A DNA stretch of 44,947 bases, taken from assembly GCA_024402495.1 (NCBI GenBank), contig JAKSTR010000015.1, forward strand, positions 1 to 44,947, in the 5' to 3' direction. The translations under genes and the position numbers were made by a program. The notes beneath the pieces were generated by a model. The model was not told the DNA's origin. It was given only the letters and a program-made list of their open reading frames with translations, and searched no databases. This DNA is from Treponemataceae bacterium. GTDB taxonomy: Bacteria; Spirochaetota; Spirochaetia; Treponematales; Treponemataceae. Below, in pieces: positions 1 to 44,947 of this stretch (positions are counted from its first letter, which is position 1; every line of letters begins with the position of its first letter).

Positions 1-21
1 GCCCTCCGGTATAAGGAGGGC
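1..21 (-). terminator. Hairpin downstream of the RecA/KaiC-like gene
   Basis: Perfect 7-bp stem GCCCTCC/GGAGGGC with a 7-nt loop, 26 nt past the stop of the minus-strand gene ending at 48. Any T-run on the minus strand would lie outside the window, so calling it an intrinsic terminator is an inference. Confidence 0.5.
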
Positions 22-47
22 GCCGTGACTAAACTAGTTCAAAAAAC

Positions 48-728
48 TTATTTTTCTGCAATAAGCAAAGTTTTAGGATCAAGTTTAAGATTTGCATCAG
101 TAACGTTTTCTTCGCGTACTTTAAGAATTCTTAACTGTGTGCAGTCTGGTTTTGTTTCAAAAAGAATTACACTGTCGAACAATTTTGCGCGTTCAGCATC
201 AAAAATGTCTTTAAGTTCTGTACCGTCTGAGTTGCAGCTGTACCAAACAACAATGCCAGATTCTTTTGCAAAAGCTTTTACTTCTTCAAAGTCTGCGTTT
301 GAACGTTTAGAAAAATCAAGACCGTCAATAACAAGGTAATCAGCCTTGATTCCGCCCTGTGCAAGAGCTTTCAAAGTTGCAACAATCTGTGATGTAGAAA
401 CTGTGTCCTGGTTAAAGTTCAAAACAACGCGGTTGCGTACCAGTTCGTCTTTTACATCTTCAGCCTGTTCAAGACGTTTTTTCTTAGAAATTTCAGAAAA
501 AATGTCTTCATACCAAGTCATAATATATGAAGCGTGCTGGTCAAAAGAAACGTGTACAACCTGTTTACCCTGAAGAAGTCCGTCAAGACCAAGCTGTACA
601 AGAACAGATGTTTTACCAACGCCTTTTTTAGAAGCCAAAACACCAATTTCACCAGCCTTAAGACCGCCATTCAAAGCTTTTTCAAAAAAACGCACTGGGC
701 TGCGGTCAATAAGTTCCTGTTTTACCAT
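48..728 (-). CDS. RecA/KaiC-like P-loop ATPase of unknown role
   Basis: 226-residue cytoplasmic protein. A Walker A motif GVGKTS lies near residues 36-41, and the hydrophobic strand ending YLVIDGLD near residue 135 fits a Walker B motif. The fold order resembles RecA/KaiC/DnaB-type NTPases, in which such domains bind ATP and often a polymer. There is no signal peptide or membrane segment. The ATG at 728 is well supported by an AGGAG Shine-Dalgarno sequence just upstream. It follows the EF-G gene on the same strand, with a hairpin between them, so partial co-transcription is possible. The partner and process are not evident from the sequence; a DNA- or flagellum-related role would be speculation. 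Confidence 0.8.
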   Translation of the reverse strand: MVKQELIDRSPVRFFEKALNGGLKAGEIGVLASKKGVGKTSVLVQLGLDGLLQGKQVVHVSFDQHASYIMTWYEDIFSEISKKKRLEQAEDVKDELVRNRVVLNFNQDTVSTSQIVATLKALAQGGIKADYLVIDGLDFSKRSNADFEEVKAFAKESGIVVWYSCNSDGTELKDIFDAERAKLFDSVILFETKPDCTQLRILKVREENVTDANLKLDPKTLLIAEK

Positions 729-774
729 CGATAACTCCTGTTAAATTCGGCAAAAAGCCGAGCATGGAAACTAT

Positions 775-798
775 TTGCCGTGCATTAAAGCACGGCAA
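775..798 (-). terminator. Hairpin between the EF-G gene and the downstream ATPase gene
   Basis: Stem TTGCCGTGC/GCACGGCAA (9 bp, 6-nt loop), eight nt past the EF-G stop. On the minus strand it is not followed by a T-run, so it may be a weak terminator, an mRNA 3'-end stabiliser or a processing site. The next gene starts about 50 nt further on. Confidence 0.5.
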
Positions 799-805
799 AA
801 TTGGC

Positions 806-2896
806 TTATTTTCCCTGCTGTTCCTTGCGTTTTTTCTCCTGATAGTCAGAAATCAGTTTTTCAGAAATTGCGTTTGGAACTTTTCCGTATTTTTCAAATT
901 CCATAGAGAATTCAGCTTTTCCCTGTGTGAGTGAGCGGAGAACTGTAGAGAATCCGAACATTTCACTAAGTGGAACTTCTGCTTCAACACGTGAGAAATT
1001 GCCATCTTCGTTAGATGAAACAATTATACCACGTCTTTGGTTGATTGCGCCAAAAATATTTCCCTGGAATTCTGTAGGACCTTCAATAGAAACCTTCATG
1101 ATTGGTTCCATGATACATGGTTTTGCTTTTGCGTAAGCTTCGCGGAAAGCACCCTGTGCAGCAACCTGGAATGCAATGTCTGAAGAGTCAACCGGGTGGA
1201 ACTGACCATCGTTAATGGTACATTTAACACCTACGATAGGGAATCCGATCAAAGAACCTTTTGTCAAAGAAGCACGGAAACCTTTGTCACAAGACGGGAT
1301 GTATTCGTTAGGAATTGCACCACCCTTGATGTTATCTACAAATTCGTAATCTTTGTCGCTGATTGGTTCCATGAAACCTGCTACGCGACCATACTGACCA
1401 GAACCACCAGTCTGTTTTTTGTGTGTATAGTTGAAGTCTGCCTGCTGTGTGATTGTTTCGCGGTAAGCAACCTGTGGCATACCAGTTTCAACATCACAGT
1501 TGTATTCGCGGCGCATACGTTCAACGTAAACGTCAAGGTGAAGCTCACCCATACCTTTGATGATTGTCTGGTTTGATTCAGGATCAACATAGGTCTGGAA
1601 TGTCGGGTCTTCTTTGGTAAAGCGGTTAAGGGCTTTAGCCATCTGGTCTGCGGCTTTTTTGTCTTTTGGTGTAATAGACAAAGAAATAACAGGGTTCGGA
1701 ACGAACATAGAAGTCATTGCGTAGTTCAAACCGCCGCTACAGAATGTATCACCTGATGCACAGTCAACACCGAACAAAGCAACGATATCGCCTGGTACAC
1801 CTTCGTTAATATCTTCCATTGATGCTGAGTTCATGCGAACCAAGCGGCCAACTTTGAACTTTTTGCGTGAACGTGTGTTGTAAAGTTCTTCACCTTTCTT
1901 GATACAACCCTGGTAAACGCGAACGTATGTCAACTGACCATACTGACCGTCTTCAAGTTTAAAACCAAGTGAAACACAAGGATCGTTTGCATTTGAAGTA
2001 AGTTCAACTTTTTCTTCGTTTTTGTCAAGGTCAAGAGCATAGTTCTTAACTTCTGACGGGTTAGGAAGATATTTAACAACACCATCAAGCAAAGGCTGAA
2101 TACCTTTGTTTTTGTAAGCTGAACCCAGGAAAACAGGTACAAACTGTTCTGCCAGAGTACCTTTGCGGATTGCAGCATTAATCATATCTTCTGTAACTTC
2201 GCCTTCACCAAGCAAAGCTTCCATCAAATCGTCGCTGAAGTTAGAAGCAGCGTCAAGAAGTTCTTCGCGGTATTTTTCAGCATCAGCCTGCAAGTGAGCA
2301 GGAATTTCTGCATAGCGGAGATCTGTACCGCTTTCGCCTTCAAAGTAAATTGCCTTCATGGTAATAAGGTCAACTACACCTTCAAGCTTGTCTTCAAGAC
2401 CAATCGGGATTTCCATCATGTAAGCGTTCAATCCCAGTTTTTCGCGAAGCTGCATGCGTACTTTGAATGGGTTTGCACCGGTGCGGTCACATTTGTTAAC
2501 AAATGCAATGCGCGGAACGTGGTAGCGTTTAAGCTGGCGGTCAACGGTAATAGACTGTGACTGAACACCACCAACTGAACACAAAACAAGAATTGCACCA
2601 TCGAGAACGCGGAGTGAGCGTTCTACTTCAACTGTAAAGTCAACGTGACCTGGGGTGTCGATAACGTTAAAAATGTGGTCTTTCCACTGTACCTGTGTTG
2701 ATGCTGACTGGATTGTAATACCGCGTTCGCGTTCCAGTTCCATGTTATCCATTACAGCACCGACACCATCCTTACCGCGAACTTCGTGAATAGCGTGAAT
2801 TTTATCGCAATAAAAAAGGATACGTTCTGACAGGGTTGTTTTTCCCGAGTCAATGTGGGCGCTGATACCGATATTCCTCATTTTGGAAATATCCAT
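806..2896 (-). CDS. fusA: Elongation factor G, spirochaete/mitochondrial EFG1 type
   Basis: 696-residue translational GTPase, the usual EF-G length. It catalyses mRNA-tRNA translocation on the ribosome. G1 is AHIDSGKTT (residues 13-21), G3 is DTPGHVDF and G4 is NKCD. The sequence around switch I ([14 protein letters not shown], then [14 protein letters not shown]) and the motif [11 protein letters not shown] match mitochondrial EFG1 more closely than typical bacterial FusA. This is what is known for the spirochaete spdEFG1 lineage. All five domains appear present, ending in a Lys/Gln-rich tail. The ATG at 2896 has a GAGAGG Shine-Dalgarno sequence, and a good sigma-70 promoter lies at 2969-2997. 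A second spdEFG2 for ribosome recycling would be expected elsewhere in the genome. The family call is very secure; the subfamily rests on remembered signature motifs. Confidence 0.97.
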
Positions 2897-2968
2897 ACTG
2901 ACATACCTCTCAATTATGTTTTGTGCAAAACGTTGGCGTCTGCACTAGTTTACAGAATGTGTTCTGAA

Positions 2969-2997
2969 AGCATAACAAAAACCAAAAATCCTTTCAA
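2969..2997 (-). promoter_or_regulatory. Sigma-70-type promoter of the EF-G gene
   Basis: On the minus strand, TTGAAA (-35), a 17-nt spacer and TATGCT (-10), placing the start about 65-70 nt upstream of the EF-G ATG. The spacing is ideal and the -35 differs from consensus at one position. Confidence 0.6.
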
Positions 2998-3024
2998 GAC
3001 GTTTGGTGCATGAATTACGCTTTT

Positions 3025-4653
3025 TTACGGTTTAATGCGGAATGTAACACCACAATTGAAAATTGTAGACGAACTGGACGCATTTTGTAAGTTCTGGTTG
3101 TGTGAAAAACCTAACGAAACTGCAAAATTATATGCGTTTTGGTTTATGGAAAACTTTGCATTTGCGCCGGTTTTTGCAGAATATAAATAAAAACTGCCAT
3201 TATATTGCTTAAAATTTGCGCCGTGCGAAAAATTGAAGCTTAAATTGTCGCCGATTTTCAGATAAGTTTTTGCCGTTACCGAAAACTGGTCGTCATTTTC
3301 AGTTTTGTTTTTATTTAATGGAAAAAATTTGTAACCTGCGGCAATTGAAAACTGCTGGTCTTTTTCAAAAATATTGCGCGTAAAGGTAAAATCAATGTTC
3401 TGGTCAAACTGGGTTTCGTCGCCAAATGTAAAGGCACGGCAAAACATCCGGTTTTTTGCCTGCTGAAAACTGAAAGGGTTTTGGATCTTTATGGAAGGCT
3501 TGATTTTAAAATAATCGTTCTGGTAAAGCAGTGCAAAATTATAGTTCGCCGTCCAGTTTTCTTCTGCATTTCTTTCGGTACTATAATTCTGCCCAAAACT
3601 GACTGTCGCGCCGCAGCTTATTTTTCCCAGCCCGTTTGGCAGTTTTGCCGGTTTTATTTGCGGATGAAAATAAAAAATTGCCGTTTTGTGCAAAAAAGCG
3701 CCGTTTGCAGTAACAAAATCTTTCTGGCTCAAAAACGTGCCGCATTCGGTTTGCATTTTCCTGCCGTTTAATTGAACCCGGCTGCTGGTAAAAAAACGTG
3801 GCGTGGTGTAGGGACTTGTGCTTGCGCCGCCGTTCAAAAAAATCCGCAGTTTTTCGCCGGTGTAAAAAAATTGACCGACGGCAAAATTAATTTTTTGCGG
3901 CACGAAATACGGCGTTGTAAGCCACCAGCGGGTAGTGCTTTTGCCGCGCAAAACAAATTCGCCTGCCTGCAAACTGAAAAGCATACGGGTTTTGGGCGGC
4001 GCGTAATCTGCACCTGCAAAATAATGGGTATCAAAACCGGATAACTGAAAAATATTGCCGCCGTTTGGACAACCTCCGTGAACCGTATCTTTTATGTTGT
4101 TTCCGATTCCGGTAAAAATGCTTTTTTGCCACGGCAAAAAAATATTTTTGTCTAAATCCTGTTCGTTTTCTTCTATTATATTGCTGGGCAAAAATTTGCA
4201 GCCGCAATAAAACGTAAAACCGCTGTATTTTGCAAGTATTGCCGCGCTGAAAGGCGTGTTTTGGCTGGTACTTGCGCCGCTTAGCGCCATAGCAAAACCT
4301 TTTTGCCCGATGGAAAAACCGCTGATTGCCGCCGGCACGGACAGAACCGGATTTTGCGCGTATTTGCCCGCGCCGTAAAAGCTTAAATTGCCAAAGCCAA
4401 TTTGCAAATTCGGCACGGGTTTTAAAATAAACGAAGCCGTTTTGATTTTGCTGACTTTCTGCACCTGTGCCGCCGCGCTAAAATCTGCAAAAGGCGAAAA
4501 AACCGAAGCTGCGCTTGTAATTGCAAAAGATTTGTTCGTTGCCTTTGCCTGGCTTGAAAAAGTAACGGCTGTTTGTCCGCTTGCAAAAGCAGCCAAAATA
4601 ACAAGCCCGAAAACAGTAAAATATTTTTTATAAAAAACTTTCCTTAACCGCAT
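3025..4653 (-). CDS. Exported protein, probable outer-membrane beta-barrel, family not recognised
   Basis: About 542 residues from the ATG at 4653; an in-frame TTG at 4671 would add six. The N-terminus is a clear signal peptide: a basic stretch MRLRKVFYKKY, a hydrophobic core, then an Ala/Ser/Gly cleavage region near FASGQ. The mature part is rich in Phe, Tyr, Asn and Gly in alternating strands and ends in an aromatic/hydrophobic strand (VTFRIKP). This suits an outer-membrane barrel but matches no family I can name. Neither start has a good Shine-Dalgarno sequence. Immediately upstream lies the 62-bp repeat that is also found upstream of the ORF6N gene and contains a plausible promoter, so the two genes may share regulation. 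Function is unknown. Confidence 0.7.
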   Translation of the reverse strand: MRLRKVFYKKYFTVFGLVILAAFASGQTAVTFSSQAKATNKSFAITSAASVFSPFADFSAAAQVQKVSKIKTASFILKPVPNLQIGFGNLSFYGAGKYAQNPVLSVPAAISGFSIGQKGFAMALSGASTSQNTPFSAAILAKYSGFTFYCGCKFLPSNIIEENEQDLDKNIFLPWQKSIFTGIGNNIKDTVHGGCPNGGNIFQLSGFDTHYFAGADYAPPKTRMLFSLQAGEFVLRGKSTTRWWLTTPYFVPQKINFAVGQFFYTGEKLRIFLNGGASTSPYTTPRFFTSSRVQLNGRKMQTECGTFLSQKDFVTANGAFLHKTAIFYFHPQIKPAKLPNGLGKISCGATVSFGQNYSTERNAEENWTANYNFALLYQNDYFKIKPSIKIQNPFSFQQAKNRMFCRAFTFGDETQFDQNIDFTFTRNIFEKDQQFSIAAGYKFFPLNKNKTENDDQFSVTAKTYLKIGDNLSFNFSHGANFKQYNGSFYLYSAKTGANAKFSINQNAYNFAVSLGFSHNQNLQNASSSSTIFNCGVTFRIKP

Positions 4654-4670
4654 AAATAGAACTTTGCGCA

Positions 4671-4732
4671 AAAAGCAAAAAATGCGTCAAAAAGTTTAAA
4701 AATTGAAGAAATTTTAACAAGATTTTAACTTT
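4671..4732 (-). repeat. Direct repeat copy 1, upstream of the barrel-like gene
   Basis: This 62-bp segment matches 5726-5787 with one difference (C at 4676, T at 5731); 4677-4732 is a perfect 56-bp match. Read on the minus strand it holds TTGTTA, a 16-nt spacer and TAAACT, a plausible promoter for the gene starting at 4653. With copy 2 it brackets the ORF6N gene. The offset is exactly 1055 bp. Confidence 0.9.
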
Positions 4733-4789
4733 ACTGTTCAATTTGGCTTTGTACGATTGTTACAGCTGATATTTTTCAGCTTGAAAAAT

Positions 4790-5686
4790 TTACAGGCTGG
4801 CTATAACAGCTGGAATAAGGCTGGAATCCAGAATTTCAAATGCAAAGCATTTTTTGCCCAGATCTTTAAGGCTGGCACCGATGTGATACAAAACAGAACC
4901 GTCAATAATCAAAAATCTGTCGTGCATTGCAGATGTAAAATGCAAAGACAAAGCCGGATACTGGGAATTGAATTTCTGAATGTCAAGATTTGTTATTCTG
5001 GTTTTTGCATCCGTATAAATTTTAACGGTTACGCCGCTTTTCTTTTTGGCAAATCGTTCCAGAACCGTCAAATCAATGTAAGCGTCAATCAGAATTATTT
5101 CATTTTTTGCAGCCTGTATGAAACTTTCAAATTTTGCATAAGCATCAAAAATCTGCCCCTGAAAGAAAATACCCTGTTTTTCTTCAATTCTGTATTTATC
5201 CATCAGCGTAAAAAGTTCATCAATCTTTTTGTCAGATTCTTTCTGGTGAATGGCAGTTTCTATAAAATGCTTTTTTAGAAAATCCAGTTCTACAAAAATT
5301 CTTTCATTGGACAAAAGGAAATGCCGCATTGAAACGAAGGCATCCATAATCATTATGCTGGTTTTTACGGCGGTTTCGCTTTTTAGCACTGCACTAAGCA
5401 TTGCCACGCCCTGTTCCGTAAAAGCGTACGGGTTGTAAGAAGAATGTTTCAGTACTGCAAACCGGTCGCAAATTGCGACCAGTTCTTCTTTTTCATTTTC
5501 GTTAAGCTGAAACATAAAATTTGCCGGAAACCGTTCGATGTTTCGCTTAACTTGTTCATTCAGTCGTTTGGTTTCAACGCCATAAAGTTCTGCCAAATCA
5601 CGGTCTATCATTACCTGCTGGTTTCTTACTGTTAAAATTCTTTCTTTAATTTCATCGCTGCCGTAAACTGTTATTTCGTTTGCCAT
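4790..5686 (-). CDS. ORF6N-domain protein with phospholipase-D-like C-terminal region
   Basis: 298 residues. Residues about 8-110 carry an ORF6N (KilA-N-associated, phage antirepressor-type) domain, recognisable by RNQQVMIDRDLAELYGV, NIERFPANFMFQL and FTEQGVAMLS. A coiled-coil-like linker follows. The C-terminal part has a PLD-like strand pattern and HDRFLIIDG near residue 256, then YHIGASLKDLGKK. This resembles one half of an HKD motif with Arg in place of Lys. Such proteins are often accessory genes scattered in bacterial chromosomes; a DNA-binding or regulatory role is inferred. An AAAGGAG Shine-Dalgarno sequence supports the ATG at 5686. The gene lies between 62-bp direct repeats, suggesting insertion or duplication as a cassette. 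No integrase is nearby. Confidence 0.85.
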   Translation of the reverse strand: MANEITVYGSDEIKERILTVRNQQVMIDRDLAELYGVETKRLNEQVKRNIERFPANFMFQLNENEKEELVAICDRFAVLKHSSYNPYAFTEQGVAMLSAVLKSETAVKTSIMIMDAFVSMRHFLLSNERIFVELDFLKKHFIETAIHQKESDKKIDELFTLMDKYRIEEKQGIFFQGQIFDAYAKFESFIQAAKNEIILIDAYIDLTVLERFAKKKSGVTVKIYTDAKTRITNLDIQKFNSQYPALSLHFTSAMHDRFLIIDGSVLYHIGASLKDLGKKCFAFEILDSSLIPAVIASL

Positions 5687-5725
5687 TTTTTACTCCTTTA
5701 GCTGCCATGCAAAATACATTGGCTG

Positions 5726-5787
5726 AAAAGTAAAAAATGCGTCAAAAAGTTTAAAAATTGAAGAAATTTTAACAAGATTTTAACTTT
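5726..5787 (-). repeat. Direct repeat copy 2, upstream of the ORF6N gene
   Basis: Second copy of the repeat at 4671-4732, with one mismatch. On the minus strand it ends 39 nt before the ORF6N start codon and carries the same TTGTTA-16-TAAACT promoter-like pair. The sequence TTTCTTCAATTTTTA within it resembles a motif in four other intergenic regions of the window. Confidence 0.9.
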
Positions 5788-5818
5788 GAAATATTTTCAG
5801 GATAAAAAAGCTGTAAAG

Positions 5819-5833
5819 GTGCGGCTGCCGCAC
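5819..5833. other. Short GC-rich hairpin
   Basis: GTGCGG/CCGCAC stem with a 3-nt loop, between the direct repeat and the terminator at 5902. Neither strand shows a following T-run. The 5834-5900 stretch otherwise shows nothing I can name. Confidence 0.3.
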
Positions 5834-5901
5834 GTAAATTAAAAATCTCTTTCCATAAACCGAAAAGCAGAAAAATCCTAATCATTCATTAAAAAAAATA
5901 A

Positions 5902-5928
5902 AGCGGCCGGAATATAAATCCAGTCGCT
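5902..5928 (-). terminator. Intrinsic terminator after the SPOR gene or small RNA
   Basis: Imperfect stem AGCG..CTGG/CCGG..CGCT, followed on the minus strand by TTATTTTTTTT. It insulates the SPOR transcript from the ORF6N region. The plus strand also has a shorter T-run, so it may act both ways. Confidence 0.7.
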
Positions 5929-6014
5929 TTTTGTAATTTGTGGTTTACGGCAAACCATGAATACGACGAAGCTATAAGCTTAGTGTCAGCTCGCCTTGGT
6001 TTCGTCGTATTATA
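5905..6014 (-). ncRNA. Candidate small RNA or structured 3' UTR downstream of the SPOR gene
   Basis: On the minus strand a perfect TATAAT (6009-6014) precedes a run of hairpins. The first is an 11-bp perfect stem AATACGACGAA/TTCGTCGTATT (5960-5970 with 6001-6011) enclosing a smaller AGCT/AGCT hairpin. Next comes TGGTTT/AAACCA (5941-5957), then the terminator at 5902-5928. No convincing -35 box is seen, so it may simply be the 3' UTR of the SPOR gene. No known RNA family is recognised. Confidence 0.35.
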
Positions 6015-6028
6015 TTTTCTGTTAAAAA

Positions 6029-6787
6029 CTATTTTTTAGTTTTTACTTCTGTAATGTACGCGTCCTTAAACAGCGGGTCAGACTGAATAACCGTCATCCA
6101 GTAATCAGCTTCGGTGTGGGTGCGGTACGGTCCGATGCGCACGCGGTACATGGTTTTACCGTTTACTTCTTTTGTAAATATTTCGCTTTCAATTTTGTAG
6201 CTGGAAATAATGTCCTGTGCGTTTTCAGCGTAGCTTCTGCCCGAAAAAGAACCTGCCTGAACCCAGTATTCTGTTACGGTTTCAGTTTTGGTACTGGTAT
6301 TTGTGCTGGCTTTTGGAGTGCCTGATGTACTTGCACCAGTTGCTGTTGTACTTGTGCCGCCTGCAGGCGCTTTTGGGGTAGAAATAACAACTTCGCTGGC
6401 GGCTGGTGCCGGAGTATTATTTACAACCGTAGTAGCCGGTTTTGTTACGGCAATTTCGTTAGCGTTTCCAACAACCGGTGCCGGAGTGCTTGTGCTGTTC
6501 AAACTGTTCTGGGTGTTGTCAAAAGCAAGGTTACCCAAATCAATAGTGCCGTCTGCCGCCGCACCCTGCAAAGTTCCGTCCGGTGCAGTTGCGCTCATGC
6601 CCTGCGAAGCCGGGTCTGCAATAGTTGCAGAACTTGGGTTTGTGTAAACCTGCGAACTTTGGTTTGAAACATTTGCAATATCAGGGGCTTTTGTCATTGG
6701 GCGATATAAAATAAGGGCAGCACCAATAACGACGCACAAAAATACACCGGCAGCTGCGAGAATCCATAAAGTTTGTTTTTGTTCCAT
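6029..6787 (-). CDS. Membrane-anchored SPOR-domain protein
   Basis: 252 residues from the ATG at 6787, which has a GGAAG Shine-Dalgarno sequence at good spacing; an upstream in-frame TTG at 6814 is less likely. It has one membrane helix at about residues 7-28, then a long Ala/Thr/Ser/Pro-rich linker probably crossing the periplasm. The C-terminal 75 residues form a SPOR domain (EYWVQAGSF at its start, YRVRIGPY in the middle). SPOR domains bind peptidoglycan stripped of stem peptides at division sites, so a septal wall role in the family of FtsN/DamX-like proteins is likely. It follows coaE by 23 nt and is probably co-transcribed with it. No enzyme domain is present. Confidence 0.88.
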   Translation of the reverse strand: MEQKQTLWILAAAGVFLCVVIGAALILYRPMTKAPDIANVSNQSSQVYTNPSSATIADPASQGMSATAPDGTLQGAAADGTIDLGNLAFDNTQNSLNSTSTPAPVVGNANEIAVTKPATTVVNNTPAPAASEVVISTPKAPAGGTSTTATGASTSGTPKASTNTSTKTETVTEYWVQAGSFSGRSYAENAQDIISSYKIESEIFTKEVNGKTMYRVRIGPYRTHTEADYWMTVIQSDPLFKDAYITEVKTKK

Positions 6788-6810
6788 AAAATTCTTCCTT
6801 AATTTCGGTT

Positions 6811-7422
6811 TCAAACCTTGTTTTTCAGCAAAGCATTCAGCTTTTTTTGCAAATGCCCGGCACTTAAACAGTTTGATACTTTGTATATATCGACATTTTG
6901 AGAACGATATTGAGCATATAAATCTTTTTGTGCGTAAAATCTTTTTAAAAGATCTTTAATTTTTGCCTTGTCACGGCGGCGGGCACGGTAAAGCCGCAGC
7001 AGAAAAGGCGCGGTAATAAAAATTACAAAGTCGCATTTGTGTATAAGCGGAACTTTGTACAAAACCGTAGCGTTCAAAACCCGGTTTTTGCTGCTGTTCT
7101 GCTGCAAAAAATCTTCCATAAGACGGTTAATTTCGCCGTGCACAATTTCTTCGTGCTTTTTTAGTTTTTCCGGCGAAGAAAAAACAATTTTGCCAAGATT
7201 TTTGCGTATAATTTTTCCGTCGCCGTCTACAAGCGGAATGTTTGCCTGCTCCGCATCCTGCTTAAAAGCTTGCAAAACCAAATCCTTGCAATTTTCCAGC
7301 GCCTGGTGTCCGGCAAGGTCGGCGTCAATGCAGGCAAAGCCCATATTCTGCAAGATGCCGGCGGCAAGATTTTTGCCGGAAGCCATTGGCCCGCAAAGAC
7401 CGATAATCAGTTTTTTTTCCAT
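6811..7422 (-). CDS. coaE: Dephospho-CoA kinase
   Basis: 203 residues, the family's usual size. It phosphorylates the 3'-hydroxyl of dephospho-CoA, the last step of coenzyme A synthesis, in the cytoplasm. The P-loop is GLCGPMASGKN, slightly unusual for the family consensus GxxGSGKS in ending with Asn. CIDADLAGH matches the substrate-binding Asp/His region, and LYKVPLIHKCDFVIFITAP matches the late conserved strand. I chose the ATG at 7422 because the P-loop then starts at a normal distance; an in-frame TTG at 7458 gives an untypical Lys-rich extension. The Shine-Dalgarno sequence is weak. The gene lies behind a strong terminator at 7500-7530, so expression needs readthrough, attenuation or a promoter in the roughly 75-nt gap. 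Confidence 0.9.
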   Translation of the reverse strand: MEKKLIIGLCGPMASGKNLAAGILQNMGFACIDADLAGHQALENCKDLVLQAFKQDAEQANIPLVDGDGKIIRKNLGKIVFSSPEKLKKHEEIVHGEINRLMEDFLQQNSSKNRVLNATVLYKVPLIHKCDFVIFITAPFLLRLYRARRRDKAKIKDLLKRFYAQKDLYAQYRSQNVDIYKVSNCLSAGHLQKKLNALLKNKV

Positions 7423-7487
7423 ATTGCAAAAAGCCGTTTTCTTTTTTTTCAAATTCAAATTGAAAATTAAAAACGACCTGTTCCTTT

Positions 7488-7636
7488 AAAAAAAAAAGAA
7501 GCTGAAAAAGTTCACAGTTCTTTTTCAGCTAAGGTCTACCGCTATAGACCACGTCATTTATCGCCGTCTGGATGTCAAAAACCGTCGATATATGCCGTAC
7601 ATTTTATGTATCGGTTGTGTAGTTTTTGGCTTTAGA
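7488..7636 (-). ncRNA. Candidate small RNA or attenuated leader of coaE
   Basis: On the minus strand a TATAAA box (7643-7648) with a weak TTTCAA -35 (16-nt spacing) precedes about 150 nt without an open frame. The RNA would hold a near-perfect hairpin CCG-A-TACAT/ATGTA-CGG, a GGTCTA/TAGACC hairpin (7533-7550) and a final 11-bp stem AGCTGAAAAAG/CTTTTTCAGCT followed by TC and ten T. The preceding gene ends with its own terminator at 7695-7711, so this is an independent unit. It matches no riboswitch or housekeeping RNA that I know. It could be a free RNA or a cis-regulator of coaE. Confidence 0.45.
7500..7530 (-). terminator. Strong intrinsic terminator upstream of coaE
   Basis: 11-bp perfect stem AGCTGAAAAAG/CTTTTTCAGCT, 9-nt loop, followed on the minus strand by TC and ten T residues. 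It lies 78 nt before the coaE start codon. Confidence 0.85.
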
Positions 7637-7694
7637 AAAATTTTTATAAATTTTGAATTTTTTTTTGAAACTGTAAAAAGCGGAAAAAAACAAA

Positions 7695-7711
7695 GACGCC
7701 TGCGCGGCGTC
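7695..7711 (-). terminator. Intrinsic terminator of the lepB-ftsI-DUF115 operon
   Basis: Stem GACGCC/GGCGTC with a 5-nt loop, followed on the minus strand by TTTGTTTTTTT. It lies 15 nt past the stop of the DUF115 gene. Confidence 0.8.
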
Positions 7712-7725
7712 CGTTACTACAAAAA

Positions 7726-9567
7726 TTATGCGCCTAAAAACTGCAAATGGGTTTTTACGGAACGGATAATTTCTTCGTAGATGATTTTTGATTTTTCCAG
7801 CGGATTTCTGGCATTGGCGCAAAGTTTTTCAAGTTTCTTTTCTGTGGGAAAAACCAGCGATGCAAGTTCTGCCGCCTGATTTTTTAAAATATTCTGGTCT
7901 ATCTGGGCAAGTTTTTGGGCGGCAAGGTCGCCGCGCATTTTACCGGCTAGCGCATCGCTGCAAATGGTGCGCGCATTTTGGGCGTTTACCAGAATGCTTT
8001 TCAGCATTTGGGCGGCTTCGTTTATGGCGCGGTCAAAATTTTTACTGCGTTCTTCAATTTGGGCAATTTTTTCGCTTTCGCTTTTTTCAATTGAAAGTTT
8101 TACAGCCTGCTTTTCTTTTAAGGTTTCCGGTCTGGCTAAAATTTCTTCTGCCGGCGCGTAAGGCATGCCCGGAATTTTTATGCCGTATTTCTGCATGTTA
8201 AAGGTTGTGCAGGTTTTGCCAAATTCGGCACATTTGCTTTCAAACCACCATGCATAAAGAGCCATGCGCTGGTCGCTCAGCACTTTGCCGCCTGCGTTGT
8301 CGTCCGCATAATACGGAAAAGCGCCGTAAAGCGCGTTGAAAGCGTCGGTTTCGGCAGGCTTCAGGCGGCTGCTAAGCCTGTGGGAACGTTCTTCAAACGT
8401 GCTGCCCTTAAAATGGGTTTTGTTCTGCGGAAAACTTAAATCAAGCCCAGTCATGAAAATATTTTTGCAGCCGCAAAGCCGGGCAAAATCCCACGCGGTT
8501 GTTACAACCGAACCGCCTGCGCCAAGTTCGCCGCGATTTTCGGTGCGCTTTTCTATAAACTTGCCAAGCGGGTAAAGCGAAGAACATAAAACGATTTCCT
8601 TGCATTCAAAGCGGAAAACCGGCGGAAAAGATGCCAGTTCGGTGATTAATACGCTGCTCGGCGCTTTCAGGTTGTCCAGATGGCGCAAGTTCCAGTATTG
8701 GGGGTCGCATACAACGATAAAATCGGGTTCTACGCCGGCTTTCAGGCAGGCTTTTAGGGCTGTATCAACGCAGACGGTCAGACAGCGCCGGTGAATTTGC
8801 GGCAATACCGGCAGAAACTGGTCTAGGCTTGGACCGGCGGCAATTACGCAGGCATCGAGGCTGGCAAATTTACCAAAGAACTTGCTTACGCCGTCCAGTT
8901 TTTTTGCCGCAGGCAGGTTCCGGCACATATTTCGCAGCCACAAAAGCGAAAATTTGTCCAGCGTTGCCTGATTTATTTCTTTTTTCTGCTTGTTGCGCTG
9001 AATAAGTTCCTGCAGGGCATTAAAATACTGAGCGTTATGCGCAATCTGGTTTTTGTTCAATATAAAATGGCAGTTTTCTATGCCGATTCTTTCTAAAATT
9101 GCAATTACGCTTTGCTGGGGCGCGGCAAGAAGCAGCACGCAGGAATTCTGTTCAAAAACCGGCGTCCAGTCTGCAAGGCTCAGCGCCAGAAGCAGGCGCA
9201 CGGGGTCGCATTCTATTAAAACAAGGCTTTTATTCTGAAAAGTTTTTGCAAATTTAATTGCGCCGTAACCAAGCCCGAAACCCATAAAAACCGCTGCATC
9301 TTTTTGCCTGATATTTTCATCGTTTATAAGGCGTGCGGCTTCTTTCTGCGGGTCGTATGCCGAATGAAGGGGTTTCTGGTCAAATACGGCAACGGGCAGA
9401 CCGGTTTTGCTTTGGCTTACCGTCACGCCGCAGATTTTTTCAAGACCGGCAATTTCAATCTGGTTTATTTCGCAGCCCAAAACTTCTTTAAGCGTTGCAA
9501 GTTCTGCATAAAGGTCAGCAAAACGTTTCTGCAAAAGTTCAAGGTTTTTATTCAAGAGTGAGTTCAA
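7726..9567 (-). CDS. DUF115 / motility-accessory-factor-like protein (MptE-like fold)
   Basis: About 613 residues from a TTG at 9567, chosen because GGAG lies 10 nt upstream and the protein-like sequence begins there (NSLLNKNLELLQKRF). Residues about 90-140 (FMGFGLGYGAIKFA, LVLIECDPVRL) look like a Rossmann-type N-terminal domain. The central DUF115 core has VIAAGPSLD and VCVDTALKACLKAGVEPDFIVVCD. A helical, Lys/Glu-rich C-terminal region follows. Homologues include Campylobacter Maf proteins, linked to flagellin glycosylation, and 6-hydroxymethylpterin pyrophosphokinase-like enzymes. In a spirochaete a flagellin-modification role is plausible but inferred. The start overlaps the end of ftsI by 20 nt, so the two are probably translationally coupled. 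Confidence 0.85.
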   Translation of the reverse strand: MNSLLNKNLELLQKRFADLYAELATLKEVLGCEINQIEIAGLEKICGVTVSQSKTGLPVAVFDQKPLHSAYDPQKEAARLINDENIRQKDAAVFMGFGLGYGAIKFAKTFQNKSLVLIECDPVRLLLALSLADWTPVFEQNSCVLLLAAPQQSVIAILERIGIENCHFILNKNQIAHNAQYFNALQELIQRNKQKKEINQATLDKFSLLWLRNMCRNLPAAKKLDGVSKFFGKFASLDACVIAAGPSLDQFLPVLPQIHRRCLTVCVDTALKACLKAGVEPDFIVVCDPQYWNLRHLDNLKAPSSVLITELASFPPVFRFECKEIVLCSSLYPLGKFIEKRTENRGELGAGGSVVTTAWDFARLCGCKNIFMTGLDLSFPQNKTHFKGSTFEERSHRLSSRLKPAETDAFNALYGAFPYYADDNAGGKVLSDQRMALYAWWFESKCAEFGKTCTTFNMQKYGIKIPGMPYAPAEEILARPETLKEKQAVKLSIEKSESEKIAQIEERSKNFDRAINEAAQMLKSILVNAQNARTICSDALAGKMRGDLAAQKLAQIDQNILKNQAAELASLVFPTEKKLEKLCANARNPLEKSKIIYEEIIRSVKTHLQFLGA

Positions 9568-11500
9568 TTGCCATGTTCTCCGTAACGGGTGTGCCGGGCG
9601 GCGGATTCTGGGAAACAACCCAGCCGTCGCCTTTTATTGTTATCTGCAGGTCGGTGCGGCTTAAAAGCGGCGTTAGCAGGCGTTTGGGGTAGCCTGTCAA
9701 ATCGGGCATGTAGGTTGCAATTGCAACCGGGCGGTCCTGCGGTATGGTAATTTTACCCGGGTGATTTATGGAAATTGCCCGGTCGCGTTGCATGCCCAGA
9801 TAGTCGATTATTACGTTCGCTGCGTCGTGTATGATAGGCGCAACGATGCGTCCGCCGTAGGTTTCGCCTTTTGCCTTTGTAATTACGATATAAAGAATTA
9901 TCTCAGGGTCTTCAATCGGGAAAACCGAAATGCAGCTTGAAAGGAAGTCGGTGCTGCTGTAGCCGCCGTGCACTTCGTCCAGCATTTGCGCCGTACCGGT
10001 TTTAACGCCGATGTTTATGTCGCTGATGTTTGCGCGGCTTCCCGTTCCGCTTTTGGCAGTGGTTTCCATGCAGCTTAAAACATAGTCCGCGGTAGATTTC
10101 TTTATGATTTGCGGCATTGGTTTTGGCACGTGCTGGTAAATTACGTTGTCTTCTTTATCAACAATTTTAGAAACTACCGTTAACGGCACAGGCACGCCGC
10201 CGTTTGCCAGGGCTGTTGCCGCCTGTACCATCTGTACTGCGGTAACACTGATTTCCTGCCCGATTGCAATAGTCGGTTTTGAACGTGCCGACCAGAATTT
10301 GTCCTGCGTATCTTTTACGGAACCGGCGGATTTTCCTTCAAGTTCAATTTCGGGAATAGAACCGAACCCCAGATTATGAATCTGGGCAAGAAAATATTCT
10401 GCGTTGATTTTCTGGCTCATTTGCGCCAGTGCGTCGTTGCAGGAATATTTCAAGGCTTCACGGGCGGTTAAAGTGCCGTGATGGTCAAGACAGTTTATGC
10501 GTACAACTTCGCCTTTGGTGCGCACTTCAAATACGCCGTCGCATACAAATTTTTCATCCGGGCTGATAACCCCCGCATCCAGAAACGAAGCAACGGAAAA
10601 AATCTTAAAAACAGAACCCGGTTCGTAGGAATATCCGATCGGGCGGTTTAAACGCTGGGCTTCCGTTGAACTTGGGTATTCGTTAAGGTTTGGCGACGGC
10701 AAACTGATGTAAGTCAATATTTCGCCGGTTTTTGCTTCTGCGGCAAGCAGCATCATGCTTTCTGCCTGAGTCGTTTCCATGGCGCTTTTTGCAAGCTGTT
10801 CAAGCTTGTACTGAAGGTTGCTGTCAATTGTAAGCAGAACATTGTTGCCGTAGTCGTTTATAAGCTTGCTGTTCTGCGGCGGCGCCAGAGTAGAATCAAG
10901 GCTGTGTTCAATACCGGCAAGCCCGGTGTTATCGCTGCCGACAAAACCGATTAGCTGCGCCGCCATGCTGTTTTCGGGGTAGGCGCGGGTAGTGGTTTCT
11001 TCAAGCCTTATGCCGTGAATATTTGCCGCGGCAACCGCTGCAAGCACGTCATCGGCTTCGCTTTGTGAAATTTTCTTTTTAATGTAAGTGAAACTGTTGG
11101 TGGTCGCCTTCAGCTTATCCGAAATTTCCCGGCTTTCAATTCCGATAATCGGGCTTAAAATCTGGGCAAAAATATCGTAGTTTTCTTCGCGCAGTTTTTT
11201 TGGATCTACGCCAAGATTGTAAACCTTGGTTTGAATGGCAAGAACTTTACCGTTTCGGTCTAAAATTGAACCGCGTTCGCGGATTTGGGTTTCTACCGCG
11301 GTGGGCTGCGCAGGCTGAAACATGAGGGATGCAAATTTTGCCATAATCGCGCCAATGCCTGCGGTCATGATGATGGTGAAAAATAAAAGTCTTCCTGTAG
11401 AATAAAAGCCGTTTGTCGTTTTGGATTTCAGCCACCCGATAAATCCGCGTTCGCCGGAATCTCTTTTTGGCGGTTCTGAATAGAATGCGTCGGTTGTCAT
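9548..11500 (-). CDS. ftsI: Class B penicillin-binding protein, FtsI/PBP3-like with PASTA domain
   Basis: 650 residues. It cross-links peptidoglycan by transpeptidation at the septum or lateral wall. A cytoplasmic N-terminus is followed by one membrane helix (about 36-60), a dimerisation domain starting RERGSILDRNGKVLA, and a transpeptidase domain. The catalytic motifs are S296-V-F-K299, S353-C-N355 and K500-T-G502. The last 60 residues look like a PASTA domain (MPDLTGYPKRLLTPLL, NPPPGTPV), seen in FtsI/SpoVD-type proteins. Its ATG overlaps the lepB stop in ATGA, and its own end overlaps the next gene, indicating a tightly coupled operon. FtsI rather than a paralogue is likely but not proven, since ftsW is not nearby. 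Confidence 0.92.
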   Translation of the reverse strand: MTTDAFYSEPPKRDSGERGFIGWLKSKTTNGFYSTGRLLFFTIIMTAGIGAIMAKFASLMFQPAQPTAVETQIRERGSILDRNGKVLAIQTKVYNLGVDPKKLREENYDIFAQILSPIIGIESREISDKLKATTNSFTYIKKKISQSEADDVLAAVAAANIHGIRLEETTTRAYPENSMAAQLIGFVGSDNTGLAGIEHSLDSTLAPPQNSKLINDYGNNVLLTIDSNLQYKLEQLAKSAMETTQAESMMLLAAEAKTGEILTYISLPSPNLNEYPSSTEAQRLNRPIGYSYEPGSVFKIFSVASFLDAGVISPDEKFVCDGVFEVRTKGEVVRINCLDHHGTLTAREALKYSCNDALAQMSQKINAEYFLAQIHNLGFGSIPEIELEGKSAGSVKDTQDKFWSARSKPTIAIGQEISVTAVQMVQAATALANGGVPVPLTVVSKIVDKEDNVIYQHVPKPMPQIIKKSTADYVLSCMETTAKSGTGSRANISDINIGVKTGTAQMLDEVHGGYSSTDFLSSCISVFPIEDPEIILYIVITKAKGETYGGRIVAPIIHDAANVIIDYLGMQRDRAISINHPGKITIPQDRPVAIATYMPDLTGYPKRLLTPLLSRTDLQITIKGDGWVVSQNPPPGTPVTENMAIELTLE

Positions 11501-11985
11501 TTGCAGACCGCCTTGCTTAAAACATTTGCGGTACTGACAAAACCGTATTCGCGCGAATCGACAGATTCTTCGTAATTGTCGCCGACAGCTAAAATCATTC
11601 CTTCCGGAACTTGGTGAGAATGTTGCATTTTATGAAACTGTTCGCTGGTTAAAGGAATATTTTTGCCGTTCACTTTTAGAATATACCCCGATTCTTCAGA
11701 AAATTCCATACTCTGGTTTGCTACGGCAACGCAGCGTTTTATTACCACGTGACCGTTCTGCACATATAAAACTATATCGTCAGTTTTTGGTTCTTTCCAT
11801 TGTACAAAAAACGTAGAAGAAAAGGGTTTTATTATGCCGTAGGCAAGTTTGTTTTCTATTATAAGGCTACCGGTTTTTAAAGTCGGCAGCATGGAAACGC
11901 CTTCAATTTTGCGAATGTCGAAAACGAATAGTTTTAGAAAAATACCGGCTAAAAGTCCGAGTATTAAACAGCGGCTGAATTTCAT
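11497..11985 (-). CDS. lepB: Type I signal peptidase
   Basis: 162 residues from the ATG at 11985; an in-frame TTG at 12015 is an alternative. It removes signal peptides from exported proteins at the outer face of the inner membrane. One N-terminal membrane helix (about 5-22) is followed by GVSMLPTL with nucleophile Ser31. HVVIKRCVA carries general-base Lys83, and GDNYEESVDSREYGFV is the conserved box near the C-terminus. It is short, as in minimal bacterial Lep enzymes. It is the first gene of the lepB-ftsI-DUF115 set. No good Shine-Dalgarno sequence is seen before either start, and the TTTTCTTCTATTATT motif begins right at the TTG. Confidence 0.92.
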   Translation of the reverse strand: MKFSRCLILGLLAGIFLKLFVFDIRKIEGVSMLPTLKTGSLIIENKLAYGIIKPFSSTFFVQWKEPKTDDIVLYVQNGHVVIKRCVAVANQSMEFSEESGYILKVNGKNIPLTSEQFHKMQHSHQVPEGMILAVGDNYEESVDSREYGFVSTANVLSKAVCK

Positions 11986-12015
11986 AGGTAAAAGACAGTT
12001 TATCAAAATCTGCAA

Positions 12016-12269
12016 TTTTCTTCTATTATTATTGTGATTATTGCGCGTTATTGAAAAATTGAAAAATCCTGCCGCCCAAAAATATGATTTTAAAACCGAA
12101 CGGGTTCTGAACCGGATTCTTCATGGCACGGCTTTTCACCCGGCTGAAAAGGCTGAAAATCAAAATCCTGTAAAAATGCAAAGCTGAACTGTACAGGACA
12201 GAATAAAATTTAGTGCGCTTTTAGCATGGTTTTATTAACCTTGGGCTTTTGCAGACCGATAAACAATGT
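12016..12269. other. Divergent intergenic region between lepB and the M23 peptidase gene
   Basis: It holds one copy of the recurrent TTTTCTTCTATTATT motif (12016-12030) and an inverted repeat TCCTGTA/TACAGGA near 12163-12207. Both genes need promoters here, but I see no consensus -35/-10 pair on either strand that I would defend. Confidence 0.4.
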
Positions 12270-13547
12270 ATGGAAATTTATTCGTTTAACCAGCCACAGC
12301 CTGCTGCAAAGCCGCGCAAAAATATTTTGCCGCGCACAGGCTATAAACCGGCGTATAAAAGCGGCGTAAAAGCCGGCGCCAGACGGCATTTTAAGGCTGA
12401 AAGAACAGACAGTTATACACCTTCTTTTTCTGTGCCCAGTTTTGACTATTACAGCGGCTCCGGCGCGGCGGCAACTTTTGCCCCGGGTTCGGTAAAGCAG
12501 GGCGGCGATGGTTTTGCCTTAGGGCAGAATGCGCTTGATTTTGTAAAAAGCCATACTTTAAACGTTTTTGCCTTTCTTGCCGCCCTTGCGGTGATAAGCG
12601 TAATTGTTTACGCCGGCATGCAGGCAGCAGATTATCTTGATTATATAGAATATTTTTTTGCAGAGCCTGTAAATCTGGAAGTAAGCCGCAGTTTTGACGA
12701 CCAGATTTTGGACGATGCGATGAGCAATTTTATTTTTACTCAGGGTGAAGAAGTTGTTGTAGACGAAAACGGCAATATTATTTCTGCAATTCCGCAGGAA
12801 TTTGCCTATACCGAACCGGTAACTTTTAAAAACTACGTGGTAAAACCCAACGACAGCGTTTCTGTTATTTGCCAGAAATTTGGTCTGACTAATGTTTCTA
12901 CGATTATTGCGGCAAATAACATTGCCAACGCCAAGCGTTTGCAGGCTGGAAAAACTCTGGTTGTGCCTTCGCTTGACGGAATGTTTTATACCGTTGCAAA
13001 AGGCGACAGCATAGAAAAAATTGCGGCAGACTATAATATTTCAATTGAACAGCTGATAGACGTAAACGATCTGGAAAGTTCTGCATTAACCGCCGGACAG
13101 AAACTTTTTGTACCGGGCGCAAAAATGCAGGGCGACGAACTGAAGCGCGCTTTGGGCGAATTGTACATTTGTCCGGTAAAAGACAGCTGGCGTTTAACCA
13201 GCCGTTTCGGCAAGCGCGCAGACCCGTTTACCGGCGTTACGACCAGCCATACCGGCATTGATATGGCGGCACCGCTGAAAACACCAATTTATGCTTCAAG
13301 CGACGGTACGGTTTCTGTTGTAAGCACCAGCCGGGTTTACGGAAATTATATTGTTATTACCCACGCCGGCGGTTACCAGACCCTTTATGCGCATCTGTAT
13401 TCAACCGGCGTAAAGCAGGGGCAGAAAGTAAGTCAGGGCGCAAAAATCGGATTGATGGGTTCAACCGGCTACAGTACTGGTTCGCACCTGCACTTTACGG
13501 TTTACAAAAACGGCAAGCTGATAGACCCGTTTGAAATATTGAAATAG
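12270..13547 (+). CDS. LysM / M23 peptidoglycan endopeptidase-family protein
   Basis: 425 residues from the ATG at 12270 (an upstream TTG at 12249 is possible; neither has a clear Shine-Dalgarno sequence). A cytoplasmic basic N-terminus of about 90 residues leads to one membrane helix (FAFLAALAVISVIVYAGM). Two LysM modules follow, starting YVVKPNDSVSVICQKFGL and FYTVAKGDSIEKIAADYNI. The C-terminal M23 (LytM) domain has HTGIDMA and HLHF, which carry the usual His, Asp and His zinc ligands, so it may be catalytically active. The protein would be anchored in the inner membrane and bind and cut, or organise, peptidoglycan in the periplasm. The propeller/deacetylase-like gene starts 99 nt downstream and is probably in the same operon. 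Confidence 0.92.
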   Translation: MEIYSFNQPQPAAKPRKNILPRTGYKPAYKSGVKAGARRHFKAERTDSYTPSFSVPSFDYYSGSGAAATFAPGSVKQGGDGFALGQNALDFVKSHTLNVFAFLAALAVISVIVYAGMQAADYLDYIEYFFAEPVNLEVSRSFDDQILDDAMSNFIFTQGEEVVVDENGNIISAIPQEFAYTEPVTFKNYVVKPNDSVSVICQKFGLTNVSTIIAANNIANAKRLQAGKTLVVPSLDGMFYTVAKGDSIEKIAADYNISIEQLIDVNDLESSALTAGQKLFVPGAKMQGDELKRALGELYICPVKDSWRLTSRFGKRADPFTGVTTSHTGIDMAAPLKTPIYASSDGTVSVVSTSRVYGNYIVITHAGGYQTLYAHLYSTGVKQGQKVSQGAKIGLMGSTGYSTGSHLHFTVYKNGKLIDPFEILK

Positions 13548-13646
13548 CGGTTTTGTATATTTTATATGAAGGAAGGCTCTGGAATTTTCAAAATTTCAGG
13601 TCTTTCTTTAAAAAGTTTTCAACCAAAAGAAGAATGGAGAAAAAAC

Positions 13647-15902
13647 GTGAAAAATCATAATTTTGGAATTTTGCTAAAAACTTTGTGCTTTATGTGCCTG
13701 TTTTTAATTGCCTGTCCGGTTTGGGCGGTAATTCATTTTGATAATCTGGACTTAAACGCAAAAAATACACTGCTTTTTTCGGCAAGTGCTGCAACGCCAT
13801 GGGTTCCGCAGTACGACGCGCTTTTTACCGCTTCCTGCGACGGTACGAACGTGCGCATTCTTTCATGTTTCCCCGAAGCCATGGAACTTTTGGAAGAAGG
13901 CAAAACCCTGCAAATCCGCAACTGGTTTGGTACGGCGCGTTTTAGTGCCGAAAACAACGCCATCAAATGGACAAGCCGCACGCCGATTTTTGAAAACGGC
14001 AAGCCGCTTTCCTACAATCCGCCGGCAGTTATGCAGGTTAGCCCGAACGGAAAATACACCGCCGTTTTGCGCAAAACCAGCCCGGCTTATGCAGAGCTGC
14101 TTTTAATTGATGAAGAAAATTCCATTCAGACGGTAATTGCTGAAAACGTGCCCTTTGACACAAAGGTTGTTCCCGTAAAATGGGCTTACGATTCAAGCTT
14201 TTTTGTGTATCAGAATCAGGGGAAAATTCTTTTTGCCCAGCCGAATATGTTTTTTGAATCTGCCCGTATCGGCGAACAGTTCCGCACTTTGGGCGAAGGT
14301 ACAATAAACAACGTTTACTGGTGCGAAAACGGCGATTTGATTATTGCCCAGGGCAAAGATCTGTTTGCCTTGCCCAAAACTGAACTTTATACTCGTTCGC
14401 TTTATGCAAATGTGGTGGGCAGCGGCAAGCGCATTGGCAGTTTGCCTGCAATTTTTGACAACAAGCGCGACAGTTTCTGGTTTGATAAAACCGGTAAAGC
14501 CGTTTTGTACGTGCAGAACAACAGCAATCTGTGGCTTTTGCAGATTGATTCCGGGGCAAACGGGAAAAATGCCTTTGTTGCGCCTTTCGTAAGCCTGCCA
14601 AATCAGGTAAGCAGTGTGCAGGTTTTCTGGACCAGCGAAAATCTGCCGATTATTTGGGCAACCCAGCTTTTGAACGGCAGGACAAATGCAATTGCGTTCA
14701 AAATGAACAGAACCGTGCTTGCAAACGGCAGTTCTACTTACGGAGTTTCTGCCCTTGCCCTGCCGCAAAATGCCTGCATACCAAAAATTTCGCCAAATGG
14801 TGAAAAAATTGCCTTTACCAGCGACGAAGGCCTGTTTGTTTACAACTGCAAAAACTGGCAGAGCGTAGAAGTTTATAAAGAAGAAAAAGTTCACACTTAT
14901 TTGTGGGCAAATGATACGGCGCTTTTTGTAGGCGGCTGGCAGACAATCCGCAGCTGGAACATCAGCACAAAGGTTCAGCACGTTTTGTTTCTGTCTTCGG
15001 CACAGAACTTTGGCTGGAATGCCAGCGGACAGAATGTTCTGGCGGAAGTTGCAGGCAAAACGCTGGTTTTTAACCAGTCTACCGGATTGTGGCATATTAG
15101 CGGCGAAAAATTGAACCCGAAACGCAATGTGCAGAACGAAAGCGTGCGCGTTTTTATTGACGACAGCAAGAACGGCTATTTTGAAAATGCTATTTACGTG
15201 CGCTATGTTGCCGAAAATACTTTTACCAAGCCGCTTTTTATAGAACCTGCCGCAACCGAAACCGGCGCGTACAAAGCCCAAAAGCCGAAAGTTGCCTTGT
15301 GTTTTGAAGCGCTGGACAACGACGACGGTTTGACCGACATTCTGGCAACTTTGCAGGATAACGGGGTAAAGGCAACTTTCTTTATAAACGGTGAGTTTAT
15401 CCGCAGGTTTCCTACCGGCGTGCAGGAAATTGTTGCAGGCGGTCATCAGTGCGGTTCTATGTTTTTCAGCACAATTGATTTGCTTTCGCCGAATTACAAT
15501 ATTGACGAAGCTTTTATTTTGCAGGGGCTGGCACGCAACGAAGATGAATTTTTTGACTTGACGGGCAAAGATATGTCTTTAATCTGGCATACGCCGGATT
15601 ATATTAGCAACAGCATGATAAATGCGGCGGGCGCAAAAGCCGGTTATACTTTTGTAATGCCAAATATTGCTCCGGCGGACTGGGTAACAAGCGAAACTGC
15701 GGTGAGAGTGCCGGGTATGTATAAAAGTTCCGCAGAACTGGTTGAACAGACAGTAAAGCAGCTTAAACCGGGCTGCACAATTACTTTGCAGGTTGGCTTA
15801 AGCAAGGGAAAACGCCCGGATTATGTTTACGAATATCTGGACAGCCTTATTAACGAAATTCTGGCACAGGGTTACGAAATAACAACCTATTCCCACCGCT
15901 AG
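13647..15902 (+). CDS. Exported beta-propeller protein with degenerate polysaccharide-deacetylase domain
   Basis: 751 residues from a GTG at 13647, preceded by GGAG at good spacing and followed at once by a signal peptide (LLKTLCFMCLFLIACPVWA). The longer frame from 13566 would put 27 residues ahead of that signal. Residues about 30-540 contain TolB/WD40-like repeats (for example SPNGKYTAVL and SPNGEKIAFTSDEGLFVY). The last 200 residues have the NodB deacetylase fold: VKATFFINGEFI, GGHQCGS, then a late strand VTLQVG-like. The metal-binding motifs are lost: TFDDG is replaced by CFEALDNDDG, and the HxxxH motif reads MFFST. It is therefore probably a non-catalytic sugar-binding or structural domain. 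A terminator follows at 16123. Confidence 0.8.
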   Translation: MKNHNFGILLKTLCFMCLFLIACPVWAVIHFDNLDLNAKNTLLFSASAATPWVPQYDALFTASCDGTNVRILSCFPEAMELLEEGKTLQIRNWFGTARFSAENNAIKWTSRTPIFENGKPLSYNPPAVMQVSPNGKYTAVLRKTSPAYAELLLIDEENSIQTVIAENVPFDTKVVPVKWAYDSSFFVYQNQGKILFAQPNMFFESARIGEQFRTLGEGTINNVYWCENGDLIIAQGKDLFALPKTELYTRSLYANVVGSGKRIGSLPAIFDNKRDSFWFDKTGKAVLYVQNNSNLWLLQIDSGANGKNAFVAPFVSLPNQVSSVQVFWTSENLPIIWATQLLNGRTNAIAFKMNRTVLANGSSTYGVSALALPQNACIPKISPNGEKIAFTSDEGLFVYNCKNWQSVEVYKEEKVHTYLWANDTALFVGGWQTIRSWNISTKVQHVLFLSSAQNFGWNASGQNVLAEVAGKTLVFNQSTGLWHISGEKLNPKRNVQNESVRVFIDDSKNGYFENAIYVRYVAENTFTKPLFIEPAATETGAYKAQKPKVALCFEALDNDDGLTDILATLQDNGVKATFFINGEFIRRFPTGVQEIVAGGHQCGSMFFSTIDLLSPNYNIDEAFILQGLARNEDEFFDLTGKDMSLIWHTPDYISNSMINAAGAKAGYTFVMPNIAPADWVTSETAVRVPGMYKSSAELVEQTVKQLKPGCTITLQVGLSKGKRPDYVYEYLDSLINEILAQGYEITTYSHR

Positions 15903-15985
15903 GATTTTGCGTTTCAGTTAACAACCCGAATGTCGAGTTTGAAAAATTGATAAAAGAATCGCTTTTATCAAATGCAACTTGTTTT

Positions 15986-16064
15986 GACATGCTGAACTTG
16001 ATAGCCTTCGGCGGCTGCGCCCAGCATCTGGCATTGACAAATATCGTAAGAGTTTGGGATGACA
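15986..16064 (+). repeat. Degenerate interspersed intergenic repeat (CATGCTGAACTTG type)
   Basis: Contains GACATGCTGAACTTG (15986-16000), a stem ATGCTG/CAGCAT (15989-15994 with 16022-16027), and ends TTGGGATGACA. A related fragment GTCATGCTGAATTTG lies at 24032-24046. This resembles intergenic palindromic repeats common in several bacterial genomes. It lies between convergent genes. Confidence 0.4.
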
Positions 16065-16122
16065 CAACTTTAAGATTCGACATTTGACCTGATAGTTCTT
16101 ATAGCCAGAAAAAAAAATAAAA

Positions 16123-16148
16123 GCCGCAGATTTTGTCTGCGGCTTTTT
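16123..16148. terminator. Bidirectional terminator between the deacetylase-like and carboxypeptidase genes
   Basis: 8-bp perfect stem GCCGCAGA/TCTGCGGC, 5-nt loop, A-run before and T-run after on the plus strand. It serves the plus-strand gene ending at 15902 and can also stop minus-strand transcription from the carboxypeptidase gene. Confidence 0.88.
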
Positions 16149-16260
16149 GCTTTGTATGTATTATCTGCGCCGCCGGGTTTAATGCGCAAAAGAATCGTTC
16201 AGGCTGCTTGCCTCATAGTCGTAATAAAACGGCTTGAACATGGAACGCCATTCCGGCAGA

Positions 16261-16302
16261 AATAAACGATGTTTTGTATGAATGCATCGAAGAATCGTTT
16301 AT
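16261..16302 (-). other. Inverted repeat over the carboxypeptidase stop codon
   Basis: Perfect 10-bp AT-rich arms AATAAACGAT and ATCGTTTATT (16261-16270 with 16293-16302), 22-nt loop. The right arm contains the stop codon of the minus-strand gene. It may protect the mRNA 3' end. The 16150-16260 stretch has no convincing gene. Confidence 0.5.
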
Positions 16303-17690
16303 TTTTTTTCAATTAGGTTTTGGGCTATTTTATCTGCGGCGCGTTTTACTGTTCCGCCTTCCAGAATTGTGCGGTCGGCAATAAGCGGAATTTCTTCCAG
16401 TACGATACCGTCTACCGAATACTGCACTTTGCCCAGCTGGTCGCCTGCCTGTACCGGCGCAACAATGCTGTCGCATATCTGGCTGGTACGCACAACCTTG
16501 CTTGCCGCATTTTCGCTTATGCTTGGTACGGTTAAAGCGTGGTTTTTAGCTTCCAGTAAATTAACCGCGTTTTCCGTTCCCTGCCATACCCTTACCGGAA
16601 CAACAATTTTTTCCTGCGCCGGGGCTGTTTCAAAACTTGCAAAAGCCCAGTTCATCAGTTTTCTGCCGTCGGCAATACGGTAGCGGTTACCTTCTGCCGT
16701 ACCAACACCCGGACCGCCCATCGTTACGCTGATAAAGCGCGTGTTGCCGCGCTTTGCCGTAAGCGAAATGTTAAAGCCCGATTCGTAAATAAAGCCGGTT
16801 TTCAAGCCGTCGCAGCCTTCAACAATATTTAAAAGCTTGTTGCTGGCATACATTTTTTTTGTATAAATGCCGCCGGTATAATTTGCCGGATAATTTTCTT
16901 TTGTAGGATAATCGAAACTTGGTGCCGAATGGTAAGTTTTAAGCGCATCCGGGTATTTGCTGATGTATGCACGCGCCAGAGCTGCAAATTCGCGCGGCGT
17001 AGTCGTGTTCAGTTCGCTGTAACCGGACGCATCTACAAAACGGGTATTTTTCAAGCCCAGTTTTACCATTTCCGCGTTCATGCGTTCGCAAAAGGCTTCT
17101 ACGGAACCGCTTAAATGATACGCAAGGGCCGTTGCCGCATCGTTACCCGACGCAACCGACAAACCCATCAGTAATTCGTGCACGCTTACCAGCTGGTTTT
17201 CTCCCAAACCCATCAGCGAAGACTGAGGCGGCGCATTGCGTGCCCAGGCTTGCCGTACCGGCTCAAAGCGGGTATCAAGGCTGGTTTCGCCGTTTGCCAC
17301 AGCCTGAAAAACCACGTACATTACTGCAATTTTTGTCATTGATGCAGGCGGAATGATATTGTCTGCGTTTTTTTCAAAAAGCACGCAGCCGTTGCTTGCA
17401 TCAATAATAATTCCGGCTTTTGCATAAATAAAAAGATTTGCTGGTTTTACCGGGTAGGGCAGGGCACCAAGCAAAGGTTCGGGATATTTCGAATCCAGCA
17501 CATACTGCAAAAATGCCTGCTGAGATTCGTCTAATGCCTGTGGTGCCGGCGGCTGCATCTGCTGGTAAACATACCATGCAAATGCACCGGCGCAGCAAAG
17601 GCACAAAACTAAAGGAATAATCCAGAAAAGATGCTTTAATTTTTTGCCCTTGCTTTTTTGTTCAGTTGAACTTGTTGATTCTTCTATCAT
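16299..17690 (-). CDS. D-alanyl-D-alanine carboxypeptidase (DacA/DacF family)
   Basis: 463 residues. It trims the terminal D-Ala from peptidoglycan pentapeptides, limiting cross-linking, and acts in the periplasm. A Lys-rich cytoplasmic start is followed by a membrane anchor (about 20-42). Residues about 85-330 form the low-molecular-weight PBP domain with S117-M-T-K120, S181-G-N183 and K297-T-G299. The C-terminal beta-rich domain typical of the family follows (about 345-445). Here the anchor is N-terminal and non-cleaved-looking, unlike the usual C-terminal amphipathic helix. Its ATG overlaps the trpS stop (ATGA), so translation is coupled to trpS. The in-frame sequence past the stop is discussed in the findings. 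Confidence 0.92.
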   Translation of the reverse strand: MIEESTSSTEQKSKGKKLKHLFWIIPLVLCLCCAGAFAWYVYQQMQPPAPQALDESQQAFLQYVLDSKYPEPLLGALPYPVKPANLFIYAKAGIIIDASNGCVLFEKNADNIIPPASMTKIAVMYVVFQAVANGETSLDTRFEPVRQAWARNAPPQSSLMGLGENQLVSVHELLMGLSVASGNDAATALAYHLSGSVEAFCERMNAEMVKLGLKNTRFVDASGYSELNTTTPREFAALARAYISKYPDALKTYHSAPSFDYPTKENYPANYTGGIYTKKMYASNKLLNIVEGCDGLKTGFIYESGFNISLTAKRGNTRFISVTMGGPGVGTAEGNRYRIADGRKLMNWAFASFETAPAQEKIVVPVRVWQGTENAVNLLEAKNHALTVPSISENAASKVVRTSQICDSIVAPVQAGDQLGKVQYSVDGIVLEEIPLIADRTILEGGTVKRAADKIAQNLIEKK

Positions 17691-18763
17691 ATTACCATGT
17701 TCATTACTTGGCGAACTTCTTCAAGAGTTGCGCTTGCTTCTTCACGGGCTTTGGCAATGCCTTTGCGCAAAACCTGCTGAATATATTCAGGGTTCTGTTC
17801 AAGCTCGGCGCGTTTTGCACGGTGCGGGCGCAGATATTCGTTCAAAGCTTCGGTCAGGCGGTTTTTAAGCATGCCGCCGCCGCCTTCGCCAATAGAATCT
17901 GCAATTGCCTGCGGTTCTTCGCCGGTACAAAGCGAAATAAGCATCAAAAGGTTTGCTACTTCCGGGCGGTTTACCGGGTCGTAAGTAATTACGCGTTCGC
18001 CGTCGGTTTTTGCTTTCTTGATAAGTTTTGCGGTTTCGTCTTCGGTATGGCAAAGCATGATTGCGTTATTGCGGCTTTTGCTCATTTTCTGTCCGCCGTC
18101 CAGACCTTTAATCATTGGTGCTTTGCTTAAAAGCGGCTGCGGTTCCGGGAAAACCGACTGTTTTGCAGCGTAGCGTTCGTTAAAACGGCGGGCAATCTGT
18201 CTGGTAATTTCAAGGTGCGGCAGCTGGTCTTTGCCAACCGGTACAACTGTGCCTTTGCAGAACAGAATGTCCGCGGCCTGATGAACCGGATAAGTGTACA
18301 TACCGGCGTTAATGCGGCTTAAACCTGCTGCCTGAATTTCTTCCTTTACGGTCGGGTTGCGGTCAAGTTCAGACATTGTTACCAAAGTCAGGAAAGGCAA
18401 AAGCAGCTGGTTTAATTCCGGCACGTGGCTGTGCGGAAAAATAAAGGTACGGTCGTTTTCAGGGTCAAGACCGGCTGCAATGTAGTCGATTGTAAGCTGC
18501 TGAATGTATTGCGCAATGTTTTCAAAGCTGTCGTGGTCAGTTAAAACCTGATAGTCTGCAATTACGATGCGGGTTGGTACACCAAGATTTTGCAGTCTTA
18601 CGCGGTTCTGTAGCGAACCGAAAAGGTGACCGATGTGCAGTCTGCCGGTAGGGCGGTCACCAGTTAAGATTTTATATTTTGCAGGGTTTTGAATTAAGTC
18701 TGCTTCCAGTTTGCGGCTTTTTTCCAATGCGGCTTCAAAAGTCTCTGAAAAAGTTTCTTCCAT
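17687..18763 (-). CDS. trpS: Tryptophanyl-tRNA synthetase
   Basis: 358 residues, normal for bacterial TrpRS. It charges tRNA-Trp with tryptophan in the cytoplasm. This class I enzyme shows the HIGH box as GRLHIGHLFGSL (near residue 40) and the KMSKS box as GQKMSKSRNN (near residue 230). VPVGKDQLPHLEITRQIARRF is the conserved dimer and substrate region. The ATG at 18763 has an AGGAG Shine-Dalgarno sequence. Its stop overlaps the start of the carboxypeptidase gene. The 160-nt upstream region holds hairpins but no T-box-like element. Confidence 0.96.
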   Translation of the reverse strand: MEETFSETFEAALEKSRKLEADLIQNPAKYKILTGDRPTGRLHIGHLFGSLQNRVRLQNLGVPTRIVIADYQVLTDHDSFENIAQYIQQLTIDYIAAGLDPENDRTFIFPHSHVPELNQLLLPFLTLVTMSELDRNPTVKEEIQAAGLSRINAGMYTYPVHQAADILFCKGTVVPVGKDQLPHLEITRQIARRFNERYAAKQSVFPEPQPLLSKAPMIKGLDGGQKMSKSRNNAIMLCHTEDETAKLIKKAKTDGERVITYDPVNRPEVANLLMLISLCTGEEPQAIADSIGEGGGGMLKNRLTEALNEYLRPHRAKRAELEQNPEYIQQVLRKGIAKAREEASATLEEVRQVMNMVI

Positions 18764-18784
18764 TATATTCTCCTATAAAGCATC

Positions 18785-18866
18785 GTTCCGGCGTTTCCCG
18801 GAATGCTTACTAAATGTGCTTAAAGTGAAGGCGGTCAAAACATCAGCTGAAAATGTAACGACCGCC
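18785..18866 (-). other. Two hairpins between the sensor kinase gene and trpS
   Basis: The first is TTCCGG/CCGGAA near 18785-18803. The second is a longer stem GGCGGTC/GACCGCC (18830-18836 with 18860-18866) enclosing ACAT/ATGT. On the minus strand neither has a T-run, so they may be a weak terminator for the kinase or part of the trpS leader. No promoter is clear. Confidence 0.4.
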
Positions 18867-18927
18867 GGTATTTTAGCAAAAATCATGCAATTTTGCAATT
18901 TAGCCACGCCGTTCAAATCCGGCAAGT

Positions 18928-21900
18928 TTACGCATTGTCCGTCAATCTGGCAATTTCATCGTAGTCGTAAACGCTGGTGGCGCTTGCAATTTTTTCCAGC
19001 AGCTTCTGGTTTTGTTCTGACCACGCGTATTTTTGCAGTTCTTCAACTATTGCTTGTACGGTTAAAATGTCAAAGTTTTCGGCAAAAGTGCGTATTTCGT
19101 TAAGTTTATGGTCAAAATACTGATTGTTTCCGGCCTGTTTGCCGTCGTTCTGGACATTCTGCGCGCTGTTTGCACCGTAAACAATATTTGCCGTAAGGGC
19201 GCTGGTTTCAAAATATTCGTTTATGTTCTTAACGATTTCTTCAACAATTTCAAAACAGGTTTCGGCATTTTCCTTTACATATTCGCTGTTGCCCGCAGCC
19301 CCGGCTTTTTCCAGTTTTTCTGCAAGGTTTGCCGCATATTCTGCGCCAATTGAACGCGATGCGCTTTTTAATGCGTGAACGTGAACCGTAAACTGGTGCA
19401 AATCCTGTTTTTGCAGCGCGTCGCTTAAAAGTTCAATTTTGGAATTGGCGTCAACCACGTAGCTTGAAAGAATGTCAAGATAATTGGTCAGGTTGCTGCC
19501 GGCGTATTCAACACCCAAAGCCGTATTAACTCCCGGTATTACAATAACTTGCCGTACATTTTCCACATTTTCGGTATTTACGGAATGCGAATCTTCGATT
19601 TTGTCTTCCGGTACCCAGCGCGCCAAAAGCGTATTTAAAGCGCTGTTTTCAATCGGTTTGGACAAAAAGTCGTCAAACCCTTCGTCCAAAAACTTTTCTT
19701 TCATGCCGTTAATTGCGTTGGCGGTAAGGGCAATGATTCTGCTTTTGGCATTTTTGTTCTGCATTTTGCGGATTTCATGCGCCGCTTCAATTCCGTCCAT
19801 TTCCGGCATAAGGTGATCCATGAAAATCATGTCAAAGTTCTGGTTTTTAAGAATTTCAATGGCGTCAAAACCGCTGTTTGCCGTTTCGGCTTTTACACCG
19901 TGAATTTCCAGCAGCCCGGTAGCAACTTTAAGGTTTACGATATTGTCGTCTACAACCAGCACTTTCAAGTCAGGCGAATAAATCTGTTCCATCGAATCGA
20001 ATGAAACATTTTCGTGTTTGAAACTCGGCTTTTCGTTCAGCAAATTTGCCAGCGGAACGCAGTAAAGCGGCGTTTTAAGCATTTTTACGTCTTTATTTTG
20101 CGCAAAATCGTATTCTGAATCCGCCAGAAGCGCCAGCTTTACGTTTTTGTCGCTGCTGTGAATGGTTGCCTTAACCTTGTTAAAATACTGCGAAGAACAG
20201 AAAACCCAGTCGAATTTTTTATTTTTCTTCAAAATTTCAGCAAGTTCGGTGTAAGTGCTGCAAAGCTCGGGCTGAATGCCCAAATCGCTTAGCAGAATTG
20301 CCAGAAACCGGCGGTTGCGGCGGCGCGGTTCAAAAATTATTACGGATTTTGAACGCAGGTTGTCGGTTTTTACCAGCGGCTGGTGGTTTTTAATTTTCTG
20401 GTGCAACTGCAGGGTGAATGTTGAACCGTTACCGTATTCGCTTGAAAAATCCAGTGAGCCGTCCATAAGTTCGCAAAGCTGCTTGCAGATGGCAAGCCCA
20501 AGCCCGGTGCCTTCAATGTTGCGGTTGCGCTTTGTATCAAGGCGTTCAAACATTGTAAAAAGTTTCTGCTGGTCTTCGGCTTTTATGCCAATGCCGGTGT
20601 CCTGCACTTCAATTACAAGGTTCAGGTCGTTTTCTTCAACTACGCCTGAAATTGTCATGGTGATGCTGCCTTCTTTTGTGTATTTTATGGCGTTGGTCAG
20701 CAGGTTCAGCAGAATCTGCTTGATGCGCAGTTCATCGCCAATCAGTTCGCGCGGCAGGTCTGGGGTAATGCGTATTAAAAACGAAAGGAAAGTGTCGTGG
20801 GCACGTATGCGCGTCATGGAAATTACGTCGTGAATCATTGAATCGAAATTATATGGCGCGGTAACAAGTTCAAATTTGCCGCTTTCTATTTTAGAAAAAT
20901 CCAGAATGTCGTTGATGATACCCAAAAGGTTGCGGCTGGAATTGTTTATGTTCTGGGCGTAGTCGCGGATATGGGGCGCAAGGTTTTTGTCCATAAGGGT
21001 CAGTTCGCTCATGCCCAGAATTGCGTTCAGCGGCGTGCGGATTTCGTGGCTCATGTTTGCGAGGAAGGTGCTTTTTGCATTTGTGCCGGAAATTGCCGCA
21101 TCTTTTGCTTCTTTCAGCATCTGTTCAGATTCGTGCTCTAAAATCTTAAAGCAGATATTCGTAACGCAGGCGTTAAGGCTGTTTATGGTCTGTGGATCCG
21201 GCATGGTTTCGTGCTTGGTGTTGTCAAAACAGGCAAAGCCCCAGATGCCGCTGCCGTTTTTTATGGGCAGAAGCAGGCGGCACATTACGCCGCCGGAAGC
21301 CAGCTGGTATTTTATCAGCCCCGAACTTTGGCTTTGGCAGATTACTACCGGCTCCGGGTTTTTGAAAATTTTGTTCCAGTCGGGGAAGAATGTATCAAGG
21401 TTCAGGTTAAAGTCAAAGCGCGACATTTTTTCATCGGTGCTGTTGTCTTCCCATTTGCATACAAGGTTGCATTGCGGTATCAGGTTCGGCGTATCCAGAG
21501 AAACATTCCAGATTGAAGCTTTGTTCATCTGGCACTGTTTTGCAATAAACTCAAGGCTGTTGCTCAGGCGGTTGTAAAAGTTCTGGCTAAGGTCCTGGCT
21601 TGCAATATTTTTGCATGAACTGAATATCAAGTTGAATTTCTGATTGTTTTCTTCTATTAAATTCTTTTGAATTTTCAGCTGTTCTTTAAGGCTGCGCTGG
21701 TGCAGGCGCGTGTTGATGCTGAAAACCATGGAACTTAGCGCAAGAAAGCAGATGAAGGCGATTATGATTGCCTTGAAATATCCCGTGTACACAAAAGACT
21801 GCGGCTTGCCGATGAATACGCCGTCTGTAAATTTTTTGTTGCCGCTGCTTATTACAAAATAGCGGCGCACGGTTGAGTGGTTGTAGAGGTAACGGCTGAA

Positions 21901-23388
21901 AAGCGGATTTTCAATTGCAGTGCAGGCTGCCGGGAACGGTGTGCCGCACAAAACATTGTTTACAAGATTTTCCAGCCGTTCAAAATAATAATCGTTGTCG
22001 CAGTAGCTGCCGCCAACGGCGTATCTGAAATAACTGTCATATTTCAGGCTGAAAACAGGCACCTTGCATTCTTCAAGTGAACTTGTCAGCTGCAGGTTGC
22101 CCATATTGCCGATTAAAACTGCGGAATGATTTTCAAGCGAACGCATGAAGCGCGGCAAAAGTTCGGTTTTGATGCTGTCGCTGTAAACGATTGTCAAATC
22201 TTCAAAATTCTGGTCAAGCTGTTTCTGTATTTCGGTTTTCCACGCTCTTCCGGCGCTGTCGTTAGAGTTTATTACCAGAATGTTTTTGGTTTTAGGGAAA
22301 ACTTCGAGGATTTTCTGTACGGTTTGCCGTGCGCCGATAGGTTTTTGCAGTATAAAAGAATAGTTTGGCGGTATTGTCTGCATGAAATCTTCGGCAGAAA
22401 TCAGTTCGCCCGAAATTACTACCGGAATATTTGCAAAAAGTATGCGGTAATTGCTGCACAGAAAGTCGGCGGCGCTTTGTCCGTCGCTGATGATTATTTG
22501 CGGCATCTGGGTTGCAAAAACGCTGTGCAGCGCAGAAAGTGCCTGATTGTTAATCAGCGCCTGCCCGGTTTTGTGAATGTCTTTTGGTATGTTTACAAAA
22601 TTCACTTCGCAGTTGAATTTTTGCAGGTGCGTTTTCTGGCTGTTGCTTTCCTGCGTGTTTGCGTCGTAGGAACTTAAAAATAAAACGCCGCCGTCGTTGT
22701 TTCCGCCTGTTTTATAGTTCAAAATATCGCTGTAAAGACCTTCGGCTTTTAGTGCGTTCAGTTCCTGAGAAAATTTGTGGGCAAGCCCTGCGCGGTCTTT
22801 TGAAAAATACAGGTATATCTGAAGAAGCGGACAGAATCCCGCCGGCTGTACGTCCAGCGGCAGAGGCTTGCGTTTTTTTCCGTCAATGTAAGAAATTACG
22901 CCGTAATCGCATTTGTTCTGGCGGAATGTTTCAAAAAGTTCTTCTTCGTTTGCAACTTCGTATTTTACGGTGCCGGCATCTTTGCCCTGTTCAAGATTTT
23001 TTTCGGTGTAAAAATCGTTGTGCAGATATGCTACGCGTTTGCCGCTTAAACCCTGCCAGCCTTCAACTTTTGCGGCGCCTTTTGGGGCAACAATTGCATA
23101 GATTATGTTTGCAACGGGTTCAATTGCCTTTATGCCGTTTTGCGGTGCAGAATCAATTGAAAAATACAAAACCGCGTCCGCAAGTCCTTCCTGCAAATAA
23201 AGCGGCACAATCTGGGTGTTGTTTACGGTAAAAGTTGAATCTACGCCGCAGCGGTTAAGTACCTGCGCGGTTATTCGGCTTGCATCCAGCGGACTTGTTT
23301 CGGGGATGGCAACGTTGCACACGGTTTGCTGTGCCATAGCTGAAAATGCGGCTAAAGTTAAAACGGCGATTGCAAGCAGTTTTTTCAT
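18928..23388 (-). CDS. Giant hybrid sensor histidine kinase with two periplasmic binding domains
   Basis: 1486 residues with a full phosphorelay. It starts with a signal peptide (1-19). Residues about 22-225 form a solute-binding-type domain. Residues about 233-520 form a second domain like the ABC-substrate-binding/LuxQ-type sensor, and a membrane helix lies at about 537-557. A GAF-like domain (about 600-750) is followed by HisKA with His781 in NMSHEIRTPLN. HATPase boxes are DTGIGI and GTGLGL. A degenerate receiver-like segment (1014-1120) lacks the acidic pocket. A true receiver has VDD and phospho-acceptor Asp1191, and an Hpt domain has His1338 in HALKSAS. The ATG at 23388 has AAGGAC upstream. 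The receiver gene 101 nt upstream is probably in the same operon. The ligand is unknown. Confidence 0.93.
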   Translation of the reverse strand: MKKLLAIAVLTLAAFSAMAQQTVCNVAIPETSPLDASRITAQVLNRCGVDSTFTVNNTQIVPLYLQEGLADAVLYFSIDSAPQNGIKAIEPVANIIYAIVAPKGAAKVEGWQGLSGKRVAYLHNDFYTEKNLEQGKDAGTVKYEVANEEELFETFRQNKCDYGVISYIDGKKRKPLPLDVQPAGFCPLLQIYLYFSKDRAGLAHKFSQELNALKAEGLYSDILNYKTGGNNDGGVLFLSSYDANTQESNSQKTHLQKFNCEVNFVNIPKDIHKTGQALINNQALSALHSVFATQMPQIIISDGQSAADFLCSNYRILFANIPVVISGELISAEDFMQTIPPNYSFILQKPIGARQTVQKILEVFPKTKNILVINSNDSAGRAWKTEIQKQLDQNFEDLTIVYSDSIKTELLPRFMRSLENHSAVLIGNMGNLQLTSSLEECKVPVFSLKYDSYFRYAVGGSYCDNDYYFERLENLVNNVLCGTPFPAACTAIENPLFSRYLYNHSTVRRYFVISSGNKKFTDGVFIGKPQSFVYTGYFKAIIIAFICFLALSSMVFSINTRLHQRSLKEQLKIQKNLIEENNQKFNLIFSSCKNIASQDLSQNFYNRLSNSLEFIAKQCQMNKASIWNVSLDTPNLIPQCNLVCKWEDNSTDEKMSRFDFNLNLDTFFPDWNKIFKNPEPVVICQSQSSGLIKYQLASGGVMCRLLLPIKNGSGIWGFACFDNTKHETMPDPQTINSLNACVTNICFKILEHESEQMLKEAKDAAISGTNAKSTFLANMSHEIRTPLNAILGMSELTLMDKNLAPHIRDYAQNINNSSRNLLGIINDILDFSKIESGKFELVTAPYNFDSMIHDVISMTRIRAHDTFLSFLIRITPDLPRELIGDELRIKQILLNLLTNAIKYTKEGSITMTISGVVEENDLNLVIEVQDTGIGIKAEDQQKLFTMFERLDTKRNRNIEGTGLGLAICKQLCELMDGSLDFSSEYGNGSTFTLQLHQKIKNHQPLVKTDNLRSKSVIIFEPRRRNRRFLAILLSDLGIQPELCSTYTELAEILKKNKKFDWVFCSSQYFNKVKATIHSSDKNVKLALLADSEYDFAQNKDVKMLKTPLYCVPLANLLNEKPSFKHENVSFDSMEQIYSPDLKVLVVDDNIVNLKVATGLLEIHGVKAETANSGFDAIEILKNQNFDMIFMDHLMPEMDGIEAAHEIRKMQNKNAKSRIIALTANAINGMKEKFLDEGFDDFLSKPIENSALNTLLARWVPEDKIEDSHSVNTENVENVRQVIVIPGVNTALGVEYAGSNLTNYLDILSSYVVDANSKIELLSDALQKQDLHQFTVHVHALKSASRSIGAEYAANLAEKLEKAGAAGNSEYVKENAETCFEIVEEIVKNINEYFETSALTANIVYGANSAQNVQNDGKQAGNNQYFDHKLNEIRTFAENFDILTVQAIVEELQKYAWSEQNQKLLEKIASATSVYDYDEIARLTDNA

Positions 23389-23489
23389 TTATTAAGTCCT
23401 TAAAAATAGGTTTTTCAGAAAATGCTATTGAAATTTGTGGAATTCCTGAAAACTGCAATCTTCAGAAATTCTATTTTGAGTTTTTTCGG

Positions 23490-23852
23490 TTAATCTTTCA
23501 AATGTTTTTCAATTCGTTCCGGCAAAAGGGCTGCGTCAAAAGGTTTTATGATATAGTCCAGAACGCCCTGTTCAAAACCGGCGGTAACAACCTGCTGTTC
23601 CGTATGTGAAGTTAAAAAAATAACCGGAATTGACTGCCAGCCGCTTACGGTTTTAAGCTGCTTCATAACGTCAAGTCCGTTCATGTCCGGCATTTCAATG
23701 TCCAGAAGAATAAGGTCCGGTATGCGGCGGTTTAGTGCCATAAAAAGCTGCTTGCCGGATGTAAGCAAGGTAAGCTGGTAATGTTCTTTTAGCGCCCGTT
23801 CTGCGAGTTTTAAGGTTGTAATGCTGTCGTCAACAACAAAAATATTTTTCAT
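23490..23852 (-). CDS. Single-domain response regulator
   Basis: 120 residues consisting only of a receiver domain. It has the acidic pair VVDDS near residues 7-9, phospho-acceptor Asp51 in LILLDIEMPDMNG, Thr in FLTSH and Lys in IIKPF. With no output domain it probably shuttles phosphate or acts by protein binding, as CheY-like or Spo0F-like proteins do. AGGAG supports the ATG at 23852. It precedes the hybrid kinase on the same strand, and the 101-nt gap shows no terminator, so the two are likely one operon and may form a single pathway. Confidence 0.93.
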   Translation of the reverse strand: MKNIFVVDDSITTLKLAERALKEHYQLTLLTSGKQLFMALNRRIPDLILLDIEMPDMNGLDVMKQLKTVSGWQSIPVIFLTSHTEQQVVTAGFEQGVLDYIIKPFDAALLPERIEKHLKD

Positions 23853-24330
23853 TGCTTGCTCCTGTACAGTTTTTAAATAAACGAATCATACAATTTTCTT
23901 CTATATTATCATGTTTTTTTCAGAAAATCTCTATTTTTTTTATTCACTTTGCGCAAATTGAAATGCGAATGTTTTTAAATAATTGCGCGGGAATGTGCGC
24001 TTTTTCAGTGCATAAAAATATTGCAAAATCTGTCATGCTGAATTTGTTTCAGTTCCTGCCGTTGAATGATGAATATAAAAATCTCTAAAAAGACCAAAAT
24101 CTCTATTTTTACCAGTTAAAAAACGAAAAAAGTTCACGGTGCGCTGCCGTTTATAAAAAAAATTGAAAAAAAAATCGTAATTTTATATCTCAAAGACTTG
24201 TATTTTTTTTTATTTATACTAAAATCATAACTTGGTTTAGTGCCGATAATTTAATCTGTAAATAGTTATATTGTATAAAGTTCATAAAACTGCTTAGCAT
24301 GTATTTGCATTTTATTTCGAGGAGTATTTT
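23853..24330. other. Long divergent intergenic region upstream of the receiver and FecR genes
   Basis: Contains a TTTTCTTCTATATTAT motif (23894-23909), three copies of AAAATCTCTA (23924, 24078, 24096), a fragment of the CATGCTGAA repeat (24032-24046) and the FecR promoter (24198-24225). A 78-codon frame runs through the repeat on the plus strand but looks non-coding. Confidence 0.5.
24198..24225 (+). promoter_or_regulatory. Promoter of the first FecR-domain gene
   Basis: TTGTAT (-35), 16-nt spacer, TAAAAT (-10). A TATACT at 24215-24220 overlaps it. The downstream paralogue has a matching TATACTAAA at 25143. The mRNA leader would be about 100 nt. Confidence 0.5.
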
Positions 24331-25062
24331 ATGAAGAAGATTTTAGGAATCTGTACTCTTTTGGCTTGCTGTGCCGGCATTTTTGCAATTGACGGAACAG
24401 CAATGGCGGTTTCAGGCAAGGTCGAAATTCAAAGACCAGATGGCGATTGGGTAGAATTGAAAAAGGGTGATGCCATTCCTGAAGGTTCAACAATTTCTAC
24501 CGGCTTTAAATCACAGGCGGACGTAAAACTTGGTGGTTCTACATTAACCGTGCACCAGCTTACGCGCGTTACATTGCGCGAACTTGCTGAAGGCGAAAAC
24601 AAAGTTACCACCGATTTGTTCCTTGACGCTGGCGCACTTGATGCCAACGTAAAACCATTGAACAACAAAGCAAACGGTTTCCAGATTCAGACGCCGGTTG
24701 TTACTTCTTCTGTTCGCGGTACGGTTTTTTCTGTAGACGGCTTGGGTAACGAATCTACAACCGAAGGTTCTGTTTATAACGAAAACGCAATTGGCGGCGC
24801 ATTTACTGCAAACGCAGGCGAATCTGTTTCTGTAGAAGACGGCGTAATTGTCAGCCCGTTTGGCAAAGGCAGCGAAAACGTAACCGTAACCAGTGCAATT
24901 ACAGACCCGGCTTCAAAGTCTGCTTCGCCACTGCTTCTTAGCAGCGGTTCACTTGGTGACAGCTACGGTGCATCTCCAACTACCGGTTTTGTAGACATCA
25001 GCCAGGAAGCAATTTTTGAAACAACCGGCATTGCGCCAAATGTAAAGGTTAGTTTTGAATGA
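24331..25062 (+). CDS. Exported FecR-domain protein, paralogue 1
   Basis: 243 residues. The N-terminus is a short signal peptide; LLACC could also be read as a loose lipobox, so a lipoprotein is possible. Residues about 25-150 form a FecR domain: VSGKVEIQRPDGDWVELKKGD, ISTGFKSQADVKLGG, then VVTSSVRGTVFSV. Stand-alone FecR domains of this kind occur in secreted or envelope proteins; in the FecIR system the domain senses signals in the periplasm. No sigma factor or TonB receptor is nearby, so the classic FecIR role is unlikely. GAGGAG supports the ATG. The Ser/Thr-rich C-terminal part is of unknown function. A strong terminator follows. Confidence 0.85.
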   Translation: MKKILGICTLLACCAGIFAIDGTAMAVSGKVEIQRPDGDWVELKKGDAIPEGSTISTGFKSQADVKLGGSTLTVHQLTRVTLRELAEGENKVTTDLFLDAGALDANVKPLNNKANGFQIQTPVVTSSVRGTVFSVDGLGNESTTEGSVYNENAIGGAFTANAGESVSVEDGVIVSPFGKGSENVTVTSAITDPASKSASPLLLSSGSLGDSYGASPTTGFVDISQEAIFETTGIAPNVKVSFE

Positions 25063-25070
25063 TTTACTCG

Positions 25071-25106
25071 AAAATCTCTAAAACGATTGTAGATTTTAGA
25101 GATTTT
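25071..25106 (+). terminator. Intrinsic terminator after FecR paralogue 1
   Basis: 13-bp perfect stem AAAATCTCTAAAA/TTTTAGAGATTTT, 10-nt loop, ending in a short T-run. The stem contains the AAAATCTCTA motif also found three times upstream of this gene. Confidence 0.8.
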
Positions 25107-25119
25107 TGCAGGAAAATTG

Positions 25120-25148
25120 TTGATAACTTCAATTTTTAGAATTATACT
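25120..25148 (+). promoter_or_regulatory. Promoter of the second FecR-domain gene
   Basis: TTGATA (-35), 17-nt spacer, TATACT (-10), close to sigma-70 consensus. The leader is about 175 nt. The region after -10 (TATACTAAAGTC) matches the first FecR promoter. Confidence 0.65.
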
Positions 25149-25329
25149 AAAGTCGAATTATGGTTAAACGCTGGTAATTTGCCATGCAATTGATTAGCTG
25201 TAAAAATCATAAGATTGATTATTTGTTAAGGGCATTTCTAAAATTCTGTTTTAGGAATGCCCGTATATTTTTCAAATAACGGTCAAAAACTTCGGTTTAA
25301 AAACTGCTCTTTGATAAGGAGAGTATTTT

Positions 25330-26154
25330 ATGAAGAAGATTTTAGTATTCTGCATTCTTTTTGTATGCTGCGCCGCCGTTTTTGCAATTGACGGTACGGT
25401 AATTGCTGTTTCTGGAAAGGTTGAGATTCAGCGCCCAAACGGCGACTGGGCGGAACTGAAAGAAGGCGATACGATACCGGAAGGTTCAATAATTTCTACC
25501 GGATTTAAGTCGCAGGCAGACGTAAAACTTGGCGGCTCTAAATTAACCGTTCACCAGCTTACACGCGTAACCCTGCGCGAACTTACTGAAGGCGAAAATA
25601 AAGTTACCACCGATTTGTTTTTGGACGCTGGTGCGCTTGATGCCAACGTCAAGCCGCTGAACAATAAGGCAAATGGTTTTCAGATTCAGACGCCGGTTGT
25701 TACTTCTTCTGTTCGCGGTACGGTTTTTTCCGTAGACGGCTTGGGCAACGAAACCACAGCCGAAGGTTCGGTTTACAACGTGAACGCAATGGGCGGTTCT
25801 TTTACTGTAAATGCCGGAGAATCTGTTTTTGTGGAAGACGGCGTAATTGTCAGCCCGTTTGCAAAAACCAGCCAGAATGCAAGCGTAAATTCTTTAATTG
25901 CAGACCCGGCTTCAAAATCCAGTTCGCCTTTGGTACTTAGCAGCGGTTTTTGGGGTAAAAATTATGCCGCAAGCCCTGCCGTTGGTTTTGTTGATGTAAG
26001 CCATCAGGCAATTATTGAAACTACGGAGATTAACCCGGTAATTGAACCTGCGGCAAGTGCACCGGTTGTAAACACGGTTACAAACGTAAACCAGAATACT
26101 GGTATAAATACTGGTGGCGGTAACCAGACTATTATTCCGGGTAATGATCCCTGA
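25330..26154 (+). CDS. Exported FecR-domain protein, paralogue 2
   Basis: 274 residues, closely related to the gene at 24331 over the signal peptide and FecR domain. The stretch from LFLDAGALDANVKPL through SVDGLGNE is almost identical. The C-terminus differs: it ends in a Pro/Ala- then Asn/Gly-rich tail (NTGINTGGGNQ). AAGGAG supports the ATG at 25330. Its own promoter and terminator make it a separate unit. The pair arose by tandem duplication, and a 50-bp identical block suggests later gene conversion. Role unknown; an envelope-surface function is inferred from the signal peptide. Confidence 0.85.
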   Translation: MKKILVFCILFVCCAAVFAIDGTVIAVSGKVEIQRPNGDWAELKEGDTIPEGSIISTGFKSQADVKLGGSKLTVHQLTRVTLRELTEGENKVTTDLFLDAGALDANVKPLNNKANGFQIQTPVVTSSVRGTVFSVDGLGNETTAEGSVYNVNAMGGSFTVNAGESVFVEDGVIVSPFAKTSQNASVNSLIADPASKSSSPLVLSSGFWGKNYAASPAVGFVDVSHQAIIETTEINPVIEPAASAPVVNTVTNVNQNTGINTGGGNQTIIPGNDP

Positions 26155-26180
26155 ATTTTTTTATATTTTCTTGGTTCGCA

Positions 26181-26203
26181 AAAGGTCGCAGATTGCGGCC
26201 TTT
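26181..26203 (+). terminator. Intrinsic terminator after FecR paralogue 2
   Basis: 9-bp stem AAAGGTCGC/GCGGCCTTT with one G-U pair, 5-nt loop and T-run, 26 nt after the stop codon. Confidence 0.8.
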
Positions 26204-26273
26204 TTCTTCTTTAAATTACGTGTAAAAAAGCCTATTGCTTGCCTATTCTTTAAGCTGTTGGTATCATAAAAGA

Positions 26274-29200
26274 ATGAGTGAATTTGACAAACGGATGAGT
26301 ACATATAAAAAAATTGCAGGTTTTATGCCTGAAAAAATCTCGTCAGATGAAGTTGCCAAAAATAATGCGGCGGTAGAAGCCATTACCAAAGACCAGACCG
26401 ATGCGGCGATTGCTGTTTTAAGCGGAAAAAATGCGCCGCAGGAAGAAAAGCCCCAGAATCAGGATTTTAAGCCGTTTTCTTTTGAAAACGCACCCGTATA
26501 TAAATCGTTAAATCAAGAAGAAAATTCAGAAGAAGATAATAGAAGAGAACAAAACCGGCAGCCGGAAAATTTTGCCCAAAATAACCAGAACCGGCAAGGC
26601 GAACAGACACAGCCCAAAAATGCTTCGCCGCTGATTCCTTCAATACCGAAGCCGCCGGTAAACAGTTTGGGCGGCACAGCAGAACCAAATGGTACAGGCG
26701 GCGCAAATAATTTTGCAGAAAATTTTAACAGAAACAATATTCCGGGCGCGCAAAATTTTCAGCCAGCCCAAAATGAAAGACCAGCGCAAGCCGAAAGCTA
26801 TGAAGCCGGACGCGAAGCTGGCAATTTTGGCAGTTTTGGTAACGGCGGCAATTCTGCTGAACCGAATAATTTTTCAAATTACCAGAATTACCAGAATATG
26901 CCGGGAGCAGTGCCGCCAAACGGTGCAAACAGCGCCCAGCCAGCGCCCGTACCGTATCAGCCGGTGCCTTACCAGCCGGAAAACGGCGCGCAAAACAACC
27001 AGAATTACAGCCCTGTGCCTTATGTAGACCCGAATGCAGAAAACAGCCGGTTTGAATCGCCCCGGCAGAATGTTTCAGATTTTTCAAATATTTCTAACAG
27101 CCGCAATTTGCAGCCGGAACGGAACAGCCAGCCTGCCGCCGCGCCTTTTATGCCTTCAATACCGAAGCCGCCGGTAAACAGTTTTGGCGGTACAGCAGAA
27201 CCAAACGGTACAGGCGGCGCAAATAATTTTGCAGAAAATTTTAACAGAAACAATATTCCGGGCGCGCAAAATTTTCAGCCAGCCCAAAATGAAAGACCAG
27301 CGCAAGCCGAAAGCTATGAAGCCGGACGCGAAGCTGGCAATTTTGGCAGTTTTGGTAACGGCGGCAATTCTGCTGAACCGAATAATTTTTCAAATTACCA
27401 GAATTACCAGAATATGCCGGGAGCAGTGCCGCCAAACGGTGCAAACAGCGCCCAGCCAGCGCCCGTACCGTATCAGCCGGTGCCTTACCAGCCGGAAAAC
27501 GGCGCGCAAAACAACCAGAATTACAGCCCGGTGCCATATTCTGCCCAAAATACAGAAAACGGCGCCAGCGCGCAAAGTTTTTCAAATTATCAAGAGCAGG
27601 CACAGGCTTTGCAAAATCAGGGCGCGCAGGCTTTTGCCAATTTGCGTTCGGCAGTAGACGAAAATTACAAAATTACGCTGCAAAATGTTGTACAAAACCA
27701 GCAGCCGCCAAAGCCGGAGCCGCAAGCCCAGCCGGAGATTAAGCCCGGTGCAAATCCTGTACCGTACAAAGCTGTTCCTTATATGGCAAGCAGCCCAAAC
27801 GGCGAATTGCCGCGCTATCAGGCGGACGTCGATGAACCGGCGCAAAAACCAGACCGCCAGCCGGAACAGCGGCAAAATTATTCAGGCAGCCAGAATGTGC
27901 GGAATAATGTTCAGCAGGCGCAAAATGCCGCGCCAAAAAAAGGTTTCTGGCAGAAACTGCAGGATGCTTTTTCTGCGCCGGATACAGAACCCCGCGCGCC
28001 TAATTTGAACGAGCCGGTTAATTTGCGCGCGCCGGAGAACGCCAGCAAATTTAATCAGAATTATGCAGCCCAGACTTTGCGCAATATGCAAAATCCGGCG
28101 CAAAAAGAACAGACTGCGGCGCAGAACCAGAAGGAATGGGCAGATTTAAGCCGTCAGTTTGCGCAAAATCAGCAGAATCAGCAGAATTATTCTCAAATAA
28201 AGAACGCGCGTTCTTCAGTTGGTGAATCTGCGCGGGAAATTATACCGCCGAAAGATTTGGAAGGCACTCAGTTTGACTTTTCCGCCTTTGCTGCAAAGCA
28301 AAGCGGCTCTGCATTTGAAGCCAAAAAGTTTTCGGCACAGCCTTTAGAGGCTTTTTATTTGAAAAAACAGGTTCAGGATAACGCGGAAAAAGCCAGAAAT
28401 ACCGTAAACATTCCCGGCATAAAAACACCCGACGGCGGTTTTGCAAAAAGCGACAATATTTTTTATAAAATTCCAGCCGGAGCAAAAGACAGCAACGCCC
28501 GGCGTGTTGCAAAATTCCTTCTGCTGATTGGAACGGACGAAGCGGCAAAAATTATTGCCCAGCTGCCCCAGGATCAGGTTGAAAAAATCGTTCCCGAAAT
28601 CGCTTCCATCCGCCGGGTTGATCCGGAAGAAAAAGCCCAGATTCTTGCCGAATTTCAGGGGCTGATGGCGAAAGCCAGAGAAAGCGGCGGCGTAACCACA
28701 GCCCGGACGATTCTGGAAAAAGCTTTTGGCGACCAGCAGGCGCAGGATATTATGCAGCGCGCCGTGCCTTACGACGGCGGAAAACCTTTCGATTATCTGC
28801 AAAAGTTTGACGGCGAACAGCTTACGCTTATTTTAAAAGACGAATCCGTGCCGGTAAAGGCGCTGGTTTTAAGTCAGGTAAAACCGGCTGTAGCGGCGGC
28901 GGTAATAAACCAGATGAACGAAAAGGAACGTAAGGAAACTGTTCTGCGCCTTTCGCGCCTGACAAAATTTTCGCCGGATATTTTAAGCCGCATAGACCGC
29001 ACTTTGCGCGAAAAAGCTGAAAATGTAAAAACTCCGGCTTCAAATTCAATTGACGGCCGCGGTGCGCTAGCTTCAATTTTGCGCAAAATGGACGCAAATT
29101 CTGAAAAGAACATTCTTTCCAATCTCAGTCTGGTTGACGGCGAGCTTGAAAGCGATTTGCGCAAGCGCCTGTTTACGATTGATGACGTTATTGCCGCCGA

Positions 29201-29468
29201 TGACAAATTCCTTCAGAAAAAGCTGCATGCCATGACCGATGACACGATTGCGATGATAATTCACGGCAAGCAGCCCGAATTCCGCAAGAAAATCCTCAAT
29301 AATATTTCAAAAACCCGCGGAATCAGCGTTTTGGAAGAAGAGGACGCACGCGCGCCGTATTCCAAAAAAGAGCTTGACCGCCTGACCAACGAATTTATGA
29401 CTATGCTGCGTGCCGCCTGGGAAAAAGGTGAGCTGATGATTAACAACGGCGACGAGGAATGGGTTTAA
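26274..29468 (+). CDS. FliG-like flagellar motor switch protein with long low-complexity N-terminus
   Basis: 1064 residues from the ATG at 26274; ATG 26295 is an alternative and neither has a strong Shine-Dalgarno sequence. Residues about 1-600 are rich in Asn, Gln, Pro and Ala and contain a 129-residue duplicated block. From about 740 a complete FliG core is seen. FliG-N begins RRVAKFLLLIGTDEAAKIIAQL; FliG-M includes ARTILEKAFG and ILKDESVPVKALVLSQV, without the usual EHPQ. FliG-C includes LFTIDDVIAADDKFLQKKL and FRKKILNNISKTRG. FliG normally sits on the cytoplasmic face of the MS ring and couples stator torque to rotation. Spirochaetes often have two FliG copies; this is likely the divergent one. 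Its stop overlaps the protease start (TAATG). Confidence 0.85.
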   Translation: MSEFDKRMSTYKKIAGFMPEKISSDEVAKNNAAVEAITKDQTDAAIAVLSGKNAPQEEKPQNQDFKPFSFENAPVYKSLNQEENSEEDNRREQNRQPENFAQNNQNRQGEQTQPKNASPLIPSIPKPPVNSLGGTAEPNGTGGANNFAENFNRNNIPGAQNFQPAQNERPAQAESYEAGREAGNFGSFGNGGNSAEPNNFSNYQNYQNMPGAVPPNGANSAQPAPVPYQPVPYQPENGAQNNQNYSPVPYVDPNAENSRFESPRQNVSDFSNISNSRNLQPERNSQPAAAPFMPSIPKPPVNSFGGTAEPNGTGGANNFAENFNRNNIPGAQNFQPAQNERPAQAESYEAGREAGNFGSFGNGGNSAEPNNFSNYQNYQNMPGAVPPNGANSAQPAPVPYQPVPYQPENGAQNNQNYSPVPYSAQNTENGASAQSFSNYQEQAQALQNQGAQAFANLRSAVDENYKITLQNVVQNQQPPKPEPQAQPEIKPGANPVPYKAVPYMASSPNGELPRYQADVDEPAQKPDRQPEQRQNYSGSQNVRNNVQQAQNAAPKKGFWQKLQDAFSAPDTEPRAPNLNEPVNLRAPENASKFNQNYAAQTLRNMQNPAQKEQTAAQNQKEWADLSRQFAQNQQNQQNYSQIKNARSSVGESAREIIPPKDLEGTQFDFSAFAAKQSGSAFEAKKFSAQPLEAFYLKKQVQDNAEKARNTVNIPGIKTPDGGFAKSDNIFYKIPAGAKDSNARRVAKFLLLIGTDEAAKIIAQLPQDQVEKIVPEIASIRRVDPEEKAQILAEFQGLMAKARESGGVTTARTILEKAFGDQQAQDIMQRAVPYDGGKPFDYLQKFDGEQLTLILKDESVPVKALVLSQVKPAVAAAVINQMNEKERKETVLRLSRLTKFSPDILSRIDRTLREKAENVKTPASNSIDGRGALASILRKMDANSEKNILSNLSLVDGELESDLRKRLFTIDDVIAADDKFLQKKLHAMTDDTIAMIIHGKQPEFRKKILNNISKTRGISVLEEEDARAPYSKKELDRLTNEFMTMLRAAWEKGELMINNGDEEWV
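26637..27022 (+). repeat. Duplicated block, copy 1, inside the FliG-like gene
   Basis: About 386 bp nearly identical to 27153-27538 at an offset of exactly 516 bp (172 codons, in frame). Differences are few, for example GGGCGGC versus TTGGCGGT near the start and a few bases at the end. Encodes a segment starting PSIPKPPVNS and ending NYSPVPY. Confidence 0.92.
27153..27538 (+). repeat. Duplicated block, copy 2, inside the FliG-like gene
   Basis: Second copy of 26637-27022. The protein sequence is identical over about 129 residues apart from Leu/Phe near the start. The high nucleotide identity shows a recent tandem duplication or gene conversion, and copy number could vary by recombination. 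Confidence 0.92.
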
Positions 29469-32400
29469 TGAGTTTAAAAATCAACGACGAACTTTATGGT
29501 TTTAAGGTTCTGGATATTTCGCCGGTAGAAGATTTGAACGGTACGGGTTTCTGGCTTGTTCATTTGCAGACCGGCATGCAGGTTTTTTATATTAACTGTG
29601 ACGACAGCGAAAACCTGTTCAATTTTGCTTTTTCTACGCCGTCGGCAGATTCTACGGGCGTTGCCCACGCAATTGAACATTCAGTTTTGTGCGGTTCTAA
29701 AAATTTTCCGCTTAAATCGCCTTTTTTGTGCCTTACCAAGCAAAGCATTACCACATTTTTAAATGCGCTTACTTCTTCTGATACAACCATGTACCCGGCA
29801 AGCAGCAGCGTTGAAGCCGATTATTTTAACGTAATGAAAGTTTACGGCGACGCTGTATTTTTTCCGCGGCTGGAAAAATGGACTTTTGAGCAGGAAGTGC
29901 GCCGTCTGGAAGTTGACGAAAACGGCGAAATTTCGGTGCAGGGCGTTGTTTATAACGAAATGAAGGGCGCTTACAACGATTTTAACCGCATTTATGTTAA
30001 GCAGCTTTCCAAAGCCTTTTTGTCGCCCACTTTTTATGCCGGCGATTCCGGCGGCGACCCGAAATCAATTCTTAAATTAACTTACGAAGATTATTTGAAG
30101 TTTTACAAAACTTACTACAAGCCTTCAAACTGCAAGATTGTGCTTTACGGAAATATTCCGCTGGAAAAACAGCTGGCGTTTATTGATGAAAATTTTGTAA
30201 GGCAGTTCGATTCTTCCCAGCTTGAACCTGCAAAAAACGCCGCCGGTTTTGCAGACGGCGCAAATAATGCGGTTGTCTGGGATTACTTGAGCGAGCTGAA
30301 AAAGTCTTCGCTTTTGGGCGGCGACAACCGGCCGTATAAAAATGCCCCAAAAGTGACCGACGGTAAAATTTTGCCAGCCGAACAGAACAGAGTGCGCAAT
30401 ATCGGTCAGTTTTTAACGCCGGCAGCCTGCGATATTGAAAAATTACACAAGCCCGAAAAATATGTTACGTTTATCGGCCCGGACACAAGCTGCACCAAGC
30501 CTTCCGTTGTCTGCAACTGGCTTATAGGCACACGCAGTCAGGGCCTGACGGCGTATTTTGAATCTTCAATTTTAAGCGAACTGCTGCTTGGTTTTGACGC
30601 TTCGCCCCTGCAAAAGGTTTTAACCCACTGCAAGCTTGGCAGCGGCATGGATATCGATAAAAGTTCCCTTATAAATTACCTGCCGTATACGCTTTTTTGC
30701 GTTGGTGTTGGCGAAGTTGACGAAAATGACCGCGATAAAGTTGAAAAACTGATTTGGGACACTTTGTATAAGGTTGCCGAAGAAGGTTTTGACGACGATC
30801 TGGTTGAAATGTGCCTTTTGGACAGCGATTTTGCAGCGCGTGAAGTAAGCGTTGGCGGTTCCAGTGCCCTTGGAATATCGAAAAGCCTTTTGTGGGGCTG
30901 GAACAATGGTTTTACGCCTTTCGATTTTTTGAACAGCGTTTCTGCCCTGGAAGAACTTAAAAACCGCATCCGCAGCGACAGAAATTATTTGAAAAATCTG
31001 GTGCGGAAGTGCCTTATAGAAAATCCTTATTATTCCTGCGTAACTTACGTACCCAGCCCCGATTTTAAGGCGCAGATTGAAGACGCTGAAAAAGCCTATA
31101 TCAATTCGTTTTTGCAGGGCAAAGACAAGAAGCAGAAAGAAGAGTTTCTGGCGCAGGTTAGGGCAGACCAGAAAAAACTGCACGATTTTCAGCAGCAGAA
31201 GGAAAGTGACGAACTTCTGGCGCTTATTCCGCATGTTAAGCCCGGCGATTTAAGCGCGGAAGAAGAAGATTTTGACGCAGACCACAAAAAGATTGGTAAT
31301 ATCGACGTTTTCAATTATAAAAGTTTTACCAACGGTTTGGTTTATTTTGATTTGCTTTTGCCATTTGACGTTCTGAATCTGGAAGAGTTGCAGTATGTGA
31401 TGGCACTGAGAAATGCCCTGGAATCTGCCGGTTACGGCGGCATTGACTGGGAATTTTCGTGCAAAAAGCGCTTTTTGTCCTGCGCCGATTTTTCCGTTTC
31501 TGTAAGGCGCGCCGAACAAAGCGATTTTTTAAGTGCCGAAGATATTGAAAGCAGGCGGAAAAAAGAACCGTGGTTTTGCCGCGATACGATTGGCTGGCAT
31601 ATTGAAACCACAAACGAAAAAATTGCCGAAGCTTTGGACTGTCTGTTTTTGAATGCGCTGCACCCGAATTATGGCGAGTTTAACCGCATTGAAGACACAT
31701 TTTTTACGAAAAAAAATCAGAAACTTGATAGTTTTGTTACTTCCGGACACAAACACGCGCTTGCAAGGTCTGAATCGTGTTTGAACAAACGCGCAGCCCG
31801 GCGCGAACTGCTTGCCGGCATAAGCCAGTATTTTAATATTTATGCCGAAGAAAAGGAACTTGATGTTTTTTGCCGCAGGCTGGAAGAAATTTACAAAAAA
31901 ATATTGAATGCCGGGGCTTCGGTATTTTTTGTAAGCGACGAAGCTGTAACTGATATAATTTACGACAAGATAAGCAAATATGCCGCTGATTTTAGCCAGA
32001 TGGCGATGCCTGAAGAAATAGCAGACGAATGCTGCTACGAATTCGTTAAAAAATCTTTGCCGCAGAAAAACATTACGGACGGCACGGAAGAATGCAGAAA
32101 TCTGGAATATTTTACGGCAAATATGCAGGTCGGTTTTTCTGCAAGTTCGCTTAACCTGAATTTTCTTACAAAAGAAAAAAACGTGGCGCTGGTTTGCCTT
32201 TTGCAGTGGTTTTCCGGCGGTTTTTTGTGGGAACGGATAAGAACCGTGGGCGGCGCTTATGGCTGCGGCTGCTATGGTCTTTTAAAATCCAGGTTTTTGT
32301 ATTTTTATACTTACCGCGACCCTACGCCGTTGCAGTCGCTGCAAGTGTACAAAAGCGCGTTAAAGGAACTTGCCGGCGTTAAGTTTGACGTTGATACGGT

Positions 32401-32677
32401 TCACCGCTGCATTGCGTCGTTTTATTCCAATTTTACCGGCACGCTTTCCGTCAGCAATAAGGGCGGGCGGGCAGCGCGCAAGGTATTTTACGGCAGCGAC
32501 CCGAAGGAATATGAAGCTTCAAAACGCATTCTGCTTGGTTTAACGCCGGCAGATTTTGAAGAAATGGCTGTAAAGCTGGCAGATTATGTTGAAAAACACC
32601 TTGAAGATTTTTCTGATGTAATTATTTCTGCAAAAAATGATAATTTTAGTGGAAAAACTGTGCAGTTGGCATTATAA
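29468..32677 (+). CDS. M16C zinc metallopeptidase (presequence-protease/insulinase family)
   Basis: 1069 residues from the ATG at 29468, which overlaps the preceding stop in TAATG and has GAGGA upstream. It hydrolyses peptides inside a closed chamber made by two homologous halves. The inverted zinc motif is H67-A-I-E-H71, and the third ligand is probably the Glu in GVVYNEMKGAY near residue 160. The flanking VAHAIEHSVLCGS, FPLKSPF and TMYPASS are typical of the M16C group that includes mitochondrial PreP. Length near 1000 also fits M16C. There is no signal peptide, so it is probably cytoplasmic and degrades free peptides. The coupling to a FliG-like gene is unusual and may be chance. Confidence 0.93.
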   Translation: MSLKINDELYGFKVLDISPVEDLNGTGFWLVHLQTGMQVFYINCDDSENLFNFAFSTPSADSTGVAHAIEHSVLCGSKNFPLKSPFLCLTKQSITTFLNALTSSDTTMYPASSSVEADYFNVMKVYGDAVFFPRLEKWTFEQEVRRLEVDENGEISVQGVVYNEMKGAYNDFNRIYVKQLSKAFLSPTFYAGDSGGDPKSILKLTYEDYLKFYKTYYKPSNCKIVLYGNIPLEKQLAFIDENFVRQFDSSQLEPAKNAAGFADGANNAVVWDYLSELKKSSLLGGDNRPYKNAPKVTDGKILPAEQNRVRNIGQFLTPAACDIEKLHKPEKYVTFIGPDTSCTKPSVVCNWLIGTRSQGLTAYFESSILSELLLGFDASPLQKVLTHCKLGSGMDIDKSSLINYLPYTLFCVGVGEVDENDRDKVEKLIWDTLYKVAEEGFDDDLVEMCLLDSDFAAREVSVGGSSALGISKSLLWGWNNGFTPFDFLNSVSALEELKNRIRSDRNYLKNLVRKCLIENPYYSCVTYVPSPDFKAQIEDAEKAYINSFLQGKDKKQKEEFLAQVRADQKKLHDFQQQKESDELLALIPHVKPGDLSAEEEDFDADHKKIGNIDVFNYKSFTNGLVYFDLLLPFDVLNLEELQYVMALRNALESAGYGGIDWEFSCKKRFLSCADFSVSVRRAEQSDFLSAEDIESRRKKEPWFCRDTIGWHIETTNEKIAEALDCLFLNALHPNYGEFNRIEDTFFTKKNQKLDSFVTSGHKHALARSESCLNKRAARRELLAGISQYFNIYAEEKELDVFCRRLEEIYKKILNAGASVFFVSDEAVTDIIYDKISKYAADFSQMAMPEEIADECCYEFVKKSLPQKNITDGTEECRNLEYFTANMQVGFSASSLNLNFLTKEKNVALVCLLQWFSGGFLWERIRTVGGAYGCGCYGLLKSRFLYFYTYRDPTPLQSLQVYKSALKELAGVKFDVDTVHRCIASFYSNFTGTLSVSNKGGRAARKVFYGSDPKEYEASKRILLGLTPADFEEMAVKLADYVEKHLEDFSDVIISAKNDNFSGKTVQLAL

Positions 32678-32726
32678 TGGCGGTGCAAGAATTAGAAATT
32701 TATTTGTAAAGGAAATATAGAGTAAA

Positions 32727-32930
32727 ATGGACAAACAATTTTGCGAAAAATTAAGACAGTTGCTTTCTGAAGTTCAGGGCGCTCCGTATCCTGCTGCCGT
32801 AAACAGCGAATTATACAATATCTGGTATGAACATATTCAGCGCACCGCAATTGACTGTTTTGAATATCTTAATGAAAAATTTCCACAGGAACCTGAAGAT
32901 ATTTCGCGCACACTTGAACGGTCTTTGTAA
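32727..32930 (+). CDS. Small acidic protein of unknown function
   Basis: 67 residues, soluble and mostly helical by appearance (KLRQLLSEVQ, TAIDCFEYLNEKFP). It has no membrane segment and no motif I recognise. An AAAGGAA Shine-Dalgarno-like sequence lies upstream, at long spacing, with GAG nearer the ATG. It sits between the protease and the tocopherol-cyclase-family gene on the same strand with short gaps, which favours a real gene in that operon. Confidence 0.65.
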   Translation: MDKQFCEKLRQLLSEVQGAPYPAAVNSELYNIWYEHIQRTAIDCFEYLNEKFPQEPEDISRTLERSL

Positions 32931-32972
32931 TTTTTATCTTTTTATTCTTTTGTTGATTTTTGGAGTTTTTTA

Positions 32973-34112
32973 ATGACCAATCCTAAGCGCTTTTTACGCC
33001 GCAACCTTTTCATGCTGAAAGGCCGTTACGCCCGGCGGGGTTACGACTGGTGGTGGCATAGTTTTACAGGTGTAAATGCTATTACCGGCGAAGAAAAAGC
33101 TTTTTTTATTGAATATTTTGCCATAAACCCGGGATTGTACCCTACGAAAGTTGTTTTAGGTCAGCGGTCTGATAACCAAACTTACGGTATCCGGCCTTCT
33201 TACGTAATGATTAAAGCCGGTGCCTGGGGCGAAGATGCTGTTCAGATTAACAATTTTTATCCTGCAAAAGAACTGGTTAACAAACGCAATAAACTGGATT
33301 TTCAAATCGGATCCTGCATTTTAAGCGAACACACAATTTCCGGGGCTGTAAGCGTTGATAAAGAAGAAGCATTGCGTTACCCCGAATGCATGACCGATGC
33401 CGGTTCAATGTCGTGGAACTTGCAGGTAAATAAAAAAATTCCTTATTGCGTCGGCTACGGTACAAGCTGGTTTTTCAGATTTTTCCACTTTTTCCAGATG
33501 TACTGGCATGCACAGGGCGTAAAAACTGAATATTCCGGCAAAGTAACCTTGAACGGCAGCGTTTATAACGTATTGCCGGAAAGCTGTTACGGTTATGCAG
33601 ACAAAAACTGGGGCGTCGACTTTACGAATCCATGGGTCTGGCTTTCCAGCTGCGATGTAACAAGCCTTATTACCGGCAAAAAATTAGAAAATTCTTGCTT
33701 TGAACTTGGTGGCGGTACGCCGCGTGTTCTGGGCATTCCTGTAAAAGGCAAGGTTTTAACCTATTTAAAGCTTGAAGACGAAGAATTTGAATTCAATTTT
33801 TCTAAGTTCTGGAAAAAATCTTCTACGCGCTATACCTTTTTTGACGAAGGCGACGAAGTACACTGGACGATTAGCACCCAGAACCGCAATTATCTGATTG
33901 ATATAAATGTTTTCTGCCATAAAAAAGACATGATTAAGGTAAAATACGAAAACCCTAACGGGCAGAAACTGCACGAAAATTTGTGGAACGGCGGAAACGG
34001 CCGCGGCGATATTAAGATTTTCAAGAAAATCGGTTCTAAAAACCTTGAAGTTTACGAACATCTTTCTATTGGGCACGTTGGCTGCGAATACGGCGAATAC
34101 GAAGAAAAATAG
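32973..34112 (+). CDS. Tocopherol-cyclase-family protein (lipocalin-like barrel)
   Basis: 379 residues. The pattern resembles the tocopherol cyclase family (Pfam Tocopherol_cycl): an N-terminal GYDWWWHSFTG, MSWNLQVNK in the middle, and the hallmark-like GYADKNWGVDFTNPWVWLSS near residues 208-227. In plants and cyanobacteria the family forms the chromanol ring of vitamin E. Bacterial relatives are widespread and mostly uncharacterised, and an anaerobic spirochaete would not be expected to make tocopherol. A role in binding or modifying a lipid is a guess. There is no signal peptide. GGAG lies 8 nt before the ATG. A strong terminator follows at 34132. Confidence 0.75.
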   Translation: MTNPKRFLRRNLFMLKGRYARRGYDWWWHSFTGVNAITGEEKAFFIEYFAINPGLYPTKVVLGQRSDNQTYGIRPSYVMIKAGAWGEDAVQINNFYPAKELVNKRNKLDFQIGSCILSEHTISGAVSVDKEEALRYPECMTDAGSMSWNLQVNKKIPYCVGYGTSWFFRFFHFFQMYWHAQGVKTEYSGKVTLNGSVYNVLPESCYGYADKNWGVDFTNPWVWLSSCDVTSLITGKKLENSCFELGGGTPRVLGIPVKGKVLTYLKLEDEEFEFNFSKFWKKSSTRYTFFDEGDEVHWTISTQNRNYLIDINVFCHKKDMIKVKYENPNGQKLHENLWNGGNGRGDIKIFKKIGSKNLEVYEHLSIGHVGCEYGEYEEK

Positions 34113-34131
34113 AAAATAATTGAAAAAGCAG

Positions 34132-34156
34132 AAACCCGGTACCCAACGCCGGGTTT
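34132..34156 (+). terminator. Intrinsic terminator after the tocopherol-cyclase-family gene
   Basis: 8-bp perfect stem AAACCCGG/CCGGGTTT, 9-nt loop, T-run. Confidence 0.9.
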
Positions 34157-34314
34157 TTTGTTTTTTCCGCCGTTTTTCAATCATTCGCAAGTGTACCATT
34201 TCCCGCATCCCACCATTTTTTCAAGCCGCTAAACCACCACACCTTTTCAATCATAAAAACTTCTTTACCCCTTCAACGTAAAACAGTTGAAAGCCAATTT
34301 TATAAACATTAGCA

Positions 34315-34406
34315 AGCCCAGCCATTCGACAGGCGCAAACATGAAAAAAAATCGTCACGCACGAAGGGCGAACGCTTTTTTTCATGTTTGTGATTGGCGA
34401 AGGGCT
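34315..34406 (-). repeat. Long palindromic element A, upstream of clpB
   Basis: Nested inverted repeat: outer AGCCC/GGGCT, then GCCA/TGGC, then a 15-bp arm of CAAACATG plus seven A paired with its complement (34336-34350 with 34376-34390). Read on the minus strand its core aligns with element B at 37504-37555: an A7 run, a CTTCG-containing loop, a T8 run, then CATG, TTG and GCCTG. The rest of the 34157-34510 gap holds a TTCAAC/GTTGAA hairpin near 34271-34292 and no gene. Confidence 0.7.
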
Positions 34407-34510
34407 GATTTTACAATTATTTACATATTTACTTTCAACTTCTAAAACATTCTCAATATTTTCCAATTGAAAAACTTGCCGCACCAGAAAAACGAAAGTA
34501 ATTTAATTAT

Positions 34511-37117
34511 ATGAATTACGAAAACTATACGCTTAAAAGCCAAGAGGCTTTGCAAACCGCCACAATGCTGGCACAGCAAGAAGACCATGCCCAGATTGGC
34601 ACTGAGCACGTATTATATGCGCTTTTGCAGCAAAACGATGGAATTATTCCGGGTATTTTGGAAAATTTAAACGTTTCGCTTAGCGACCTGCAAAACGAAT
34701 GTAAAAAATTACTAGACCAGAACCCTAAAATTCACGGAAACGCATCGGTAAATATTTCGCCGCAGGCAAGCAAGGCACTTGCCAAGGCTGAAAAAGAAGC
34801 AGAACGATTGGGCGATGAATATCTTTCTGTTGAGCACATTCTGCTGGGCTTGACCCAGACCGAAGATAAATGCGCGCAATTGCTTGCCAACAAAGGAATT
34901 AAGCGCGAAGAAATATTGCGCGTGCTGCAAAATGTACGCGGCGGCGACAAGGTGAACACTCAGAATCCTGAAGGCACGATGAAAAGCCTTGAAAAATATT
35001 GCCGCGATTTAACCGCCCTTGCCCGGCAGGAAAAAATTGACCCGGTTATTGGCCGCGACGACGAAATAAGGCGCGTAATGCAGGTTTTAAGCCGCCGCAC
35101 CAAAAACAATCCGGTTTTAATTGGCGAACCGGGCGTTGGTAAAACCGCAATTGTAGAAGGTCTTGCCCGGCGCATAGTTTCCGGCGACGTGCCCGACAGC
35201 CTTAAAAACAAACGCCTGCTTGCCCTTGACCTTGGCGCACTGGTTGCCGGTGCAAAATTCAGGGGCGAGTTTGAAGAAAGATTAAAAGCCGTCATTAACG
35301 AAGTTCAGAAAGCAGAAGGTTCCGTGATTCTGTTTATTGACGAACTGCACACGCTGGTTGGCGCCGGCGCAACTGAAGGCGCAATGGACGCAAGCAATTT
35401 GCTGAAACCGGCTTTGGCGCGCGGCGAACTGCGTGCAATTGGCGCCACAACTTTGGACGAATACCGCAAATATATTGAAAAGGACGCCGCGCTGGAACGC
35501 CGTTTTCAGCAGGTATTTTGCCCGGAACCAAGCGTGGAAGACACGATTGCAATTTTGCGCGGTTTGCAGGAAAAATACGAAGTTCATCACGGTGTGCGCA
35601 TAAAAGACGAAGCGCTGGTTGCCGCCGCAACTTTAAGCAACCGCTATATCAGCAGCCGTTTTTTGCCGGATAAGGCGATTGACCTTGTTGACGAAGCTGC
35701 CAGCCGCCTGAAAATGGAAATTGAAAGCCAGCCGATTGAAATTGACCAGATTGACCGGCGCATTTTGCAGCTGAATATCGAAAAGCAGGCGCTTTCCAAG
35801 GAAAGTGACGAAGCAAGCAAAGAACGCCTTGCAAAGCTGGAAAAAGAACTTGCCGAATTGAAAACCAAATGCGACAGCATGAAAATGCAGTGGCAGAATG
35901 AAAAGGGCAGAATCGATGAAAGCCGCCGCCTGAAAGCCGAAATTGAACAGCTGCGCATTGAAGAAACCCGTTTTGCCCGTGACGGCAATTTGGAAAAAGC
36001 CGCAGAAATAAAATACGGCCGCCTGCCTGCTGCCGAAAAACAGCTTGCCGAAACTCTGGCACAAATTGAACAGTCAAAAAGTGCAGACAGTTTGAACGGC
36101 GGCAAACGTCCGCTTTTGCGGCAGGAAGTAAGCGAAGAAGATATTGCCGCGGTTGTTTCAATTTGGACAGGCATACCGCTTAATAAAATGCTTGCAGGCG
36201 AAAAGCAGAAATATTTGCAGCTGGAAGAAGTTCTGCATAAACGCATAATCGGGCAGAATCAGGCGGTTGCCGCGGTTAGTGACGCAATACGCCGAAACCG
36301 TGCCGGGCTTTCCGACGAGAACCGCCCATTGGGCAGCTTTCTGTTTGTCGGTCCAACCGGCGTTGGCAAAACCGAACTTGCAAAAACTCTTGCAGATTTT
36401 CTGTTTAACGACGAAAAGAACCTTACCCGCATTGACATGAGCGAGTATATGGAAAAATTTTCTGTCAGCCGCCTGATTGGTGCGCCGCCGGGATATGTCG
36501 GCTATGATGAAGGCGGGCAGCTGACCGAAGCCGTGCGCCGCCGCCCGTACAGCGTTGTGCTTTTTGACGAAATTGAAAAGGCACATCCGGATGTTTTTAA
36601 CGTGCTTTTGCAGGTTCTGGATGACGGGCGCCTGACTGACGGACAGGGCAGGGTGGTGGATTTTAAGAACACCATCATAATCATGACCAGCAATCTGGGC
36701 AGCGACCTTATTTTGAATGCAGAAAGCATGGAAAGCGTGAAGCCGCAGATTGATGCACTGCTGAAAAGCACTTTCAGACCGGAATTTTTGAACCGAATTG
36801 ACGAAACCATTTGTTTCACGCGGCTCGACAAGTCGTTTATCAATTCAATTGTTAAAAAGCAGGTTGATTTGCTTGCCGCCAGAATGGAAAACCGCCATTT
36901 GCATCTGGTGGTTAGCGACGCGGCGGTGGATTTTATTGCCGAAACCGGCTATGATCCGCTGTTTGGTGCCCGGCCGCTAAAACGCGCCGTTCAGAATTAT
37001 CTGGAAAATCCGCTGGCACGGTTTATTTTGGGCGGCAATATGGGCGAAAACGCAACAATCGCCGCCGATTATACCGCCGGCGCAAGCGAATTAACATTTA
37101 CCGCCCGGAACGCGTAA
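34511..37117 (+). CDS. clpB: ClpB disaggregase (Hsp100)
   Basis: 868 residues, full length. This hexameric AAA+ ATPase pulls polypeptides out of aggregates together with DnaK. Two ClpN repeats (1-145) begin [24 protein letters not shown]1 has Walker [10 protein letters not shown] near 205 and [13 protein letters not shown]. The coiled-coil M domain (about 400-530) identifies ClpB rather than ClpA/ClpC. NBD2 has GPTGVGKTE near 614 and a conserved C-terminal domain ([19 protein letters not shown]). No clear Shine-Dalgarno sequence precedes the ATG, and a weak TTGCCG-17-TAATTT pair would start transcription at or near it. No CIRCE element is seen. Confidence 0.97.
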
Positions 37118-37143
37118 CAAAACAGCATTTTGCAAAAATCGCC

Positions 37144-37443
37144 ATTAACAAATGTTAATTGAAGAAAGTAAAAATTCCGTTATTAACATTTGTTAATAGG
37201 CAAAAAGTGTTCTTTTTGAGCCGTTAACATTTGTGAATTGATAAAAAAGAATTCTTTTTGGGTCATTAACATTTGTGAATTGGTAAAAAAGAGTTCTTTT
37301 TGAGGCGTTAACATTTGTGAATTGGTAAAAAAGAATTCTTTTTGGGTTATTAACAAATGTTAATAGCCAAAAAAATGTCTTTTGGCGTTATTAACAAATG
37401 TTAATTGAACAAAAAAGAATTTTCGCCATTAACATTTGTTAAT
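37144..37443. repeat. Array of eight 16-bp palindromes at about 42-bp spacing
   Basis: Units begin at 37144, 37182, 37223, 37265, 37307, 37349, 37390 and 37428. The best units read ATTAAC-AAAT-GTTAAT or the reverse-complement form with ATTT. Units 3-5 have GTGAAT in the right arm. Start-to-start distances are 38, 41, 42, 42, 42, 41 and 38. The 22-26-nt linkers are themselves similar; the five central ones keep inner symmetry (AAAAAGAATTCTTTTT, CAAAAAG/CTTTTTG, GCCAAAA/TTTTGGC). It lies between convergent genes. Function unknown. Confidence 0.95.
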
Positions 37444-37599
37444 TAGCCTGAATGTTGAGTTTTGTTAAATTGTGCAAAAAACAGCCTCTCGTCAGTCCCC
37501 ACCAAGAAAAAAAGACTTACGCTTCGCGTGCGTATTTTTTTTCATGGTTGTGCCTGCCTGCGGCTGTTTTTTGCGCATTTATAAAAAATATTCAGGCTA
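37444..37599 (+). repeat. Long palindromic element B, downstream of the array
   Basis: Three nested layers: outer TAGCCTGAAT/ATTCAGGCTA (37444-37453 with 37590-37599), middle TGYGCAAAAAACAGCC arms (37471-37486 with 37562-37577, one G-U), and an inner hairpin at about 37506-37542 with A- and T-runs. The inner part is related to element A. It resembles a miniature inverted-repeat or REP-like element. No transposase is nearby. Confidence 0.7.
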
Positions 37600-37640
37600 T
37601 GTACTGTAAATTCGATATTCAGGGTAATGGCAAAACACAA

Positions 37641-37678
37641 AAAAAGCCGGAGAATTTTTTACAATTCACCGGCTTTTT
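37641..37678. terminator. Bidirectional terminator next to the ABC-F gene
   Basis: AAAAAGCCGG/CCGGCTTTTT with an inner GAATT/AATTC extension. A-run and T-run on the two sides give efficient stops in both directions; it lies 30 nt beyond the ABC-F stop. Confidence 0.9.
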
Positions 37679-37707
37679 GCTTTTACGTTCAGTTTCTTAC
37701 AAAAAAC

Positions 37708-39345
37708 TTAGAATCTAACCTTTTTATCTGTGCCTTTGTAATATTCCTGACGCATTGACTTAATCTGTTCGTCTTTCAGATAGTCGTCAAAATCCATCAT
37801 GCGGTCAATTACGCCGTTTGGTGTAATTTCAATAATGCGTGTTGCAATAGAACTGATGAATTCGTGGTCGTGGCTGTTAAAAAGCACAATGCCGGGGAAA
37901 TCAACCAGTCCCTGGTTCAGGCTTTCAATGGCTTCAAGGTCAAGGTGGTTTGTCGGTTCGTCCATAATCAGCACGTTTGCACCGCTCAACATCATTTTTG
38001 AAAGCATACAGCGCACTTTTTCGCCACCGCTAAGAACCTTAACCGGCTTCAGCGATTCATCGCCGCTAAAAAGCATACGGCCCAAAAAGCCGCGCACGTA
38101 AGCTTCGTCCTGTTCCTTGGAATACTGGCGAAGCCATTCGGTAATGTTCATGTCGTTTTTAAAATACGGCGTGGTATCAATTCCCAGATAAGACCATGTA
38201 ATTGTCTGTCCCCAGTAAACTTCGCCGCTGTCCGCTTTAATGGTATCGGTGATAATGTCAAAAAATGCCGATTTTGACTTGTGTTCAATTCCTACAAACG
38301 CAATTTTTTCGCCTCTGTTAACGGTAAGCGAAAAATCTTTCAAAAGCTGAATGCCTTCGTTGTTGTAGTTGAGTTTTTCAACGCGCAAAATGTTGTTGCC
38401 CGGTTCGCGGTCCGGCTTAAAGTTAACGTACGGAAATTTGCGGCTTGTAACCTGAAGTTCTTCAAGTGCAAGTTTGTCGTAAACTTTTTTGCGGCTGGTT
38501 GCCTGACGGCTTTTTGCAGCGTTAGAAGCAAAGCGCAAGATGAATTCGCGCAAATCCTTCATTTTTTCTTCGCGTTTTTTTGCCTGATCTTTTGCCTGAC
38601 GCTGCATAATCTGGCTCATCTGATACCAGAAGTCGTAGTTTCCGGCAAAACTTGTAATTTTGCCGTAGTCAATATCGCAGATGCAGGTACAAACGCTGTT
38701 CAAAAAGTGACGGTCGTGGCTGACAACGATGACCGTGTTCGGAAAGTCGATTAAGAATTCTTCAAGCCAGTTGATAGATTCAAGGTCAAGACCGTTGGTA
38801 GGTTCGTCCAAAAGAAGGATTTCCGGCGCACCAAACAGAGCCTGTGCCAAAAGTACGCGAACTTTCTGGCTTTCGTCAAGTTCGCTCATCATGCGGTCAT
38901 GGTATTCTTCATCAAGCCCCAGTCCCGAAAGCATCTGTTCAATCTGGTTTTCTGCTTCCCAGCCGCCAAGTTCGGCATATTCGCCTTCAAGTTCACTGGC
39001 GCGAATACCGTCTTCTTCGCTGAAATCGGCTTTTTCGTAAATTGCATCTTTTTCTTTCTGGCATTCGTACAGTTTCGGGAATCCCATAAGAACGGTGTCT
39101 TTTACCGAATATTCGTCATAGGCAAAGTGATCCTGTTTCAAAACTGCCATGCGTTCGCCGGGGGTAATGGTAATCTGTCCCGAATCGTGTTCAAGTTCGC
39201 CCGAAAGCAGTTTCAGGAATGTTGATTTGCCCGCACCGTTTGCACCGATGATGCCGTAACAGTTGCCGTGGGTAAATTTAAGGTTTACGTCTTTAAAAAG
39301 TGGTTTTTCGCTGAATTTAAGACTTACGTCGCTGACTGTAATCAA
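37708..39345 (-). CDS. ABC-F family ATPase (YbiT/YkpA-like)
   Basis: 545 residues from a TTG at 39345, chosen because AAAGGA lies 7 nt upstream and the protein then starts at the usual ITVSDVSLKF. A longer frame to 39468 runs into a terminator hairpin. Two ABC domains are joined by a Lys/Arg-rich linker, with no membrane segments. NBD1 has GANGAGKST (34-42), a LDESQKVRVLLAQALF signature and LLLDEPTNGLDLE. NBD2 has LSGGEKVRCMLSKMM and LIMDEPTNHLDLE, but its Walker A reads GIEHKSKS. A degenerate second P-loop is a feature I recall in YkpA/YbiT relatives. ABC-F proteins act on the ribosome, rescuing stalled complexes or tuning translation; the exact role is unknown. Confidence 0.92.
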   Translation of the reverse strand: MITVSDVSLKFSEKPLFKDVNLKFTHGNCYGIIGANGAGKSTFLKLLSGELEHDSGQITITPGERMAVLKQDHFAYDEYSVKDTVLMGFPKLYECQKEKDAIYEKADFSEEDGIRASELEGEYAELGGWEAENQIEQMLSGLGLDEEYHDRMMSELDESQKVRVLLAQALFGAPEILLLDEPTNGLDLESINWLEEFLIDFPNTVIVVSHDRHFLNSVCTCICDIDYGKITSFAGNYDFWYQMSQIMQRQAKDQAKKREEKMKDLREFILRFASNAAKSRQATSRKKVYDKLALEELQVTSRKFPYVNFKPDREPGNNILRVEKLNYNNEGIQLLKDFSLTVNRGEKIAFVGIEHKSKSAFFDIITDTIKADSGEVYWGQTITWSYLGIDTTPYFKNDMNITEWLRQYSKEQDEAYVRGFLGRMLFSGDESLKPVKVLSGGEKVRCMLSKMMLSGANVLIMDEPTNHLDLEAIESLNQGLVDFPGIVLFNSHDHEFISSIATRIIEITPNGVIDRMMDFDDYLKDEQIKSMRQEYYKGTDKKVRF

Positions 39346-39467
39346 GTTTTTGTCCTTTTTCCGCAGCAAGGCGGTAATTTGTTGAAAATATGCTAATTGC
39401 TTAATATGTTTTTCATGCCGGCGAAGAAATTTCTTAAATTTCTCCGCTTTTTCTGCCTGACGGCGCA

Positions 39468-39514
39468 AATTGAAAAATTACAGATTCCGCTGTCCGGAAC
39501 GTAATTTTTCAATT
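39468..39514 (-). terminator. Long hairpin between the DEAD-box and ABC-F genes
   Basis: 14-bp perfect arms AATTGAAAAATTAC/GTAATTTTTCAATT with an inner TTCCG/CGGAA stem. On the minus strand it lies 28 nt after the helicase stop and no strong T-run follows, so termination may be partial. Confidence 0.6.
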
Positions 39515-39542
39515 CAGCTTTTACAAAATTGCAGGTGCAAAT

Positions 39543-41303
39543 TTATTTTTTGCCAAAAATGCCCTTTAATTTTGCCAGGAAGCCTTTTTTTGCCGGCTGC
39601 TGGTTTTCTGCTGGTTTTGGTTTTGCAGCATTTTCATTTTTGGCATAAGTCTGGTTTGGCTTGGCGTAATTTTTACCAGATTTATCATAATTCCTGTTAT
39701 TTTTGCCTTTGTAAGCGCCGCCGTTTTGCGGTTTGTCTCCGTAACGGTTTTTGTTTCCGTTATATTTTTTACCGCCGTTCTGGCTGTTCGGCTTGCCTCT
39801 GTTCGGTCTGTCACCTGCCGGAGCAGCGGTGCCGCCTGCATTCTGACCGTATTTTTCGCGGTAAACTTTCATGCGCTCGTCAAAAGACATTGAAGAAAGT
39901 TTTTCGGCATCGTTGTTTGGTGCCTGTTCAAAATTGCGGCGGCTTTTGTCAAAGCGCTGGTCGTTTTTATAATTGCTGCGGCGTTCGCCTTTTGCAAAAT
40001 TGTCGCCTTTGTAGCCGGTTTTCTTATAGCCGCTGCGGTTTCCGTCGCGATGACCGTTCCTGCCGCCGTCGCGTCTTTCTCCATGCCGGCTGTCACGTCC
40101 ACGGCCGCGGTATTCGCCGCGTTCGTCTTCGTAATAGTTGCCGGTTTTAATATATGTGCCGGCGCTTTTATCTTCCGCAAACAGGGTTTCGTCTGCAACT
40201 TCGCTTGGTACGGACATTTCGATATAGCGTTCAATTGCAGGCAGGTTGTAAACGTCCTGTTCGCTGCAAAAAGTATAGGCTTTACCGGTTTTGCCGGCGC
40301 GGGCTGTACGTCCGATGCGGTGAACGTAGTTTTCGGCTTCGTTTGGCAGGTCAAAGTTTACAACCATTGCAAGGTCGTCTACGTCAATTCCGCGGGCTGC
40401 AACATCGGTTGCAACAAGGCATTTCAGCTTGCCGCTTTTGAACGAATTGATAACCTGCAGGCGCTTAGACTGCGGCAAGTCGCCGATGATGAATTCGCTT
40501 TCAAAACCGTTCATTTCAAGGCGCTTGGAAATAACTTCGCTGGAACGCTTTGTATTGCAGAAAATTATTACGCTTTCCGGTTTTTCGCGGGTTAAAATGC
40601 CCAGCAGAAGCTTCATTTTGTCGTCGCTGGAAACATGATACAAAAGCTGGTCAATTTCGCTTACGGTAATGTTTTCGCATTCAATGGTAATTTCTTTTGC
40701 GTCTTCGGTGTATTCCCATGCAAGGTTTTTCACGTAAGTGTTCAGTGTTGCACTAAAAAGCATGGTCTGGCGGTCGGTTGTGCCGGGCAGAAGTTTTATA
40801 AGTTTGCGCAAATCCGGGTAAAAACCCATGTCAAACATACGGTCGGCTTCGTCAATTACCAGAAATCCGACGTTGTCCAGCTTCATGCTGCCGCTTTCAA
40901 GCAGGTCAATTACACGGCCCGGCGTACCGATTAAAATGTCTACGCCGTTTTCAAGCAGCTGTTTCTGTTTTTCGTAACCAACGCCGCCGTAAAAGCTTGC
41001 ACTTTTTAAGCCGGTATATTTTGCCAGCGTGCTTGCTTCTTCTTCAACTTGTACGGCAAGTTCGCGGGTTGGCACCATAACAAGGGCTTTTTTGCCTTTT
41101 TCTTTGTTTGCAAGAATTTGCTGAAGAATTGTGATTAAATATGCAGCTGTTTTTCCCGTTCCTGTCTGGGATTGTACATAAAGGTCGGCGCCTTCCTGTG
41201 CGCCGCAGAGCACCTGTTCCTGAACAGGCGTGCAGGTTTCGTATCCTGCTTCGGCAATGCCTTTTAAAAGCATTTCGTCAAGTGAAAGTTCTGTAAAATT
41301 CAT
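39543..41303 (-). CDS. DEAD-box RNA helicase with basic disordered tail
   Basis: 586 residues. It unwinds short RNA duplexes with ATP, in ribosome assembly or mRNA turnover. The Q motif is near residues 3-30 (FTELSLDEMLLKGI, CTPVQEQVL). Motif I is SQTGTGKT (45-52), Ia is PTRELAVQ, II is IDEADRMFD near 150 and III is FSAT. The second RecA domain has HRIGRTARAGKTG. Residues about 370-586 form an Arg/Gly/Lys/Asn-rich low-complexity tail that probably binds RNA and may aid condensate formation. AGAG precedes the ATG. The upstream leader contains GCGGT/ACCGC (41329-41341) and a TTTTCTTCTATATAAT motif. It is CsdA/RhlE-like, but the exact subfamily cannot be set. Confidence 0.94.
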   Translation of the reverse strand: MNFTELSLDEMLLKGIAEAGYETCTPVQEQVLCGAQEGADLYVQSQTGTGKTAAYLITILQQILANKEKGKKALVMVPTRELAVQVEEEASTLAKYTGLKSASFYGGVGYEKQKQLLENGVDILIGTPGRVIDLLESGSMKLDNVGFLVIDEADRMFDMGFYPDLRKLIKLLPGTTDRQTMLFSATLNTYVKNLAWEYTEDAKEITIECENITVSEIDQLLYHVSSDDKMKLLLGILTREKPESVIIFCNTKRSSEVISKRLEMNGFESEFIIGDLPQSKRLQVINSFKSGKLKCLVATDVAARGIDVDDLAMVVNFDLPNEAENYVHRIGRTARAGKTGKAYTFCSEQDVYNLPAIERYIEMSVPSEVADETLFAEDKSAGTYIKTGNYYEDERGEYRGRGRDSRHGERRDGGRNGHRDGNRSGYKKTGYKGDNFAKGERRSNYKNDQRFDKSRRNFEQAPNNDAEKLSSMSFDERMKVYREKYGQNAGGTAAPAGDRPNRGKPNSQNGGKKYNGNKNRYGDKPQNGGAYKGKNNRNYDKSGKNYAKPNQTYAKNENAAKPKPAENQQPAKKGFLAKLKGIFGKK

Positions 41304-41448
41304 AGCATCTCTTTGGAATTGTATTTTAAGCGGTAAAACCGCAATATTTTCTTCTATATAATAGTGTGTTGCTGAAAGTTTTTCATGCTTGATTTGTGCG
41401 GAAAACTTTATGCCAAGTCTACAATTTTTTGTAAAATTTTACAATTGC

Positions 41449-41476
41449 TTGAAAAAATCTATTTTTGGCTTATAAT
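41449..41476 (+). promoter_or_regulatory. Consensus promoter just upstream of the HD-domain gene
   Basis: TTGAAA (-35), 16-nt spacer, TATAAT (-10). The predicted start, 6-8 nt beyond the -10, coincides with the ATG at 41483, implying a leaderless mRNA. Confidence 0.7.
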
Positions 41477-41482
41477 GTCGCT

Positions 41483-41989
41483 ATGTTTTCTGTTTACCTG
41501 AAATGTTCCGATGTAAGGCTTGTAAACAAAACCATGCTTGAATTTGCAGCAGTTACACGTATTTTGGAAATGAAACAATATACGCAGCACGGCACGACTT
41601 CCGTTTTTGAACATTTGCTTTCCGTTTCGTATATGGCACTGAGAATTTCCCGTTTTTTCGGCATAAAAATTGACAGTGAATCGATGATTCGCGGCGCTTT
41701 GCTGCACGATTATTTTTTATACGACTGGCACGACAAAAGCAGCCACCACAAGCTGCACGGTTTTTATCATCCCGGAATTGCGCTTAACAATGCCCGGCAG
41801 TGCATGCAGTTAAACTCAATTGAAACCGATATTATTAAAAACCACATGTTTCCGTTAACTTTGCCTGCGCCAAAAACAAAAGAAGGCATAATCGTTTCCT
41901 GCGCAGACAAAATCGTTTCGCTTTACGAAACTTTTAAAATGAATGAATGGAAGAATGCCCGGCGAAGAAAAGAATGGAATTTGAAATAA
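41483..41989 (+). CDS. HD-domain protein, putative metal-dependent phosphohydrolase
   Basis: 168 residues from the ATG at 41483. HD-domain signatures are visible: HGTTSVFEHLLSVSYMA near 39-55, the HD pair in GALLHDYFLYDWH near 75, HGFYHPGIALNNA, and IIKNHMFPLT followed by SCADKIVS. The spacing fits a small stand-alone HD protein of the type often annotated as hydrolase or phosphohydrolase. The substrate may be a nucleotide but is not known. There is no signal peptide. No Shine-Dalgarno sequence precedes the ATG, and a consensus promoter ends seven nt before it, so the mRNA may be leaderless. If not, the ATG at 41535 is the alternative start. Confidence 0.85.
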   Translation: MFSVYLKCSDVRLVNKTMLEFAAVTRILEMKQYTQHGTTSVFEHLLSVSYMALRISRFFGIKIDSESMIRGALLHDYFLYDWHDKSSHHKLHGFYHPGIALNNARQCMQLNSIETDIIKNHMFPLTLPAPKTKEGIIVSCADKIVSLYETFKMNEWKNARRRKEWNLK

Positions 41990-42028
41990 TCGCTTTGCGG
42001 TTCTGCAAAAATATCTGAAAAATTAAAA

Positions 42029-42058
42029 TTGTAAAAATTCGGTATTTTCTTCTAAATA
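42029..42058 (+). promoter_or_regulatory. Promoter-like site upstream of the secreted-protein pair
   Basis: TTGTAA (-35), 18-nt spacer containing TTTTCTTC, TAAATA (-10), about 85 nt before the ATG at 42142. Spacing is acceptable; the -10 is weak. Confidence 0.4.
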
Positions 42059-42141
42059 AAAGGCTTACGGTCTTTTATTTTCAGTTGCTTTTCATTATAA
42101 TTATACAGAATTTGGGATTTTAATATTGAAAGGAATAAACA

Positions 42142-42633
42142 ATGAAAAAAATTATTACGCTGTGTCTGGGATTGTTTATTGCAGCGGCTGTGCATGCACA
42201 AAGTGCTGCAAATTTAACGGATATTGTAAAGGCAAATAAGGCAAGCTGGCAAAGCTTAACTTATTTAGCTTTCTTTTTAGATGAATCTAATGCACAGGAC
42301 GAATCTTTGCAGGACATTACGCCTGCGGAAACTTTCGATTTCTTTAAAAGCCAGGGTCTTGTTCCTTCAAATGTTCAGCCCGGCACAACTTTGCGCTATG
42401 ACTATATGGCAGAATTCCTGCTGAAATCTTTTAACATTCCTGCAAAAAGCATTCTGTATCTTGCTACCGGCAACCGCCGCTACGCTTTCAGGCAGATGCA
42501 GCAAATCGGGCTTTATTCGGCTTCTACTTTCCCGTCTGATGTTCCGAGCGGTTCGTTTTTTGTAACGATGCTGGGGCAGTTTTCGGAAATGTATCCGCGC
42601 CTGTCTCTTACTTATTCTGGTTCACGTAAATAA
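42142..42633 (+). CDS. Small exported protein of unknown function
   Basis: 163 residues. The signal peptide is clear: MKKIITLCLGLFIAAAVHA, then cleavage before QS. The mature part is mixed helix and strand and includes DITPAETFDFFKSQGLV and YDYMAEFLLKSFNI. I recognise no family. AAAGGAA precedes the ATG. The next gene, a barrel-like protein, starts 12 nt after its stop, so the two are probably co-transcribed and may act together in the periplasm and outer membrane. No lipobox is seen. Confidence 0.8.
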   Translation: MKKIITLCLGLFIAAAVHAQSAANLTDIVKANKASWQSLTYLAFFLDESNAQDESLQDITPAETFDFFKSQGLVPSNVQPGTTLRYDYMAEFLLKSFNIPAKSILYLATGNRRYAFRQMQQIGLYSASTFPSDVPSGSFFVTMLGQFSEMYPRLSLTYSGSRK

Positions 42634-42645
42634 AAAGGAAATTTT

Positions 42646-43911
42646 ATGAAAAGTTTGAAAAAATCTGCAATTTTCTGTTTGTGTTTCCTTGTTTTTGGTA
42701 TTTTGGGGCAAAATGCGAATGCGGTTGGCGTTAACTACGGCGTTACCAACGAATTGACCCTTGGTCTTACTACCACTTTCGCCTATCAGTACCGCGTAAG
42801 TCCGTGGGTAGAAGTCCGTTCTGACAAACTTTCGGGCTGGCGTTTTGTAATTCAGGGCAGCGGCTATATCCGCTACAATCCGGATGCCCTGCTTTTCCGC
42901 CCGATTATAGACCTTGACCTTTTCAGAATTTCTACGCCGAAAGTGCCGTTTCTGCACGGTTACGTAACATGGGATATTGGTCGCTTTTTGATGGCTGATA
43001 CCCACGCCATGATTATCAACGATAAGATTGACGGAATAAGTACCCATCTGGTTATTCCGGGAATGGTTATGGACTTTACCGCCGGTTATCTTGGTTTTCA
43101 GAACAACCTGACATCTAAAGCCATGATTTCTACCGATGACATGCTTGCCACTGCGGCACGCAAAGACCGTGTTTATGGTCTGGGTGCAAGACGCGCAGTT
43201 TTCCAGTGGTCTACTTTGTTTCCTGAATTTATTGGCCGCACCTCAGTTTACGGCGATATGATTGCCCAGGTTGATATGCGCAGCGCGGTTCAGCAGTCGC
43301 GGTTTTCTAAAGTTAAGGAAAATGCAAAAGAAGAAGTTTCTTCTGTTTATATAGGAACCGGTTTTAGCGGTCCGTGGAGCAAGAAAAATAACCGCCTGCT
43401 TTACGATTTTGGTATTGTAGGCGAAATTCTGGCGCGCAGTACCAGCAGCAAGGGCGAAACCTTTATGGCGGCTTATTTGAACGGCGGTTTTACTTATCTT
43501 TTAAGCAAAAACAAGCAGCTTGCATTCCGCCTTCAGTACGGTACGCCAAACAACGATGACGGCTGGTCTGAATACCGCCCGATTACTTACGTGAATGCAG
43601 GTACTTTTTATAAAGGCGGTTTTGCCAACCTGTTAAAGCCGCAGATTGATTTCAGATGGAAGATAAACCCGTCTGTTTCGATGAATGCAGGTCTTGCCAG
43701 TTACATTCAGCCAAAGCTTACAAGAAAAATTGTATTTAAGCGTGAAGAATTTGAAAAATATTACCGCTATACGGAATTAAATCTTGGCGGTCAGGCGCTG
43801 ATTATGCAGGACATTAACATGAAGGGTGAATTTGTAGTTGGCGTTACAAGCGAACATGAAAACCGAATTGCAGATGTTTCGCTGCGCGTAACGCTTAATG
43901 TAGGGCTTTAA
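42646..43911 (+). CDS. Exported protein, probable outer-membrane beta-barrel
   Basis: 421 residues. The signal peptide is KSLKKSAIFCLCFLVFGIL followed by a cleavage region near ANA-VG. The mature protein shows alternating amphipathic strands (YGVTNELTLGLTTTFAYQYRV, FVIQGSGYIRYNP, GGFTYLLSKNKQLAFRLQYG) and ends in the strand DVSLRVTLNVGL. This pattern suits an outer-membrane barrel of spirochaete type, but I cannot assign a family. AAAGGAAA precedes the ATG at 42646. It follows the small exported protein by 12 nt, and a strong terminator at 43932 ends the operon. Confidence 0.78.
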   Translation: MKSLKKSAIFCLCFLVFGILGQNANAVGVNYGVTNELTLGLTTTFAYQYRVSPWVEVRSDKLSGWRFVIQGSGYIRYNPDALLFRPIIDLDLFRISTPKVPFLHGYVTWDIGRFLMADTHAMIINDKIDGISTHLVIPGMVMDFTAGYLGFQNNLTSKAMISTDDMLATAARKDRVYGLGARRAVFQWSTLFPEFIGRTSVYGDMIAQVDMRSAVQQSRFSKVKENAKEEVSSVYIGTGFSGPWSKKNNRLLYDFGIVGEILARSTSSKGETFMAAYLNGGFTYLLSKNKQLAFRLQYGTPNNDDGWSEYRPITYVNAGTFYKGGFANLLKPQIDFRWKINPSVSMNAGLASYIQPKLTRKIVFKREEFEKYYRYTELNLGGQALIMQDINMKGEFVVGVTSEHENRIADVSLRVTLNVGL

Positions 43912-43931
43912 GCCTGATATGTTTCAAGTTG

Positions 43932-43961
43932 AAAAAAGCTGTCCGTCAGGACAGCTTTTTT
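43932..43961 (+). terminator. Intrinsic terminator after the barrel-like gene
   Basis: 13-bp perfect stem AAAAAAGCTGTCC/GGACAGCTTTTTT with a 4-nt loop; the A- and T-runs make it potentially bidirectional. Confidence 0.92.
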
Positions 43962-43992
43962 TATGGTTTTACACTTTTCTTTTCTGCAAGAC

Positions 43993-44022
43993 TTGTCATA
44001 ATACCGTAAAAAATGCGATAAT
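43993..44022 (+). promoter_or_regulatory. Promoter of dapA
   Basis: TTGTCA (-35), 18-nt spacer, GATAAT (-10), about 35 nt before the ATG at 44057. The -10 lies in a small GCGATAATCGC palindrome, which could be an operator. Confidence 0.6.
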
Positions 44023-44056
44023 CGCAACAAACTTACAAGTTTTTGGAGGCATTATC

Positions 44057-44947
44057 ATGTCAAAACTGCGCGGAGCCTTTACCGCACTTGTAACTCCAAT
44101 GTTTGCGGATGGCTCAATTGATTACGAAGGTTGGCGCAAATTGGTTCAGTTGCAGCTTGAAGGCGGCATTGATGGACTGCTTGCGCTAGGAACAACTGGT
44201 GAAACTCCCACATTAGATGAAAACGAAGAAGAAGTTAAGCTTCTCGACATCATCATGGCTGAAGCAAAAGCTTTTGAACAGAAATCTGGTCGCAAAGTTC
44301 CTGTTATTGTGGGTGCTGGTTCAAACTGCACAAAAGATGCCGTTGAATATGTTCAGCGTGCAAAAGATTTGGGTGCAGATTATGCCTTGGTTGTAACACC
44401 TTATTACAATAAACCTTCTGACGAAGGAATTTTCAGACATTATGAAGCGGTTTCTAAAGTAGGAATTCCGATTATTGTTTATAACATTGCCGGTCGTACC
44501 GGAAAAAATATCTGCACCGACCTTTTGTGCCGCATTGCAGAATTGCCAAATGTTGTTGGTGTAAAAGAAGCTTCGGGCAATATTAACCAGATGATGGAAG
44601 TTATTGCACGCATTGGGCGCAAAAAGGAAGATTTCACCGTATTGAGCGGTGACGACGGTCTGACACTTCCTTTGATTGCAGCTGGCGGCGACGGAATTAT
44701 TTCGGTAGTTTCTAACTTTACCCCGGATTTGGTTACAAAAATGACCCATGCAGCCCTTGATGGCGATATGAAAACCGCTCAGGATTTGCATTACCGGCTT
44801 TTGCCTTTCTTTAAAGCTGCTTTTGTTGACGGTAACCCTTCTTCAATTAAGTACGCAATGAATTTAAGGGGTATGCCAGCCGGCGGCTTGCGCTTGCCTT
44901 TGGTAGAAGTTACCGACAGCGCAAAAAAAATTATTGAAGCTGCACTG
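44057..44947 (+). CDS. dapA: 4-hydroxy-tetrahydrodipicolinate synthase (3' end cut by the window)
   Basis: 297 codons are present and no stop is reached, so the C-terminus is just outside; the usual length is about 290-300. It condenses pyruvate with aspartate semialdehyde, the first committed step of the lysine/diaminopimelate branch that feeds peptidoglycan. Conserved motifs are LLALGTTGETPTL near residue 41, VVTPYYNKPS, YNIAGRTG and VVGVKEASGN with the Schiff-base Lys near 168. VLSGDDGLTLPLIAAGG is also typical. GGAGG lies 6-7 nt before the ATG. It has its own promoter and follows a terminator, so it starts a new unit. Confidence 0.97.
   Translation, partial: MSKLRGAFTALVTPMFADGSIDYEGWRKLVQLQLEGGIDGLLALGTTGETPTLDENEEEVKLLDIIMAEAKAFEQKSGRKVPVIVGAGSNCTKDAVEYVQRAKDLGADYALVVTPYYNKPSDEGIFRHYEAVSKVGIPIIVYNIAGRTGKNICTDLLCRIAELPNVVGVKEASGNINQMMEVIARIGRKKEDFTVLSGDDGLTLPLIAAGGDGIISVVSNFTPDLVTKMTHAALDGDMKTAQDLHYRLLPFFKAAFVDGNPSSIKYAMNLRGMPAGGLRLPLVEVTDSAKKIIEAAL

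Follow-up and report, generated by a model that had tools for sequence, protein, structure and literature searches.

The minus-strand gap between a DUF115/Maf-type gene and coaE, in the 44,947-nt stretch of Treponemataceae DNA analysed here (the window), contains two terminators that flank a candidate small-RNA gene. This raises the question of whether the element is a leader of coaE or a gene in its own right and, in the latter case, what it acts on. We consider it probable, at about 0.83, that the locus encodes a free-standing small RNA (sRNA) acting in trans, whose transcription would depend on sigma-28 and whose loop would kiss a hairpin in the 3' UTR of a flagellin mRNA. Judged from sequence comparison, this sRNA very probably controls how treponemes build flagella.

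Organization of the locus

The upstream neighbour (7726-9618, minus strand) encodes an MptE-like/DUF115 protein with a Maf N-terminal domain (Pfam PF01973 and PF20157), and this gene adjoins the sRNA in other genera too. Its terminator, located by a terminator scan at 7694-7712 (minus), lies outside the sRNA and forms the boundary. The downstream neighbour is coaE (6811-7422, minus; PF01121) with its ATG at 7422. Sequence and fold place the intrinsic terminator of the sRNA at 7488-7530 (minus; stem 7500-7530, T tract 7488-7499), with the stem ending about 78 nt and the T tract about 65 nt upstream of coaE. It is kept in all 8 genomes of the genus and is absent from the list of the terminator scan because its 9-nt loop is larger than the limit of 8 set by the tool. 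The two minus-strand terminators reported in the initial annotation, including a textbook one 78 nt before coaE, are therefore both present (7712-7694, and stem 7530-7500 with the T tract reaching 7488).

The same annotation described several hairpins over about 150 nt. Hairpins do fold in this region, but its 5' part (7634-7609) is predicted promoter DNA and therefore the transcript is predicted only at about 7602-7488. The predicted sRNA (7488-7602, minus) is about 115 nt long, its 5' end being set by the promoter, with the +1 placed about 7 nt past CCGATA, and its 3' end by the terminator. Fold and covariation support a conserved hairpin (7551-7598, minus) presenting the pairing loop TGACATCCAGA (7567-7577, minus), an 11-nt complement of a flagellin 3' UTR loop in the same genome. 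The second hairpin GGTCTATAGCGGTAGACC (7533-7550, minus), seen in the fold, is less conserved and varies in form across the genus.

Compared with dinucleotide shuffles, the minus strand has a more stable fold (z -3.84, 0/200). The plus strand folds equally well (z -3.87) and the strand is therefore not given by folding alone. Two open reading frames of 62 and 72 aa overlap the element mechanically and neither has a Pfam match. A permissive Rfam scan of the window gave a single match at E < 0.01, to isrD at 7721-7688. The matched stretch is the upstream terminator and scores 27.1 bits against a threshold of 37; no Rfam family reaches threshold in the window, in agreement with the earlier view that the element fits no known riboswitch or small-RNA class. 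The resemblance of this terminator (7688-7721, minus) to isrD looks like a common terminator shape. Elsewhere in the window (4790-5686, minus), a 298-aa ORF has an N-terminus that by eye resembles phage-origin ORF6N/KilA-N DNA-binding proteins.

A predicted sigma-28 promoter precedes the sRNA

The most conserved 5' sequence consists of a TAAA element (7631-7634, minus), assigned as -35 from its spacing in homologs and a pattern scan, and of CCGATA (7609-7614, minus), assigned as -10 and invariant in alignment A4. In our first set of homologs the gap before CCGATA is 16 nt in 30 of 30 sequences, the -35 element being TAAA in 28 and TAAT in 2. The length of this spacer is fixed and its sequence variable in all 30. 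As the spacing is constant while the spacer is free, the conserved 5' box is best read as a promoter and not as a stem, namely a predicted sigma-28 (FliA) promoter of the form TAAA-N16-CCGATA. Its geometry equals that of the sigma-28 consensus, which we take to be TAAAGTTT-N11-GCCGATAA. The promoter-like box of the initial annotation is thus borne out, as a promoter type that had gone unseen there, and a natural misreading is corrected in which the most conserved sequence of the leader would be taken for RNA. Our first RNAalifold model, in which CCGATA paired with CGG in a 5' hairpin, was ruled out by the strict promoter spacing, and covariance model R2 treats CCGATA as unpaired.

Flagellin genes of the genus share the same promoter architecture (L135, L147, L148, L159 and L161). 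For flaB2 of T. denticola, a start mapped by 5' RACE is reported with a -10 of CCGATAA and a -35 of TTAA (PMC9481697). Together these features suggest that the sRNA appears to be switched on together with flagella in treponemes.

Public genomes were scanned with a pattern from which the -35 box was omitted; the test covered the 80 stretches listed among the 87 reported. Among the matches listed, a -35 box (at least 3 of 4 letters) is in place in 64 of 64 spirochaete and 0 of 16 other matches, the split being taken from record titles; carriers among them include Treponema bryantii (two strains), T. parvum and a T. brennaborense MAG. Presence of FliA gives no contrast, because its model has a match in 274 of 274 family genomes (247 above the curated cut-off). 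In the window's genome the strict promoter pattern is unspecific, with 14 sites against 11 for a reversed control pattern. By script, 4 of the 14 have no overlapping ORF, and the sRNA locus overlaps a small ORF only. One of these four sites precedes, by eye, a gene for a chemotaxis-receptor-like protein. At locus L036, a GC-rich element resembling an inverted repeat, GGATTGCCGCGTCGCTTCGCTCCTCGCAATGAC, abuts the sRNA promoter upstream.

A family of RNAs in Treponemataceae

The element is no chance pattern: BLAST identified homologs with 71-76% identity (E 6e-21 to 2e-10) in all 7 other genomes searched within the genus. A covariance model built from the eight sequences of the genus (R1) matched 84 of 274 family genomes at E <= 1. 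The 22 best new loci have TAAA or TAAT, 16 variable bases, CCGATA, the hairpin and then mostly a terminator, and the hairpin loop reads GACATCCAGA, with a variant in 2 of the 22. A second model (R2), built on 30 sequences and covering both promoter and hairpin, matched 243 of 274 family genomes at E <= 0.1, where about 27 are expected by chance; its matches cover 119 of 128 good-quality family genomes and 20 of 20 genera. Over the order it matched 168 of 390 genomes at E <= 0.01, including weakly scoring genomes of sister family f5, and all these R2 counts will include further false matches like L119 and L130. The latter two, out of 39 diverse loci, lack the loop, look like false matches and were dropped. 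We consider that the predicted RNA family is spread through Treponemataceae and is also present in two sister families.

The six core pairs of the hairpin are 95.0% paired over 30 sequences, and the covariance check across treponemes proposed at the outset shows that the hairpin covaries (0.693 versus 0.296 when shuffled, 0/500), with slid versions of it reaching at most 0.180. Over the diverse loci the loop reads ACRUCCRG and is near-invariant, with few departures. In f5 and in G027 (family f4) a T tract directly follows the hairpin, which doubles as terminator; the strand of the sRNA is therefore fixed. In alignments A4 and A5, respectively, L041 and L048, and L313, are one column off.

The sRNA is usually present as one gene per genome. 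The gene downstream of it is coaE in all 8 genomes of the genus, and tblastn found no coaE in the flanks of 22 of 22 loci from other genera, where an HD-domain gene (11), a gene for a DUF975 membrane protein (7) or another or no gene (4) follows. The sRNA therefore does not belong to coaE. A free-standing small RNA, one of the two possibilities raised in the initial annotation, is supported, whereas the other, a CoA-related attenuator, is contradicted by the lack of coaE at those 22 loci. What had been observed at the locus is confirmed and its interpretation is partly supported. In 18 homologous loci, Rfam yielded no family but tRNA.

Two further features were seen in the family. The loop of the sRNA terminator often reads (G)UGUGAG across genera (L007, L030, L034, L111 and L355) and is maybe a second functional loop. 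In genus g5 (L031 and relatives), the sRNA has a divergently oriented neighbour that encodes 5-formyltetrahydrofolate cyclo-ligase.

The loop is complementary to a hairpin in the flagellin 3' UTR

The complementary sequence TCTGGATGTC has four exact sites in the window's genome. One is in the sRNA gene, two are in long open frames, and the fourth directly follows the stop codon of flaB, the second of the tandem core flagellins. The target loop TCTGGATGTCA (G000:C13:38448-38457 plus one base) is the 11-nt complement of the sRNA loop. An identical site occupies this position in G001, G002, G005 and G006, and a version with a single change does so in G004 and G007. The target is followed by flaG (PF03646, from two cases tested), whose place is taken by fliD (PF02465) in G059, a T. 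denticola-like genome.

The target lies in a hairpin with the stem AAGAGA/UCUUUU and a 13-nt loop containing UCUGGAUGUCA, situated between the flaB stop codon and the next hairpin or terminator. Its 34 loci from five families align without gaps, it covaries (0.363 versus 0.177 shuffled, 0/500) and the GGA of its loop is invariant in all 34 sequences. The other flagellin genes examined are without this hairpin. An exact complement of at least 9 nt is present within 120 nt past the stop codon of the second flagellin in 23 of 24 genomes. The corresponding figures are 269 of 4800 for shuffled 3' UTRs and 2 of 17 for other flagellin genes, where both matches are A/T-rich runs. The longest match in G002 is also an A/T-rich run, yet this genome carries the 11-nt site as well.

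No target site is present in the 5' leaders of the flagellin genes examined, the sole GGATGT among them lying upstream of the promoter of a flagellin in G008. For the 11-bp duplex in isolation the predicted energy is -18.6 kcal/mol, and in the predicted folds both loops are open in large part. The remaining exact sites in G000, G001, G002 and G004 have unrelated surroundings, apart from one site in G001 and one in G002, which share their context.

In the intergenic region between flaB and flaG or fliD, the loop of the next hairpin contains a recurrent GCGCC, with a stem that differs by genus (L289, L298, L314 and L315). The leader of the first tandem flagellin (G000:C13, G001:C87 and relatives) carries near the ribosome site a small hairpin with CACGGAUGC or a similar sequence, resembling a GGA loop of the CsrA type.

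Covariation between the two loops

Sixteen genomes were picked for their differing RNA loops. The flagellin loop reads GGACGU where the RNA reads ACGUCC (G009, G051, G024, G034, G377 and G425), CCGG where the RNA reads CCGG (G084, G080 and G021), and GGAUGUU where the RNA reads AACAUCC (G059, G062 and G063). In a set of 25 genomes, Watson-Crick pairs are formed at 251 of 275 positions against a mean of 228.7 with shuffled partners (0 of 100,000 as high), and with one row per genus 137 of 154 are paired against 127.2 (53 of 100,000); because related genomes are not independent these shuffle tests overstate the significance, and the one-per-genus test is the safer of the two. The trans-pairing and complement tests exclude G061, G153, G082, G008 and G027, for which the RNA pattern was informed by flagellin loops, and the test of complements of at least 9 nt also leaves out G005. 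G003, with a single flagellin match, stands outside the tests.

On the flagellin tree, examined in 28- and 24-genome versions from both of which G027 and G005 are absent, the changes at loop positions 2, 4, 5 and 9 coincide, both sides together requiring no more steps than the more variable of them does by itself. Positions 1 and 11 of the loop are often unpaired, G015 has a single mismatch at position 2, and G012 has a mismatch in the core (A in the sRNA, C in flaB) with a longest exact match of 6 nt. Complementarity together with covariation in trans suggests base-pairing with a flagellar mRNA. In the tested set the invariant letters of the mRNA are C, GGA and one U (positions 10, 8, 7, 6 and 3). 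These are not demanded by pairing alone, and an additional constraint, for instance CsrA at the GGA, would account for them.

Alternative explanations

The pairing is symmetric, and the flagellin mRNA could itself be the regulator, its 3' UTR hairpin acting as a sponge that titrates the sRNA from other targets. Flagellin mRNA is normally abundant, and the window's genome has two more exact TCTGGATGTC sites, both inside long open frames. However, no other conserved target is seen among the exact sites in G000, G001, G002 and G004, and we regard this arrangement as unlikely. It is also conceivable, and we think distinctly improbable, that both hairpins answer to a protein such as CsrA, the complementarity being a by-product and the RNA locus a decoy of the flagellin site. 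In its favour are the GGA kept in all 34 flagellin loops beyond what pairing alone demands, and the CsrA sites reported near the start of T. denticola flaB genes (PMC9481697). Since the strand with promoter and terminator carries UCC, the complement of GGA, the sRNA cannot be a GGA decoy, and in sister families the hairpin has its T tract on the same strand. A sponge of the Csr type was considered separately and rejected, as the predicted transcript is without GGA in its loops and its conserved loop carries UCC. CsrB/RsmZ-type sponges have several GGA motifs in hairpin loops.

The position just upstream of coaE in all eight genomes of the genus would suit a CoA-related transcription attenuator or riboswitch in the coaE leader, but this is already contradicted by the different downstream genes in other genera. 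There is no Rfam riboswitch match, no alternative antiterminator pairing was noticed by eye, and the conserved parts are the predicted promoter and a loop that tracks the flagellin, leaving very little room for such a leader. A known housekeeping RNA such as 6S, unrecognised by Rfam, would agree with a length near 115 nt and one gene per genome as a rule, and the cyclo-ligase gene nearby in genus g5 attracted attention as a 6S-like neighbourhood, ygfA adjoining 6S RNA in proteobacteria. This lead was dropped, since the window's genome has no RF00013 match at E <= 10, while 8 of 14 control genomes matched. The fold also lacks a long rod and central bubble and the loop tracks the flagellin, which makes a 6S-type RNA barely credible.

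Proposed mechanism

Promoter pattern, RNA structure, target hairpin, complementarity and the compensatory changes between the RNAs are direct computational observations, and from them we infer that the RNA is made, that sigma-28 is its maker and that pairing occurs in the cell. According to the sRNA model preferred here, sigma-28 (FliA) RNA polymerase would start about 7 nt past CCGATA and stop at the sRNA terminator. The hairpin of the folded sRNA would then expose the loop UGACAUCCAGA, which would kiss the loop of the flaB 3' UTR hairpin over 9-11 bp. In doing so the sRNA would probably cover a loop that otherwise serves CsrA as a GGA site, the GGA of the flaB loop being presumably a CsrA motif. 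Sigma-28 acts late in flagellar hierarchies, and for this reason we think that the most likely effect, which is also the least certain step, would be to couple the fate of the core-flagellin message (its stability, or passage into flaG/fliD) to assembly. Repression through RNase cleavage of the paired RNAs would be nearly as likely as coupling by covering of the CsrA site. On balance it seems plausible to hypothesize an order-wide flagellar checkpoint, in which a sigma-28-dependent sRNA and a hairpin of the core-flagellin 3' UTR, kissing through their loops, would have evolved together throughout the existence of these spirochaete families.

Comparison with known flagellar regulators

Flagellar sRNAs under sigma-28 are already known from E. 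coli and Campylobacter (PMC10578931, PMC11187230). The sigma-28-dependent sRNAs reported in E. coli are UhpU, MotR, FliX and FlgO, the first three of which base-pair with fliC mRNA and raise or lower flagellin (PMC10578931). They share with the treponeme sRNA the flagellar sigma factor and the pairing with a flagellin mRNA, both predicted in our case. As described in the available text of that report, the E. coli sRNAs derive from UTRs, bind Hfq and pair within the coding sequence of fliC, and they are conserved in some Enterobacteriaceae (PMC10578931). In contrast, the treponeme sRNA, which belongs to another phylum and is compared here by reported features, has its own intergenic gene and promoter, a predicted loop-loop pairing in the 3' UTR and a pair of loops covarying across families. 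In Campylobacter jejuni, FliA-dependent CJnc170 (FlmR) is described with CJnc230 (FlmE) (PMC11187230), and CjNC1/CjNC4 are further FliA-dependent comparators (PMC4626219). The likeness lies in a FliA-dependent small RNA tuning flagellar length and motility; the difference, besides the phylum, is that CJnc230 targets Cj1387c (a flagella-interaction regulator) and flgM, with no flagellin 3' UTR hairpin in the available account (PMC11187230). CsrA-FliW controls flagellin mRNA (PMC4894983), likewise post-transcriptionally and via GGA sites, and the flaB 3' UTR loop has an invariant GGA. However, CsrA is a protein with sites near the ribosome site, whereas the treponeme partner would be an RNA at the 3' end, and the link between the two is our proposal. 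As predicted here, the treponeme sRNA differs from these systems in being encoded separately under a sigma-28 promoter of its own, in pairing loop to loop with a target in the 3' UTR of flagellin, and in a co-evolution that is visible across families.

Our search of the literature, in a limited collection, found no sRNA described at this locus and none acting on a treponeme flagellin. A paper on candidate structured RNAs mentions treponeme motifs, in its available text, only before ribosomal protein genes (PMC8040213). Regulatory small RNAs of treponemes seem to be hardly described, and the sRNA-flaB pair offers an immediate way of testing whether periplasmic flagella, the basis of spirochaete motility, are controlled at the RNA level.

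Flagellin loops predict further RNAs

The flagellin hairpin is also present in a T. pallidum-like genome (G060) and in families f2 and f3, and a matching RNA is therefore predicted in each. For the T. pallidum-like genome this would be an RNA with a loop near UGACAUCCGA. The target hairpin is present there, and no RNA was found by R2 or in five stretches of about 99.5 kb in total; the loop predicted for it was not covered by the general pattern described below.

A flagellin loop can be used to foretell the loop of an sRNA before the sRNA is found. We read the flagellin hairpins of nine genomes in which the R2 match is absent or weak (E 0.07 in G008, none in G070) or whose family was not yet represented among the RNA loci. 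One and the same general pattern search gave no such loop in G215, G070, G026 and G025 and recovered the RNA loop predicted from the flagellin in 5 of the 9 genomes: CAACAUCCAG in G153 and G082, UGACAUCCGG in G061, CGACGUCCAG in G027, and in G008 an RNA with AUAUCC facing a flagellin GGAUAU that was otherwise unseen. All five recovered RNAs are preceded by a sigma-28-like promoter, with TAAA or TTAA at a spacing of 16 or 17, and have a hairpin that closes the loop. In the RNAs of G082 (L352) and G153 (L353), an extra small hairpin is inserted ahead of the pairing loop in the sRNA hairpin.

Follow-up and report, generated by a model that had tools for sequence, protein, structure and literature searches.

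The window analysed here, a stretch of 44,947 nucleotides from a Treponemataceae bacterium, carries a gene in which a FliG unit follows an N-terminal extension of about 736 residues. This raises the question of which kind of FliG the gene encodes and what such an extension may do for it.

FliG core of the window protein

The gene, its putative promoter and its domains were placed as follows:

26239 to 26267, forward strand: promoter-like site TTGCCT-17-TATCAT with TG before the -10 element, 7 bp 5' of the ATG (from a consensus scan)
26274 to 29468, forward strand: fliG1 gene, 1064 aa (Pfam, NCBIfam, relatives)
28494 to 28790, forward strand: FliG_N domain, aa 741-839 (PF14842, 5.4e-27)
28815 to 29033, forward strand: FliG_M domain, aa 848-920, with ESVPV in place of EHPQT (PF14841, 4e-22; residue table)
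29121 to 29441, forward strand: FliG_C domain, aa 950-1056, with the acidic pair EE of the torque helix retained (PF01706, 2.7e-20; residue table)

Translation probably begins at the ATG at 26274, since the start motif of related proteins aligns there and the promoter-like site lies directly 5' of it. An upstream TTG at 26235, giving 1077 aa, was also considered and found unsupported, as the relatives align from the ATG at 26274.

The preliminary description had recognised a complete FliG N-M-C unit at the C-terminus, and the HMM search bore this out, the three Pfam models matching in order and above their cut-offs within aa 741-1056. The NCBIfam equivalog model for fliG, TIGR00207, matched the core with an E-value of 2.5e-50, which makes the core a FliG beyond chance; the score of 171.7 bits stayed below the equivalog cut-off of 226.7 bits, as is expected of a paralogue.

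EHPQ is the motif by which FliG contacts FliM. Like the canonical FliG proteins (FliG2 of the same genome and those of Salmonella and Thermotoga), the window protein has the N-M-C order, the fold and the acidic pair of the torque helix. Unlike them, it has lost EHPQ, as already noticed in the preliminary description, and reads ESVP at this place, with DG for the GG hinge and LFTI for MFxF; its identity to the FliG2 of its own genome is 28%. These differences recur among its relatives. In the residue comparison, EHPQ and MFxF were found in none of 85 FliG1 but in all 14 FliG2 proteins, and the hinge, GG in 14/14 FliG2, was DG in nearly all 85 FliG1, including 73/73 of those from the family. Among the latter 73 proteins, only the E of EHPQ remains, MFxF is mostly LFTx, and K264 and R281 are mostly altered, with R sitting one place later, while the torque helix has E or D at position 288 in 68 and at position 289 in 56 (Salmonella numbering taken from the alignment). 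From the loss of EHPQ, GG and MFxF, together with the mostly retained acidic residues of the torque helix, we infer a subunit that could meet the stator without undergoing the usual FliM-driven switching. Devoid of EHPQ, FliG1 may even lie outside the C-ring altogether.

The structure prediction that had been proposed as a check was done with AlphaFold2 and gave an ordered core, with pLDDT values up to 95 in parts, and a mostly disordered extension, with pLDDT below 50 over most of its length. In the model of a short FliG1, the core was confident and the start motif and the second motif of the extension (see below) were helical at modest or low confidence. Against FliG chains of the PDB, this model, bent between domains, gave VIA Z 16.7 and rmsd 13.3 with 292 aligned, and its middle domain VIA Z 14.3 and rmsd 1.2 with 80 aligned, in a comparison that hardly covers the N-terminal part.

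A second FliG in Treponemataceae

The suggestion that the window encodes a second, divergent FliG proved right, as a canonical FliG2 of 353 aa (G000:C117) is encoded in the same genome as part of a fliF-fliG-fliH run that also includes the export ATPase gene and fliJ. The special motor that had been considered for it is unlikely, as this draft genome (202 contigs, 97% complete) yielded a single gene each for FliF and FliM. Between fliF and fliG of the canonical run lies a gene for a protein of 130 aa (L067:10372-10764) with a partial FliG_N match (4.5e-07).

At E <= 1e-60, FliG1 was detected in 136 of 145 Treponemataceae genomes; among the nine without a call, three had a match just above the limit, in one the gene was truncated at the edge of a contig, and the remaining five were 59-84% complete. 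Three genomes of the order without any FliG match were also without FliF, so that FliG1 goes with flagella. In the tree, all FliG2 proteins formed one clade (support 100/100) that excluded the window protein, and the latter grouped with the FliG1 of Treponemataceae (100/99). FliG1 of the Borrelia-like genomes, which bear this name by inferred assignment, fell on the window's side, but on a long branch with a weak backbone support of 81/82. Judged from sequence, the window gene is the spirochaetal paralogue FliG1, a kind known before, of which the extreme tether is the variant part; by the counts and the tree, FliG1 is more than an isolated oddity, being a paralogue of nearly every flagellated Treponemataceae genome and of Borrelia-like genomes.

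Other unusual FliG proteins were seen along the way. In another Spirochaetota family (f32; L157/G254, L183/G284), a second FliG keeps EHPQ in 2 of 4 cases and branches nearer to FliG2, so that it may stem from a separate duplication. A 647-aa protein with FliM, FliG_M and FliG_C domains (L068:3006-4946; G027:C11) represents a FliM-FliG fusion, and frames of 670-750 aa matching its FliG part occur in four further genomes of the order; the fusion was not found in the genome of the window.

The FliG1 of Borrelia burgdorferi was reportedly studied by Li et al. in 2010, the source of the summary given in a later review. According to this review (PMC7225975), fliG1 of B. burgdorferi is dispensable for filament synthesis, and FliG1 is asymmetrically localised and linked to torque. 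Like this protein, the window FliG1 is a second FliG beside a canonical FliG2 and has all three FliG domains. It also shares with the Borrelia-like FliG1 a short opening motif (MQDPRLxKYQxAKNLG in two such genomes), where the extension has about 73 residues; the tether of the window protein is ten times longer, rich in N, Q, P and A and internally duplicated, and the core identity is only about 30%.

The gene lies outside any flagellar operon, as the preliminary description had it, with FecR-domain genes on one side and an M16C/PreP peptidase gene on the other. The two FecR-domain proteins encoded 5' of fliG1 (24331-25062 and 25330-26154) are weakly similar to leptospiral Lsa33, and a related gene stands at this place in other members of the genus as well. 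Further upstream are a hybrid histidine kinase of 1486 aa with receiver and Hpt domains (18928-23388) and, beside it, a single-domain response regulator (23490-23852). Downstream, fliG1 and two genes run head to tail, with terminator-like sites on both sides of the unit, and clpB follows, after which a 42-bp tandem repeat of 5.7 copies occupies intergenic positions 37182-37421:

29459 to 32677, forward strand: preP-like gene for an M16C peptidase, sharing its first 10 bp with the end of fliG1 and linked to fliG1 family-wide (Pfam, synteny)
32973 to 34112, forward strand: third gene of the unit, function unassigned, with a weak Tocopherol_cycl match below the cut-off (Pfam, synteny)
34130 to 34158, forward strand: terminator-like hairpin after the unit and before clpB (from a consensus scan)

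The N-terminal tether

FliG1 proteins in general consist of a short helical start motif, (N)D-x-R-L-x-A-Y, a disordered tether and the core. In the window protein, the following parts of the tether were distinguished:

26274 to 26324, forward strand: motif 1, aa 1-17, MSEFDKRMSTYKKIAGF, a divergent copy of MNxNDxRLxAYKK, predicted helix (alignment, counts; AlphaFold2 helix 3-14)
26343 to 26414, forward strand: predicted helix, aa 24-47, conserved in the genus (alignment; AlphaFold2 pLDDT about 72)
26466 to 26516, forward strand: genus module, aa 65-81, FKPFSFENAPVYKSLNQ, resembling motif 2 (PVFEKVNRQVD), without a score in the motif search (alignment, motif search)
26640 to 27025, forward strand: copy 1 of a tandem duplication, with PVPYQPVPY and SPVPY motifs (repeat analysis)
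27156 to 27541, forward strand: copy 2, in frame at a spacing of 516 bp, matching copy 1 exactly over about 320 bp
28269 to 28349, forward strand: genus-conserved module, aa 666-692, QFDFSAFAAKQSGSAFEAKKFSAQPLE (alignment)
28455 to 28475, forward strand: NIFYKIP, aa 728-734, genus form of motif 3 (GLxKVP), directly before the core (alignment, family counts)

The extension had been described as repetitive and rich in Asn, Gln, Pro and Ala, in agreement with its composition (N 13.7, A 12.1, Q 11.0 and P 10.9%) and with the 516-bp tandem duplication. Outside the roughly 320 identical bp, the sequence has decayed between the two copies, and both should be real despite the draft assembly, since their outer flanks differ. 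As relatives in the genus carry two looser forms of the duplicated module (LPSI..PP..YKPVPY), the duplication may be of old origin and have been evened out recently.

Tethers span about 19 to 736 residues in the family and 162 to 736 in the genus, with the window FliG1 as the longest. Members of the family normally carry a disordered extension, which goes only halfway towards refuting the preliminary description: the length in the window protein is extreme, and extensions of just 162-167 residues occur in two species of the genus. The strict pattern of motif 1 was found in 52 of 73 non-redundant family FliG1 proteins, compared to a mean of 3.7 and a maximum of 11 after shuffling; the exceptions are mostly near-variants or proteins with a short arm, and among ten family proteins with an extension of at most 30 residues the strict pattern occurs in one. 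In the T. pallidum-like and g15 FliG1 (L155, L160, L161, L054), the extension has 19-23 residues, and motif 1 and the tether are lost while GLxK is kept. The tether is thus not essential to FliG1 as such, given that these proteins manage with so short an extension and no motif 1. Motif 2 recurs in many family tethers with a log-likelihood of 441 versus 189-224 for shuffled sequences, a value inflated by relatedness; the search of the window tether returned no scoring copy. The GLxKVP-type motif 3 precedes the core in 71/73 family proteins and has a variant form in the window. A DNA version of the strict motif 1 pattern, too strict for variants, matched only fliG1 starts across 40 genomes, and no partner protein sharing the motif came out of this search, which variants would escape.

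FliG1 of T. lecithinolyticum, T. socranskii and T. ruminis resembles the window protein in motif 1, the disordered tether and the fliG1-preP gene order, often also in a GLxKVP-type motif before the core; the tethers of these species are about 50-280 residues long and without the PVPY repeats of the window. The literature examined contained no description of such a tether, a weak sign that none has been published. The reading of the extension as a tether is well supported by the conserved motif at its N-terminal end, which disordered sequence separates from the core.

Proposed role of FliG1

On balance, we lean towards FliG1 being an accessory rotor subunit of the C-ring type, probably non-switching, that is recruited by its N-terminal motif over an expanded tether. 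It would join the one common MS-ring, on which FliG2 would be the principal FliG. Its core would meet the rotor or the stator ring and would be unable to respond to FliM-driven switching as an ordinary FliG does. Bringing FliG1 to a chosen place, or holding it there, would fall to the start motif on the tether, an asymmetric placement being described for Borrelia in the literature. In the genus, the tether would have grown through duplication and low-complexity expansion, and its extra length would either set reach and flexibility or be largely tolerated, with the anchoring motif as the part that counts. The motif, conserved across spirochaetes, probably fastens FliG1 at some site. Against the proposal speak the divergence of motif 1 in the window, the FliG1 proteins that have a very short extension and no motif 1, the possible place of FliG1 outside the C-ring, and the long branch and weak support (81/82) behind the orthology with the Borrelia FliG1.

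A serious rival, though one we consider rather less probable, accepts this FliG1 and regards the tether as a mostly neutral, permissive linker that lengthens and shortens by duplication and repeat slippage and whose length of 736 residues would serve no purpose by itself. The wide range of tether lengths within one family and one genus would fit such neutrality, as would the 320-bp identity of the duplication, which indicates recent growth or homogenisation, and the lack of conservation in the linker sequence between modules in the alignment. Several modules (FKPFSF..APV, QFDFxAFAA..KKF, PVPY) are however kept across the species of the genus, and motif 2 exceeds the shuffles at the family level, so that part of the tether appears to be under constraint.

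It is very unlikely that FliG1 has departed from the motor and now works elsewhere, perhaps together with the M16C/PreP peptidase encoded in its operon. The fliG1-preP adjacency, common across Treponemataceae and found also in T. pallidum-like and, loosely, in Borrelia-like genomes, would suit this idea, as would the absence of EHPQ. Against it, FliG1 occurred only alongside flagella in the genomes checked, the acidic residues of the torque helix are mostly retained, and the Borrelia FliG1 affects motility according to the review (PMC7225975). We give slightly less credit still to a Q/N/P-rich tether that forms a condensate or a polar scaffold gathering motor parts: 48% of its residues are N, Q, A or P, it contains 64 aromatic residues and recurring PVPY motifs, and it is predicted to be disordered, but the tethers of most FliG1 proteins are short and otherwise different. 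An assembly artefact or a wrong start, conceivable in a draft of 202 contigs with a 320-bp identical stretch in the duplication, is largely refuted, as relatives with extensions of 450-570 residues also have an open frame there and share the start motif and the modules, the flanks of the two copies differ on each side, and a single real copy would merely make the tether 172 residues shorter.

The opposite rotation of flagella at the two ends of a spirochaete is a long-standing question, and FliG1 is among the few proteins reported to be asymmetrically placed in the cell. A bolder version of the proposal, which we regard as a doubtful prospect, takes the motif for a docking signal for the motors of one pole that delivers a switch-locked FliG1, with a tether length tuned to the geometry of cell and motor. 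If true, this would explain at the molecular level why the two flagellar bundles rotate in opposite directions. Of the whole finding, the conservation of the start motif and the disappearance of the switch elements throughout the family most deserve testing. Since Treponema and Borrelia-like genomes share the motif and the family has lost three switch elements, the asymmetry of FliG1 may be addressed by deletion, and the extreme tether of the window FliG1 would serve as a measure of the length that the system tolerates.
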